Part shown: positions 1-34,653 of the stretch, in pieces
Numbering within the stretch: position 1 is the stretch's first letter
Layout of the letters: every line of letters begins with the position of its first letter
Origin: a virus
Length of the DNA: 34,653 nucleotides
Direction: 5' to 3' (one strand)
IMG/VR virus record: IMGVR_UViG_3300038701_001883
Span: 1 to 34,653 of that record
The notes under the pieces: generated by a model
What the model was told of the DNA's origin: nothing
What the model saw: the letters and a program-made list of their open reading frames with translations, nothing else
Database searches by the model: none
Made by a program: the position numbers and the translations under genes

Positions 1-2
1 GA

Positions 3-155
3 ATACCAACCATAGGAATTAAATTTAAGTATAACAAACCGAAAGGTACTATATTTTACGAGGGTGTAGGTGCTAGAATGTTTACCAGGACAGCCGACGA
101 AGAAAGAGACTTTATTATAAATATGATAACCACTAAAGTATTATGAAAATCTTAA
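3..155 (+). CDS. HK97 gp10-like tail protein, C-terminal part across the joint
   Basis: Continuation of the gene that begins at 34265; codons start at base 3 and end at TAA 153-155. Joined, the protein is about 137 residues. It reads through TGA at 144 as Gly, two codons before the stop. The ATG of the next gene (143) overlaps that TGA as ATGA, so under the standard code this would be a 4-base stop/start overlap. Role as for the 34265 entry: head-tail junction or tail completion. Confidence 0.75.
4..128. repeat. Terminal direct repeat, left copy (circular joint)
   Basis: These 125 bases are identical to 34527-34651. The gene entering from the right end continues in frame through this copy. 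This is what a circular or circularly permuted phage genome gives on assembly; the closed length would be about 34,523 bp. The bases just outside the repeat differ (gaa against gcg on the left, ATAACC against ATACC on the right), probably contig-end errors. Confidence 0.9.
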
Positions 156-535
156 AGAATACTGATATAGATAAAATAGTAACCTGGTTTAGATCTAAAG
201 CCAGTATTACAGATCTTACAAGTCTTATAGTACTATGATCCGTTAAAAGCGAAAAGAGGGACGGAAATATAGTACAACTTAGGTTTTTCGATCTACCGGA
301 CCCGGTAAAAACTACGGTTCGTATGGAAGTATCTATAGTAGGGAAGGACGAAAAAACTTTAAACTCCGATTTAAAACAAATCGACGAAGCAATTTTTGAA
401 GAATTTGCAAACGCTACCCTACCACTAGAAATAGACGGATTAAATATAAATAATATTATACCTAGGCAAGCGGTCCCGGACCTAGGTACCAAAGACCGTA
501 AAGAACTAATTAGGGACTATACATTTTATTTTTAA
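143..535 (+). CDS. Putative tail terminator/completion protein
   Basis: 130 residues, one UGA-Gly at codon 32 (236-238). No family motif is recognised. Position is the argument: it lies between the gp10-like protein and the major tail protein, where siphoviruses usually place the tail terminator or completion protein that caps the tail tube and joins it to the head. Composition is mixed alpha/beta with no membrane segment. The start overlaps the preceding gene by 13 bases, suggesting translational coupling. Family membership is inference; a structure search would be needed to separate it from other neck proteins. Confidence 0.6.
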
Positions 536-547
536 TACCTATTAAAG

Positions 548-814
548 ATGAGTAAAAAAATTATTTACGCAAAACATACAGTAGTATTTAAGGATCACGT
601 ACTTAAAGGTACTTGTACAGTTTCGGAAGAAATTTACAAAGAACTACAAGAAACTAGATTTTTTAGACACGGTGTTTTATTAGACGTAAAAGCTGGTAAA
701 CCAGTAAAGGTAGAAAAACCTACAAATCCAGTACACAACCTGGAGGAAAAGAAGGAAGAAAAAAAGGAGGAAAGTAATACAGAGGTAGAAGAAAAACAAA
801 CAGAAGAAAAATAG
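548..814 (+). CDS. Small protein with acidic Lys/Glu-rich tail
   Basis: 88 residues. Residues 1-55 look like a small beta-containing domain (KIIYAKHTVVFKDHVLKG); residues 56-88 are a low-complexity Lys/Glu/Thr tail, probably disordered. The gene sits 12 bases after the putative tail terminator and before the major tail protein, so a virion or tail-assembly role is likely, but I recognise no family. No UGA codons. Stop is TAG. Confidence 0.65.
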   Translation: MSKKIIYAKHTVVFKDHVLKGTCTVSEEIYKELQETRFFRHGVLLDVKAGKPVKVEKPTNPVHNLEEKKEEKKEESNTEVEEKQTEEK

Positions 815-832
815 TTTGATTTTATTCTAAAA

Positions 833-877
833 ATTAATATTCTTTTTAAAGAAAAGACAGTATTTTAATATTAACTT
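833..877. repeat. Inverted repeat before the major tail gene
   Basis: TTAATATT near 833 and AATATTAA near 870 are complementary and enclose a smaller near-palindrome (TTCTTTTTAAAGAA). It fills the 72-base gap before the major tail protein. It could be a weak terminator or a leader structure; the A/T-only pairing makes this uncertain. Confidence 0.25.
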
Positions 878-886
878 ATATATATT

Positions 887-1465
887 ATGAGTGCAACTGA
901 AGAAAAATATTTAAACAAGCTTCCAGGTATCATAGAAATTGTACAAGATCCAGGAACATTAACAGAAATAGCGGACGATTTTAGTAACGTAGCTACAGTA
1001 CAAGCAGAAATAGACGCTTTAACTTTCTATAGATTATCTTCTATTACAGATCTAAACGTAAACGATGACTTTTCAGACGTTCTAAAAGTAGAAACGGACG
1101 ATAACGGTATTATTTACTCTTCTGTAAACGAACAAGTTACAGTTACTGGGAACTACTACGAAATTGGAGACCCAGACGTATTAGCAGAAATGTTAGGTAA
1201 ATACGTTATTGACGGAGTAGGAGAACAACACGTAGGTAGTAAAATCGGATCTAAAGGTATGCCTAGCTTAGTAGTTAGAATTACATCGGCTTTACCAGGA
1301 TCTAAAACTAAACAAGTTTACGTTAGAGACGCTACATTTATTGGACAAGTTGTAAACGGTTTCTTAGACGCAAATAGAGCCGGAGACCTTCCAAATTCTC
1401 CGTTTGAATTTTCGGGAAATAAAGGTGGGGACATCTTCACATATACGGACGACTTACCAGCTTAA
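887..1465 (+). CDS. Major tail (tube) protein
   Basis: 192 residues, no UGA. Size, acidic beta-rich composition and position (after the tail-terminator candidate, before the chaperone candidate and tape measure) fit a siphovirus major tail protein, which polymerises as hexameric rings around the tape measure. The start follows a TTAATATTAACTTATATATATT leader without a Shine-Dalgarno sequence. A strong intrinsic terminator follows at 1495-1528, which suits a highly expressed virion gene. I see no diagnostic motif, so the assignment rests on synteny and composition. Confidence 0.72.
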   Translation: MSATEEKYLNKLPGIIEIVQDPGTLTEIADDFSNVATVQAEIDALTFYRLSSITDLNVNDDFSDVLKVETDDNGIIYSSVNEQVTVTGNYYEIGDPDVLAEMLGKYVIDGVGEQHVGSKIGSKGMPSLVVRITSALPGSKTKQVYVRDATFIGQVVNGFLDANRAGDLPNSPFEFSGNKGGDIFTYTDDLPA

Positions 1466-1494
1466 TATTTGAAATATTAACGAAAAAGCATATT

Positions 1495-1528
1495 ATAAGG
1501 ATAGATTTATTTTCTATCCTTATTTTTT
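1495..1528 (+). terminator. Intrinsic terminator after the major tail gene
   Basis: ATAAGGATAG (1495-1504) pairs perfectly with CTATCCTTAT (1514-1523) around a 9-base loop and is followed by a T run ending directly at the next ATG (1529). Some read-through is needed for the tail genes downstream, so it may lower transcript level after the abundant tube protein. Confidence 0.8.
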
Positions 1529-2131
1529 ATGTTTAAAAGTAATTTCGTAGTAAAATTAAAGCTAAAAAGCCCTAGTTTTTTTATGAGAGATAAGACCATA
1601 ATACTAGAATTTGAAGAAGCGAACGTAGAAGAAACGCTAGAATTTATGGAAAAGAGCTTAAAAGCGGACTTCGCACTAATAGAATATTTGTACAATTTCT
1701 TCGAAAAAACCAGTAAAGGGGAAATAAGCAAGAAACTATTTGTAAAATATATGGCTAATAATTTAGTATATGTTATAGGAATTTTAAAGAAAACTTACCT
1801 AGTCGGCGTATATTGAGGAGAAAACCAGGAAAAAAAGGATATTTCTACGGAAGAACCGGAGGAAATGGATATGGAGGCGTTTAAAAGAGATTTCGCTAGA
1901 CTCGTAGCCTTTTTATCTAAACCAATGGCAACCGGTCCAAACGAGATACTAAAAACGTATACCTGGGGGCAAATAAACTTTTGGACTAAACATTATCTAT
2001 ATAATGAAAGACAGAAAACAGAGGAAGGGCAAAAAGAGAATAAAAAAATAGAAAATAAGGAATATACCGACAAATACGAAAAGGAAATAAAAGAAACGTT
2101 AGGTAGGTTAGATAGATACCTAAAAAAATAA
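1529..2131 (+). CDS. Putative tail assembly chaperone
   Basis: 200 residues; UGA-Gly at 1814-1816 joins what the standard code would split. It lies between the major tail protein and the tape measure, the usual site of lambda gpG/gpT-type chaperones that coat the tape measure during tail assembly. The N-terminal 95 residues are a small acidic domain. The C-terminal half is helical and charged, with a GQINFWTKHYLYNE segment. Many phages make the longer product by ribosomal frameshift; here one continuous frame covers both parts, with UGA just before the second. Function is inferred from position. Confidence 0.6.
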
Positions 2132-2154
2132 ACTTAATATTTAATACTTATATT

Positions 2155-5100
2155 ATGGCTAAAGAAACGCTAGAGTTTGAACTAAAAGCGGATACAAAAA
2201 CCGCGGAAAAGCAAGTAAAGAAATTCGAGGACGATATAAAAGGGTTTAAAAGTAGGATCGAGGACGAGGAAGCTTTAGAGCTTTCTTTAAACGTCGGTAA
2301 GATCCAAAGCCAACTAGATAGAGTAAAACAAGAATTAAAAGACGTAGAGGACGAAGAAGTAAAAATAGAATTATTGGCGGAAAGAGCTAGACTTAAACAA
2401 GAACTTACACAGGCTACGAGAGAACTTAGAAACTACGCTAGAACTGGTAAAAAAGACGTCAGCGTATTAGGTAAACTTTTCCAAAACGTAAGCGGGGATA
2501 TAGATAAAACTAGACTAGAGATATTAAAGCTAGGTAAATCTACTAAAGTCCTGGATAAAATGGAGAAGGATTTAGATAGTATAAATAGAGAATTTCAAGA
2601 AGGGAAAATAAACGCCCAACAATACGGGGTACAATTAAACAAGATCCAAAGTAATATTAAAAACTCTAATAAAAGTTTTTTCTCTTTAAAGAAAACTTTA
2701 GCGGGAGTATCGGGGTTTTTGATCGCGGGACTATGAGTACAACAACTAACAGCCTTTACCAAAGAGTCGGTACAGGCTTTTAGTGCTTTTGAAAAAGGAC
2801 TAGCTAGGATCAATACAGTAGCAAACACTACGCAAGCAAATATGGAAGCTCTAGGGGTGGAAATAAAGAACGTATCGGCTACTTTTGGTATAGCGAAAGA
2901 TCAATTATTAGAAACAGGGTTTAATATTGCCTCGGCAGGGGTAGAATTTGAGAACGTAGCGAGTATTTTAAGACTTTCGGCTATTACAGCTACCGGAGCC
3001 GGAACGGACACGACTACGGCGTTTAATGGTATTATTGCAGTACTTAAAAAGTATGGGGAAAATTTAAACCAGGCTGGAGCGATCGCGGAAAAATTCTTTA
3101 TAGCGAATAAGTTAGGACAAACTACTATTGAGGATCTAGCTACAGCGTTACTAAATTTATCATCATCGGCAAAACCAGCGGGAGTAACTATAAACGAAGT
3201 ATTTGCTATATTATCTACTCTTACAGGGGTAACAGGTAACGCCAACCAGGTTATAACACAATTAAACGGGGCGATTAATGCACTATCGGCACCAACTACG
3301 GAGGCTAGTAAAAAGTTTAAGGAACTAGGTATAGAGGTAGGACAATCAGCTATAGAAGAAAAAGGGTTTGTAACAGTAGCTAAAGAAGTATTCGACGCAG
3401 TAGGAGGGAACCAAGAAGCTTTACGTAAACTTATCCCAGAAGTAGAAGCGAGTAAACTTATTATCGCTTTAGCAACTACCCAAAACGACAAATATAAAGA
3501 AAGTTTAGACGAGGTAACAAACGGGGCAGGTAACCTAGAAGAAGCAGTAAAGAAAATGTCAGAGACTACCGATTTTAGGTTAAAAGTAGCTGGGCAAAAA
3601 TGGGAAAACTTTAAAGTAAAATCCGGGCAAGTACTTATTACTATTGCTGGGTTTTTATTGGATTTCGGAAACGTTATTATTTCTACCTTTAAAATATTCG
3701 GTAAAGTATTGGACCAAGGGGTAAACGCTATATTATGATTTACGGACGTTACTATAAGTGGTTTAGCAGATCTAGTATTTAACTGGAAAGAATTTGCTAG
3801 AGTTATACCGCAATTTGTAAAAAAAGCGTTTAACGAATTACCAGCCATAGCGTCAGCAAGTTTAAGGAAGTTTCTAGGGATCTTTGGAGATCTAGGGGCA
3901 GATATTGCAGAGAAATTAAACCTACAAGAAAGCGTAGGGGAAGTATTCGAGGAAATAGATACAAATTTTAACTTTAAGAATACACAAAGAGCGTTTGACA
4001 ACTTAGCAAATAACGCAATAAAAAATAATAAAGCTATAGGGGACGAATGGGAAAATATTACCGATATAGTTACAGGGAACTCGAAAGAGCAACAATTAGC
4101 AATAGCGGAAACTATTAAAGAGGTAGAAAGTTTAGACCAATCATTTTGAAGCCTAGACGAAAACGCAGAGGATCAAGACGAATTAACTAAAAGTATAGGA
4201 GGAACTACAGAGGCTTTAAAAGAGCAAAAGAAAGCAGAGGAAGAAGCACAAAAGCTTTTAGAAGAAAAACAAAAGAAAGTAATAGAGTTAGGAAAAACAA
4301 ATAGTAAAGTCTATGGAGAAATTATAGACGATATAGAAGGAGGGGTAGACTCGTTAGAAAAATACATAGACGGTATAGAAAAGGTAAACGATAAAATCGA
4401 GGATCTTAAAGACAATGCTACCGAAAATATTAGAGAGATAAATAATAGTCTAGGAGAGCTGGACGAAGAAAGAGACGTAGCTTTAGCGGAAAGGTTCGTA
4501 GAGCTTACAAAAGAAGAAGCAGACCTAAGAAAACAACTTAGAGACGAAGACGATAGCGAAAAAAGAAGAGAGATTAATAAGGAACTAAAAGAACTTGCTA
4601 GAGAAAGACAAATAATAGAAGAAAATACTACAGAAGAGCAAAGAAAGCAAGCGGAAGCACTAGAGGCACTTTCAGACGCGGAAAGGACTATACAGGATAC
4701 AGCAAACCAAAAGAAAGTATTAGAAGAACGTAAAAAGATCTTTGAAGCTATACAAAATGGAGAAAAAATTAACCTGGAAGAAATACAAAACTTCGAAAAC
4801 CTAAAACTAGCAGAAAGTTTAGAGGCACAACAAACGGCACTAGATACAGAGCTACAAGCGTTAAAAGATAATTTAGAGCAACAAAGAGTAGCTCTATTAA
4901 AAATAAACGAAGAAAAAAAGGCTTTCGAGGCGGACTGGACTAAGTTTTTTGGAACTGAAATACAAAAACAAAAAGGTTTTGCAAAAGAATTACAAGCGGA
5001 GTTAAGAAGGATTATAGCACTACAACAACAAGCCGGAATAGAAGGGGCTAGCTTTGGTACACCAGCTACGGCAGAGCAAAGAGAGAGAATAGAAAGTAGC

Positions 5101-5196
5101 GTAGACAATAGTAGAAACGTAAACGTAGAAATTAACGCTACAAACGATATAGACGTAGACCAAGCAGTAGAGCAAATAGGAGAGCTTATACAATAA
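2155..5196 (+). CDS. Tape measure protein (TP901-type)
   Basis: 1013 residues with UGA-Gly at 2734, 3736 and 4147. Residues 1-130 are charged coiled coil. A hydrophobic stretch near residues 185-200 (FLIAGLGVQQ) follows. Residues about 215-510 are the TP901 core typical of tape measure proteins (FEKGLARINTVANTT, SLSTLTGVTG-like helices). The C-terminal third is long coiled coil rich in Glu, Lys and Gln. Tape measure proteins set tail length at about 0.15 nm per residue, so a tail near 150 nm is inferred. It follows the chaperone candidate and precedes the distal tail gene, as in other siphoviruses. Confidence 0.93.
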
Positions 5197-5214
5197 TTTT
5201 TTAACTTTTATACT

Positions 5215-6054
5215 ATGATAGAGAGAAACTGGGAATATAAAGGCTTACAACTTTCCAACCGTACAAAACTATATAATTTCCAAGTAACAAACGTACCAAA
5301 TAAGGTAACGTATGCCAGCGAGGTTTTTAATAATAGAAATAATAACGGAGCCTATACTACAAATGTTACAGCAGGTGCCAGGATCTTTAGATTTACTGGT
5401 ACCTTCTATGGTACAAAAGCACAGAGAGAAGAGGCGTATACTCAATTAAAAGCGATCATAAAAACGGAAGATTTCCCTAGTATAGACAACAAGGGTTTTT
5501 ATACTTTAAATTGGACGGATAAAAGAGGTAAAGACGTAACAGCACAAGCGAAAGTTTACAAGCCGTTAAATACTACAGTAGTAAGAGACGATCTTACAAA
5601 CTTCGAATTTACGTTATTATCAGAAGATCCATTTTATAGAAGCCAGGACCAAAAAACCGCTAACGGTGGTATTTGAATATTAGGGGGTAACGTTTTACCA
5701 AATGTTTTACCAAATAATTTACTTGGAGGTAGCGACTCGATCGAGGTAATAAATGACGGGGACGCAAAAGCTGGAATGTTTATACAAATAATCGGAGAGC
5801 TAGTAAATCCTAGGATCACAAATATTACAACTGGGCAAAGTATGAGGGTAGTAGATACTACAAATAATTTAGTAGTAGATAATACGAAAAAGCCTTTTAT
5901 TATAAACGATCAAGGGGTAAATAAAAAATCCCTACAAGAGGGACAATATGTATATTTAGTATCGGGAGTAAACCAGTTAATAATATCGTGCGATAATTAC
6001 GTAAGTAACGACCAAGCGACAGTTTATATAAGATACCAGGATACGTACGAATAA
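5215..6054 (+). CDS. Distal tail protein (Dit-like)
   Basis: 279 residues, UGA-Gly at 5674. The N-terminal half carries features of siphovirus Dit proteins: a YKGLQLSNRTKLYNFQVT opening, a beta-rich core, and FEFTLLSEDPFYRS, the point where the first domain ends in this family. The C-terminal half is a beta-sandwich-like domain ending in VYIRYQDTYE. Dit forms the hexameric hub at the tail tip linking tube and hub protein. Position directly after the tape measure supports this. The start follows a clear TTTTTAACTTTTATA leader. Confidence 0.82.
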
Positions 6055-6072
6055 TTTTTAACTTTTATAAAA

Positions 6073-7143
6073 ATGTATACTTTAAAAGTATTTAATAGTT
6101 TCTTTGGTGGAAGCTCTATTATAAAAATAGACGAAATAAGAAACATAGAAATAGAAGAGTTTATGGATAGTTTCGACCTTTTAAATGTAGAGGTCGATTA
6201 TTATACCGACGAGGAAAATAACCTAAATTGTAGCGGGTTACGTGAATTTCAAAGGATCCAAATTATAGAGACTGGATTACAGGATAAAATAATATTTGAC
6301 GGATTTATTTACGAATTGCAACCAACCTTTAAAACTGTAAAAATAGTAGCGAGGGATTACAAAGGACTATTAGATAAAAAAGTATTATTTTCAAATAAAA
6401 ATTATTCTAGTCAAACTCTCGATTATATTCTAAACGATATTCTTACAGATCTTAATAATAGATCTTCGGGAGACGCGAACCCGGAAGACTGGCTATATAG
6501 TATAGACGCAGACGTAACCGGGATTACTAAAAGTTTCGATAAAGGTACTACTTATTTTGCTATGTTAAACGAAATAGGAGTATCGGCAGGGAAAAACTGG
6601 AAAGTAGAAAGCGGTACTATTGTAATGGCGGATATTATAGGTACAGATAAAACAACCGGAGACGAATTTACGGAATTGATCTACAATAAAGACGGTCCGG
6701 ACGAAAATAATATAGGGGATATATCAGTAAATCGTTTTTGATCTTTAGTAAATACAGTACTTACGAGTAGTACAAACGTTACAGATAGCCCGAGTATAGA
6801 TACTTTCGGTAGACTAGAAGAGTATAACGATATTTCCGGTACTGAACTTACAAACCACTTAGAAACATCGAGCCAGTCTCAAAGGATACATAAATTTAAC
6901 GTAGACTTTGGTAGTCTAAATACAGTTTTGCAGTTATGAGATAAGCTAGTAGTAGAGATAAATTCGGGTATAGAGTTTATAGATATTTCGGGAGATTTAT
7001 TTATAACCAGGAGAAAAGTAAAAATATTAGGGGGTCAAGTAGTTGTAATGAGTGTGGACGTATGAGAAATTACGGTAAAAAAGACCGGATTAATAAAAAC
7101 CATTAACGACCTACAAGGAAGCGTTAAAAAATTGCAATTATAA
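6073..7143 (+). CDS. Tail hub / Tal-like baseplate protein
   Basis: 356 residues with UGA-Gly at 6739, 6937 and 7063. The opening (LKVFNSFFGGSSIIKIDEIR) and the segment FDGFIYELQPTFKTVKIVARDY match the beta-rich hub domain of siphovirus tail proteins. It follows Dit, the normal order for the tail-associated hub. LQL[G]DKLVVEINSG is a typical Gly-containing turn and supports UGA = Gly. I see no peptidase domain at the C terminus, which ends in a short helix (INDLQGSVKKL). The hub likely closes the tail tube and carries the fibre. Confidence 0.75.
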
Positions 7144-7186
7144 TAAAATATCGTATATTTATTTTAATACTTAATAATAAAATATT

Positions 7187-9310
7187 ATGTTAAAAACAAC
7201 ACTATTAAACGGGATAACCAACGAAAGGGACAAGGATTATACAGCTCTAGGGCTACAATCTATTAGACCTGGAGTAATAGGCGGACTGGAAGTTACTACT
7301 AACAGTATTTCCGCTGGTACAGGTTTTATAAAATGTACTAGGACAGCAATAACACCAAACGAAGACATTTTAGTATTAGTTACTTTAACAGCTTCGGAGG
7401 TTATAGATACTACAGGGACGAAGAAATTTTGGATAGTAATAGATCAAAATAATATTAATGATCCAGCACTAAACGACGTAAACGGTACTTTGGCTGGTAA
7501 AATAGACAGCGGGGCAAGTTACCCAGCAGGGAACTACATACCTTTAGCAGACGTAGTAGGTGGAGTAATTACAGACGAAAGAGAAGTAGCTACATTAAAA
7601 GCAACAAATTTAAGCGGTGCAGAGATCTATTTAGAAGCAAACGCAGGAGGTACAAAAATATTATTTAAAGATATTTCCGGAGATATTGTAGATTTAGAGG
7701 GAGAGAATTTATACGCGGTTACAGATATTTTTATAAACGGTGTAGGAACGGATCAACCTTTAGGGATACCTTTACTAGGTGCAGACGGTAAAATTAAACC
7801 AGGGCAAATACCGGATAGTCCAGTACAAACAGAAAAAATAGACCTTTTAAATCTAACTCCTGGGGAAACTTTAGGAGACGGGATATATATTTTTAGAAAA
7901 GGTTATAAAGTAGGAGAGGATACAGGAAGACTATATAATTATCAAGACGGAGACGAAGGAGAAAAACTAGGGGTATACGAAGGTACTACCAATGGTTACG
8001 AAGATCCATTAACTACGAATACTGGTACAAATCTCGAAGTATACGGAGTAAATCTTTACGGAGGGGTTATACAACATAGTCAAAACTCTATTATAAAATT
8101 AGAGGATCTAACTATAGATACTAGAGGTAGTGGAACGTATGATTTTAAAATTTATCCTTTCGACGGTGGTAATAATGTAGATACAGGAAACCCACTATTA
8201 GAAATGGACGGTATAGCGTTCGCAAATAACGCAGATATACCAAATACTAGTCCAGGATCTATAGGTTTAAATGGAACGTTTCAAGTAATTTCCGGTAGTA
8301 GTTTCGTAGCGTCAGCAAACGGGGACTATTCTTATCAAATCACAAAAGACGCAAGTATTAATAGAGACGTTGTATATCAATTACACGCGGACGGTGTACC
8401 AATAGGAACACCTAACGATACCGGTAGTGGTACAAACCCGGAAACGGATACGACTACAGCAACTGTAACGGCTGGGCAAACTATAGACCTAAGAGTAAAA
8501 ACTAACGATTTAGGACATACTCCGGTATTTAGTAATATGACTGGGTTTCCAGCAGTTTACCAACAAATCACAGAAATTACATTTACTGGACCGGTAGCAA
8601 TTACTCCGGCTACAGATTATGCCTTTGTATTCGTAGTATCGGGAGGAGACGCAAATAACAAACTATTAATAGACGGGGATTTAGTTACAGATACTAAATT
8701 AGTTTCTTCTACAAGTGGTTTAGGTGGTTTAGGTACTCCGGTAACAGGTGGTATAAAAAATAAACTAATTTCAGACGTAGCAATATCTACAATAAATTTA
8801 ATAAACTTCGGTGTATTTGAGCCTATAGATCCTATCTTAGATAATACTAGATATTACGTAGACGGAGCGGGTGCAATTACTACAACGGAAGCGAGTAATA
8901 CTTTACTAGGGGATAGTTTCACAGACTCAAAGATATTAACAAAACTACAAGAAGAAGGAGAAGAAACGGTAGACTTTCTAAACTTTACTACTCCTGGTAG
9001 TGGTGCCAGTTATTCAACGGTTTATAATCATAATCTAGGAAGGATCCCGGTTAAATTCGAGGCTTTCTGTAGTAGATATGGTACCGCAGGGTATCCGTCT
9101 CACGGGTGGTTAGAGCAAGGGCAATACGCCTGCGTAGGTCCGGAATGAGGGGCGAGAAGTGATTGTATAGGTATAGTATATTATTCGGCGAACGATTACT
9201 TTAAAATGACTATCAATACTATAACGGATACACAATTTACAATTACGTATACAGAGGTCGGAAGTTGTAGTACAGTTTCGGAAATGGGTATAGCTATGAA
9301 AATATCTTAA
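7187..9310 (+). CDS. Tail fibre / receptor-binding protein
   Basis: 707 residues; UGA-Gly at 9146 restores the last 54. The N terminus (MLKTTLLNGITNERDKDYTA) and the following beta domain resemble baseplate or fibre attachment domains. Residues about 195-210 (GIPLLGADGKIKPGQIP) are a linker common in phage fibre proteins. The rest is Gly/Thr/Asn-rich beta structure without coiled coil. The C-terminal domain (YNHNLGRIPVKFEAFCSR onward) contains four Cys and probably forms the tip. It likely recognises the host surface. Receptor and trimer state are unknown. Confidence 0.8.
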
Positions 9311-9329
9311 CATTTAATAAAAAAATATT

Positions 9330-9743
9330 ATGTTTTATCAATTAAACGAAGAGGAAACAAAAGTTACTTGTAGAAGTAATACCTACTTCGAGCAAGAAGG
9401 TTTAAAAACAATATCAGAGGAAGAAGCTACAGAAGAGCAAAAAGTAATGATCCAAGAGTATTTAGAGGATCCAGTAAAAAAGGCTTATACGGTTTTCCAT
9501 AAAACTTTACAGCCTATAAACGCTAAATACTCTTCGGACGAGCAAGCTACTTTTGATTTAAAAGTACAAGAAGCAGAAAAGGTAAAAGCTGGGGATACCT
9601 CGGCTTTCCTGGAAGCTTTAGTAATAGAAGGAGAAACAGTAGAAGAGTTAGCAGACAAAATAATAGCTAACAACGAACAATATAAATTATTGTACGCTTC
9701 GGCAGAAAAAACATTAAGAGAAACACTTAAAAATATTATTTAA
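9330..9743 (+). CDS. Tail fibre assembly-like protein
   Basis: 137 acidic residues, no UGA. The C-terminal part (SAFLEALVIEGETVEELADK) resembles the region in tail-fibre assembly and DUF4376-type proteins where a helix carries a G-x-T-hydrophobic-E-L-A pattern. Such genes sit directly after the fibre gene, as here (19 bases on). Some are chaperones for fibre trimerisation and some are virion parts. Assignment is tentative. Confidence 0.5.
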   Translation: MFYQLNEEETKVTCRSNTYFEQEGLKTISEEEATEEQKVMIQEYLEDPVKKAYTVFHKTLQPINAKYSSDEQATFDLKVQEAEKVKAGDTSAFLEALVIEGETVEELADKIIANNEQYKLLYASAEKTLRETLKNII

Positions 9744-9758
9744 TAACCGCCTAGTAAA

Positions 9759-10226
9759 ATGGAGAAAATATTAGCGATTAAACAAACCGCACTATCTGTA
9801 AGTCTAATTTCGGTATTTGGGTACCTTGGGATAGACGCAAAAGTATTTTGATTATATGTATTGCTACTTTTTATAGACTTTACGACTGGAGTTATAAAGG
9901 GTGCAATAACTAAACAATTAAGTAGTAGAAGAGCCGTAGGAGGATTTTTTAGCAAATTTACTATACTTCTATTAATACTATCTCTCGGAGTATTCGGAAA
10001 ACTTAATAATTACGATATGGAAAATATATTAAGCGGTACGTTTTTCGCTCTTAGTTTGGCAGAAATGTACAGTATAGTAGGAAATACCTACGAAATACGT
10101 ACAGGGAAAAAAGTTAAAGAATACGACGCCGTAGCTATAATTTTATCCAAAATGCTAGGAGTTATTAAAACTAGGTTAGATAGAATAGAAATTAACCAAA
10201 ATACAGATGGGAACAGCAAAAAATAA
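9759..10226 (+). CDS. Phage holin (holin_4-like)
   Basis: 155 residues with about four membrane segments (near 8-24, 28-45, 64-80, 90-105). The pattern VF[G]LYVLLLFIDFTTGVIKGA, with UGA at codon 31 (9849) and the D-x-TG-x-x-K motif, matches the toxin-secretion/phage-lysis holin family, and the UGA sits where that family has Gly. Holins open the cytoplasmic membrane at the end of infection. The charged C terminus and overlap with the next small membrane gene fit a lysis cassette. The lysozyme, however, lies 3 kb downstream in another transcription unit. Confidence 0.85.
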
Positions 10227-10443
10227 TTTGTATTTATTCGCTATAATCATTATTTTGACAATTCTAAATATATCTTTGATAGTGGAAGCGGATAAAGTAT
10301 TTAAGGAAAAGCCATTTACATACGAAGACGGAGTAGCCCTATACAATATGTGTAAGAAAAAAGGGGGATCTAAAGAAGCTATGTATAATAGAGTTTACGA
10401 AGATAAAAGAACGGACTTTAGAGAATTTTTATTAGGTAAATAG
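10207..10443 (+). CDS. Small membrane protein of the lysis block
   Basis: 78 residues; the start lies inside the end of the holin gene in another frame, so the two are probably translationally coupled. Residues 6-26 form one hydrophobic segment (LYLFAIIIILTILNISLIVE); the remaining 50 residues are charged and likely soluble. A spanin would not be needed in a host without an outer membrane, so an antiholin or accessory lysis role is possible, but no family is recognised. Confidence 0.6.
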   Translation: MGTAKNNLYLFAIIIILTILNISLIVEADKVFKEKPFTYEDGVALYNMCKKKGGSKEAMYNRVYEDKRTDFREFLLGK

Positions 10444-10448
10444 ATTTT

Positions 10449-10883
10449 ATGAAAATAAATACTATAGATAAAATTTTACTCGAAGCAGGATACACAAAAG
10501 AAACCCTTGATAAATACCAAAACCTAGGAATAACTAACGGGTGCGGTGGATCCAAGGGTTTTAATTTTACCAAATTTGCTAACGAGAAAATAAAAAAGTT
10601 TCCAAAATTCAACACGGAATTTTATAGGAAATTAATAGAGGATCTTAAATATATTTGCCATTTACACGATTTAGAATATATTTTAGGGGACGATATAATA
10701 GATAAGCTACTAGCGGATCTTATGATGATAATAAGATTATGTAGGCTATTACATTGGACAACAAAAACAAAAAGAAGACTTACGGCTGGTGCAATTTTTA
10801 CAGGGCTTACCCTTTGAGGAAATAAATATTTTTACGATAAGGAGAAATACGAGCTTAGACTTTTAATTACTAATCTTTGATAA
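10449..10883 (+). CDS. Phospholipase A2-like protein (HD...Y motif)
   Basis: 144 residues, UGA-Gly at 10815 and again as the last codon (10878) directly before TAA. GCGGSKGF (31-38), then ICHLHDLEYILGDD (69-82) with H73-D74, Y77 and the following A89-D90, recall the catalytic C-x-x-HD-x-x-Y pattern of phospholipase A2-like domains found in parvoviruses and some phages. A hydrophobic stretch near 112-125 may touch the membrane. It lies between holin and a cysteine peptidase, so lipid attack during lysis or entry is plausible. The PLA2 reading is motif-based and unproven. Confidence 0.5.
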
Positions 10884-10884
10884 G

Positions 10885-11976
10885 ATGAAAAAATATATAT
10901 CGCTATTTATACAGTACGCTAAAATATTACTTAATTTTGTTATAAAATACGATGACGAAATTATACAAGCGTATAAAGAGATCAAAAAAGACGGGAAAAT
11001 AACTTTTTCCGATTTCTTATTTTTATATGATCTTTACAAAAACTCCGGTTTCTTGATCGAGGAAGAAAACCCGGAGGAAGTATTTAACGCAGGGGCTTTA
11101 GATCCTATGCCAGCAAATAAATACAAAAAACTATTTACAAACCAACAAAAAGGGTCTACTTGTGTACCGAATGCAGTAAGAAGAGTTACAACATATAATA
11201 CAGGTATCGTAGTATCGGAAACAGATTTTTTCCTATTTATAGATCATTTATATAAGATCGGAAAACTTGTAAAAGGTAAGGGTATGACTTTCAGAGGGTG
11301 CCTAGACGAGTGGATACCATTTATAGCAAAAAATAACGGAAGAGTAATAAAATATACCAGGGCAAAAATTGGAGGATCTACCTTTAAAAATTTAGATCGT
11401 TTAGGATATGCTAGACTTATTGGGGGATATATCACAAGTAAATATTTACTAGACTTTAAAAAAGACGACGTAATTAACGATAAATATACCTGGACCGAAG
11501 TAAAAAGATACGGACACGCATTTACTGAAATAGATACAGAAGGAGCGAAAGTACACGGAGGGAATATAGTAGAAAATTATAACGAAAGACTAGGAGACGC
11601 TAATATTTATACAAACGATAAGATCCTAGAGTTTATCGCAAACGGTTACTTTTTTGCATACGGATACTTTATAAATTTAGACGAAGACGTAACTATAGAC
11701 GGAGAACCTATTAAGAATAAAGCGGATTATAAAGCAAAAGAAGCAAAAATTTTAGACGAAAAACAAAAAGATTTAGACGAAATTTTAGACAAAATAGATC
11801 TATTAGGAGCTAAAAAAATGGTAGAGTTTGGTACTTGGAGTGGATCAAACCCAAGACATACAGGTACGAGACAAGAGATAGCGACAATGGATTATAATTT
11901 AGCAGTCTTTATTTTTAAATCACTTGGTAGAGAAGATTTAGTAACTATGTTAGAAAATGGGAATAGAAATACTTAA
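10885..11976 (+). CDS. Papain-like cysteine peptidase, putative lysis or entry enzyme
   Basis: 363 residues, no UGA. TNQQKGSTCVPNAV gives an oxyanion Gln (87/88) and nucleophile C93 in the Q-x-G-x-C context of papain-fold peptidases. RYGHAFTEID supplies H211, and IVENYNERLG (N231 or N233) fits the third residue. The N-terminal 70 residues are helical with a hydrophobic start (ISLFIQYAKILLNFVI) but no clear signal cleavage site. The C-terminal part (240-363) is helical and charged. It could cut peptidoglycan peptides or a host surface protein. Its place in the lysis block is the only guide to substrate. Confidence 0.65.
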   Translation: MKKYISLFIQYAKILLNFVIKYDDEIIQAYKEIKKDGKITFSDFLFLYDLYKNSGFLIEEENPEEVFNAGALDPMPANKYKKLFTNQQKGSTCVPNAVRRVTTYNTGIVVSETDFFLFIDHLYKIGKLVKGKGMTFRGCLDEWIPFIAKNNGRVIKYTRAKIGGSTFKNLDRLGYARLIGGYITSKYLLDFKKDDVINDKYTWTEVKRYGHAFTEIDTEGAKVHGGNIVENYNERLGDANIYTNDKILEFIANGYFFAYGYFINLDEDVTIDGEPIKNKADYKAKEAKILDEKQKDLDEILDKIDLLGAKKMVEFGTWSGSNPRHTGTRQEIATMDYNLAVFIFKSLGREDLVTMLENGNRNT

Positions 11977-12082
11977 ACCTACAAAATCTAAAAGAAAGGT
12001 TCGTAAAACATATTGGGAGAAAGTTAAAGAGAGGCAAGAAGAAAAAAAGCTTGCAAAAGCACCTAGAAAGCGTAGTATATAA
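11957..12082 (+). CDS. Small basic protein
   Basis: 41 residues, very rich in Lys and Arg (KPTKSKRKVRKTYWEKVKER). The ATG lies 20 bases inside the end of the cysteine peptidase gene in another frame, consistent with coupling. No family is recognised; such short basic peptides can bind nucleic acid or membranes. Confidence is limited by length. Confidence 0.45.
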   Translation: MGIEILKPTKSKRKVRKTYWEKVKERQEEKKLAKAPRKRSI

Positions 12083-12182
12083 TTACTTTAACGTTACAAA
12101 ACTTAAAGGAGGTGGTTTTATCTCTTTTAGCCTTAAAGAGCTAATCGTACAAAAAGTATGGAACTTACCCGACAACATTTAG
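12051..12182 (+). CDS. Possible small ORF without ATG
   Basis: A frame open from 11967 to TAG 12180-12182 encodes VVYNYFNVTKLKGGGFISFS and a plausible end KELIVQKVWNLPDNI. It has no ATG; TTG at 12051 would give 43 residues. Its composition looks protein-like, unlike most shadow frames. It could be a TTG-start gene or the +1-frame extension of the 41-residue protein (an A7 run lies at 12042-12048). It ends exactly where the terminator stem begins. Confidence 0.3.
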   Translation: MQKHLESVVYNYFNVTKLKGGGFISFSLKELIVQKVWNLPDNI

Positions 12183-12212
12183 AAGGCTACAAACGTAGTC
12201 TTCTTTTTTTTC
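12181..12212 (+). terminator. Intrinsic terminator of the lysis block
   Basis: AGAAGGCTA pairs with TAGTCTTCT (one G-U pair) around the loop CAAACG and is followed by at least eight T. It closes the transcription unit holding holin, PLA2-like protein and cysteine peptidase. Confidence 0.85.
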
Positions 12213-12240
12213 AAAAAATTTAAAACTTAATTTTTATATT

Positions 12241-13080
12241 ATGGACTTTTTCGGAAAAGATTTTAAAAAGACGCTGGCACTACCTTTTTACCTAGCGGTT
12301 ACATCTAGGACAATAGAGGGGTTTTCAGACGTGGACCAATACGGGGAAAATCCCGACATAGATACAGGGGGACCAGAGGATATATGGGAACAATGAGGAG
12401 TTTATACATTTTCGGCAGACGGTGTAGCGGATATAGATACTCTTTCTAGTGATGACGCAGGAGATACGGCTATTTATGTAATGATAAATGGATTATTAGC
12501 AGACGGTACAGCTATGGAAGGATACGCAGTATTAGACGGACAAAACAAAGTACTTATTTATCAAAGCCCGGATTTATCGGGAGATCCTATTAAATTTTGG
12601 AGAGTAAATAGTATGCAAAACGTATCCGGAGAAATACCAAGTACAGTACCTAAAAGTATGGGAGGGGAAGTATATTGTTATGTAGATACTCCTATAACTG
12701 GAGGAGTACCGGACGACGATACAAAAGTAAGAGCCCATATTATAAACGGGAATAATCAAACCCAAATGGCTATATTTACTGTACCTAGAGGTAAAACGGG
12801 TTATTTGATCCAGGGGGACGCTAGTATGAGTAGACCGCAAACAAACGGTACGGCGATCGTACAATATTTTAGTAGACGTTTTGGAGGAGTTTTTAAAATT
12901 AAAAAAACAATAGGTCTAGTAAACCAAGGTACAAGTTACTTTAAGGACGTAAGAACTATGCCGGATATTATCCCACCATTAACAGACGTTAAAATAGAAT
13001 GTAGGGAAGTATCGGCAAATAATATTTGAGTTTCCGCAAGTTTTCAAATATTATTGATAGAAGATAGTAGATTTTCATAG
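12241..13080 (+). CDS. Putative virion protein, conserved phage family
   Basis: 279 residues with UGA-Gly at 12394 and 13027. The sequence IWEQ[G]GVYTFSADG, then LSSDDAGDTA, a Gly-rich beta core (YAVLDGQNKVLIYQ), FTVPRGKTGYLI and RTMPDIIPPLTDVKIEC follow a pattern I know from uncharacterised structural proteins of marine and other phages. Its UGA at 12394 is one of the best pieces of evidence for glycine. The gene stands alone between two terminators, so it may be separately expressed. Attachment or decoration are possible roles; function is unknown. Confidence 0.6.
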
Positions 13081-13107
13081 TAAAAAATAAAATGATATTT
13101 TAGCATT

Positions 13108-13142
13108 AAATACCCTTTTTTCGGGGTATTTTTTGTTTTTTC
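13108..13142 (+). terminator. Intrinsic terminator after the virion protein
   Basis: AAATACCC (13108-13115) pairs with GGGTATTT (13124-13131) around a TTTTTTCG loop, followed by TTTTTGTTTTTT. It separates the structural genes from the lysozyme unit. Confidence 0.88.
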
Positions 13143-13163
13143 TAAAAAAAAGTGGTTATATTT

Positions 13164-13193
13164 TTGACAAAAGTTTAAAGGGTATGATACAAT
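13164..13193 (+). promoter_or_regulatory. Promoter P1 of the lysozyme unit
   Basis: TTGACA (13164-13169) and TACAAT (13188-13193) are 18 bases apart; an A-rich stretch lies just upstream. It follows a terminator and precedes a 28-residue peptide gene and the lysozyme gene. A near-perfect 22-base palindrome begins four bases after the -10 box, in the region where transcription should start. Confidence 0.65.
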
Positions 13194-13196
13194 TTA

Positions 13197-13218
13197 TTTG
13201 TACCTTGCAAGATACAAA
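13197..13218. promoter_or_regulatory. Operator-like palindrome at the P1 start site
   Basis: TTTGTACCTTG and CAAGATACAAA are complementary in 10 of 11 positions. The dyad covers the expected transcription start of P1, a usual position for a repressor site; it could also fold as a leader hairpin. The right half resembles ACTTCTTAAATACAAA in the leaders of promoters P2 and P3. The XRE-like protein encoded at 16637 is one candidate binder. Confidence 0.5.
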
Positions 13219-13241
13219 CATTTAAAACGTAATTTAGCTAC

Positions 13242-13328
13242 GTGAAAAAAAAGAAAATAATAAAAAAGACCAGGGCAAAATTAATAGATCTTAATAAAGA
13301 AATACTAATTAACTGGCAAGAAAGGTAA
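13242..13328 (+). CDS. Small basic leader peptide, GTG start
   Basis: 28 residues, mostly Lys and Ile (KKKKIIKKTRAKLIDLNKE), GTG start at 13242, TAA stop. The start follows ATTTAGCTAC, close to the AACTTTTAGCTACA before the ATG at 22444, so it sits in a recognisable leader. It is the first frame after P1. It could be a real peptide or a leader that couples translation to the lysozyme gene. Confidence 0.4.
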   Translation: MKKKKIIKKTRAKLIDLNKEILINWQER

Positions 13329-13332
13329 CTAA

Positions 13333-13353
13333 TGTTACAAAACTGTTACAAAA
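13333..13353. repeat. Tandem TGTTACAAAA repeat
   Basis: TGTTACAAAA occurs at 13333-13342 and 13344-13353, an 11-base spacing equal to about one helical turn. GTAAC just upstream also forms an inverted repeat with GTTAC. It lies about 30 bases before the lysozyme ATG, so a regulatory site or leader structure is possible. Confidence 0.35.
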
Positions 13354-13385
13354 ATAACATACTTTAAAAAATAAAAATAAACACT

Positions 13386-14291
13386 ATGAGAACTTTAAAT
13401 ATAACTACAGGTATAAATATACTAAAAAACAATAAAAAGAGAATTGGGGCGATTTCTATAGCTATTATGATCGGTATTTTATCTATGAACTATACAAACA
13501 ATATCGAAATAGAAAAAGCAAAAGCACAAATGTTACTAGACGAGGCAGAAAATACATTAATAGAAAATAAAGAAATAATCTATTTTAACCAAGAAGCCGT
13601 AGAAAGTAACCAAAAAATAGAAGATCTTAGCTTAGAACTAAAATTTTTACATAGTGAATTATCGGAAACTACTACATATAACGAATGCGTAGAAGCCCAA
13701 TTAGATAGACTGGCTACAGGTATGGAAGTAGATTTAGAATATTGCGAAACTAAACAAGAAAGTTTTACAGAGGAAGTAAGCGAGGAACCTAAAAAAGAAA
13801 CCAATAGGGACATAGACGCCCCTATTAAAAACCATATCGCCGAACCTAGCAAAATGGTAGGAGACGAATACGTAATAGAAAAAACAATGGAGTTTTTAAG
13901 ACACCACGAAGGCGTTAGATATACGGCGTATTGGGACGTAAAACAATATAGTATTTGTTATGGTACGAGATCCGTAAAAGGAGCTACAGCAAATAAAGAA
14001 GAGTGCGAAAAAATATTAAGGGAAAGAGTGCAAAGCGAACTTTTAAGAATAAATAGACTTGGGGACAATTTACCAGCAAATAAGAAAGTAGCTTTAATAT
14101 CATTTTTCTACAACGTAGGTTATAAAATCGAGATCTTAAATTATGCAAGAAAAGGCGACGACGCCAGCGTAGTTTATCTTATGAGTTTATACAATAAAGC
14201 CGGCGGGAAATATTTACCAGGACTACAAAAAAGAAGAAACGCAGAAATAGCAGTATATAAAAACGAAAATGCTTTGACTTTTGCGAAATAA
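13386..14291 (+). CDS. Membrane-anchored GH24 lysozyme (endolysin)
   Basis: 301 residues, no UGA. Residues 19-37 form one hydrophobic segment after a basic N terminus. Residues 40-110 are coiled coil, and 120-160 are an acidic linker. The GH24 domain follows: HHEGVRYTAYWD gives E175 and D184 at the usual nine-residue spacing, then QYSICYGTRS where the family normally has a catalytic Thr. The Thr position is Ser189 with one residue fewer in the turn, while T194 lies downstream. The end GLQKRRNAEIAVY is the classic GLxxRRxxE. The anchor suggests a signal-arrest-release or wall-tethered enzyme that cuts peptidoglycan. Confidence 0.85.
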   Translation: MRTLNITTGINILKNNKKRIGAISIAIMIGILSMNYTNNIEIEKAKAQMLLDEAENTLIENKEIIYFNQEAVESNQKIEDLSLELKFLHSELSETTTYNECVEAQLDRLATGMEVDLEYCETKQESFTEEVSEEPKKETNRDIDAPIKNHIAEPSKMVGDEYVIEKTMEFLRHHEGVRYTAYWDVKQYSICYGTRSVKGATANKEECEKILRERVQSELLRINRLGDNLPANKKVALISFFYNVGYKIEILNYARKGDDASVVYLMSLYNKAGGKYLPGLQKRRNAEIAVYKNENALTFAK

Positions 14292-14299
14292 TCTTATAA

Positions 14300-14379
14300 T
14301 AGTTTACGTCCTTTCGGGGACGTAGCTAAAAGTTTTTGTTTGTATTTCTCATACACAAAAATCAACTAGGGAAACCTAG
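14300..14379 (+). ncRNA. Three RNA hairpins after the lysozyme gene
   Basis: Hairpin 1 (14300-14328): ACGTCC/GGACGT plus a lower stem. Hairpin 2 (14333-14361): TTTTTGT/ACAAAAA and GTAT/ATAC with a two-base bulge. Hairpin 3 (14366-14379): CTAGG/CCTAG closed by a GAAA tetraloop. They are packed end to end, lack a convincing frame, and lead directly into a terminator. This may be a lysozyme 3' UTR or a small RNA processed from it. I know no family that matches. Confidence 0.5.
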
Positions 14380-14383
14380 GAAG

Positions 14384-14408
14384 AAAGCCGGTTTATCCGG
14401 TTTTTTTT
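14384..14408 (+). terminator. Intrinsic terminator of the lysozyme unit
   Basis: AAAGCCGG and CCGGTTTT pair (one G-U) around TTTAT, with a run of eight T at 14401-14408. It ends the P1 transcription unit just before promoter P2. Confidence 0.85.
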
Positions 14409-14461
14409 ACGTCTACGTTTTCCCGATACCAGTAAAACGATAAAAAAAGTAATAAAAAAAC

Positions 14462-14489
14462 TGGACAAAAGAAATAAAATAAATAGAAT
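14462..14489 (+). promoter_or_regulatory. Promoter P2 of the early region
   Basis: TGGACA (14462-14467) and TAGAAT (14484-14489), spacer 16, follow an A-rich stretch resembling an UP element. The block AAAGTAATAAAAAAACTGGACA is almost identical at P3 (21273). P2 follows a terminator and precedes the recombination and early genes, so it is likely an early promoter read by the host sigma70 RNA polymerase. Confidence 0.75.
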
Positions 14490-14507
14490 AGGATACGTAA
14501 ATAAGAA

Positions 14508-14563
14508 ACGGCAAAAAATAATATACAAATACCGGGACTTCTTAAATACAAACAACTTTTAGC
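14508..14563 (+). repeat. Conserved leader of P2 (copy 1)
   Basis: Three blocks recur in order after P3: ACGGCAAA (14508 and 21318), ACTTCTTAAATACAAA (14537 and 21335) and AACTTTTAGC (14554 and 21356). The sequence between them differs, so the blocks appear selected. They lie in the 5' leader of the transcript. A repressor site, a processing site or a translation signal could explain them. Confidence 0.6.
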
Positions 14564-14581
14564 TTTTTATTTATAACTACA

Positions 14582-14845
14582 ATGGCAAATACTAATATGG
14601 ATAACTATATAGACTCTTTAGAGAATGGAGATACTATAGAATATGAAGGAGAAAAACTTATTTTTGATAAAATCGAGGATAACTTGATTGTATGTAAGGA
14701 AAATGATTTTTTTGAAGTTACTTATATTTTTATACAGGACTTTCACGACGAACTAGAATTTTGAGAAAATCATATTTTCGGTCAATATGTACACGATACA
14801 AAAATAGACAACGAAGTAGATTTAGCTATTAATCAAAATAAATAA
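14582..14845 (+). CDS. Small acidic protein, first gene of the P2 early unit
   Basis: 87 residues, UGA-Gly at 14762. Strongly acidic (Asp/Glu-rich) with beta-type segments such as DTIEYEGEKLIFDKIEDN and FFEVTYIFIQDF. It is the first gene after an early promoter, where phages often keep small host-takeover or anti-defence proteins; the acidity would allow DNA mimicry, but nothing proves that. No family recognised. Confidence 0.7.
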
Positions 14846-14846
14846 T

Positions 14847-15038
14847 ATGTCAGCTCTTATATTATCCGCCCTGGTATCCGGGGCAGTTACTTTAGCAATT
14901 AGGGAAATAAATAAAAACAATACTTTAGCTTTTAATATAAATATGTATGTCTACAGAGTTAGTAAAAATACTTACAGACGAGGAGAAAATAGAGTTTACA
15001 GAGTCTTTAGAAAAATACGTAGAAGACTCTTTATATAG
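14847..15038 (+). CDS. Small membrane protein (uncertain)
   Basis: 63 residues starting one base after the previous stop. MSALILSALVSGAVTLAIRE is a plausible membrane segment. The second half overlaps the Rad52-like gene by 92 bases and is Arg/Tyr-rich, which looks like the shadow of that gene. The gene may be real only in its first half, or not at all. Confidence 0.4.
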   Translation: MSALILSALVSGAVTLAIREINKNNTLAFNINMYVYRVSKNTYRRGENRVYRVFRKIRRRLFI

Positions 15039-15600
15039 TGTACAACACGATAAATACTTTAAATTTCCGCAAGAAAATAAAGTAGCCTTTCTACAGGTTA
15101 CTCGTAAAGCTTGGCAGAAAACAAGAGAGTTAGGGAGTATAAAAAATAAAGATACGGGACAATGGGAAAAACAAACAATACAATATATACCAGTTAGAAA
15201 GATCGAGAGACTATTAAATTTTCTATTTAATTTCGCTTGGGAAAGTGAAGTAATAAAAGAGGATTTCGTAGTAGTGGAGACTAAAACCAATAAAGGTAAA
15301 GAAACTAAAATGTACGACGCGTTTGTAATTATGAAATTTTCAGCCAACTTTTTAGGAAGAGATATAAAAAGGACTGTTTGCGGGAGTTTCAAAATGTACG
15401 AAAATAACGCAGTTAGTAGGTTTGCAGTAATACAGGCTTGTATAAGCCAGGCTAAAAGAAATTTTGCCAAAGAATTTGGTATAGGTGCAGATCTAAACGA
15501 CGAGGACCTTACCGCAGAAAAGAGGTTTGCTACTAAGCAGGATAAAGAACCTACAGATAGTGCAGACCTAGAAAGTAATTTAAACAATAATTTTAAATAA
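14947..15600 (+). CDS. Rad52/Sak-like single-strand annealing protein
   Basis: 217 residues, no UGA. The middle (YIPVRKIERLLNFLFNFAWE) followed by a beta segment and ISQAKRNFAKEFGIGADL resembles the Rad52-type annealing proteins of phages, in which a helix plus a W-x-x-x-V strand precede a late helix with A-x-x-R/K-x-x-A and a G-x-G. The C-terminal 30 residues are a disordered acidic tail that could bind SSB or the exonuclease. The next gene is a PD-(D/E)XK exonuclease, the classic partner. Together they would recombine phage DNA ends. Confidence 0.72.
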   Translation: MSTELVKILTDEEKIEFTESLEKYVEDSLYSVQHDKYFKFPQENKVAFLQVTRKAWQKTRELGSIKNKDTGQWEKQTIQYIPVRKIERLLNFLFNFAWESEVIKEDFVVVETKTNKGKETKMYDAFVIMKFSANFLGRDIKRTVCGSFKMYENNAVSRFAVIQACISQAKRNFAKEFGIGADLNDEDLTAEKRFATKQDKEPTDSADLESNLNNNFK

Positions 15601-15601
15601 A

Positions 15602-16618
15602 ATGATACATTTAAAAGACGTTAAGGATTTCCCTTTACTTATAAAAACAAACCAAGAACTACAAACGGATAGCTACGTAATAAAAAATAGAGGATTTATT
15701 ACAGCCTCTAAGTTAAAAGATTATATCAAAAGTCCGGAGTATTTCTTTAGAAAATACATACTAGAGCAAAAAGTAGACGGAGAGGAAAAAGCTTGTTTTA
15801 AATTCGGTACAGCAGTAGACGACTATATAAGTTATGGAGAGGAAGCCTTTAAGAAAAAATATTTTTTAGACGAAGGATTACTAAAAGGAGATCTCGAAAA
15901 ATTAGCAATTAGTAAAGGGATCCCGCTAGAAGCAAAAGAAACCGTAGCAAGTTTAAAAGAGAAAATTTACGGGGATATTTCTAGTAAAATTAGACTTACA
16001 GAAGGAGAAGCAAAAAAAATAAACAAAGTTATAGCAGAGTTTAAAAGACAAAAACTTTTTGAATACGACGGAGACTATGAAGTACAAAAAGAATTTACAG
16101 CAAAATATAAAAGCTTAGATCTAAAAGGAACTTTAGATAGATATAAGGAAAGTAAAGTAGTAGATAATCTAATAAAAATTTGGATCAGAGATACTAAAAC
16201 TTGTGCCGACATTATCAAATTTAAGTTTCAAGCTATAAACGAGTTAGGTTACGATCTTAGTATGAGTTTTTACAACTTATTAGCTATGGTACAACTTAAA
16301 AGAGAACACGGGAAAGACGTAAAAATAGACGCTACTATAACTTTGGACGCGTGCCAAACTACGGGACAATTTCCTAGCTGGTTTGTAAAAATACCACCGG
16401 AATTAATCGACGGAAAACTAAACACAAACGAAGAAAAAGGAGAGCTAGGAGAAATTATAAAAGCCCTGGACTCACTAGACGCACACCTAACAGTATGGGA
16501 AAAAAAGAAAGATCCGAATATTTGGCTAATAGAGCAACCTTTAGAAATTACTAAAGACCTGGACCTATATAGCAAAATGGATACTACAATACAAAAAACT
16601 TGGGACTGGCTAGACTAA
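15602..16618 (+). CDS. PD-(D/E)XK exonuclease (RecB/Cas4-like)
   Basis: 338 residues. ITASKLKDYIKSPEYFFRKY and FKFGTAVDDYI are the N-terminal motifs of RecB-type nucleases. KGTLDRYKES followed by IKIWIRDTKTCADI supplies the Asp and the D-x-K-T catalytic motif, and LGYDLSMSFYNLLA is the Q-x-x-x-Y-like helix (Ser replaces Gln). The gene starts one base after the Rad52-like gene, so the pair forms an exonuclease/annealase recombination module like lambda Red. It would resect double-stranded ends to provide 3' single strands. Confidence 0.8.
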   Translation: MIHLKDVKDFPLLIKTNQELQTDSYVIKNRGFITASKLKDYIKSPEYFFRKYILEQKVDGEEKACFKFGTAVDDYISYGEEAFKKKYFLDEGLLKGDLEKLAISKGIPLEAKETVASLKEKIYGDISSKIRLTEGEAKKINKVIAEFKRQKLFEYDGDYEVQKEFTAKYKSLDLKGTLDRYKESKVVDNLIKIWIRDTKTCADIIKFKFQAINELGYDLSMSFYNLLAMVQLKREHGKDVKIDATITLDACQTTGQFPSWFVKIPPELIDGKLNTNEEKGELGEIIKALDSLDAHLTVWEKKKDPNIWLIEQPLEITKDLDLYSKMDTTIQKTWDWLD

Positions 16619-16636
16619 TTATTAATAACTTTACAA

Positions 16637-16876
16637 ATGGTAAAAATTGACTTAAACGACAAAACTCTAACGCAGTTTCTAAAATTACACGGTTTCGGGT
16701 GGGATATTTTAGAGGAAAATAAAGTAGTAAGTAATAGAACTTATTACCGTATGATAAAAGGGGAACACACCCCTAGAAAATCTACGATCAAAAAAATAAC
16801 TACATTTTTAAAGATCGACGAAAAAACATTTTTAAAGCTTTTAGAAAACGAAATAGAAGCTAGAAAAAACAAATAA
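16637..16876 (+). CDS. XRE-type helix-turn-helix regulator
   Basis: 79 residues. Residues 10-65 (LTQFLKLHGFGW, NRTYYRMIKGEHTPRKSTIK, ITTFLKIDEKTF) follow the five-helix Cro/CI pattern, with the recognition helix near NRTYYRMIKGE. It is small and has no dimerisation domain, so it resembles Cro more than CI. With no integrase in the genome it probably regulates early promoters; the palindrome at 13197 and the leader blocks at P2 and P3 are candidate targets. Confidence 0.7.
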   Translation: MVKIDLNDKTLTQFLKLHGFGWDILEENKVVSNRTYYRMIKGEHTPRKSTIKKITTFLKIDEKTFLKLLENEIEARKNK

Positions 16877-16901
16877 ATATTTTAACATTAATTTTTTTAT
16901 T

Positions 16902-17624
16902 ATGGTAGATACAATAGCAATAGCTCTAGGAGCTGGTTACTTATTTTTAGCTATATTACTTATTATTTCGGCGGTAAGATATGAAAACCTAAAGGAAGAT
17001 AATACAAAACTAGAAGAATTTAGAGGAGAACTATTAGCGATACACGCTTACGTATTTTGATCTAGGGACTATAAGCCAGGTAAAATACTAGCTAAATTAA
17101 AAAGAAGAGACGACGACGTACAAAGAATGGTAAGACAGGTAGAAAATGCTACGTACAATATCGAGGATCTTACAGACGAAGAAAGACAAAAACTTACTTG
17201 GAGCCAAACTATTAGAGATATAGCTAGCCAAAAAAAGAGCCACGATAGAGTAGAACACCTAGAAGAAAATCACAAAGCAGAGACTTTAGATATGAAGGAA
17301 ACTATAGACTTTATCAAAACAGAAGCTAGAAAAGATAAAAAAATAGATCGTTTATTAAGACAAGGTAAAGCGTTATATAGTTTAGTTATTTTAAAAATGC
17401 AGGAAGGGGCAGGAATACAAAAGGATTTTGATAGTTATATAGAAGGAGTAAAAGAAACTTTAGAGGGGAAAGATAAAATTATAAATGCAAATTCTGTAAA
17501 GATCAAAACTTTAGAAAATAGAGTACACTCGAAAGACCAACAAATACACGATATTAGAAAAAAACATAATATCCCAGTACCAAAGAAAAGAAAAAAAACT
17601 AGACAAAGCACTAAAAAGAAATAG
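16902..17624 (+). CDS. Membrane-anchored coiled-coil protein with basic tail
   Basis: 240 residues, UGA-Gly at 17058. Residues 4-25 (TIAIALGAGYLFLAILLIIS) are a single membrane segment. Residues 28-45 and 75-215 are charged coiled coil. The last 25 residues are strongly basic (PVPKKRKKTRQSTKKK), suited to nucleic acid. The combination recalls proteins that tether phage DNA replication to the membrane, such as phi29 p16.7, but no homology is claimed. It directly precedes the leader of the replication initiator. Confidence 0.7.
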
Positions 17625-17642
17625 ACTAAATCTACAAAAAAA

Positions 17643-17726
17643 ATTTGCTGGGGAGCGATTTTTCTATATACTATTGGCACAAATAGTAGGTAAAAGCTCC
17701 CCAGCAGATCACCTACTATTTTTTTT
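17643..17726 (+). promoter_or_regulatory. Pseudoknot or attenuator with terminator before the replication initiator
   Basis: Segment A (17643-17656, core GCTGGGGAGC) pairs over 14 positions with A' (17696-17709, core GCTCCCCAGC). B TACTATT (17669-17675) pairs with B' AATAGTA (17682-17688) inside that stem. But B' extended (17682-17691, AATAGTAGGT) also pairs perfectly with C ACCTACTATT (17711-17720), which leads into a run of T to 17726. So B' can form the inner hairpin or a terminator. A-A' and B'-C together would be an H-type pseudoknot. The initiator ATG follows at 17738. Confidence 0.75.
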
Positions 17727-17737
17727 ATCCAAAATTT

Positions 17738-18535
17738 ATGAAAATAAAGAAAGAGAATATAAATTTTACGCAGGTAAGTAACGAACTTTTGTTAGATAAA
17801 AGAGTATCAGCAAAAGCCAAAGGGATATATGCTTATTTATACAGTAGACCCGATGACTGGGACTTTAGCGTAGATCGTATAGCCAACGATTTTAAAGACG
17901 GTTACAAGGCAATAAATGGAGGTATCAAAGAATTAGAGGAACTGGGATACATCGCAAGGGAAAAACAAACTAACGGTAGAAATTATTATTATATATATCA
18001 GAAACCGCAGAAGAAAGCCCAACCCGCCAAAACGGCAAGTAGACAAAAAGGCAACCAGCCAAAAAGTCTACCAGGCGAAAAGGGGGGTATAAGTAATAAA
18101 GATAATATAAATAATACTGATATAGAAATAATAAAGAAAGATACTAAAGTATCAGAGGTTAAAACCTCTAGCGATACTGAAATAGAAAAAGTAGAAGAAT
18201 TTGGAAACCCTATAGTAAATGAAATAGAGACAGCTATAAAAGAAGCTTGTACAGAAATAGGAGTTTTATATATACCAGGAGAAAAGGAAAGACAAGTTTT
18301 ATGGAATTTATGACGTAGCAAAGTTATAAAAGAAATTGTCGAAAAAAGAAAAGAGTTAGAAAGTGTGCCGGATTTTATTTATAAAACTATCGTTTTATCA
18401 AAACAAGACGACTTTTGGAATTGAAAATTATTTAACGGAAAAACCTTTAAAGATAATTACGGAAAATTTCTAAATAGTTTTAAAGGAAAAAAGGAAGCGG
18501 ATTTAAAACCTAAAAAAGTAACTACCTATGGATAA
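17738..18535 (+). CDS. Replication initiator-like protein (winged helix, HTH_36 type)
   Basis: 265 residues, UGA-Gly at 18311 and 18422. Residues 10-75 (FTQVSNELLLDKRVSAKAKG, YLYSRPDDWDFSVDRIANDF, KELEELGYIAREK) are the winged helix common to phage replication initiators of the lambda O/DnaD kind. Residues 90-160 are a disordered linker. The C-terminal part (DDFWN[G]KLFNGKTFKDNYGKFL) resembles the DnaD-type tail. It probably binds the origin and loads host helicase, since the phage has no visible helicase or polymerase. Its leader carries the switch-like structure at 17643. Confidence 0.75.
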
Positions 18536-19025
18536 TTCATTAAAAAAATATAAACCGCTTGTATGGGCAAAAGTCGAATTTGGCTTTGATAGGGAGGTAC
18601 TTTATTGGGAAGGATCCGTGGAAGATTTCCAGGAAAAGAAAAACCTAGAATATATTATATTTCCTAGGCACGGAGATAGAAGAGTACCAACATCGAAAAT
18701 AAAAGACTTTGCACAAGTACAGCCGGACGACAGAGAAAAAACTTTAGAATTTAAAATGGTTTCTTTGACTGAAAGGCAAAAGCAGGAAGTAAAAAACAAG
18801 GTCCAGGCTATGCAAAAAAATATTTGAAGAGAGCCAACGGACGCCGAAGAAGATCGTATGATACAAATAGTACTAGATCCAGGTATTTTAGAAAGAGAAA
18901 AGCAGGCGGAGGCAGAAAAAAACAAACCTCTAACGACCGAGCAACGCTTTAAAACTATGCTGGTAATTAGAAACCAAAAAATAGCGAGAATAGTAACGGG
19001 TAGCTACATTGGTTTTAAACAATAA
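18528..19025 (+). CDS. Protein of unknown function in the replication cluster
   Basis: 165 residues, UGA-Gly at 18825 (QKNI[G]REPTDAEEDRM). The start overlaps the end of the initiator gene by 8 bases. The N-terminal half looks like a small beta domain (KPLVWAKVEFGFDREVLYWE, FPRHGDRRVPTSKIKDF); the second half is helical and basic. No family is recognised. Coupling to the initiator suggests a replication or DNA-binding role. Confidence 0.7.
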
Positions 19026-19046
19026 TTTAACAATAACTTTAACAAA

Positions 19047-19382
19047 ATGTCAAAAGACGCAGAAAAAACCTATTTTATGGTAGGTCTCTTAGAAAAAGAG
19101 GAAGCAGGAGTAGTAACTAGAGGGTTTACGGTATACGAATTTACAGCAGGTAGAGTATATTTTGAATTAGTGGACGAGTCTTTTTTACCAACTTACCAAC
19201 AACCTATTTTAGTAAGAGACGCAGAAAAGAACTTAGTAAAAGATAGTCCGGAAGAAGCTTTAAAACATTTACGTAGTTTTTTACCTAAGTTAAATGACGG
19301 ATCAGTAAAAGACGCCGACGCAATTAAAGCAAGTGTAGAGGCAGAAATAAAAAGAATTTCGGAAAAATATAATATTTCATAA
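19047..19382 (+). CDS. Hypothetical early protein
   Basis: 111 residues with no known motif. It begins with a beta-rich part (YFMVGLLEKEEAGVVTRGFT, GRVYFELVDES) and ends in helices with many Lys and Glu. The start follows TTTAACAATAACTTTAACAAA, the leader type used across this genome. It lies in an unbroken run of small genes between the initiator and the nucleases. Confidence 0.7.
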   Translation: MSKDAEKTYFMVGLLEKEEAGVVTRGFTVYEFTAGRVYFELVDESFLPTYQQPILVRDAEKNLVKDSPEEALKHLRSFLPKLNDGSVKDADAIKASVEAEIKRISEKYNIS

Positions 19383-19393
19383 TTTTAACCAAA

Positions 19394-19927
19394 ATGGACG
19401 AAGCTAAAAAAATCGGGATCCTGGAGGACGCCGGTAAAATTATATCAGAGGAAGAAAAAAAAGCCCTGGATATATTAGAAATTGATACAGAAATAAACGG
19501 ACACCATACGGAGTTTAAATTTAAAAAAGCCGTATTAGATAATAATTTTATTTGGGAACTTACCTTAGAAGTAAAAAGCTTGCCTAGAAGAGTAAACCTA
19601 AATTATCAATTACATTTAGTTTTAGATCCTACAAATTTTAATATAGCTTTAAACTCTCAATATGAAGAGTTAAAAAAGAACCAATTAGAGTTACCGGATC
19701 CAAAGAAAAAAACACCATACCAGGAAATGGAGCGTATCCATAAAGAATATGAAAAAGAGCGTAAAATGGTATGAGACTTTACCTTTCAAGCTAGCTTATC
19801 ACAGCTAACAAATAAGCAAACAGAGACACTACATTTTATTGTATCCGGAGAAGTTGTTAGAGAATTTGAAAAATTACAATCACTAGGAGGATTACACCGT
19901 ATGGCTTTAGCATTAGAAACTATATAA
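19394..19927 (+). CDS. Hypothetical early protein
   Basis: 177 residues, UGA-Gly at 19772 joining two parts. The first part is an alpha/beta domain (HTEFKFKKAVLDNNFIWELT) with a Lys/Glu-rich linker near 110-125. The second part (FTFQASLSQLTNKQTETLHF, SLGGLHRMALALETI) is helical and continues smoothly after UGA. No family is recognised. Confidence 0.7.
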
Positions 19928-19928
19928 A

Positions 19929-20060
19929 ATGGAAAATCCGGAAGGCTTTACAAAAAAAGACTTGGAATATATAAACACTCCTTTCACTAGGGAGGAGTGG
20001 GATTATATAAATACTTTAGATCCTAAATATTTTAAAAAATGATCGAAACAGGACCAATAG
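19929..20060 (+). CDS. Small protein with a doubled FT-x-x-D/E-YINT motif
   Basis: 43 residues. FTKKDLEYINTP is followed by FTREEWDYINTL, an internal repeat of about 16 residues. UGA at 20040 would be Gly; the stop TAG comes five codons later. The ATG of the next gene (20039) overlaps the UGA as ATGA. Function unknown. Confidence 0.5.
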
Positions 20061-20362
20061 CAGAAGAGCTAAAAGAAAGTTTACCGGAAGAAGGCGGATC
20101 GAAAGGGGTAAAATTAGAGTATTACTGTACTCTATTTACAAAGAAAAAAAATAGACCTCTAATTACATTTTGGGTACATACCAAAGAAGAAAACGCAGTA
20201 AAATATATGTGTATCTATAAAGATTACATAGGGGAAGTAGATAAAAAAATAAAGGAAAATATTAAAGCTTACTTATTCGATAAAGGCGAATTATCAGAAG
20301 AGGCAAAAGATCTAGGCGAAAAATTCGATAAAAAATTTAGGGTTCTAGTATCAAACAAATAA
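20039..20362 (+). CDS. Hypothetical early protein
   Basis: 107 residues, no UGA. Mixed alpha/beta with YYCTLFTKKKNRPLITFWVH and a Lys-rich helical C terminus. The start overlaps the end of the preceding small gene by 22 bases in another frame, so the two are probably coupled. No family is recognised. Confidence 0.65.
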   Translation: MIETGPIAEELKESLPEEGGSKGVKLEYYCTLFTKKKNRPLITFWVHTKEENAVKYMCIYKDYIGEVDKKIKENIKAYLFDKGELSEEAKDLGEKFDKKFRVLVSNK

Positions 20363-20386
20363 TTATATTTCTATAAAAATAATCTT

Positions 20387-20665
20387 ATGTCAGAAAACCA
20401 AGGTAAAAACGTAATGGATAGAGAAAATTACACAAAAAAAAGACTAATAGATAGTCTAAAAACAATCGAGGTAGCAGTAGAGGACGGAGAGGAAAGAGAT
20501 ACAATAGCTTTACATATAGCCCACGTTATACAGGAAATAGAAAACCAACCACCTTATATAAAAATATGAGAGGATAAAAAATATTGTAGTTTTTGTCTCG
20601 CTAAGGAAGGTTCGGAAAGTTTAACGGAAGAAGCTATTTTAGATCCAAAAAAAGAAGATGACTAG
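20387..20665 (+). CDS. Small helical protein with a CxxC motif
   Basis: 92 residues, UGA-Gly at 20567. An N-terminal helical part (IDSLKTIEVAVEDGEERDTI) is followed after the UGA by EDKKYCSFCLAKEG. The single C-x-x-C could be half a zinc site completed by dimerisation or by His (IALHIAHVIQ). The end overlaps the VRR-NUC gene by 8 bases. Function unknown. Confidence 0.62.
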
Positions 20666-21020
20666 ATTTTGAAAACAAAAAAAGAAAAATCCGGAGGGAG
20701 AAATACAAAAAGAAATAATGGCGTTTTTATCAGATATGGAAACATTAGCTAAAAAGCCGATATATTCTTTTAGATCACAAGCCGGGGCGTTTAAAGTAGA
20801 AGGGGGATTTTTTAAAACCGGTAGGACAGGACTACCGGATATTTCCCTAATAGTAAACGGTAAGTATATAGGTATTGAGGTTAAAGCTCCTGGAAAAAAA
20901 CAGAGTGCAGGACAAGTAACCGCAGAAAAAGAAATACACAACGCAGGGGGCGAATATTGGGTGGTATCGACTGTATTACAAGTTAAAACGATATTATCAA
21001 AGCATATTGATATTTTTTAA
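20658..21020 (+). CDS. VRR-NUC nuclease
   Basis: 120 residues, UGA-Gly at codon 5 (20670), so a standard-code caller would start it at residue 21. RSQAGAFKVEGGFFKTGRTG, then LPDISLIVNGKYIGIEVKAP, gives D61, E74 and K76, the PD-(D/E)XK set of VRR-NUC, with the conserved GQ (85-86) and AGGEYWVV after it. Stand-alone phage VRR-NUC proteins act as structure-specific nucleases, for example on Holliday junctions. It would resolve recombination intermediates made by the Rad52/exonuclease pair. Confidence 0.9.
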
Positions 21021-21029
21021 TTATTTACT

Positions 21030-21257
21030 ATGTTTGGACAAATATATAAATTTACCGAAGAACATACGGAAGGATATATAACCTTTAGTAAAGGTGCTAG
21101 GGTAATTTTGGTACATAGAGACTCTAAATACGAACACCAGTTTATTTGTGCCTGGACAAGAGGTATAATTAAATTTCCTAATAACATTTTTAATAAACTT
21201 GAATTAACGGCAGATCATAGCAGATATTTTAAGCATACGTTAGAAAAGTTTAAATAA
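21030..21257 (+). CDS. Hypothetical small protein
   Basis: 75 residues, beta-rich start (FGQIYKFTEEHTEGYITFSK) and basic throughout. No family is recognised. Last gene of the P2 unit, immediately before promoter P3. Confidence 0.6.
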   Translation: MFGQIYKFTEEHTEGYITFSKGARVILVHRDSKYEHQFICAWTRGIIKFPNNIFNKLELTADHSRYFKHTLEKFK

Positions 21258-21272
21258 AAGTAATAAAAAAAC

Positions 21273-21300
21273 TGGACAAAGATAAATAAAAGAATATAAT
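21273..21300 (+). promoter_or_regulatory. Promoter P3
   Basis: TGGACA (21273-21278) and a perfect TATAAT (21295-21300) are 16 bases apart. The upstream AAAAGTAATAAAAAAAC is the same as at P2. It drives the 68-residue protein, the HNH protein, the structured RNA region and the SMC-like ATPase operon. Confidence 0.8.
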
Positions 21301-21317
21301 ACCCTTGTCTTTAAGAT

Positions 21318-21365
21318 ACGGCAAAGCGTTCGTTACTTCTTAAATACAAATATTTAACTTTTAGC
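21318..21365 (+). repeat. Conserved leader of P3 (copy 2)
   Basis: Second copy of the ordered blocks ACGGCAAA (21318-21325), ACTTCTTAAATACAAA (21335-21350) and AACTTTTAGC (21356-21365). The last block also appears before the ATG at 22444 without the others. Confidence 0.6.
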
Positions 21366-21374
21366 AAGGTAAAA

Positions 21375-21581
21375 ATGAAAACATTAAGAGAAAAACTTAC
21401 AGCTTCTAAAGAGAAGCTAGAACAACAAATAGAAAATAGGCACGATACCTACGCAAATAGATCGGAAAAATGGCAAGAGTCGGAAAAATGAGACGACTAT
21501 AGCGATAAAACTTATAACCTAGAAGAAACAGTAGACTATTTAGATCAAGCTATAGACAGCTTAGACGAATTTTTAGAATAA
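21375..21581 (+). CDS. Small coiled-coil protein
   Basis: 68 residues, helical and charged (EKLTASKEKLEQQIENRHDT). The segment RSEKWQESEK[G]DDY, with UGA at 21489, fits a pattern I know from small phage proteins having Gly at this point. First gene after P3. Function unknown; likely a small early helical protein. Confidence 0.65.
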
Positions 21582-21597
21582 TTTTTTAATATTATTT

Positions 21598-22110
21598 ATG
21601 GAACGTTGTAAAAAATGTTTTATGTTTAAAATTACTCCGTCTAGTACTTGTGCTTGTAATGCCAAGAAATTCGACGAAGCAAAATTAAGCAAAAAAACTA
21701 AGACAGAAAAAAAGCCGAAAGCAATAAAACAGGTTTCGGATAAAAAGAAAGAGGCTATAAAAAACGGGAAAAGTGAAGGACCATTTTTTAAGCAGATCTT
21801 TAAGAAAAAAGTAAAGTGTAAAGAAAATTTCTGTATTATTTGTAGGCAAGAGCTTATAGCAGGTACAGAAGACGTAGAAGGAAACGTAACGCCGGCTTGC
21901 TTCCCCCATATTTTACCAAAGGGAACATATCCGGAGCTAAGATTATTAGAGGGAAATTTACAGTTTTTAGTTTGTGGTATTGAACACCACGACAAATTCG
22001 ATCAAATCATAAACGAACTTAAAGCCGATATAGGGTTAGAAGCTCTTAAAAAAATGATTATCGACGGGAAAAAAATAGATCTAAGCAAATACTTAGATTA
22101 TGAAATATAA
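21598..22110 (+). CDS. HNH / NinG-like nuclease
   Basis: 170 residues. An N-terminal C-x-x-C (residues 4-7) and a second C-x-C (18-20) could bind zinc; a Lys-rich linker follows. The C-terminal part ENFCIICRQEL, then CFPHILPKGTYPELR and LQFLVCGIEHHDKFD, has the Cys pair, His-rich core and Asn/His-type end of HNH nucleases in the NinG/Rap group, which cut branched recombination intermediates. With VRR-NUC nearby the phage has two candidate resolvases. Confidence 0.72.
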   Translation: MERCKKCFMFKITPSSTCACNAKKFDEAKLSKKTKTEKKPKAIKQVSDKKKEAIKNGKSEGPFFKQIFKKKVKCKENFCIICRQELIAGTEDVEGNVTPACFPHILPKGTYPELRLLEGNLQFLVCGIEHHDKFDQIINELKADIGLEALKKMIIDGKKIDLSKYLDYEI

Positions 22111-22113
22111 AAA

Positions 22114-22186
22114 ATCGAGGCTACCAAGGACCTAGTAAGGAGGCTTTAGAAAGTTTAGCTAACCCTCGATCCTACTTCTAAGTAGG
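22114..22186 (+). ncRNA. Structured RNA, elements 1 and 2
   Basis: ATCGAGG (22114-22120) pairs perfectly with CCTCGAT (22164-22170), enclosing 43 bases with only weak inner pairing. CCTACT/AGTAGG follow as a tight hairpin (22171-22186). The 7-bp closing stem looks like a tRNA acceptor, but the 57-base length and missing T-arm exclude a tRNA. CCTAGTAAG at 22131 recurs at 22247, each time followed by GAGG or TGGAGG. Confidence 0.5.
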
Positions 22187-22242
22187 TAGTAGTATATTAT
22201 CGGTATAGGTTTCTCCTTTACCCTAGCCGTAATATACTACTA
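22187..22242 (+). ncRNA. Structured RNA, element 3 (long hairpin)
   Basis: TAGTAGTATATTA (22187-22199) pairs perfectly with TAATATACTACTA (22230-22242). CGG/CCG and TAGG/CCTA extend the stem with small bulges to about 20 pairs around a pyrimidine-rich loop. No T run follows, so it is not a terminator. Its A/T-rich dyad could also act as a DNA site. Confidence 0.65.
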
Positions 22243-22262
22243 CTTGCCTAGTAAGTGGAGGA

Positions 22263-22305
22263 TCTACGATAAACATTTTATAAATGAATAGGAACACTTC
22301 GTAGA
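22263..22305 (+). ncRNA. Structured RNA, element 4
   Basis: TCTACGA (22263-22269) pairs with TCGTAGA (22299-22305) and encloses a second small hairpin, CATT/AATG (22273-22285). It lies between the long hairpin and the branched structure. No frame of note crosses it. Confidence 0.45.
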
Positions 22306-22312
22306 AAATCTA

Positions 22313-22410
22313 TTAAAAGGTAAGCCCGGAGGCGTGAAAAATACTAGTTGTAGAGCTACTACCCTAATACCATATAGGGACTAGCTCGTGCCTCCCGGTT
22401 TACTTTTTAA
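22313..22410 (+). ncRNA. Structured RNA, element 5 (three-way junction)
   Basis: An outer stem of about 23 pairs is built from TTAAAAGGTAAG with the bases after 22399, then CCGG/CCGG and GGCGTG/CGTGCC, with single-base bulges. Inside, CTAGT/ACTAG closes a junction carrying two hairpins, GTAG(AGCTA)CTAC and CCTA(ATACCATA)TAGG. This is far too regular for chance. It ends 33 bases before the ATG of the SMC-like ATPase, so it is either its leader or a separate RNA. I recognise no RNA family. Confidence 0.7.
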
Positions 22411-22443
22411 GTAAAATATTTTAAACTTTAACTTTTAGCTACA

Positions 22444-23703
22444 ATGAAAGTAAAAAATATTAAGATTACAGACCTTAGAAATATCGAGATTTTCGAAGGA
22501 GATCTAGGGGACTGGAACGTAATAGACGGGGAAAACGGAAGCGGGAAAAGTACAGTAATTGACGCTATTTTTTGAGCGATCAGAGGAAAAACGTATTTTA
22601 ATAGCGATCCTTTTAGACTCGTAAAGCACGATAAAGAAAAGGCTATTATAAATTTAGTCCTGGAAGGAGAAAATAGAGAGATCATTATTAATAGAATATT
22701 TACCCAACCGACAGACTGAAAAGCGGAGGGTTACGATACTCTAAGGATAGTAGATACTTCGGGAGCAAATCTAGGACAAAAGGAATTGAATAAATTTTTT
22801 AGTAGTTTTACGATAGATCCTTTACAAATTGCGAGACAAAAACCTAAAGATCAAATCGAAACTATTAAGGAAATTGCCGGAATAGATACCAGTAAAATAG
22901 AGGCAGAAGCGTTAGAGATCTATAATAAAAGAACCGACGAAAATAGAGAGCTTACCAGGTTAAAAGGTGTAGTTTCGGAATATGCAGGGGTAGAGAAAGT
23001 GGAAGAAGTAAGCGTAACAGAACTTATAGCCGAAAGGGATAGAAAACAACACGAAAACGCAGAAATAGAAAGATACGAAAATAAAAAAGGTATGATTAAC
23101 GGCGGAATAAAAGACGCAGAGGATCAATTAGAGGAAGCTAAACAACTTATAGCAACTTTAGAGCAGGATATTAAAGATTATAACGATCAAATAAAAGAAT
23201 GCGACGAATACCTAGAAAAACACAAAGAACACGATTTAGAAGAAATTACAGCTAATATAAACAAATCCGAAGAAACTAACGAAAATGCAAGAAAATACAA
23301 AGAAAAAGAAGAAAATATAGGAAAATTACAAAAACAACAGGAAGTACACGACGCTTTAGATACGAAATACAAGGAAACTTTAGCGAAAAGAGAGAAGCTT
23401 ATAGCGGATAGCGATATACCAAATTACATAAGTTTCGATAAAAATGCAGGAGTTTTAGTAAATAATATACCATTTACACAGTTAAATACAGCAGAGCAAA
23501 TAAAAATTAGCATACAGTTAGGTAGTATACTAACTCCGGAGCTAAAAGTATTGCATATCAAAGACGGAAGCTTATTAGATCAAAAAACAATGGAGGAAGT
23601 ACAAAAAATAGTAAAAGAACACGATTACCAAATACTTATAGAAAGAGTAGGGGAAAGCGACCAAGGTACTATTACTATGAGAGAAGGGGTAAAAATTAAA
23701 TAA
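22444..23703 (+). CDS. SMC/Rad50-like AAA ATPase
   Basis: 419 residues, UGA-Gly at 22573 and 22717. Walker A is GENGSGKST (29-37). A coiled coil fills about 170-330. The C-terminal part has FTQLNTAEQIKISI, resembling the ABC signature helix, and LKVLHIKDGSLLD in place of Walker B, followed by YQILIERV. This is the form seen in a family of short phage ATPases of the SMC/RecF type. It probably acts with nucleases or the annealing protein on DNA ends. The structured RNA cluster lies directly upstream. Confidence 0.82.
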
Positions 23704-23715
23704 TAAAAAAAGCTT

Positions 23716-23934
23716 ATGTTAAAGGAGATTTTAGAGCAATACCCAGCCTCGGACTATCATAAATACGGGGAATGGAACGAACTATATTTAAGGGAGGAAG
23801 ACGGTAAAGGGTGCTTTAAAATAACCGGGACCGTAGAGCAAGTAGAGCAAACAGTAAATTTTATTTTAGAACGATTTATCTATGAAAACAAGAGACAAAA
23901 TACTAAAGATCCTGGAGAGATCCCAGGAGGCTAG
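23716..23934 (+). CDS. Hypothetical small protein
   Basis: 72 residues, no UGA. It contains a rare CGA codon (23872) in the context ILE[R]FIYE. CPR relatives are reported to read CGA/CGG as Trp, so this residue is uncertain. Possible alpha/beta fold (GEWNELYLREEDGKGCFKIT). The last 53 bases overlap the next gene. Function unknown. Confidence 0.55.
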   Translation: MLKEILEQYPASDYHKYGEWNELYLREEDGKGCFKITGTVEQVEQTVNFILERFIYENKRQNTKDPGEIPGG

Positions 23935-24187
23935 GAACTCGGATATAGCGTTACATAAAGAATTTTTAATGGATCATATTTGTAACTCCGCTATGGAAAG
24001 AGAAATTATTAGAAGAGTTTTTGGAAGGCTAAAAACAAATTTAGCAAGTGTTACCAGGGCAAGGGCTTATATCCAAAATAAACTAGAATTACACAAATCG
24101 GACGAGCAAATACAAAAGCTTAGAGACGAGGAAGAAGAGAGAAAGAGGGAAGAGTACAGCCCTATAAATAACGGTACGAGATATTAA
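23882..24187 (+). CDS. Hypothetical helical protein
   Basis: 101 residues, basic and helical (KTRDKILKILERSQEARNSD), with a possible winged-helix start (RDKILKILERSQEARNSDIA, IIRRVFGRLKTN) and a charged C-terminal helix. The start lies inside the previous gene, suggesting coupling. It may bind DNA; no family is assigned. Confidence 0.6.
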   Translation: MKTRDKILKILERSQEARNSDIALHKEFLMDHICNSAMEREIIRRVFGRLKTNLASVTRARAYIQNKLELHKSDEQIQKLRDEEEERKREEYSPINNGTRY

Positions 24188-24202
24188 TAACTATTATTTT
24201 CT

Positions 24203-24655
24203 ATGATTATTACCATAAATACCGACGCTTCTTTTAGTCAAGATCATAAGTACGGGACGTATGCTTACTGGATAAAATCAGATAATTTTTTATACAAATG
24301 AAGTGGAGTATTTAAAGATACGGTAGATAATTCTACAGACGCAGAGACTAGGGCGGTAATGGTAGCTCTATGGATCCTAAGGGAACAAAAAGCAGACTTT
24401 GACGTACTAGTAATAAATAGGGATAATATAGGAGTAAAAACTACAGGAAAAAAACCGTATCAGATCCATTTAAAACACCAAGTAAAAAAATACAAAGAAG
24501 TTTTAGTAAAAGAACACGGTAGGAAAGTAAGAAAAGTAAGGTTTAAACACGTAAAAGCCCATACTAACGTTAAAGATAGTAGGAGCTATGTAAATAATTG
24601 GTGCGATAAAGCTTGTAAAAGAGAATTTTATAAACATAAAAAAAACTTATGATAA
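24203..24655 (+). CDS. RNase H-like protein
   Basis: 150 residues, UGA-Gly at 24299 and as the last codon (24650) before TAA. MIITINTDASF gives D8; NSTDAETRA gives E48; VLVINRDN gives D74; VKAHT and NNWCDKACK give H120 and D135. These match the RNase H order. Such proteins remove RNA primers or R-loops during replication. The C terminus overlaps the next ATG as ATGATAA, a stop/start overlap under the standard code. Confidence 0.8.
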
Positions 24656-25287
24656 TATTTTTTGATATAGAAACCGTCTTTAAATATGAAAAGACAGGGG
24701 AAAAAGAAGCAAAAGAAATAGATAAAGCTTTAGAGAAATACGGGGAAGGATTTAATTTTATGCCGGAATTTAATAAGATCTTAACTATTACGGTAGGGAT
24801 CAAAACAGCAGAAGGGGTAAAAATTGAAAACCTGGAAGGATCAGAAGAAGAGCAAATAAAAAAGTTTTTCGATATACTGGATAAAGTCTATACAGTAAAA
24901 AGAGACGGAAAGGACGTAAAGATAGCTCCTAAATTATGCGGACATAATATTAAAAATTTCGATATACCGTTTATAGTAAAAAGAGCTATGGGGTATGGGA
25001 TCAAATTACCGGATAGACTAAAAGCTTTTGGGAAAAAACCTTGGGAAATGGACCATTTTATAGATCTATACGAAGCTTATAATTATTTAGCTTTCAGAGG
25101 TAAAGGCTCTTTGGATCTTATTTGTAACCATTTAGAAATACCTACACCAAAACAAGGTATCGACGGATCAGAGGTACAAGCTTACCACGACCAGGGAAAA
25201 GACAAGGAAATTTTAGAGTATTGTAAAAGAGACGTAGAGGCAACTATAGCCGTATACGATAAATTTGTAGATCTTAACTTTATTTAG
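24649..25287 (+). CDS. 3'-5' exonuclease, PolB-exo2 type
   Basis: 212 residues, no UGA. FFDIET gives D6 and E8 (Exo I); CGHNIKNFDIPFI gives D105 (Exo II); YCKRDVEAT gives Y191 and D195 (Exo III). This DEDDy set and the length fit the stand-alone exonucleases related to the PolB proofreading domain. No polymerase domain is attached or nearby, so it probably trims ends for recombination or repair, or assists the host polymerase. Confidence 0.88.
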   Translation: MIIFFDIETVFKYEKTGEKEAKEIDKALEKYGEGFNFMPEFNKILTITVGIKTAEGVKIENLEGSEEEQIKKFFDILDKVYTVKRDGKDVKIAPKLCGHNIKNFDIPFIVKRAMGYGIKLPDRLKAFGKKPWEMDHFIDLYEAYNYLAFRGKGSLDLICNHLEIPTPKQGIDGSEVQAYHDQGKDKEILEYCKRDVEATIAVYDKFVDLNFI

Positions 25288-25290
25288 ACT

Positions 25291-25491
25291 ATGACACTAG
25301 ACGAAGCCGTAATAGTTTTTAAACCCAAAGAAGGAAAGGAAAAAACTTTAAATTACGAAGAAAAGCTAAAATTTGTAGAAGACTACATAAATACAGAAAT
25401 GACAAGACAAGCAGTTATGGTAGGTATACCTCTATCTACAGACGAAGGGGATTACACTTTAACAAATCCCGAAAGACCTAAGTATAATTAG
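25291..25491 (+). CDS. Hypothetical small protein
   Basis: 66 residues, acidic, no UGA, no recognised motif. Last gene of the P3 unit; it starts 3 bases after the exonuclease stop and is followed by a terminator. Confidence 0.6.
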   Translation: MTLDEAVIVFKPKEGKEKTLNYEEKLKFVEDYINTEMTRQAVMVGIPLSTDEGDYTLTNPERPKYN

Positions 25492-25493
25492 AG

Positions 25494-25516
25494 GACCGCC
25501 TAGAGCGGTTTTTTAT
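25494..25516 (+). terminator. Intrinsic terminator of the P3 unit
   Basis: ACCGC (25495-25499) and GCGGT pair around CTAGA and are followed by TTTTTTATTT. The T run touches the -35 box of promoter P4, so one unit ends exactly where the next begins. Confidence 0.85.
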
Positions 25517-25545
25517 TTGACATTATGCAGGGAAAAGACTATATT
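25517..25545 (+). promoter_or_regulatory. Promoter P4 (near-consensus sigma70)
   Basis: TTGACA (25517-25522) and TATATT (25540-25545) with a 17-base spacer. It would drive the HTH-like protein, the lipoprotein candidate, SSB and possibly the terminase genes. It overlaps a longer upstream frame of the 25574 gene, which fixes that gene's start at 25574. Confidence 0.82.
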
Positions 25546-25573
25546 ATATCCGTTACTACATACGACTAGAAAA

Positions 25574-25759
25574 ATGGCAAATTTAGAAAATTTAAAACAA
25601 TCGGTCCGCTATGAGACCATAGGAAACGCTACGGGAAAAAATAAAAACGCCGTTAAGTGTTATTTTAATACGAATAAATTAGACGCCAGGGACCCAGTCC
25701 ACGTAAACGGATACGTAACAAAATTTATTTTAGCTAAATGTAAAAAGAAATGAAAATAG
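25574..25759 (+). CDS. Small DNA-binding-like protein
   Basis: 61 residues, UGA-Gly at 25751 with the stop TAG two codons on. Basic, with a possible helix-turn-helix (VRYETIGNATGKNKNAVKCY). The first gene after P4. The ATG of the next gene (25750) overlaps the UGA as ATGA. Function unknown; a regulator is a reasonable guess. Confidence 0.55.
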
Positions 25760-25986
25760 CAATTATAACAGTATTTGTAATAATATTTATATTAGGATCC
25801 GTAACGATAGCTTGTATGGAGTCGGAAAAAAATACAAAAACGAGAAATACACAAATACAAAAAGATACAGTAGAAGACAATAGTACCGGTATTGGTATGA
25901 CAGTCGGAGGAAAAGTAGGGATAGATTTAGGGGGAATAGTTATACCTTTCGACGGAAGCGGACCAGGTATAGGATTTTGATTTTAA
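25750..25986 (+). CDS. Lipoprotein-like protein with Gly-rich tail
   Basis: 78 residues. Residues 3-22 (IAIITVFVIIFILGSVTIAC) form a signal-type hydrophobic stretch ending in a Cys that could be lipidated, although T-I-A-C is not an ideal lipobox. The charged middle leads to a Gly-rich end (GMTVGGKVGIDLGG, SGPGIGFGF) containing UGA at 25978. Phage lipoproteins often block superinfection by the same phage or bind receptors. That role is only suggested by this architecture. Confidence 0.6.
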
Positions 25987-26004
25987 TTTAATAATAATTA
26001 TACA

Positions 26005-26442
26005 ATGGATTTAAACGAAGTAAACTTAATAGGAAGAGCTACAGCAGACGCAGAGCTTAAACAAACACCGCAGGGGCAATATGTTACAACTTTCAGTATC
26101 GCAACGGGAGAGAAATTTACCAAGGAAGACGGTACAAAAGTAGAAACGGTAGAATTTAGCAATATTGTAGTTTGGGGGAAATTGGCAGAAATTGCGGGGA
26201 AATATGTTACAAAGGGAAAAAGACTTTATCTTAAAGGGAAATTAAAAACGAGGAACTGGGACGATAAAGATAGCGGTAAAAAAATGTATCGTACTGAAAT
26301 AGTCGGAAAGGATCTTATATTATTAGACGGGGGAAATAAAGAGAATTGAATACAAAGCGACGAGGATTTTAAAAACGACGTAAAGAAAAGTACGAGAAAA
26401 GTACCGGAGGACGAAATTAGTGTAGAAGATATACCATTTTAA
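26005..26442 (+). CDS. ssb: Single-stranded DNA-binding protein
   Basis: 145 residues, UGA-Gly at 26347. NEVNLIGRATADAELKQTPQ, TFSIATGEKF, FSNIVVWGKLAEIAGKYVTK and GKRLYLKGKLKTRNW are the OB-fold strands of bacterial SSB. The C terminus SVEDIPF is the acidic tip through which SSB recruits replication and repair enzymes. Under the standard code the tip would be lost, so reading through UGA is needed for a normal SSB. It protects single strands made by the exonucleases and supplies the annealing protein. Confidence 0.96.
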
Positions 26443-26459
26443 TATTAACTTTCGGAATT

Positions 26460-26573
26460 ATGCAAGATAACGAAAAGTACCAAAACCACGGGGGAATAGA
26501 AGAAGATATACAAAATAGATCTATGCAACCTGGTAAGGAGAAAAAAGGGGAAGAAAATTATATTACAAAATAA
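26460..26573 (+). CDS. Small hydrophilic protein
   Basis: 37 residues, charged and probably disordered (MQDNEKYQNHGGIEEDIQNR). The start follows TTTTAATATTAACTTTCGGAATT, a typical leader in this genome, and lies 17 bases after the SSB stop. Too short for family assignment. Confidence 0.4.
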   Translation: MQDNEKYQNHGGIEEDIQNRSMQPGKEKKGEENYITK

Positions 26574-26585
26574 CCATTATATATT

Positions 26586-26741
26586 ATGGATCCAATAGTA
26601 TTAATTATCATAGCAGGGATAGCGGGATTTTTTAGTACAAAGAAGTACGAGGGATTAATTAGAGTTTTTGTAACTTTAACAGTATCGACGTTTTATTTTT
26701 TTGTATTAGTGGCAATAACTTTACTTTCGGGAAAATTATAG
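26586..26741 (+). CDS. Small membrane protein with two segments
   Basis: 51 residues. Two hydrophobic segments (DPIVLIIIAGIAGFF and VFVTLTVSTFYFFVLVAITL) are joined by a short basic loop (STKKYEGLIR). Holin-sized, but far from the lysis block and next to the terminase genes. Function unknown. Confidence 0.5.
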   Translation: MDPIVLIIIAGIAGFFSTKKYEGLIRVFVTLTVSTFYFFVLVAITLLSGKL

Positions 26742-26745
26742 AAGT

Positions 26746-27276
26746 ATGACAGCAAACAAAGTAACATCTACAGAAGAGGTATTAAAATGTATCCAAAAGA
26801 ACGAAGGGAAAACCAAAAAAGAGTTAGCCCTTTTAATGGATATTGGGATAGAAACGTTTAAATATCATTATAGAAAATTACTTTCGGAAAAGAAGATAGA
26901 GAAGATAGACGACCAAACAAAGATTACTACAAAAGTATTAAACAAATTAGAGAAGTATTTTACCTATGGTTTAACCGACGAGCAAGCGTGTTACAAGGCA
27001 GGCGTACATATTAATACCTTTTACAACTATTGTAGGGAAAACCCGGACTTTGCGGAGAGTAGGAATATATGGAAAGATAGCCCGATAATAAACGCTAAAA
27101 TATTTGTGGCTGAAAAAGTAGAGGAAAAGGACGAAGGGTTTACAAAGCTTGTTTACCAACAAAACGAAATGAAGGAAAGGGCTAACGTAAAGGTAGAAGT
27201 AGGGACAACTAATAAAGAAGTCGAGGAAGAAGTAAACAGCAGGAACGTTACTTTTAGTGTATCGTTTATTAACTAA
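26746..27276 (+). CDS. Terminase small subunit
   Basis: 176 residues, no UGA. Two helix-turn-helix-like parts: GKTKKELALLMDIGIETFKY and GLTDEQACYKAGVHINTFYN. The second is typical of small terminase subunits that recognise the packaging site. A helical middle and charged end follow. It sits 33 bases before the large subunit. It would bind phage DNA and hand it to the motor. Confidence 0.75.
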   Translation: MTANKVTSTEEVLKCIQKNEGKTKKELALLMDIGIETFKYHYRKLLSEKKIEKIDDQTKITTKVLNKLEKYFTYGLTDEQACYKAGVHINTFYNYCRENPDFAESRNIWKDSPIINAKIFVAEKVEEKDEGFTKLVYQQNEMKERANVKVEVGTTNKEVEEEVNSRNVTFSVSFIN

Positions 27277-27308
27277 AATCTATTCGTTACATATAAAGCC
27301 TAGAAAAT

Positions 27309-28748
27309 ATGAAAAGTAAATTTACAAAAGATCAAGTAAATCTATTCTATAAAACCCTAAACGAGTTTAAGCTAGAGGTAGATTTTAAAGGAAATAAAAA
27401 GCAAAGGCAAGCCCTGGAATTACTTATGGACCATACAGGGAAGTTTAAGGACGTAGAAGAAGTGGGGCTTTGAGGTGGTGCCGGTGGATCTAAAACCTTT
27501 TCGGGGATAATATGGCAATGGCTACAAAGAGTAACCTACCACGATACGCATAGCTTTTGGGGACGTAAGAAGTTAAAAGATGTAAGGGGGTCTATGATGA
27601 GTACCTATAAAAAATTCTGTAGGGTTTATAAGATACCGGAAATATTACAAGGGGAATTTGACGGACAGGATAATATAATATATTTTCCTAACGGATCTAT
27701 GGTTAGATTTTTAGAGTTAGAATATAAACCGAGTGATCCGGAAAATGATAGGTTTTGATCTTATGAGTATACAGACGGTTTTATAGAGGAAAGCCAACAA
27801 ATAGATTTATCAGTAGTAGAAACACTACAAACCAGGGTAGGGCGTCAAATGAACGCGGAACACGGTTTAGTACCTAGGATCCTGGAAACGTTTAACCCGT
27901 CTAAGGGACATATATATAGGAGGTTTTGGCAACCTTCGGAGTATAAAGATAACGATATGCCAAGTAATAGAGTCTTTATTAGATCTCTAGCAACGGATAA
28001 CAAATATAACGACGAAAGGTACTTAAATAAATTGAAGTATCACAAATCTATTATTATTAGAGAAAGATTATATTACGGTAATTTCGACTATGACGATACG
28101 CCAGGAAAACTATTTGAGTGGGACGATTTACAGGATCTAGCTACCAATCCTAACAGTTTTGGAGAAAAAGCCATAATTTGCGATCCGGCTAGAAAGGGTA
28201 GAGATACGGCGGTAATAACCGTTTGGAATTGATTAACCCCTATAGCCTATGCAGAGTACAAAAAATGTACTAACGATATACTAGAGAAGAAAATACAAGA
28301 GTTTAGCCAAAGGTATAAAGTCAATATGCGTTACGTCGTGGTAGATGAGGACGGAGTAGGTGGAGGGATCGTAGACCATTTAAAATGTATCGGTTTCGTA
28401 AATGCCAGCAGTCCAATAGATACCAGGACAGTACACGAGAAAAGAGAGGGTAGAGTACCAAAGCCTAATTTTGGAATACTTAAAGATCAATGTTATAGTT
28501 TACTTGCGGATAATATTAAGGAGATCTCTACTAGAGTATTTCCGGATAAGATCAAAGATAGAATTATAGAAGAGCTAGACGCAATTAGCCAAGTCGATAT
28601 AGATAAAGACGGACCGTTTAGAATTATTAAGAAGGACGATATTAAAAAAGTGTTAGGTTATTCGCCGGACTGGGCAGATAATTTTATGATGAGAATGCTT
28701 TTATTAATGAAACCTAAGAAAAAGAAAGCCCTAGTTATTTCCGCGTAA
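27309..28748 (+). CDS. terL: Terminase large subunit
   Basis: 479 residues with UGA-Gly at 27471, 27756 and 28230 (residues 55, 150, 308). Walker A-like VGL[G]GGAGGSKTFSG spans 52-66. The Walker B region is RF[G]SYEYTDGFIEES with E160-E161. The nuclease domain starts near CDPARKGRDTAVITVWN[G]L (D292) and continues with VVDEDGVGGG and a late DWADNFMM. The motor ATPase drives DNA into the head and the nuclease cuts it. All three UGA positions fit glycine in this family. A terminator overlaps the 3' end. Confidence 0.95.
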
Positions 28749-28769
28749 GAGCGGACTAGGGTTTTTTTT
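28729..28769 (+). terminator. Intrinsic terminator overlapping the terminase end
   Basis: CCCTAGT (28729-28735) pairs with ACTAGGG (28755-28761), and CCGC with GCGG inside, followed by eight T. The upper stem holds the terminase stop codon, so translation would compete with the fold. It separates terminase from the abundant head genes. Confidence 0.9.
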
Positions 28770-28795
28770 GCTTTTATTTTAATTTTATATATTAT
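28768..28795 (+). promoter_or_regulatory. Possible late promoter before the portal gene
   Basis: TTGCTT (28768-28773) and TATTAT (28790-28795) with a 16-base spacer lie after the terminator and about 30 bases before the portal ATG. The boxes are weak and the region is A/T-rich, so this is only a candidate. Confidence 0.3.
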
Positions 28796-28826
28796 AAAAA
28801 CGAGCTTATTTGATAACTTATACTCT

Positions 28827-30020
28827 ATGTCAAAAAAGAGAAATAATAATAAAAGAAAGAGTACGCCGGACGGAAGAATGAGAAAAAAAGGCTTTAATTT
28901 CTCGGATTTCTCTAGCGGACTAAACCAAAGCGTAAGTATTAGTATTAATACTTTTTATAATTTATATAAGCGTAATGGGGATATTAGAACTTGTATTAGA
29001 AAAATCGCTAAAAAGATCGGGGTAAGAGGTTTATACCTTACTACACCTACCGGACAAGTGATTAACAATACTAAAGCCGTAAAAAAGATTACTTCTTTAT
29101 TCTCTACACCAACGTTTTTGGACTGGAAGGTAGAAGTAGAAAAAAGTAGAAAGATCGGAGGGGAATTATATATAACTCCTAATATGGACGGTTTCGATAA
29201 TCTAGTAAGCTTCCAGGTATTGGATCCTAGAACGATGACGAAATATATAGATAGTATGGGTAATATTACAGGGTTTAGACAATTTAGCGGAAAGGGAGAA
29301 GTAAAAACCTATGGACCGGACGAGATAGCATATTATCAATATGAAACGGACAGCGATAATAACGCTTTCGGACTATCGGCACTCGAGGGGGTAGTATGGG
29401 ACGCTCTTACAGACCTAAACGCTAATAAGAGTAACTATTACTTTTTCGATAACGATAGCGTACCTAGAGCAGTATTTTTACTTAACGACGGTATGGACTA
29501 CGAGGACGAGGAAGTACTAGGGCAGGTACAAAACCTACAAGAGCAATTAAAAGGAGCGGATCAAAAACATAAGTCTATAGCAAGTAACCTAGTAAAAGAC
29601 GTTAAGCCTATTGCGGTAAATAATAAAGATATGGAATTTATTAACCAAAGAAAGCTAACAACGGAAAAGGTTTGTGCTACGCTGGAGGTACCTAAATTTA
29701 TCCTAGGTTATGTAGATAATGTAAACCACGCTAACGGGCAAGGTCTATATACTCAATGGATAGAAACAGTAATTAAAGCGGAAGAGGAATATTACGAATT
29801 TGTAATGAACGATCTAATTAAGAGGTTTGCGGTAGACGCTCCGGGAATAGTGATACAATTAGAGGGAGAAGATACTAGCGACTCGTTTAAGATCCACGAA
29901 GACCAAAGAAAAGATATAGAAGCCGGAGTACTTACGGTGGACGAGGTTAGAGAGGAAAGAGGGCTAGAGGCAAAGGAAGCGGAAGAAGAAGAGGAGGAAG
30001 AAATAGTGGAAACGGATTAA
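28827..30020 (+). CDS. Portal protein (HK97-like)
   Basis: 397 residues, no UGA. RNGDIRTCIRKIAKKIGVRG, the segment FQVLDPRTMTKYIDSMGNIT, DEIAYYQYETDSDNNAFGLS, and VCATLEVPKFILGYVDN with HANGQGLYTQ are conserved parts of the HK97 portal family. The N terminus is strongly basic and the C terminus is a poly-Glu tail. Twelve copies would form the ring through which DNA enters and to which the neck binds. It is placed between terminase and protease as usual. Confidence 0.92.
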   Translation: MSKKRNNNKRKSTPDGRMRKKGFNFSDFSSGLNQSVSISINTFYNLYKRNGDIRTCIRKIAKKIGVRGLYLTTPTGQVINNTKAVKKITSLFSTPTFLDWKVEVEKSRKIGGELYITPNMDGFDNLVSFQVLDPRTMTKYIDSMGNITGFRQFSGKGEVKTYGPDEIAYYQYETDSDNNAFGLSALEGVVWDALTDLNANKSNYYFFDNDSVPRAVFLLNDGMDYEDEEVLGQVQNLQEQLKGADQKHKSIASNLVKDVKPIAVNNKDMEFINQRKLTTEKVCATLEVPKFILGYVDNVNHANGQGLYTQWIETVIKAEEEYYEFVMNDLIKRFAVDAPGIVIQLEGEDTSDSFKIHEDQRKDIEAGVLTVDEVREERGLEAKEAEEEEEEEIVETD

Positions 30021-30026
30021 TTTGAT

Positions 30027-30050
30027 TTATCCCGCAAAAAGGATAATATT
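30027..30050 (+). terminator. Weak hairpin between portal and protease genes
   Basis: TTATCC (30027-30032) pairs with GGATAA (30041-30046) around a CGCAAAAA-type loop, followed by TATTTT. It could lower transcription after the portal gene or protect the upstream RNA. Confidence 0.5.
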
Positions 30051-30082
30051 TTACAGATATTTTATTAATAATTTTTATATAT

Positions 30083-31396
30083 ATGAAATACGCACAACTT
30101 ATAAAAGATCTAAAAGCGAAAAACGTGGACGATCAAAAAATAAAGGACGCAATATTAGAAAAATCTAAAACCGAAATACAACATTTTAATTTCGGCTTTA
30201 AATCTTTTAAGGTAAAAGAAGCTACAGGAGACGAAAAAAAATCTATTGAAATTGAAGGGTACGCAAGTACTAAAGACGTAGATAGATACGGAGATATAGT
30301 AAACCCTTCGGCTTTCGAAGAAACTATAGACTTGTTTATGACTAATCCGGTAATGCTATTACAACACGATCATAATAAACGTATCGGGGATTTTACAGAC
30401 CTAACGATAGACGATAAAGGACTATACGTTAAAGGGGACGTTAAATTTACCGCAGGAGATCCGGAACTATTCGAAAAGATCGAAAGCGGATCGCTTAAAG
30501 GTTTCTCTATTGGGTTTAAAGTGCTAGAGGCAGAATGGCAAGAAATTACAGACGAAAAAGGTAATATCGTAGATTATGTATTTATTATTAATAAACTAGA
30601 TCTAGTAGAAATTTCAGTTTGTAACGTACCAGCTAATCCGTTTACTCTTATGAAAAGTTTAGAAAACTTAGCTACTAAATCTTTTGAAGCAGTAGTAAAA
30701 GACCTGGACGAAGAAGAAGACGACGAAGAAGGCGGAGAAGACGAAGACGATACACCAAACGACGGAGGGGACAACGATAACAATAACGACGATCCTAACG
30801 AAAATGGTAACGAAAATAACGAAGAAGAAAAAAGTACAGAGGGAGACGACGAAGAAGAAAAAGACACACCGGCAGAAGGTGCGGACGATGAGGAAGAGGA
30901 AGCGGAAGACGCGGAAGACGAACCAGCGGACGACGGAGAAGAAGAAGAAAAAGAACTTGACGAAGACGAGGAAAAAGATAATATCGAAGACGAGGACGAA
31001 GACCCTGAAAATCAACCTGAAACGGAAGACGCGGAAGAAGCGGGGAAAGACTCTAAAGCATTTACTACAAAAATGATAGAAAAAATTGTAGACTCTAAAA
31101 CAGCTGGAAACAAAAAAGAAACAAAAGCTTTATTAGAAAAAGGGGTAAAAGCCTTAGAAAAAGACTTTGAAAAGAAATTAGAAGCCGTAAAAAGCGATTT
31201 CGAAAAAGAATTAGACGCGATCGTAGAAACGGTTAAATCTATTAAAGAAACAGAGCAAGAAATTATAGATAGGTTAAAATCTACCGTTAAAGGTAAAGGT
31301 TTCCTAAATATAAAAACTACATCGGAAAAGAAAACAGCTAGTAACAGACTAGAAAAAATCTTAACCGGAGTAAAAAACAACAATTTTAAATCTTAA
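30083..31396 (+). CDS. Prohead protease fused to acidic tract and scaffold-like domain
   Basis: 437 residues, no UGA. The S78 prohead protease domain covers about 35-195: MLLQHDHNKRIGDF (H95), GSLKGFSIGF (S142) and DLVEISVCNVPANP (E176). Residues 207-323 are almost only Asp, Glu, Asn, Gly, Pro and Lys. Residues about 330-437 are coiled coil with a basic end (KKTASNRLEKILTGVKNN). Protease-scaffold fusions are known in HK97-type phages, where the enzyme matures the shell and destroys the scaffold. The acidic linker is unusually long. A scaffold delta-domain role for the C-terminal helix is inferred. Confidence 0.85.
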   Translation: MKYAQLIKDLKAKNVDDQKIKDAILEKSKTEIQHFNFGFKSFKVKEATGDEKKSIEIEGYASTKDVDRYGDIVNPSAFEETIDLFMTNPVMLLQHDHNKRIGDFTDLTIDDKGLYVKGDVKFTAGDPELFEKIESGSLKGFSIGFKVLEAEWQEITDEKGNIVDYVFIINKLDLVEISVCNVPANPFTLMKSLENLATKSFEAVVKDLDEEEDDEEGGEDEDDTPNDGGDNDNNNDDPNENGNENNEEEKSTEGDDEEEKDTPAEGADDEEEEAEDAEDEPADDGEEEEKELDEDEEKDNIEDEDEDPENQPETEDAEEAGKDSKAFTTKMIEKIVDSKTAGNKKETKALLEKGVKALEKDFEKKLEAVKSDFEKELDAIVETVKSIKETEQEIIDRLKSTVKGKGFLNIKTTSEKKTASNRLEKILTGVKNNNFKS

Positions 31397-31408
31397 ACTT
31401 ATTTGACG

Positions 31409-32536
31409 ATGAGCCATAAAGACCAACTATTAAAAACTTTAGCAGGTATTAGAGCTAAAGAAATTTCTATGGAAGACGTAGAAAAAGAACTAAAAGAGTT
31501 TCAAGAAGCAGAAGGAAAAGCAGACGAAGTTATGCACACAGGTAACGTAGGGGCTGGAGCTGAACTTATTGAAGCTGAAAGATTATCTAAACAAATTTTA
31601 GATATGGTACCTAATTACTCTTCTTTACTACCTCTTTTACCAGGGGACCACGGTATGGATCTTAATATTACTGAAAAATTACCTATTGTAGGGGAACTTC
31701 CTTTATTTAGAGGTAACAGCGAATGGAAAGACGCACCAGCACCAATGGCAGACGGTACAAAAGGAGACAGACTAGCTACAGATAGTGTAACTATTGTACA
31801 AGGAATGTTTTATTTAGAAGTACCTATTTCTAAAAGAGAATTAAACTACGCTATTACAGATCTTTTCAAATTAGTAACTGAAAAAATCCAAAAATCAGCA
31901 GGTAGAACGATCGACGCAGTTATTCTAAACGGGGATACTGATTTAACAGGAAACGTAAATAGAGACGGTTTCGATTTCGGTACTCTTACTCCTGAACAAA
32001 GAGAAGCTTACTACTACTTACAAATCGCTAACGGTATCAGAAAATTAGGTATTGCTAACGGTACAGCGATCGGGGCTTTAGACGAAGACGATCTATTAGA
32101 CCTTACAGAAAATATAGGAGAATACGCTAACGCGGACGAAGATTTACTATATATCACTTCTAACAACGTTAGAAATAAAATTAGAAAATTTGACTCTTAT
32201 AAAGACGCTTCTAAATCTGGTAGCGGATCAAGTGTACACGGTAAAAAAGTAGAACAAATTTGGGGTATTGATTTAGTTACGGCTAGAGATAATCCAAGTT
32301 TATCGGCTTCTAACGGTAAAGTACACGATACTACTGGTAATATTGCCGGTCAAATCCAACTTGTTTGGAAACCAGCAGTACAATACGGTTTCGGTCAATC
32401 TATGGATTTCGAAACTAGAGTAGTACCAGGTAAAGGGATCATCTTAGTAACTACTTTCGAATTCGGTTTTGCTATCGTAAACGCAAAAGCTGGACAACCA
32501 AATACAGTTACTACAGGTTACAACATTACTTTATAG
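31409..32536 (+). CDS. Major capsid protein (HK97 fold)
   Basis: 375 residues, no UGA. A helical N-terminal delta-like region (KTLAGIRAKEISMEDVEKEL) precedes ADEVMHTGNVGAGAELIEAE. The core has TIVQGMFYLEVPISKREL and IDAVILNGDTDLTGN, the E-loop/P-domain order of HK97-type shells. ATG at 31409 was chosen over TTG at 31403. The protein has many Gly residues yet uses no UGA, as expected for the most abundant product. A strong terminator follows. Confidence 0.93.
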   Translation: MSHKDQLLKTLAGIRAKEISMEDVEKELKEFQEAEGKADEVMHTGNVGAGAELIEAERLSKQILDMVPNYSSLLPLLPGDHGMDLNITEKLPIVGELPLFRGNSEWKDAPAPMADGTKGDRLATDSVTIVQGMFYLEVPISKRELNYAITDLFKLVTEKIQKSAGRTIDAVILNGDTDLTGNVNRDGFDFGTLTPEQREAYYYLQIANGIRKLGIANGTAIGALDEDDLLDLTENIGEYANADEDLLYITSNNVRNKIRKFDSYKDASKSGSGSSVHGKKVEQIWGIDLVTARDNPSLSASNGKVHDTTGNIAGQIQLVWKPAVQYGFGQSMDFETRVVPGKGIILVTTFEFGFAIVNAKAGQPNTVTTGYNITL

Positions 32537-32559
32537 TAAACACCTTAACCCAAAGAAAA

Positions 32560-32590
32560 GGCGAGAGTATCACACTCCGTCTTTTTTTTT
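32560..32590 (+). terminator. Intrinsic terminator after the capsid gene
   Basis: GGCG-A-GAGT (32560-32568) pairs with ACTCCGTC (32574-32581), one bulge, then nine T. It would limit transcription of neck genes relative to capsid. Confidence 0.85.
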
Positions 32591-32652
32591 GATTTTTGCG
32601 GAGCGTGGAGTATACTTTAAGAGCATAATTTATTTTATAACACCTATGCAAT

Positions 32653-33300
32653 ATGAAAACTTTATATAAATTTAAAGCTTTAGTGGCTACTAAAGTGAGA
32701 AACGAGGAAGGAAACAAAGTTAAAGTAGCCAAAGGTAGAGAGTTTACTACTACGGAAGGGTTCGCTAAAACTTACAGATCTTATAAAAGAATGTTTCAAG
32801 AATTAGGGGCAGTATCGGCAGAAGTAAAAGAAAAGAAAACTACATCTAAAAATAGCGACGCTTTCGCGGTAACTATTTCGGACGATATGACTAACGCACA
32901 AATCGAAAAAGTATTAAGCGATATGGGTGCTAAGTTTAAAAAGAAAGATAAAAGAGCTAATCTATTAAAAGCTTTAGAAGAAAGAAAAGCAGAACTTAAC
33001 GAAGAAGCTCTAGCAAAAATCGTAGAAGAAGAAACAGCTATTTTCTGTAAAATGGTAGACGGTAAAAGTATCGACGACTTACAAGCTATGGCGGACGATA
33101 TGGATACAGCTTTAGACGTAGAAAATATTGATAAAGACGTTTGCGAAGAATATATAACAGATACTTTAGCAGAAAAAATAGAAGAAGCAGGAGCAAAAAA
33201 AGACGGAGACGAAGACGGAAATAGTGAAGGATCACTAGACGGAGAAGGTAGCGAAGGATCTTTGGACGGTGCAGACGCTGGAGAAACTAGCGACAAATAG
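32653..33300 (+). CDS. Head-associated protein with HeH/LEM-like motif
   Basis: 215 residues, no UGA. After a small N-terminal domain (YKFKALVATKVRNEEGNKVK) comes MTNAQIEKVLSDMGAKFKKK, a HeH/SAP-like helix-extended-helix often found in phage head proteins downstream of the capsid gene. The C terminus is acidic with two GSLDG repeats (EGSLDGEGSEGSLDGADAG). It may be a minor head or decoration protein. Exact role unknown. Confidence 0.65.
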   Translation: MKTLYKFKALVATKVRNEEGNKVKVAKGREFTTTEGFAKTYRSYKRMFQELGAVSAEVKEKKTTSKNSDAFAVTISDDMTNAQIEKVLSDMGAKFKKKDKRANLLKALEERKAELNEEALAKIVEEETAIFCKMVDGKSIDDLQAMADDMDTALDVENIDKDVCEEYITDTLAEKIEEAGAKKDGDEDGNSEGSLDGEGSEGSLDGADAGETSDK

Positions 33301-33307
33301 TATACTT

Positions 33308-33343
33308 TATCCAAGAATACGTTAAAACCGGAAAACTTGGATA
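33308..33343 (+). other. Perfect 8-bp hairpin before the connector gene
   Basis: TATCCAAG (33308-33315) and CTTGGATA (33336-33343) are exact complements around a 20-base loop. No T run directly follows. It sits in the 64-base leader of the connector gene and could be an RNase-processing or stability element. Confidence 0.5.
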
Positions 33344-33364
33344 GTAATTTTTAACTTTTATACA

Positions 33365-33916
33365 ATGGCTTTAATAAGTTTAGCAGACGCAAAGTTGTTT
33401 TTGGAAATATCGGATAGCGATAGCGACGACGAAATAAACCAACTAATACCAATGGCAGAAGCTCTATTTTATAGCCAAATAAAAGTAGATACCCTGGAAG
33501 AAAATACTAGAGACGAAATAGCTAACGTTTATACGTGCGGGGAAATATGGTTTAACGGTTTCCCTATAACAGCTATTAATAAAATTTGAGGAGAACTATA
33601 TAGCGGTGTCGATTTCGACGACTATATAGCTACCAAAAATAAAGTAAAGTTTCACTCTCCGGACTGGGGAGATAAAGTAAGATCTAAAAGGATCAAAGTA
33701 AATTATACCTTCGGTTATCCTTCGGGATCTATCCCTAAAGACTTGCAATTAGCTATATGTATAGTGGTAGCAGGTCTATACAATACAAAAGCCAATTACG
33801 GTACTGTATCGTGTAAGGTCGGGCAAGAGGCTATGGCTTTTAGAGACATAACGGAAAGCGAAGACTTTAATAGAATAGTGAAGGTATACAAAAAAAAGTT
33901 TAATTTCGTAATATAA
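33365..33916 (+). CDS. Head-tail connector (gp6-like)
   Basis: 183 residues, UGA-Gly at 33587. ISLADAKLFLEISDSDSDDE at the start, followed by LIPMAEALFYSQI, is the opening of gp6-like connectors that form a ring below the portal. YTFGYPSGSIPKDLQLAICI and the C-terminal helix also fit. The leader TTTTTAACTTTTATACA is the best example of the genome's start motif. Position after the head genes supports the call. Confidence 0.82.
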
Positions 33917-33921
33917 TATTT

Positions 33922-34272
33922 ATGGGGTGTATGAATAGGACAGGTAACACCTGCGATATAATCAGAGAAACCGTAGATACTATAGGATCGGAAGAAGCTT
34001 ATACAGAGTCTACGATTTATTCGGATATAAAATGTTACATATTGAAAGTAAACGCTAGAGATTTTACCCAAGAGCTGGCACACGAAACCGATAAAAGCAA
34101 AATGCTAATAAAAGTCGGTAAGAAAACAGACATAGAAAAGGGGGACCTAGTGAACTTGAAAGATAAAGATATTGGAGATATGGGACGTTATAGAGTAGAA
34201 GAAGTAGAACCGAAGAGACTAAAGGGAAGACTTAAAAGCGTTTATTTATATATAAAAAAATATAATGACTAA
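33922..34272 (+). CDS. Putative head closure (stopper) protein
   Basis: 116 residues, no UGA. It has a beta-rich middle (CYILKVNARDFTQELAHETD, MLIKVGKKTDIEKGDLVNLK, GRYRVEEVEPKR), as in small head-closure proteins that seal the portal after packaging. It lies between the connector and gp10-like genes, the usual place. It ends 8 bases inside the next gene. Confidence 0.65.
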   Translation: MGCMNRTGNTCDIIRETVDTIGSEEAYTESTIYSDIKCYILKVNARDFTQELAHETDKSKMLIKVGKKTDIEKGDLVNLKDKDIGDMGRYRVEEVEPKRLKGRLKSVYLYIKKYND

Positions 34273-34653
34273 AATAAAAGGTTTTAGCCTGGATCTCGGA
34301 AAGTTTATACAACAAAAAGAAGACCTCCTAATAGAGGCTATAAACGACGCTTTGGAGTATATTAAGAAAAGGATCGACGAAAAGACCCCGGAGGATACTA
34401 AAGAGCTAGTTAAGCATAATAATATAGTGAAGGCTAGGAAGGTCGGCGATGAGATCATAGGAAGCGTAGAGAATAAAACCGATTACGGTATTTACGTAGA
34501 ATATGGTAGGAGTAAACAGGAAGGCGTACCAACCATAGGAATTAAATTTAAGTATAACAAACCGAAAGGTACTATATTTTACGAGGGTGTAGGTGCTAGA
34601 ATGTTTACCAGGACAGCCGACGAAGAAAGAGACTTTATTATAAATATGATACC
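34265..34653 (+). CDS. HK97 gp10-like tail protein, N-terminal part across the joint
   Basis: About 129 codons before the window ends; completed at 155. The helical start (LGKFIQQKEDLLIEAINDAL) with TPEDTKELVKH and DYGIYVEYGRSKQEG matches the gp10 family (T-P-x-D-T-x-x-L, Y-x-x-Y-V-E-x-G), which takes part in joining tail and head. The end of this copy has ATACC where the left copy has ATAACC, a one-base difference that would shift the frame and is probably a contig-end artefact. Confidence 0.85.
   Translation, partial: MTKIKGFSLDLGKFIQQKEDLLIEAINDALEYIKKRIDEKTPEDTKELVKHNNIVKARKVGDEIIGSVENKTDYGIYVEYGRSKQEGVPTIGIKFKYNKPKGTIFYEGVGARMFTRTADEERDFIINMI
34527..34651. repeat. Terminal direct repeat, right copy (circular joint)
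   Basis: Identical to 4-128 over 125 bases. See the left copy. It lies inside a coding gene, which argues for an assembly overlap of a circular map and against a fixed terminal repeat such as those of T7-type phages. Confidence 0.9.

Follow-up and report, generated by a model that had tools for sequence, protein, structure and literature searches.

A putative transcription attenuator, conserved in a distant relative, upstream of the replication initiator gene of a tailed phage

The initiator locus, its virus and its relative

The window analysed here is the whole record IMGVR_UViG_3300038701_001883 (34,653 bp), which derives from a tailed phage and carries all main genes on its plus strand. 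A relative contig (L003) is continuous across both ends of the record (positions 1 and 34653), and the record is therefore probably circularly permuted and near complete. At the locus considered here (Table 1), five pairing arms (A to E) followed by a T run precede the gene of a replication initiator. The initiator protein matches PF13730 (HTH_36) at 34.2 bits (cutoff 25), as well as replication initiation and DnaD-like families of PHROGs (E-values down to 1e-18).

Table 1. Features of the initiator locus (window coordinates; G003 is the syntenic relative described in the text)
Feature	Position	Strand	Description
Small XRE-like HTH gene	16637..16876	+	Lies two genes upstream, with a conserved counterpart in G003; best Pfam match in either phage HTH_3, below cutoff
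Predicted early-phage-type promoter	17582..17627	+	A-rich tract, -35 TAGACA (17600-17605), 16-bp spacer, -10 TAGACT (17622-17627)
Arm A (TTGCT-GGGG-AGCGA)	17645..17658	+	5' arm of stem P1 (which reaches 17643-17656), putative antiterminator; alternatively folds alone with a GGGG loop
Arm B (ATATACTATT)	17666..17675	+	Forms helix P1.1 with arm C inside P1; repeats TACTATT of arm E
Arm C (AAATAGTAGGT)	17681..17691	+	Partner of B in the read-through state and of E in the terminated state
Arm D (AGCTCCCCAGCAGAT)	17695..17709	+	Pairs with A as 3' arm of P1 (17696-17709); in the terminated state falls within the loop of the terminator, and GCT-CCCC-AGC can then self-fold
Arm E and T run (ACCTACTATTTTTTTT)	17711..17726	+	3' arm of the predicted intrinsic terminator; among the plus-strand terminator-like sites
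Replication initiator gene, HTH_36 domain	17738..18535	+	265 aa under code 25; putatively controlled gene
AT-rich tract, candidate origin	18089..18116	+	Inside the initiator gene; 28/28 identical to G003 (17466)

A search of viral contigs with the pattern of stem P1 returned a single true relative, the syntenic phage G003 (35,975 bp), in which the element occupies the same place, before a homologous initiator. When viral contigs were searched with the initiator, the exonuclease, the protein at the RecT position, the terminase and the capsid, the region was found only in G003, other matches being fragments with structural genes, and the RecT-position protein had no relatives among species genomes. 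The stem pattern also gave 17 matches in species genomes, approximately the number expected by chance from a rough count; their titles correspond to unrelated hosts, the element is absent from the four that were inspected, and these candidates were rejected. Likewise, four further contigs found with the terminator-arm pattern contain ordinary terminators only. When the element was compared with phages and plasmids by Blast, only short stretches matched, mostly of the part comprising the terminator and the U run.

Under translation table 11, in-frame TGA codons split many ORFs of the window. A first idea, that TGA encodes tryptophan, was rejected on the alignment with G003, in which TGAs lie opposite glycine codons. 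Among 16 window TGAs, eight face GGN codons and two face TGA, and in the reverse direction G003 TGAs face 11 GGN codons, two TGAs and five others, TGG being absent in both directions; Pfam scores did not discriminate between the two assignments. As the TGAs are opposite GGN and never TGG, the alignment points to code 25 (TGA = Gly) as the code of this virus. This code is used by Gracilibacteria, Absconditabacteria and many of their phages (PMC10746230), and the host is thus probably a member of one of these two groups. The initial annotation overlooked the use of code 25, as well as the upstream promoter, the presence of the element in a distant relative and the self-complementarity of the P1 arms. 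In addition, AGGA, GGAG and GAGG are absent from the 20 nt before each of 48 window gene starts, many of which are instead preceded by a T-rich sequence resembling TTAAC or TAATTTTTAT.

The promoter in Table 1 overlaps the 3' end of the upstream ORF, and its predicted transcript starts at about 17634. A long promoter sequence, AAAAAGTARTAAAAAAAC-TGGACA-N16-TATAAT, occurs twice per genome (window 14462 and 21273; G003 14192 and 19793). The corresponding spans (AAAAAGTARTAAAAAAACTGGACA-N16-TATAAT; window 14444-14489 and 21255-21300; G003 14174-14219 and 19775-19820) are nearly identical, and most of them stand before a gene block. With a matrix built from these four other promoters only, the site at window 17600 (TAGACA-N16-TAGACT) ranks third in the window with 17.8 bits, the next site scoring 5.6 bits. 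The homologous spot of G003 reads TAGACA-N16-TAACAT, with the same 16-bp spacing and a poor score on the full matrix. In both phages, predicted transcripts start a few nucleotides before arm A. Given the promoter match ending at 17627, the element would constitute the 5' untranslated leader (approximately 94 nt) of the initiator mRNA; transcripts that read through from the promoter at 14462 may traverse it as well. A different leader, CTTAAATACAAA ... ACTTTTAGC, is shared by the start-codon regions at window 14541-14563 and 21339-21365; ACTTTTAGC is also found at 22431, and this leader is absent from G003.

Pairing arms and their conservation

The 121-nt region has a folding energy of -32.1 kcal/mol, against -16.2 +/- 2.9 for shuffled sequences (z = -5.4). 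The 14-bp stem reported by the initial annotation (P1, 17643-17656 with 17696-17709) is indeed present, with 13 Watson-Crick pairs and one U-G pair (17645-17707), and it encloses helix P1.1 (17669-17675 with 17682-17688). The second complementarity, described as covering 17682-17691 and 17711-17720, is exact as claimed but extends further, to 11 pairs (17681-17691 with 17711-17721), and it runs into the T run, which consists of eight Ts (17719-17726). P1 and this 11-bp stem are mutually exclusive, as had been proposed. Relative to the ATG of the initiator gene, the stem ends 16 nt and the U run 11 nt upstream. Moreover, each P1 arm is self-complementary (GCT-GGGG-AGC and GCT-CCCC-AGC).

Such an arrangement is rare. 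We searched for terminator stems of at least 9 bp followed by a T run, whose loop contains at least 9 nt complementary to the sequence just upstream. One copy was found in the window and one in G003, at the homologous place, and none in 60 dinucleotide shuffles of the window (both strands). When 8 bp were allowed, one weak extra case appeared in G003 and five in the 60 window shuffles. Other plus-strand terminators of both phages include plain short-loop hairpins devoid of an antiterminator, and, with a model of the element, the window and G003 each gave one match and nine other records none.

All 57 aligned bases of arms A to E are identical between the window and G003 (A, 14/14; B, 8/8 at 17666-17673; C, 9/9 at 17683-17691; D, 11/11 at 17695-17705; E with the U run, 15/15 at 17711-17725), against 5 of the 24 linker bases (1/7, 3/9, 1/3 and 0/5, in order). 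The apical loop of G003 carries an 11-nt insertion able to form a small hairpin of its own, and the two outer pairs of arm C become G-U. As the arms are identical while the linkers have diverged and the initiator protein itself is only 46% identical at the amino acid level, selection appears to act on the pairing arms rather than on the linkers. P1 and the terminator stem differ between the two phages by one-sided changes only, P1 contains no compensatory change, and the sole double change, in B:C, falls in an alignment column that is uncertain; covariation between the two sequences thus lends no independent support to the pairings. The double use of A and D (each with itself or with the other) and of C (with B or with E) may explain why the aligned arm bases are unchanged.

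A putative attenuator and its possible triggers

Two states of the leader can be compared. The read-through state (A:D with nested B:C) has a predicted energy of -31.8 kcal/mol in the window and -28.3 in G003. The terminated state (A self-folded as UUGCU-GGGG-AGCGA, C paired with E, and D self-folded as GCU-CCCC-AGC in the terminator loop) reaches -19.6 and -26.6, respectively, so that read-through is favoured by about 12 kcal/mol in the window. Folding of successive prefixes forms A first, then B:C, then A:D once position 17705 emerges, before E exists. In the nascent RNA, A would therefore fold on itself, B would pair with C, and the emerging D would pair with A and displace the hairpin of the latter. 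With A:D and B:C formed, C would be barred from E and the gene transcribed; since A:D is complete before E is made, we infer that read-through is the default (ON) state. If A were instead occupied or stabilised, D would be left free, C would pair with E, and the polymerase would be predicted to stop at the U run (OFF). A trans-acting factor on arm A, either RNA or protein, may set the switch and exert a negative feedback on replication.

We therefore consider it probable that the leader is a transcription attenuator, which reads through by default and terminates when its 5' arm is captured; this judgement applies to the attenuator itself and not to any given trigger. The initial annotation had proposed an attenuator before the replication initiator, and the putative promoter of its own, the exclusive stems, the distance of the terminator stem from the ATG and the conservation of the arms in a distant relative all agree with that proposal. 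Nevertheless, a single informative relative was found in the collection searched, the promoter and the terminator are both predictions (the promoter copy of G003 being a weak match), and termination in the window would need a strong trigger to overcome the bias towards read-through, whereas no trigger was found.

The alternative suggestion that both stems coexist in an H-type pseudoknot does not hold. The loop between D and E would have to cross 14 bp with 1 nt in the window and about 11 bp with 2 nt in G003, and, by the accepted geometry of pseudoknots, loops of 1-2 nt cannot span stems of 11-14 bp, so that the full pseudoknot is sterically excluded. A partial tertiary contact, for example between GGGG and CCCC, is possible.

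Ribosome flow and a ligand had also been put forward as triggers. As the stop codon of the upstream ORF (17624) precedes the predicted transcript start, its ribosomes would be absent from the leader RNA, and the only ORF within the leader (TTG at 17645) differs in length between the window (13 codons) and G003 (six codons), with no conserved leader peptide. These observations argue against control by ribosome flow. A metabolite is similarly disfavoured: Rfam gave no match at gathering scores and nothing relevant to the element at relaxed thresholds, and there is no conserved unpaired core of the kind sought in a riboswitch or T-box test, since linkers and apical loop differ between the window and G003.

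Two other explanations, a protein and an antisense RNA, are versions of the attenuator model that differ in the trigger only, so that the confidences given to them overlap with that of the model and do not sum to one. An RNA-binding protein may hold the arm A hairpin through its GGGG loop and thereby cause termination; this might be the product of the XRE-like HTH gene, the initiator or some host factor. Conservation of arm A and its flanking TT/GA to each base would suit such a protein, as would the nearby conserved small HTH gene (HTH_3 scores of 18.5 and 18.8 bits in the two phages, against a cutoff of 23). However, HTH_3 proteins usually bind DNA, no known RNA-binding family was recognised, and arms that each have two alternative partners also explain base-level conservation. 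We give this explanation a low probability.

Control by antisense RNA, as in pT181 and pIP501, appears somewhat less likely. A minus-strand counter-transcript over arms A to D would here release the terminator and set the copy number. The anatomy and the kind of gene are the same as in these plasmids (PMC5703833, PMC4981023), and on the minus strand, where P1 is followed by AAATTTTTTTT (eight Ts), no terminator-like site is stronger than this one, at which such an RNA would end. On the other hand, this U run is broken in G003 (AAGTTTTATTATG), and no minus-strand sigma70-like site of at least 9/12 was found in 17640-17960, none is common with G003 and none was detected by the phage-promoter matrix, although a promoter scan is unable to exclude one.

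We give a comparably low probability to an unregulated element, either a partial terminator or a stabilising 5' hairpin, that does no more than fix the level of initiator mRNA or give rise to a by-product RNA of 90 nt. Both the lack of a detected trigger and the much greater stability of the read-through state in the window are consistent with it, but a fixed set-point needs no conserved antiterminator arms, yet all five arms have been kept.

Two further readings are unlikely. In one, the terminated leader (approximately 90 nt), with its GGGG and CCCC loops exposed, would pair in trans via A or D with new leaders and cause their termination; if true, this would be a self-sensing dosage switch, in which the initiator gene counts its own transcripts with neither an antisense promoter nor a protein. 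In the other, which we find at least as doubtful, arms A and D would act as DNA, each as an operator (GCT-N4-AGC) bound by a dimeric repressor, at about +10 and +62 of the promoter, with RNA folding of secondary importance. Both arms are palindromic, and their centres are 49 bp apart in the window and 60 bp apart in G003, a difference close to one helical turn. This reading nevertheless does not account for why B, C and E are conserved, nor for the T run and the complementary GGGG/CCCC centres, and no further GCT-GGGG/CCCC-AGC copies exist in the window or in the G003 genome.

Finally, it is very improbable that the element is itself a replication origin (a hairpin origin or an initiator-binding site), an alternative that the initial annotation proposed to test by GC skew: inverted repeats do adjoin the initiator gene, but GC skew is positive throughout the window, with no minimum or change at the element, the region contains no iteron or other repeat array, and the strongest DNA-level conservation of the initiator gene lies inside the gene, in the tract 18089-18116, which ranks second in length among exact matches of the two genomes. 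As the Rep boxes of RepA_N plasmids occupy a central position in rep (PMC5703833), this tract may be a better origin candidate than the element.

Relation to known systems and significance

By mechanism, the systems that appear nearest to the putative attenuator are the rep-leader attenuators of pT181 and pIP501 and the CI RNA of phage P4. In pT181, the RNAI-controlled repC leader is untranslated and combines a terminator before the start codon with a pre-emptor and a default ON state (PMC5703833, PMC4878617). Similarly, the phage leader would be untranslated and has a predicted intrinsic terminator (C:E with T8) 11 nt before the ATG, and in both phages, as in pT181 and pIP501, pre-emptor pairing (A:D, B:C) excludes this terminator. 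Unlike in repC, no counter-transcript promoter was found, the arms are self-complementary, and the main antiterminator pairs with the loop of the terminator (A:D) in addition to its 5' arm (B:C); the likeness, between a phage and a plasmid, is one of mechanism rather than of demonstrated sequence homology.

The repR gene of pIP501 (controlled by RNAIII and CopR) provides another parallel, with attenuation in the rep leader and a small XRE HTH gene upstream of the initiator (PMC5703833, PMC4981023); the position of the XRE-like gene resembles that of copR (PMC5703833). However, the phage leader is about 100 nt long, against about 320 nt in related PriCT_1 plasmids, no antisense promoter was found, the HTH match is below the Pfam cutoff, and the initiator belongs to HTH_36. 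In P4, transcription of the replication genes ends prematurely in a leader that contains complementary segments, and the genes are thereby silenced (PMC4825925). A phage replication gene preceded by complementary segments and by predicted premature termination is also what we describe here, but in P4 a processed leader RNA acts on seqA and seqC, whereas A and D belong to one leader and neither processing nor an extra copy was found. Lastly, Rep proteins of the pPR9 type have an HTH_36 N-terminus, and leaders of the pSK41 type are RNA-controlled, an antisense RNA blocking translation (PMC5703833). The N-terminal domain of the phage initiator is of the same family (PF13730), but control in those plasmids is exerted on translation rather than transcription, and the likeness does not extend to demonstrated leader homology.

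The element thus has both the predicted terminator and the pre-emptor pairing that characterise the plasmid type; as a counter-transcript promoter was not found by scans that could miss one, we do not file it as a member of the pT181/pIP501 group. RNA attenuators that limit replication initiators are known chiefly from plasmids and satellite phage P4. A conserved attenuator here would carry RNA-based control of replication into the viruses of candidate-phylum bacteria that recode UGA, whose experimental biology is almost non-existent. Its short self-complementary arms constitute a compact and testable design, and a candidate sequence for the early promoters of these viruses emerges from the comparison of the window with G003.

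Follow-up and report, generated by a model that had tools for sequence, protein, structure and literature searches.

What lies in the 333 nt (22111-22443) that separate the gene of a small HNH-like protein from that of an SMC/SbcC-like ATPase in a tailed phage? The window, i.e., the whole 34,653-nucleotide stretch of viral DNA analyzed here, represents a 34.6-kb tailed phage with nearly all genes on the + strand and with frequent in-frame TGA codons. Window proteins were aligned, with TGA left undecided, with those of L002, L008, L009 and the full L014 contig; TGA was found opposite glycine 31 times and opposite tryptophan 0 times, and the terminase alignment scored higher with TGA read as glycine. 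On these two grounds, the alignments indicate that the phage uses genetic code 25 (TGA = glycine). Code 4 (TGA = tryptophan), the first reading, was dropped because the alignments of relatives put glycine at TGA. Code 25 is the code of Absconditabacteria/Gracilibacteria, and many of their predicted phages share it (PMC10746230); a host assignment going beyond this shared code is putative. No tRNA or tmRNA of the window was matched by ARAGORN, and the HNH-like protein has no Pfam or PHROG hit. Under code 25, the gap contains no + strand ORF of at least 20 aa, in agreement with an earlier note on this DNA, which had described nearly 300 nt without a credible gene.

That note had also described five strong RNA structures in the gap, and suggested that they are selected RNAs. 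A genome-wide scan of the energy-versus-GC residual, thus corrected for base composition, placed the gap among the most structured segments of the genome and ranked it first within the window. Region 22112-22416 folds on the + strand at -104.9 kcal/mol (z -5.46, with 0 of 100 shuffles as good) and on the - strand with z -4.54. Single elements were each compared with 200 shuffles, dinucleotide shuffles serving as the control (Table 1). The long hairpin H2, the small hairpin, the branched element H3 and the inner hairpin of H3 (z -4.5) were found to be beyond the shuffles, but the 7-bp closed element with a tight hairpin, the first of the five, fell within the shuffled range and is missing in L002, a relative considered below; AAGGACCTA (22126-22134), which lies inside it, is also present in L002. 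The perfect stem, claimed to be of 13 bp extended to about 20 pairs, exists and is in fact one of 14 bp (GTAGTAGTATATTA with TAATATACTACTAC) within a 26-pair helix with two single-base bulges. The claimed 98-nt three-way junction does fold, as H3, although its outer stem has about 19 pairs rather than 23 and its third arm is a weak 3-bp stem. CCTAGTAAG is indeed repeated (22131 and 22247), and an imperfect longer form of the repeat reads CCTAGTAAG(T)GGAGG.

Table 1. Features in and around the gap upstream of the ATPase gene (positions of the window).
Feature	Position	Strand	Remarks
Upstream gene, small Zn-finger/HNH-like protein	21598..22110	+	CxxC ... HILPKG ... HH
Claimed 7-bp closed element with tight hairpin	22114..22170	+	z +0.2, within chance
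Long hairpin H2	22171..22260	+	z -7.8, 0/200 shuffles as good
Conserved 66-nt core of H2, 26 pairs	22182..22247	+	every pair kept in L002
Bulged apex, TCGGTATAGGTTTCTCCTTTACCCTAGCCG	22200..22229	+	conserved; 12-nt loop with CUCCUU in both phages
Small hairpin	22263..22306	+	z -3.9; window only
Branched 98-nt element H3	22311..22408	+	z -4.8
AT-rich leader ending in AACTTTTAGCTAC	22397..22443	+	shared with L002; resembles 14537-14581 and 21335-21374
Downstream gene, SMC/SbcC-like ATPase	22444..23703	+	phrog_1499

Is any of these structures conserved? L002 (IMGVR_UViG_3300019763_000125) contains the same two genes, with products 69% (HNH-like) and 71% (ATPase) identical to those of the window. 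Its intergenic stretch of 124 nt folds into a single long hairpin at the same place, with z -6.2 in one test and -7.5 in another. The core of H2 aligns with this hairpin without a gap over 66 nt, and 26 of 26 pairs are standard in both phages, of which 18 are invariant, four show one-sided changes and four show two-sided changes. Sliding the partner columns by 1-3 positions destroys this conservation of pairing. The 36 outer-stem positions contain 12 differences between the window and L002, and in a simple null model, with the same numbers of substitutions placed randomly, all 18 outer pairs survived in 192 of 1,000,000 trials; the shuffle control of the covariation tool, applied to two sequences only, was as high as observed in 29 of 500 cases. 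The covariation thus rests on one comparison, since only two sequences carry the hairpin. The 30-nt apex is better conserved than the stem, with few differences, all within the loop, and CUCCUU occurs in both loops, offset by one base between the phages. The earlier note had named an absence of compensatory changes in homologues, or a folding energy in the shuffled range, as grounds for rejecting its claim; neither applies to H2, and the latter applies to 22114-22170. Overall, in these two related phages a long hairpin whose bulged apex is conserved occupies a fixed position upstream of the ATPase start and is kept by compensatory change. The comparison supports H2 as a selected RNA, conservation being seen for H2 only. 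That the gap is functionless and folds by chance describes the first claimed element well, but is extremely unlikely for the locus considering the folding energies of H2 and of its L002 counterpart as well as the compensatory changes.

The strand on which selection acts was examined with the same two copies. A covariance model gave the two copies 94 and 93 bits on the + strand versus 32 and 23 bits on the - strand. The L002 hairpin has an energy of -41 kcal/mol on the + strand versus -26 on the - strand, and contains five G-U pairs in its 18-pair outer stem region, which are mismatches on the opposite strand. Since the + strand alone keeps the pairs well, the RNA runs in the sense of the genes. 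These observations bear on the proposal that the element is a palindrome acting at the DNA level, such as a mobile hairpin or an HNH-linked recombination or replication site, and merely resembles an RNA. Such a palindrome would fit the presence of the element where the HNH gene precedes the ATPase gene (window and L002) and its absence otherwise (L014), and the repeated CCTAGTAAG pieces suggest local duplication; however, the G-U pairs and - strand energy in L002 point to selection on a + strand RNA, and each genome examined contains one copy, so this reading appears quite improbable.

Which phages have the RNA? Homology scans with the ATPase, the HNH protein, the exonuclease and the terminase yielded L002, L014 and the fragments L008/L009. 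In L014, whose ATPase is 57% identical, another ORF lies directly before the ATPase gene, the HNH gene is located elsewhere and there is no structured gap. Thus, the ATPase does not need the RNA, which rather accompanies the HNH-ATPase arrangement, being present in the window and L002 and absent in L014. L005-L007 contain distant HNH relatives, with another gene directly after and no structured gap. The HNH profile had no match in bacterial genomes, and L002 alone was found when IMG/VR was scanned for exact patterns of the apex. Across 84,980 genomes of bacteria and archaea, the apex pattern gave four scattered matches in unrelated taxa, approximately as expected by chance, one of them with a weak model score. 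Over all loci examined, the covariance model recovered the two known copies only, a single copy per genome. A BLASTN search of the region in a database of 50,697 phage records gave no match. In Rfam 15, to which the earlier note had also pointed, no family reached the gathering threshold for the window or L002, and the sub-threshold matches are not credible, also at the E-value level; MIR1319 (RF04262), with 31.1 bits on the - strand versus a gathering score of 116.6, reflects a microRNA precursor model matching a long hairpin by chance.

The two phages differ in the number of hairpins. Neither the small hairpin nor H3 was found as such in L002, whose hairpin consists of the H2 apex joined to the stem base AAAAGGTA / TTTACTTTTTA, which in the window forms the base of the H3 stem. 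The CCTAGTAAG(T)GGAGG pieces recur in the window at 22131 and 22247 and have one counterpart in L002, CCTACTAAAAGGTAGG. Because of this split of the stem base to H3 and the repeated pieces, the window cluster looks like an expanded single hairpin, one to which further hairpins may have been added when the locus was rearranged or duplicated locally; the direction of this change is likewise presumed.

How is the RNA expressed? An early promoter, TGGACA-16-TATAAT (11/12), lies upstream of the HNH gene in both phages (21273 in the window, 404 in L002), and no promoter was found within the gap. The leader DNA adjoining the ATPase start shows 86% conservation over 55 nt. A module ACTTyTTA ... AACTTTTAGC ahead of the start codon is common to the leaders 14537-14581 and 21335-21374, the ATPase leader and both L002 leaders. 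As a separate observation, the early promoter recurs as AAAAACTGGACAAA-N-TATAAT at 14462 and 21273 in the window, at 404 in L002 and at about 14190 and 19792 in the L014 contig; in the window and L002 it is followed by the shared leader ACTTyTTAAATACAAA..AACTTTTAGC. Clear Shine-Dalgarno sequences are missing upstream of most starts, and TTAACTTTTA-like AT-rich motifs are enriched within 40 nt before start codons.

At the 3' end of the gap, H3 or the L002 hairpin could act as a terminator or attenuator between the genes, ending in CUUUUUA, with UUUACUU able to pair with the stem base or, alternatively, with the downstream AAGUAAA. Both the 7-bp pairing UUUACUU...AAGUAAA and the competing stem base are present in the two phages. 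However, no canonical terminator was found after H3, which lacks the GC-rich stem with a directly adjoining run of unpaired U that marks an intrinsic terminator, UUUACUUUUUAAG being partly inside the stem; the tail consists of only five U and is partly paired, the other terminators of the phage (14388-14411, 17707-17727 and 28725-28766) have U8, and the terminator scan made no call in the gap. Termination here is therefore an unlikely function. Two further pairings were noted: AACUUUUA is able to pair with the first codons (UGAAAGU) of the ATPase, which fits the low unpaired probability at its start, and the flank AAGGA (22126-22130; 1021-1025 in L002) is complementary by eye to the loop UCCUU in both phages, possibly forming a candidate pseudoknot.

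A free-standing non-coding RNA, either excised from the HNH-ATPase message or transcribed from an unrecognized promoter, could instead target host or phage RNA in trans by means of the CUCCUU loop, a match to the anti-Shine-Dalgarno sequence; it would measure about 100 nt in L002 and about 300 nt in the window. This proposal would account for the conservation of the apex and loop beyond that of the stem, for the presence of CUCCUU in both phages despite the one-base shift, and for the strong fold relative to shuffles. However, the gap has neither the promoter nor the canonical terminator of a free-standing small RNA gene, the position is tied to the ATPase start, complementarity to phage leaders reaches 8-9 nt at best, and no Rfam family matched at the gathering level; we thus consider a free RNA doubtful. 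Very unlikely is its extension to a new trans-acting RNA of code-25 (Absconditabacteria/Gracilibacteria) phages, whose anti-Shine-Dalgarno-like CUCCUU would compete for host messages or ribosomes. Among the three roles suggested in the earlier note, an elaborate leader fits best, because in both phages the RNA immediately precedes the ATPase start, and the promoter and canonical terminator of a free small RNA are lacking. The multi-part small RNA locus is unsupported, and nothing was found in favor of a host-targeting or anti-defence RNA.

Other RNA structures were observed elsewhere in the window. Region 17643-17730 (about 1765-1855 in L014), before the replication-initiator gene, contains two mutually exclusive hairpins, GCTGGGGAGC..GCTCCCCAGC versus AATAGTAGGT..ACCTACTATTTTTTTT, the latter being a U8 terminator. 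Its pairing arms hardly vary in L014, unlike its spacers. The region resembles a conserved attenuator of transcription or a switch of the riboswitch type, and matched no Rfam family at the gathering level. Region 14306-14411, after the lysozyme gene, resembles a compact small-RNA gene (z -5.2), with TATAAT at 14294, a 5' hairpin, single-stranded GTAGCTAAAAGTT, a hairpin and a U8 terminator. GTAGCTAAAAGTT is complementary to the ATPase leader over 13 nt. The RNA also has matches of 12 nt with the 14582 leader and of 10 nt with the 21375 leader; since 6 of 652 control stretches did equally well on the top three, the evidence is modest. The intrinsic terminator after the terminase gene (CCCTAG...CTAGGGTTTTTTTT) is conserved (window 28725-28766, L008 4110-4150, L009 about 204-245).

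Returning to the gap, its best explanation, with roughly an even chance of being right, is a cis-acting intercistronic + strand RNA between the co-transcribed early HNH-like and ATPase genes, in which the hairpin would function as the ATPase-gene leader. The promoter at 21273 would drive both genes. The conserved apex and CUCCUU loop may be bound by a protein or RNA, possibly the AAGGA flank just upstream, and the long stem may serve as the substrate of an RNase III-like enzyme or may shield the downstream message, with the apex as the recognition point. The ATPase message would thereby start with the short leader ACTTyTTA...AACTTTTAGC, which other early genes would obtain through their own promoters. 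The ATPase start region is predicted to be partly paired elsewhere, even outside the hairpins, which counts against the leader reading.

Two known kinds of phage element are comparable. The early transcript of phage T7 contains RNase III processing hairpins between genes, which are long and nearly continuous with small interruptions. H2 is likewise a long, near-continuous intergenic helix with small interruptions, and with 26 pairs and two single-base bulges it has the length of such sites (at least about 20 bp, near-continuous, between cistrons), making its stem a candidate RNase III-like processing site by analogy. However, the apex is the best conserved part of H2, and T7 sites are, as far as we are aware, not marked by an invariant apex. 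Phage translational operators are bulged hairpins that lie before a start codon and bind a protein, and H2 resembles them as a conserved bulged hairpin upstream of a putatively controlled gene. Unlike in operators, the core of H2 ends about 196 nt before the start (about 41 nt in L002), leaving the start uncovered.

What does this RNA mean for the biology of these phages? It belongs to no Rfam family, and is a familiar kind of phage element rather than a new kind of system; taken alone, it is a phage leader RNA of an ordinary type. Knowledge of gene control is scarce for phages of recoded candidate-phylum bacteria, and a selected RNA with a defined conserved apex in such a phage means that its binding partner can be sought. 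The locus may also show the growth of one intergenic hairpin into a cluster between close relatives.

Follow-up and report, generated by a model that had tools for sequence, protein, structure and literature searches.

Predicted RNA hairpins between an HNH-like gene and an ATPase gene of a code-25 phage

Intercistronic hairpins are a well-known kind of phage RNA element. In phage early operons such as that of T7, they are processed by RNase III, and at gene boundaries intrinsic (rho-independent) terminators combine a GC-rich stem with a T-rich stretch after it. The put RNA of phage HK022 is described as hairpins acting in cis beside elements that resemble terminators (PMC9378689). Here we describe hairpins between two phage genes that are new to the libraries searched. 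They are like the T7-type sites in that a long double-stranded hairpin lies between genes of what would be one transcription unit, but the apical sequence is conserved in a related phage and cleavage here is putative. A GC-rich stem and a T-rich stretch at the gene boundary recall intrinsic terminators, and the hairpin of the relative scores weakly as one. However, the last hairpin in our phage has a tail broken by AC and a stem far longer than those of the phage's other terminators, and the apical part shared with the relative is conserved in sequence. The likeness to put is in outline only; the array lies between genes rather than in a leader and has no Rfam match.

The window, meaning the whole stretch of DNA analyzed, is the 34,653-base virus record IMGVR_UViG_3300038701_001883. 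Its two ends share a 125-bp direct repeat, and it looks like a complete genome of a code-25 phage. We aligned its proteins to those of three related contigs (L003, L009, and L010), which overlap and may count some positions twice, and found TGA opposite GGN at 11 of 15 informative positions. The other four faced phenylalanine (2), glutamate (1), and serine (1), and at two more positions TGA faced TGA. These alignments indicate that TGA encodes glycine in this phage; tryptophan was ruled out, as none of the 15 positions faced TGG. Code 25 is used by Gracilibacteria and Absconditabacteria, according to PMC10746230, and we infer from this shared code that the host lies within these groups. A search for code-25 host genomes via RNA polymerase identified none, and ARAGORN detected no tRNA or tmRNA genes in the window. 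Shine-Dalgarno-like GGAG or GAGG was absent within 20 nt upstream of all 51 genes examined in the window. Several gene starts come after a stretch such as TTTAACTTTTATA.

The intergenic gap at 22111-22443 (333 nt) can form up to four hairpins, H1 to H4, and every assigned gene around it is on the plus strand (Table 1). No open reading frame of at least 40 amino acids was found in 22111-22427 under code 25 (the longest open run is 38 codons), so this region is non-coding. The fold of the entire gap has a z-score of -6.2. In an energy scan of 1383 segments of 100 nt across the genome, the segment covering H2 (22176-22275) was the lowest and that covering H4 (22301-22400) the fourth-lowest; when the same scan was ranked by z-score, other places came above both. 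The upstream gene has no Pfam or PHROG match, and its product appears HNH-like from C-x2-C and H/N/HH residues recognized by eye. The downstream product matches phrog_1499 (E 4.1e-56) and reaches 25.4 bits against Pfam SMC_N, below the cut-off of 40. Relatives of this ATPase occur in 95 records of the Phages collection, all at less than 60% identity, with annotations such as ASCE ATPase and DNA repair protein.

Table 1 Features in and around the gap, in window coordinates
Feature	Position	Strand	Description
Promoter-like TGGACA-16-TATAAT	21273-21300	+	Matches the consensus at 11 of 12 positions; potential start of operon transcription across the array
HNH-like gene	21598-22110	+	Code 25, 170 aa, P0002; upstream of the array
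H1	22114-22170	+	Seven-pair closing stem AUCGAGG/CCUCGAU
H2	22174-22256	+	Long stem with two bulged bases (U and A); CGGU-A-UAGG/CCUA-GCCG as apical helix (22201-22229); 12-nt pyrimidine-rich loop
H3	22255-22313	+	Weaker hairpin UCUACGA/UCGUAGA
H4	22313-22410	+	98-nt long hairpin with bulges; UUAAAAGGUAAGCC/GGUUUACUUUUUAA at the base, GGAGGC/GCCUCC above it, and an apical arm
Leader motif ACTTYTTAARTAMAAA ... AACTTTTAGC	22402-22439	+	Before the ATPase start; overlaps the 3' strand of H4
RecF/SMC-like ATPase gene	22444-23703	+	Code 25, 419 aa, P0001; downstream of the array

H4 was originally predicted to be a three-way-junction RNA on a long bulged stem. Its boundaries, its end 33 bases upstream of the ATG at 22444, and the long bulged stem were confirmed, the stem comprising 13 + 7 pairs with base-pair probabilities above 0.94 except for the innermost pair. 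The fold has an energy of -41.3 kcal/mol (z -5.81), and none of 200 dinucleotide shuffles was as stable. On this folding model, H4 is a real and very stable RNA hairpin. The short complementary segments proposed to build the junction are present in the sequence, and one helix, CCCUA/UAGGG, forms (0.94-1.0). However, CUAGU/ACUAG and GUAG/CUAC each have a probability of about 0.001 and are not used by the predicted ensemble, because of competition from GAGCUA/UAGCUC (0.92-0.99), a pairing of the minimum-energy fold that excludes CUAGU/ACUAG. Forcing the junction gives -37.6 kcal/mol, a penalty of 3.7 kcal/mol. The original prediction recognized no known motif in the element. Rfam gave zero matches in the window at gathering score; below that score, 22100-22460 yielded only two miRNA families and STnc410, three chance-like matches.

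One relative, IMGVR_UViG_3300019763_000125 (L002), carries the same gene pair, with the ATPase 72% and the HNH protein 69% identical. Its gap is 124 nt long and folds into one rod (-40.6 kcal/mol, z -4.52). The comparison of gap structure thus involves two sequences, the window and this relative. The apical half of the relative's hairpin is the counterpart of H2, not of H4, whereas its base and T-rich tail are the counterpart of the H4 base. H2 (z -6.75), which the original prediction overlooked, is the conserved part. It shares 19 pairs with the relative, 14 of them identical, two with one-sided and three with two-sided changes, and none broken. When equally many changes were placed at random, a naive control, all 19 pairs were kept in 1 of 20,000 trials. 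In the apical flanks, CGGTATAGGTT and ACCCTAGCCG, the two phages are identical; the loop differs, and the lower stem has changed with its pairing kept. A kissing or pseudoknot interaction of the H2 loop (UCCUU) with an upstream AAGGA was rejected because, in the inspected fold of the relative, this partner lies at the bottom of a stem longer than 25 pairs, out of reach of the loop.

The base of H4 has kept 13 of 14 pairs in the relative, losing the outermost; one C-G pair has become U-A and one A-U pair G-U. In both phages AAAAGGUA pairs with UACUUUUU, and 12 of 13 positions agree between the 5' arms. Alignment of H4 to the relative's gap scored 39 (p 0.001 from 1000 shuffles, as one of ten pairwise comparisons). 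The middle and apex of H4 have no counterpart anywhere in that gap, so the one relative with an element before the same gene lacks the junction, which is the outcome that the original prediction had named as its refutation, here in 1 of 1 relative. An RNA-level element precedes the ATPase gene in both phages with the gene pair, as had been suggested, but the junction part does not. By position alone, the ATPase gene would be the target of the H4 element. At 22-420, just before the promoter-like stretch of its HNH operon, the relative also has an open reading frame with NUMOD4/HNH homing endonuclease-like residues recognized by eye; none was seen at the matching place in the window.

We scanned IMG/VR with the ATPase, the HNH protein, the terminase, and two hairpin patterns, and only the contig of this relative carried the gene pair with the RNA. 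Three HNH relatives (L005-L007) were 36-42% identical, with no ATPase-like gene seen beside them and the gap DNA unmatched in their records. A relaxed hairpin pattern retrieved 14 records, including the relative's own contig, and the other 13 were dropped as chance or unrelated because they lack the long flanking stem. Among GTDB genomes, the hairpin pattern had no matches and the ATPase one distant match; two genome searches each hit a single genome, 1 of 379 in one and 1 of 353 in the other, and both times it was that distant match. Searches with the gap DNA returned only four Lak-A1 records (E 0.3) from the Phages collection and no plasmid match. Our Rfam and literature searches yielded no regulatory RNA already described from phages of code-25 bacteria, nor any paper that brings together Gracilibacteria, phage, and structured RNA, and the text of PMC10746230 does not contain the words "noncoding", "hairpin", "intergenic", or "riboswitch".

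H1 is no more stable than chance (z +0.90), as 168 of 200 shuffles fold as well or better. H3 (z -3.77) has a weak local match to the tail of the relative's hairpin (p 0.022, one of ten comparisons) and no counterpart in the alignment. We rejected a tandem array of like hairpins: pairwise comparison gave p 0.088 for H1 and H2 and 0.92 for both H2-H4 and H1-H4, and because of these values duplication within the window is not shown by sequence. On both flanks of H2 (22131-22143 and 22247-22261) we observed CCTAGTAAG followed by GGAGG, with nine identical bases (p 0.088 versus shuffles). The AAGGAGG beside H2 is unusual for a genome without Shine-Dalgarno sites.

We scored the hairpins as terminators with d (threshold >0; coefficients after d'Aubenton-Carafa). 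H4 has a d of -8.4 and a broken tail, TTTACTTTTT, and on this score it is not a canonical terminator. The relative's hairpin has a marginal d of +5.7. Seven hairpins from other gaps in the window, picked for a visible hairpin and T-run among 12 folded stretches, reached best d values of +8.9 to +31.8 and have runs of T6-T9. The leader motif that overlaps H4 recurs at 14537-14563 and 21335-21365, before two other window genes, and loosely twice in the relative, including before its HNH gene. This link is only suggestive because the 16-mer by itself does not exceed chance (at least three copies in 34 of 100 shuffles). The overlap means that part of the H4 tail may have been kept for another reason.

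Six promoter-like sites were found in the region, compared with 4.7 expected. A polycistronic message would suit the locus because a promoter-like site lies at 21273 and none was found on the plus strand within 22111-22443. We tentatively interpret the gap as an intercistronic array of hairpins that would act in cis to lower ATPase expression or set it apart, a reading to which we give a little less than an even chance. Transcription from the promoter-like site at 21273 would first cross a small open reading frame at 21375 and the HNH-like gene, then the array, and finally the ATPase gene. Folding as the RNA emerges, the hairpins would reduce ATPase expression or uncouple it from that of the upstream genes. 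They would most likely act as a leaky terminator-like barrier and may also mark a place of RNA processing. In the predicted folds, the relative carries the conserved apical half and the base with its T-rich tail on a single hairpin, and the window has them on H2 and H4, respectively. As each of these resembles a different half of that hairpin, one hairpin may have been duplicated or split. The shared strand of the assigned genes, the stability of the gap, the unbroken pairs of H2, the kept base of H4 with its significant alignment to the relative's gap, and the positive d of the relative's hairpin all support the array. On the other side, H4 scores poorly, with a tail unlike the T-runs of other gaps and overlapping the recurring leader motif, the comparison spans two sequences, and the strongly kept apex of H2 exceeds the needs of a plain terminator or cleavage site.

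That apex also bears on the readings that compete with the array. The stem of H2, together with H4 or the relative's hairpin, could be cut by an RNase III-type enzyme to leave separate message ends protected by hairpins. The near-perfect, covarying stem of more than 20 pairs, its place between two genes, and the absence of a T-tract from H2 in the window fit such a double-strand processing site, which we regard as possible if somewhat unlikely; it would need no identity at the apex, yet the two phages agree at all 21 bases flanking it. This identity, above a stem that covaries and around a loop that differs, would suit a sequence-specific regulatory RNA. The invariant H2 apex, including its U and A bulges, would then be bound by RNA polymerase or by a protein of phage or host and would modulate termination at the base downstream, by a logic like that of put. 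In the relative this head is placed immediately on top of the terminator-like base, which favors the reading. Still, the comparison spans two sequences, and identity at 21 bases, though improbable against a background of about 70%, could arise by chance; we consider this mechanism unlikely. A bolder version would make the hairpin of H2 and the relative a new phage RNA regulator. Binding of RNA polymerase, or else of a phage protein, to its invariant bulged motif CGGU-A-UAGG ... CCUA-GCCG would control read-through into the downstream ATPase operon of code-25 phages; the sensing head and the base that resembles a terminator would share one hairpin in the relative and occupy two in the window. 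We think this decidedly doubtful. Should the apical motif prove to be a binding site, it would offer a first clue to the way in which these code-25 phages order expression without Shine-Dalgarno sequences; as it stands, the locus is a modest intercistronic hairpin array whose conserved part, H2, adjoins the part first noticed, H4.

The perfect inverted repeats would look alike if they acted in DNA, as a cruciform, a protein site, or a replication origin. The stems of the relative contain G-U pairs, however, which would be mismatches in a DNA cruciform, and GC skew is positive all along the window with no sign change at the gap, making a DNA-level feature very improbable. The original reading of H4 as a self-standing junction RNA of riboswitch or packaging-RNA type fares no better. 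The junction can be drawn, and a ligand or tertiary stabilization could suffice to pay its energy penalty, but two of its three helices are almost absent from the ensemble, the relative has a single rod without the junction part, and no Rfam family matches, so we hold this to be the least probable explanation.

Two further features were seen in the window. A 49-nt repeat (14442-14490 and 21253-21301, 82% identical) contains a TGGACA promoter-like stretch, and after each copy comes a leader, similar in the two places, that includes ACTTCTTAAATACAAA and AACTTTTAGC. At 17625-17737, a GCTGGGGAGC/GCTCCCCAGC stem overlaps a terminator-like hairpin, ACCTACTA plus T8, and the two pairings cross in an attenuator-like manner.
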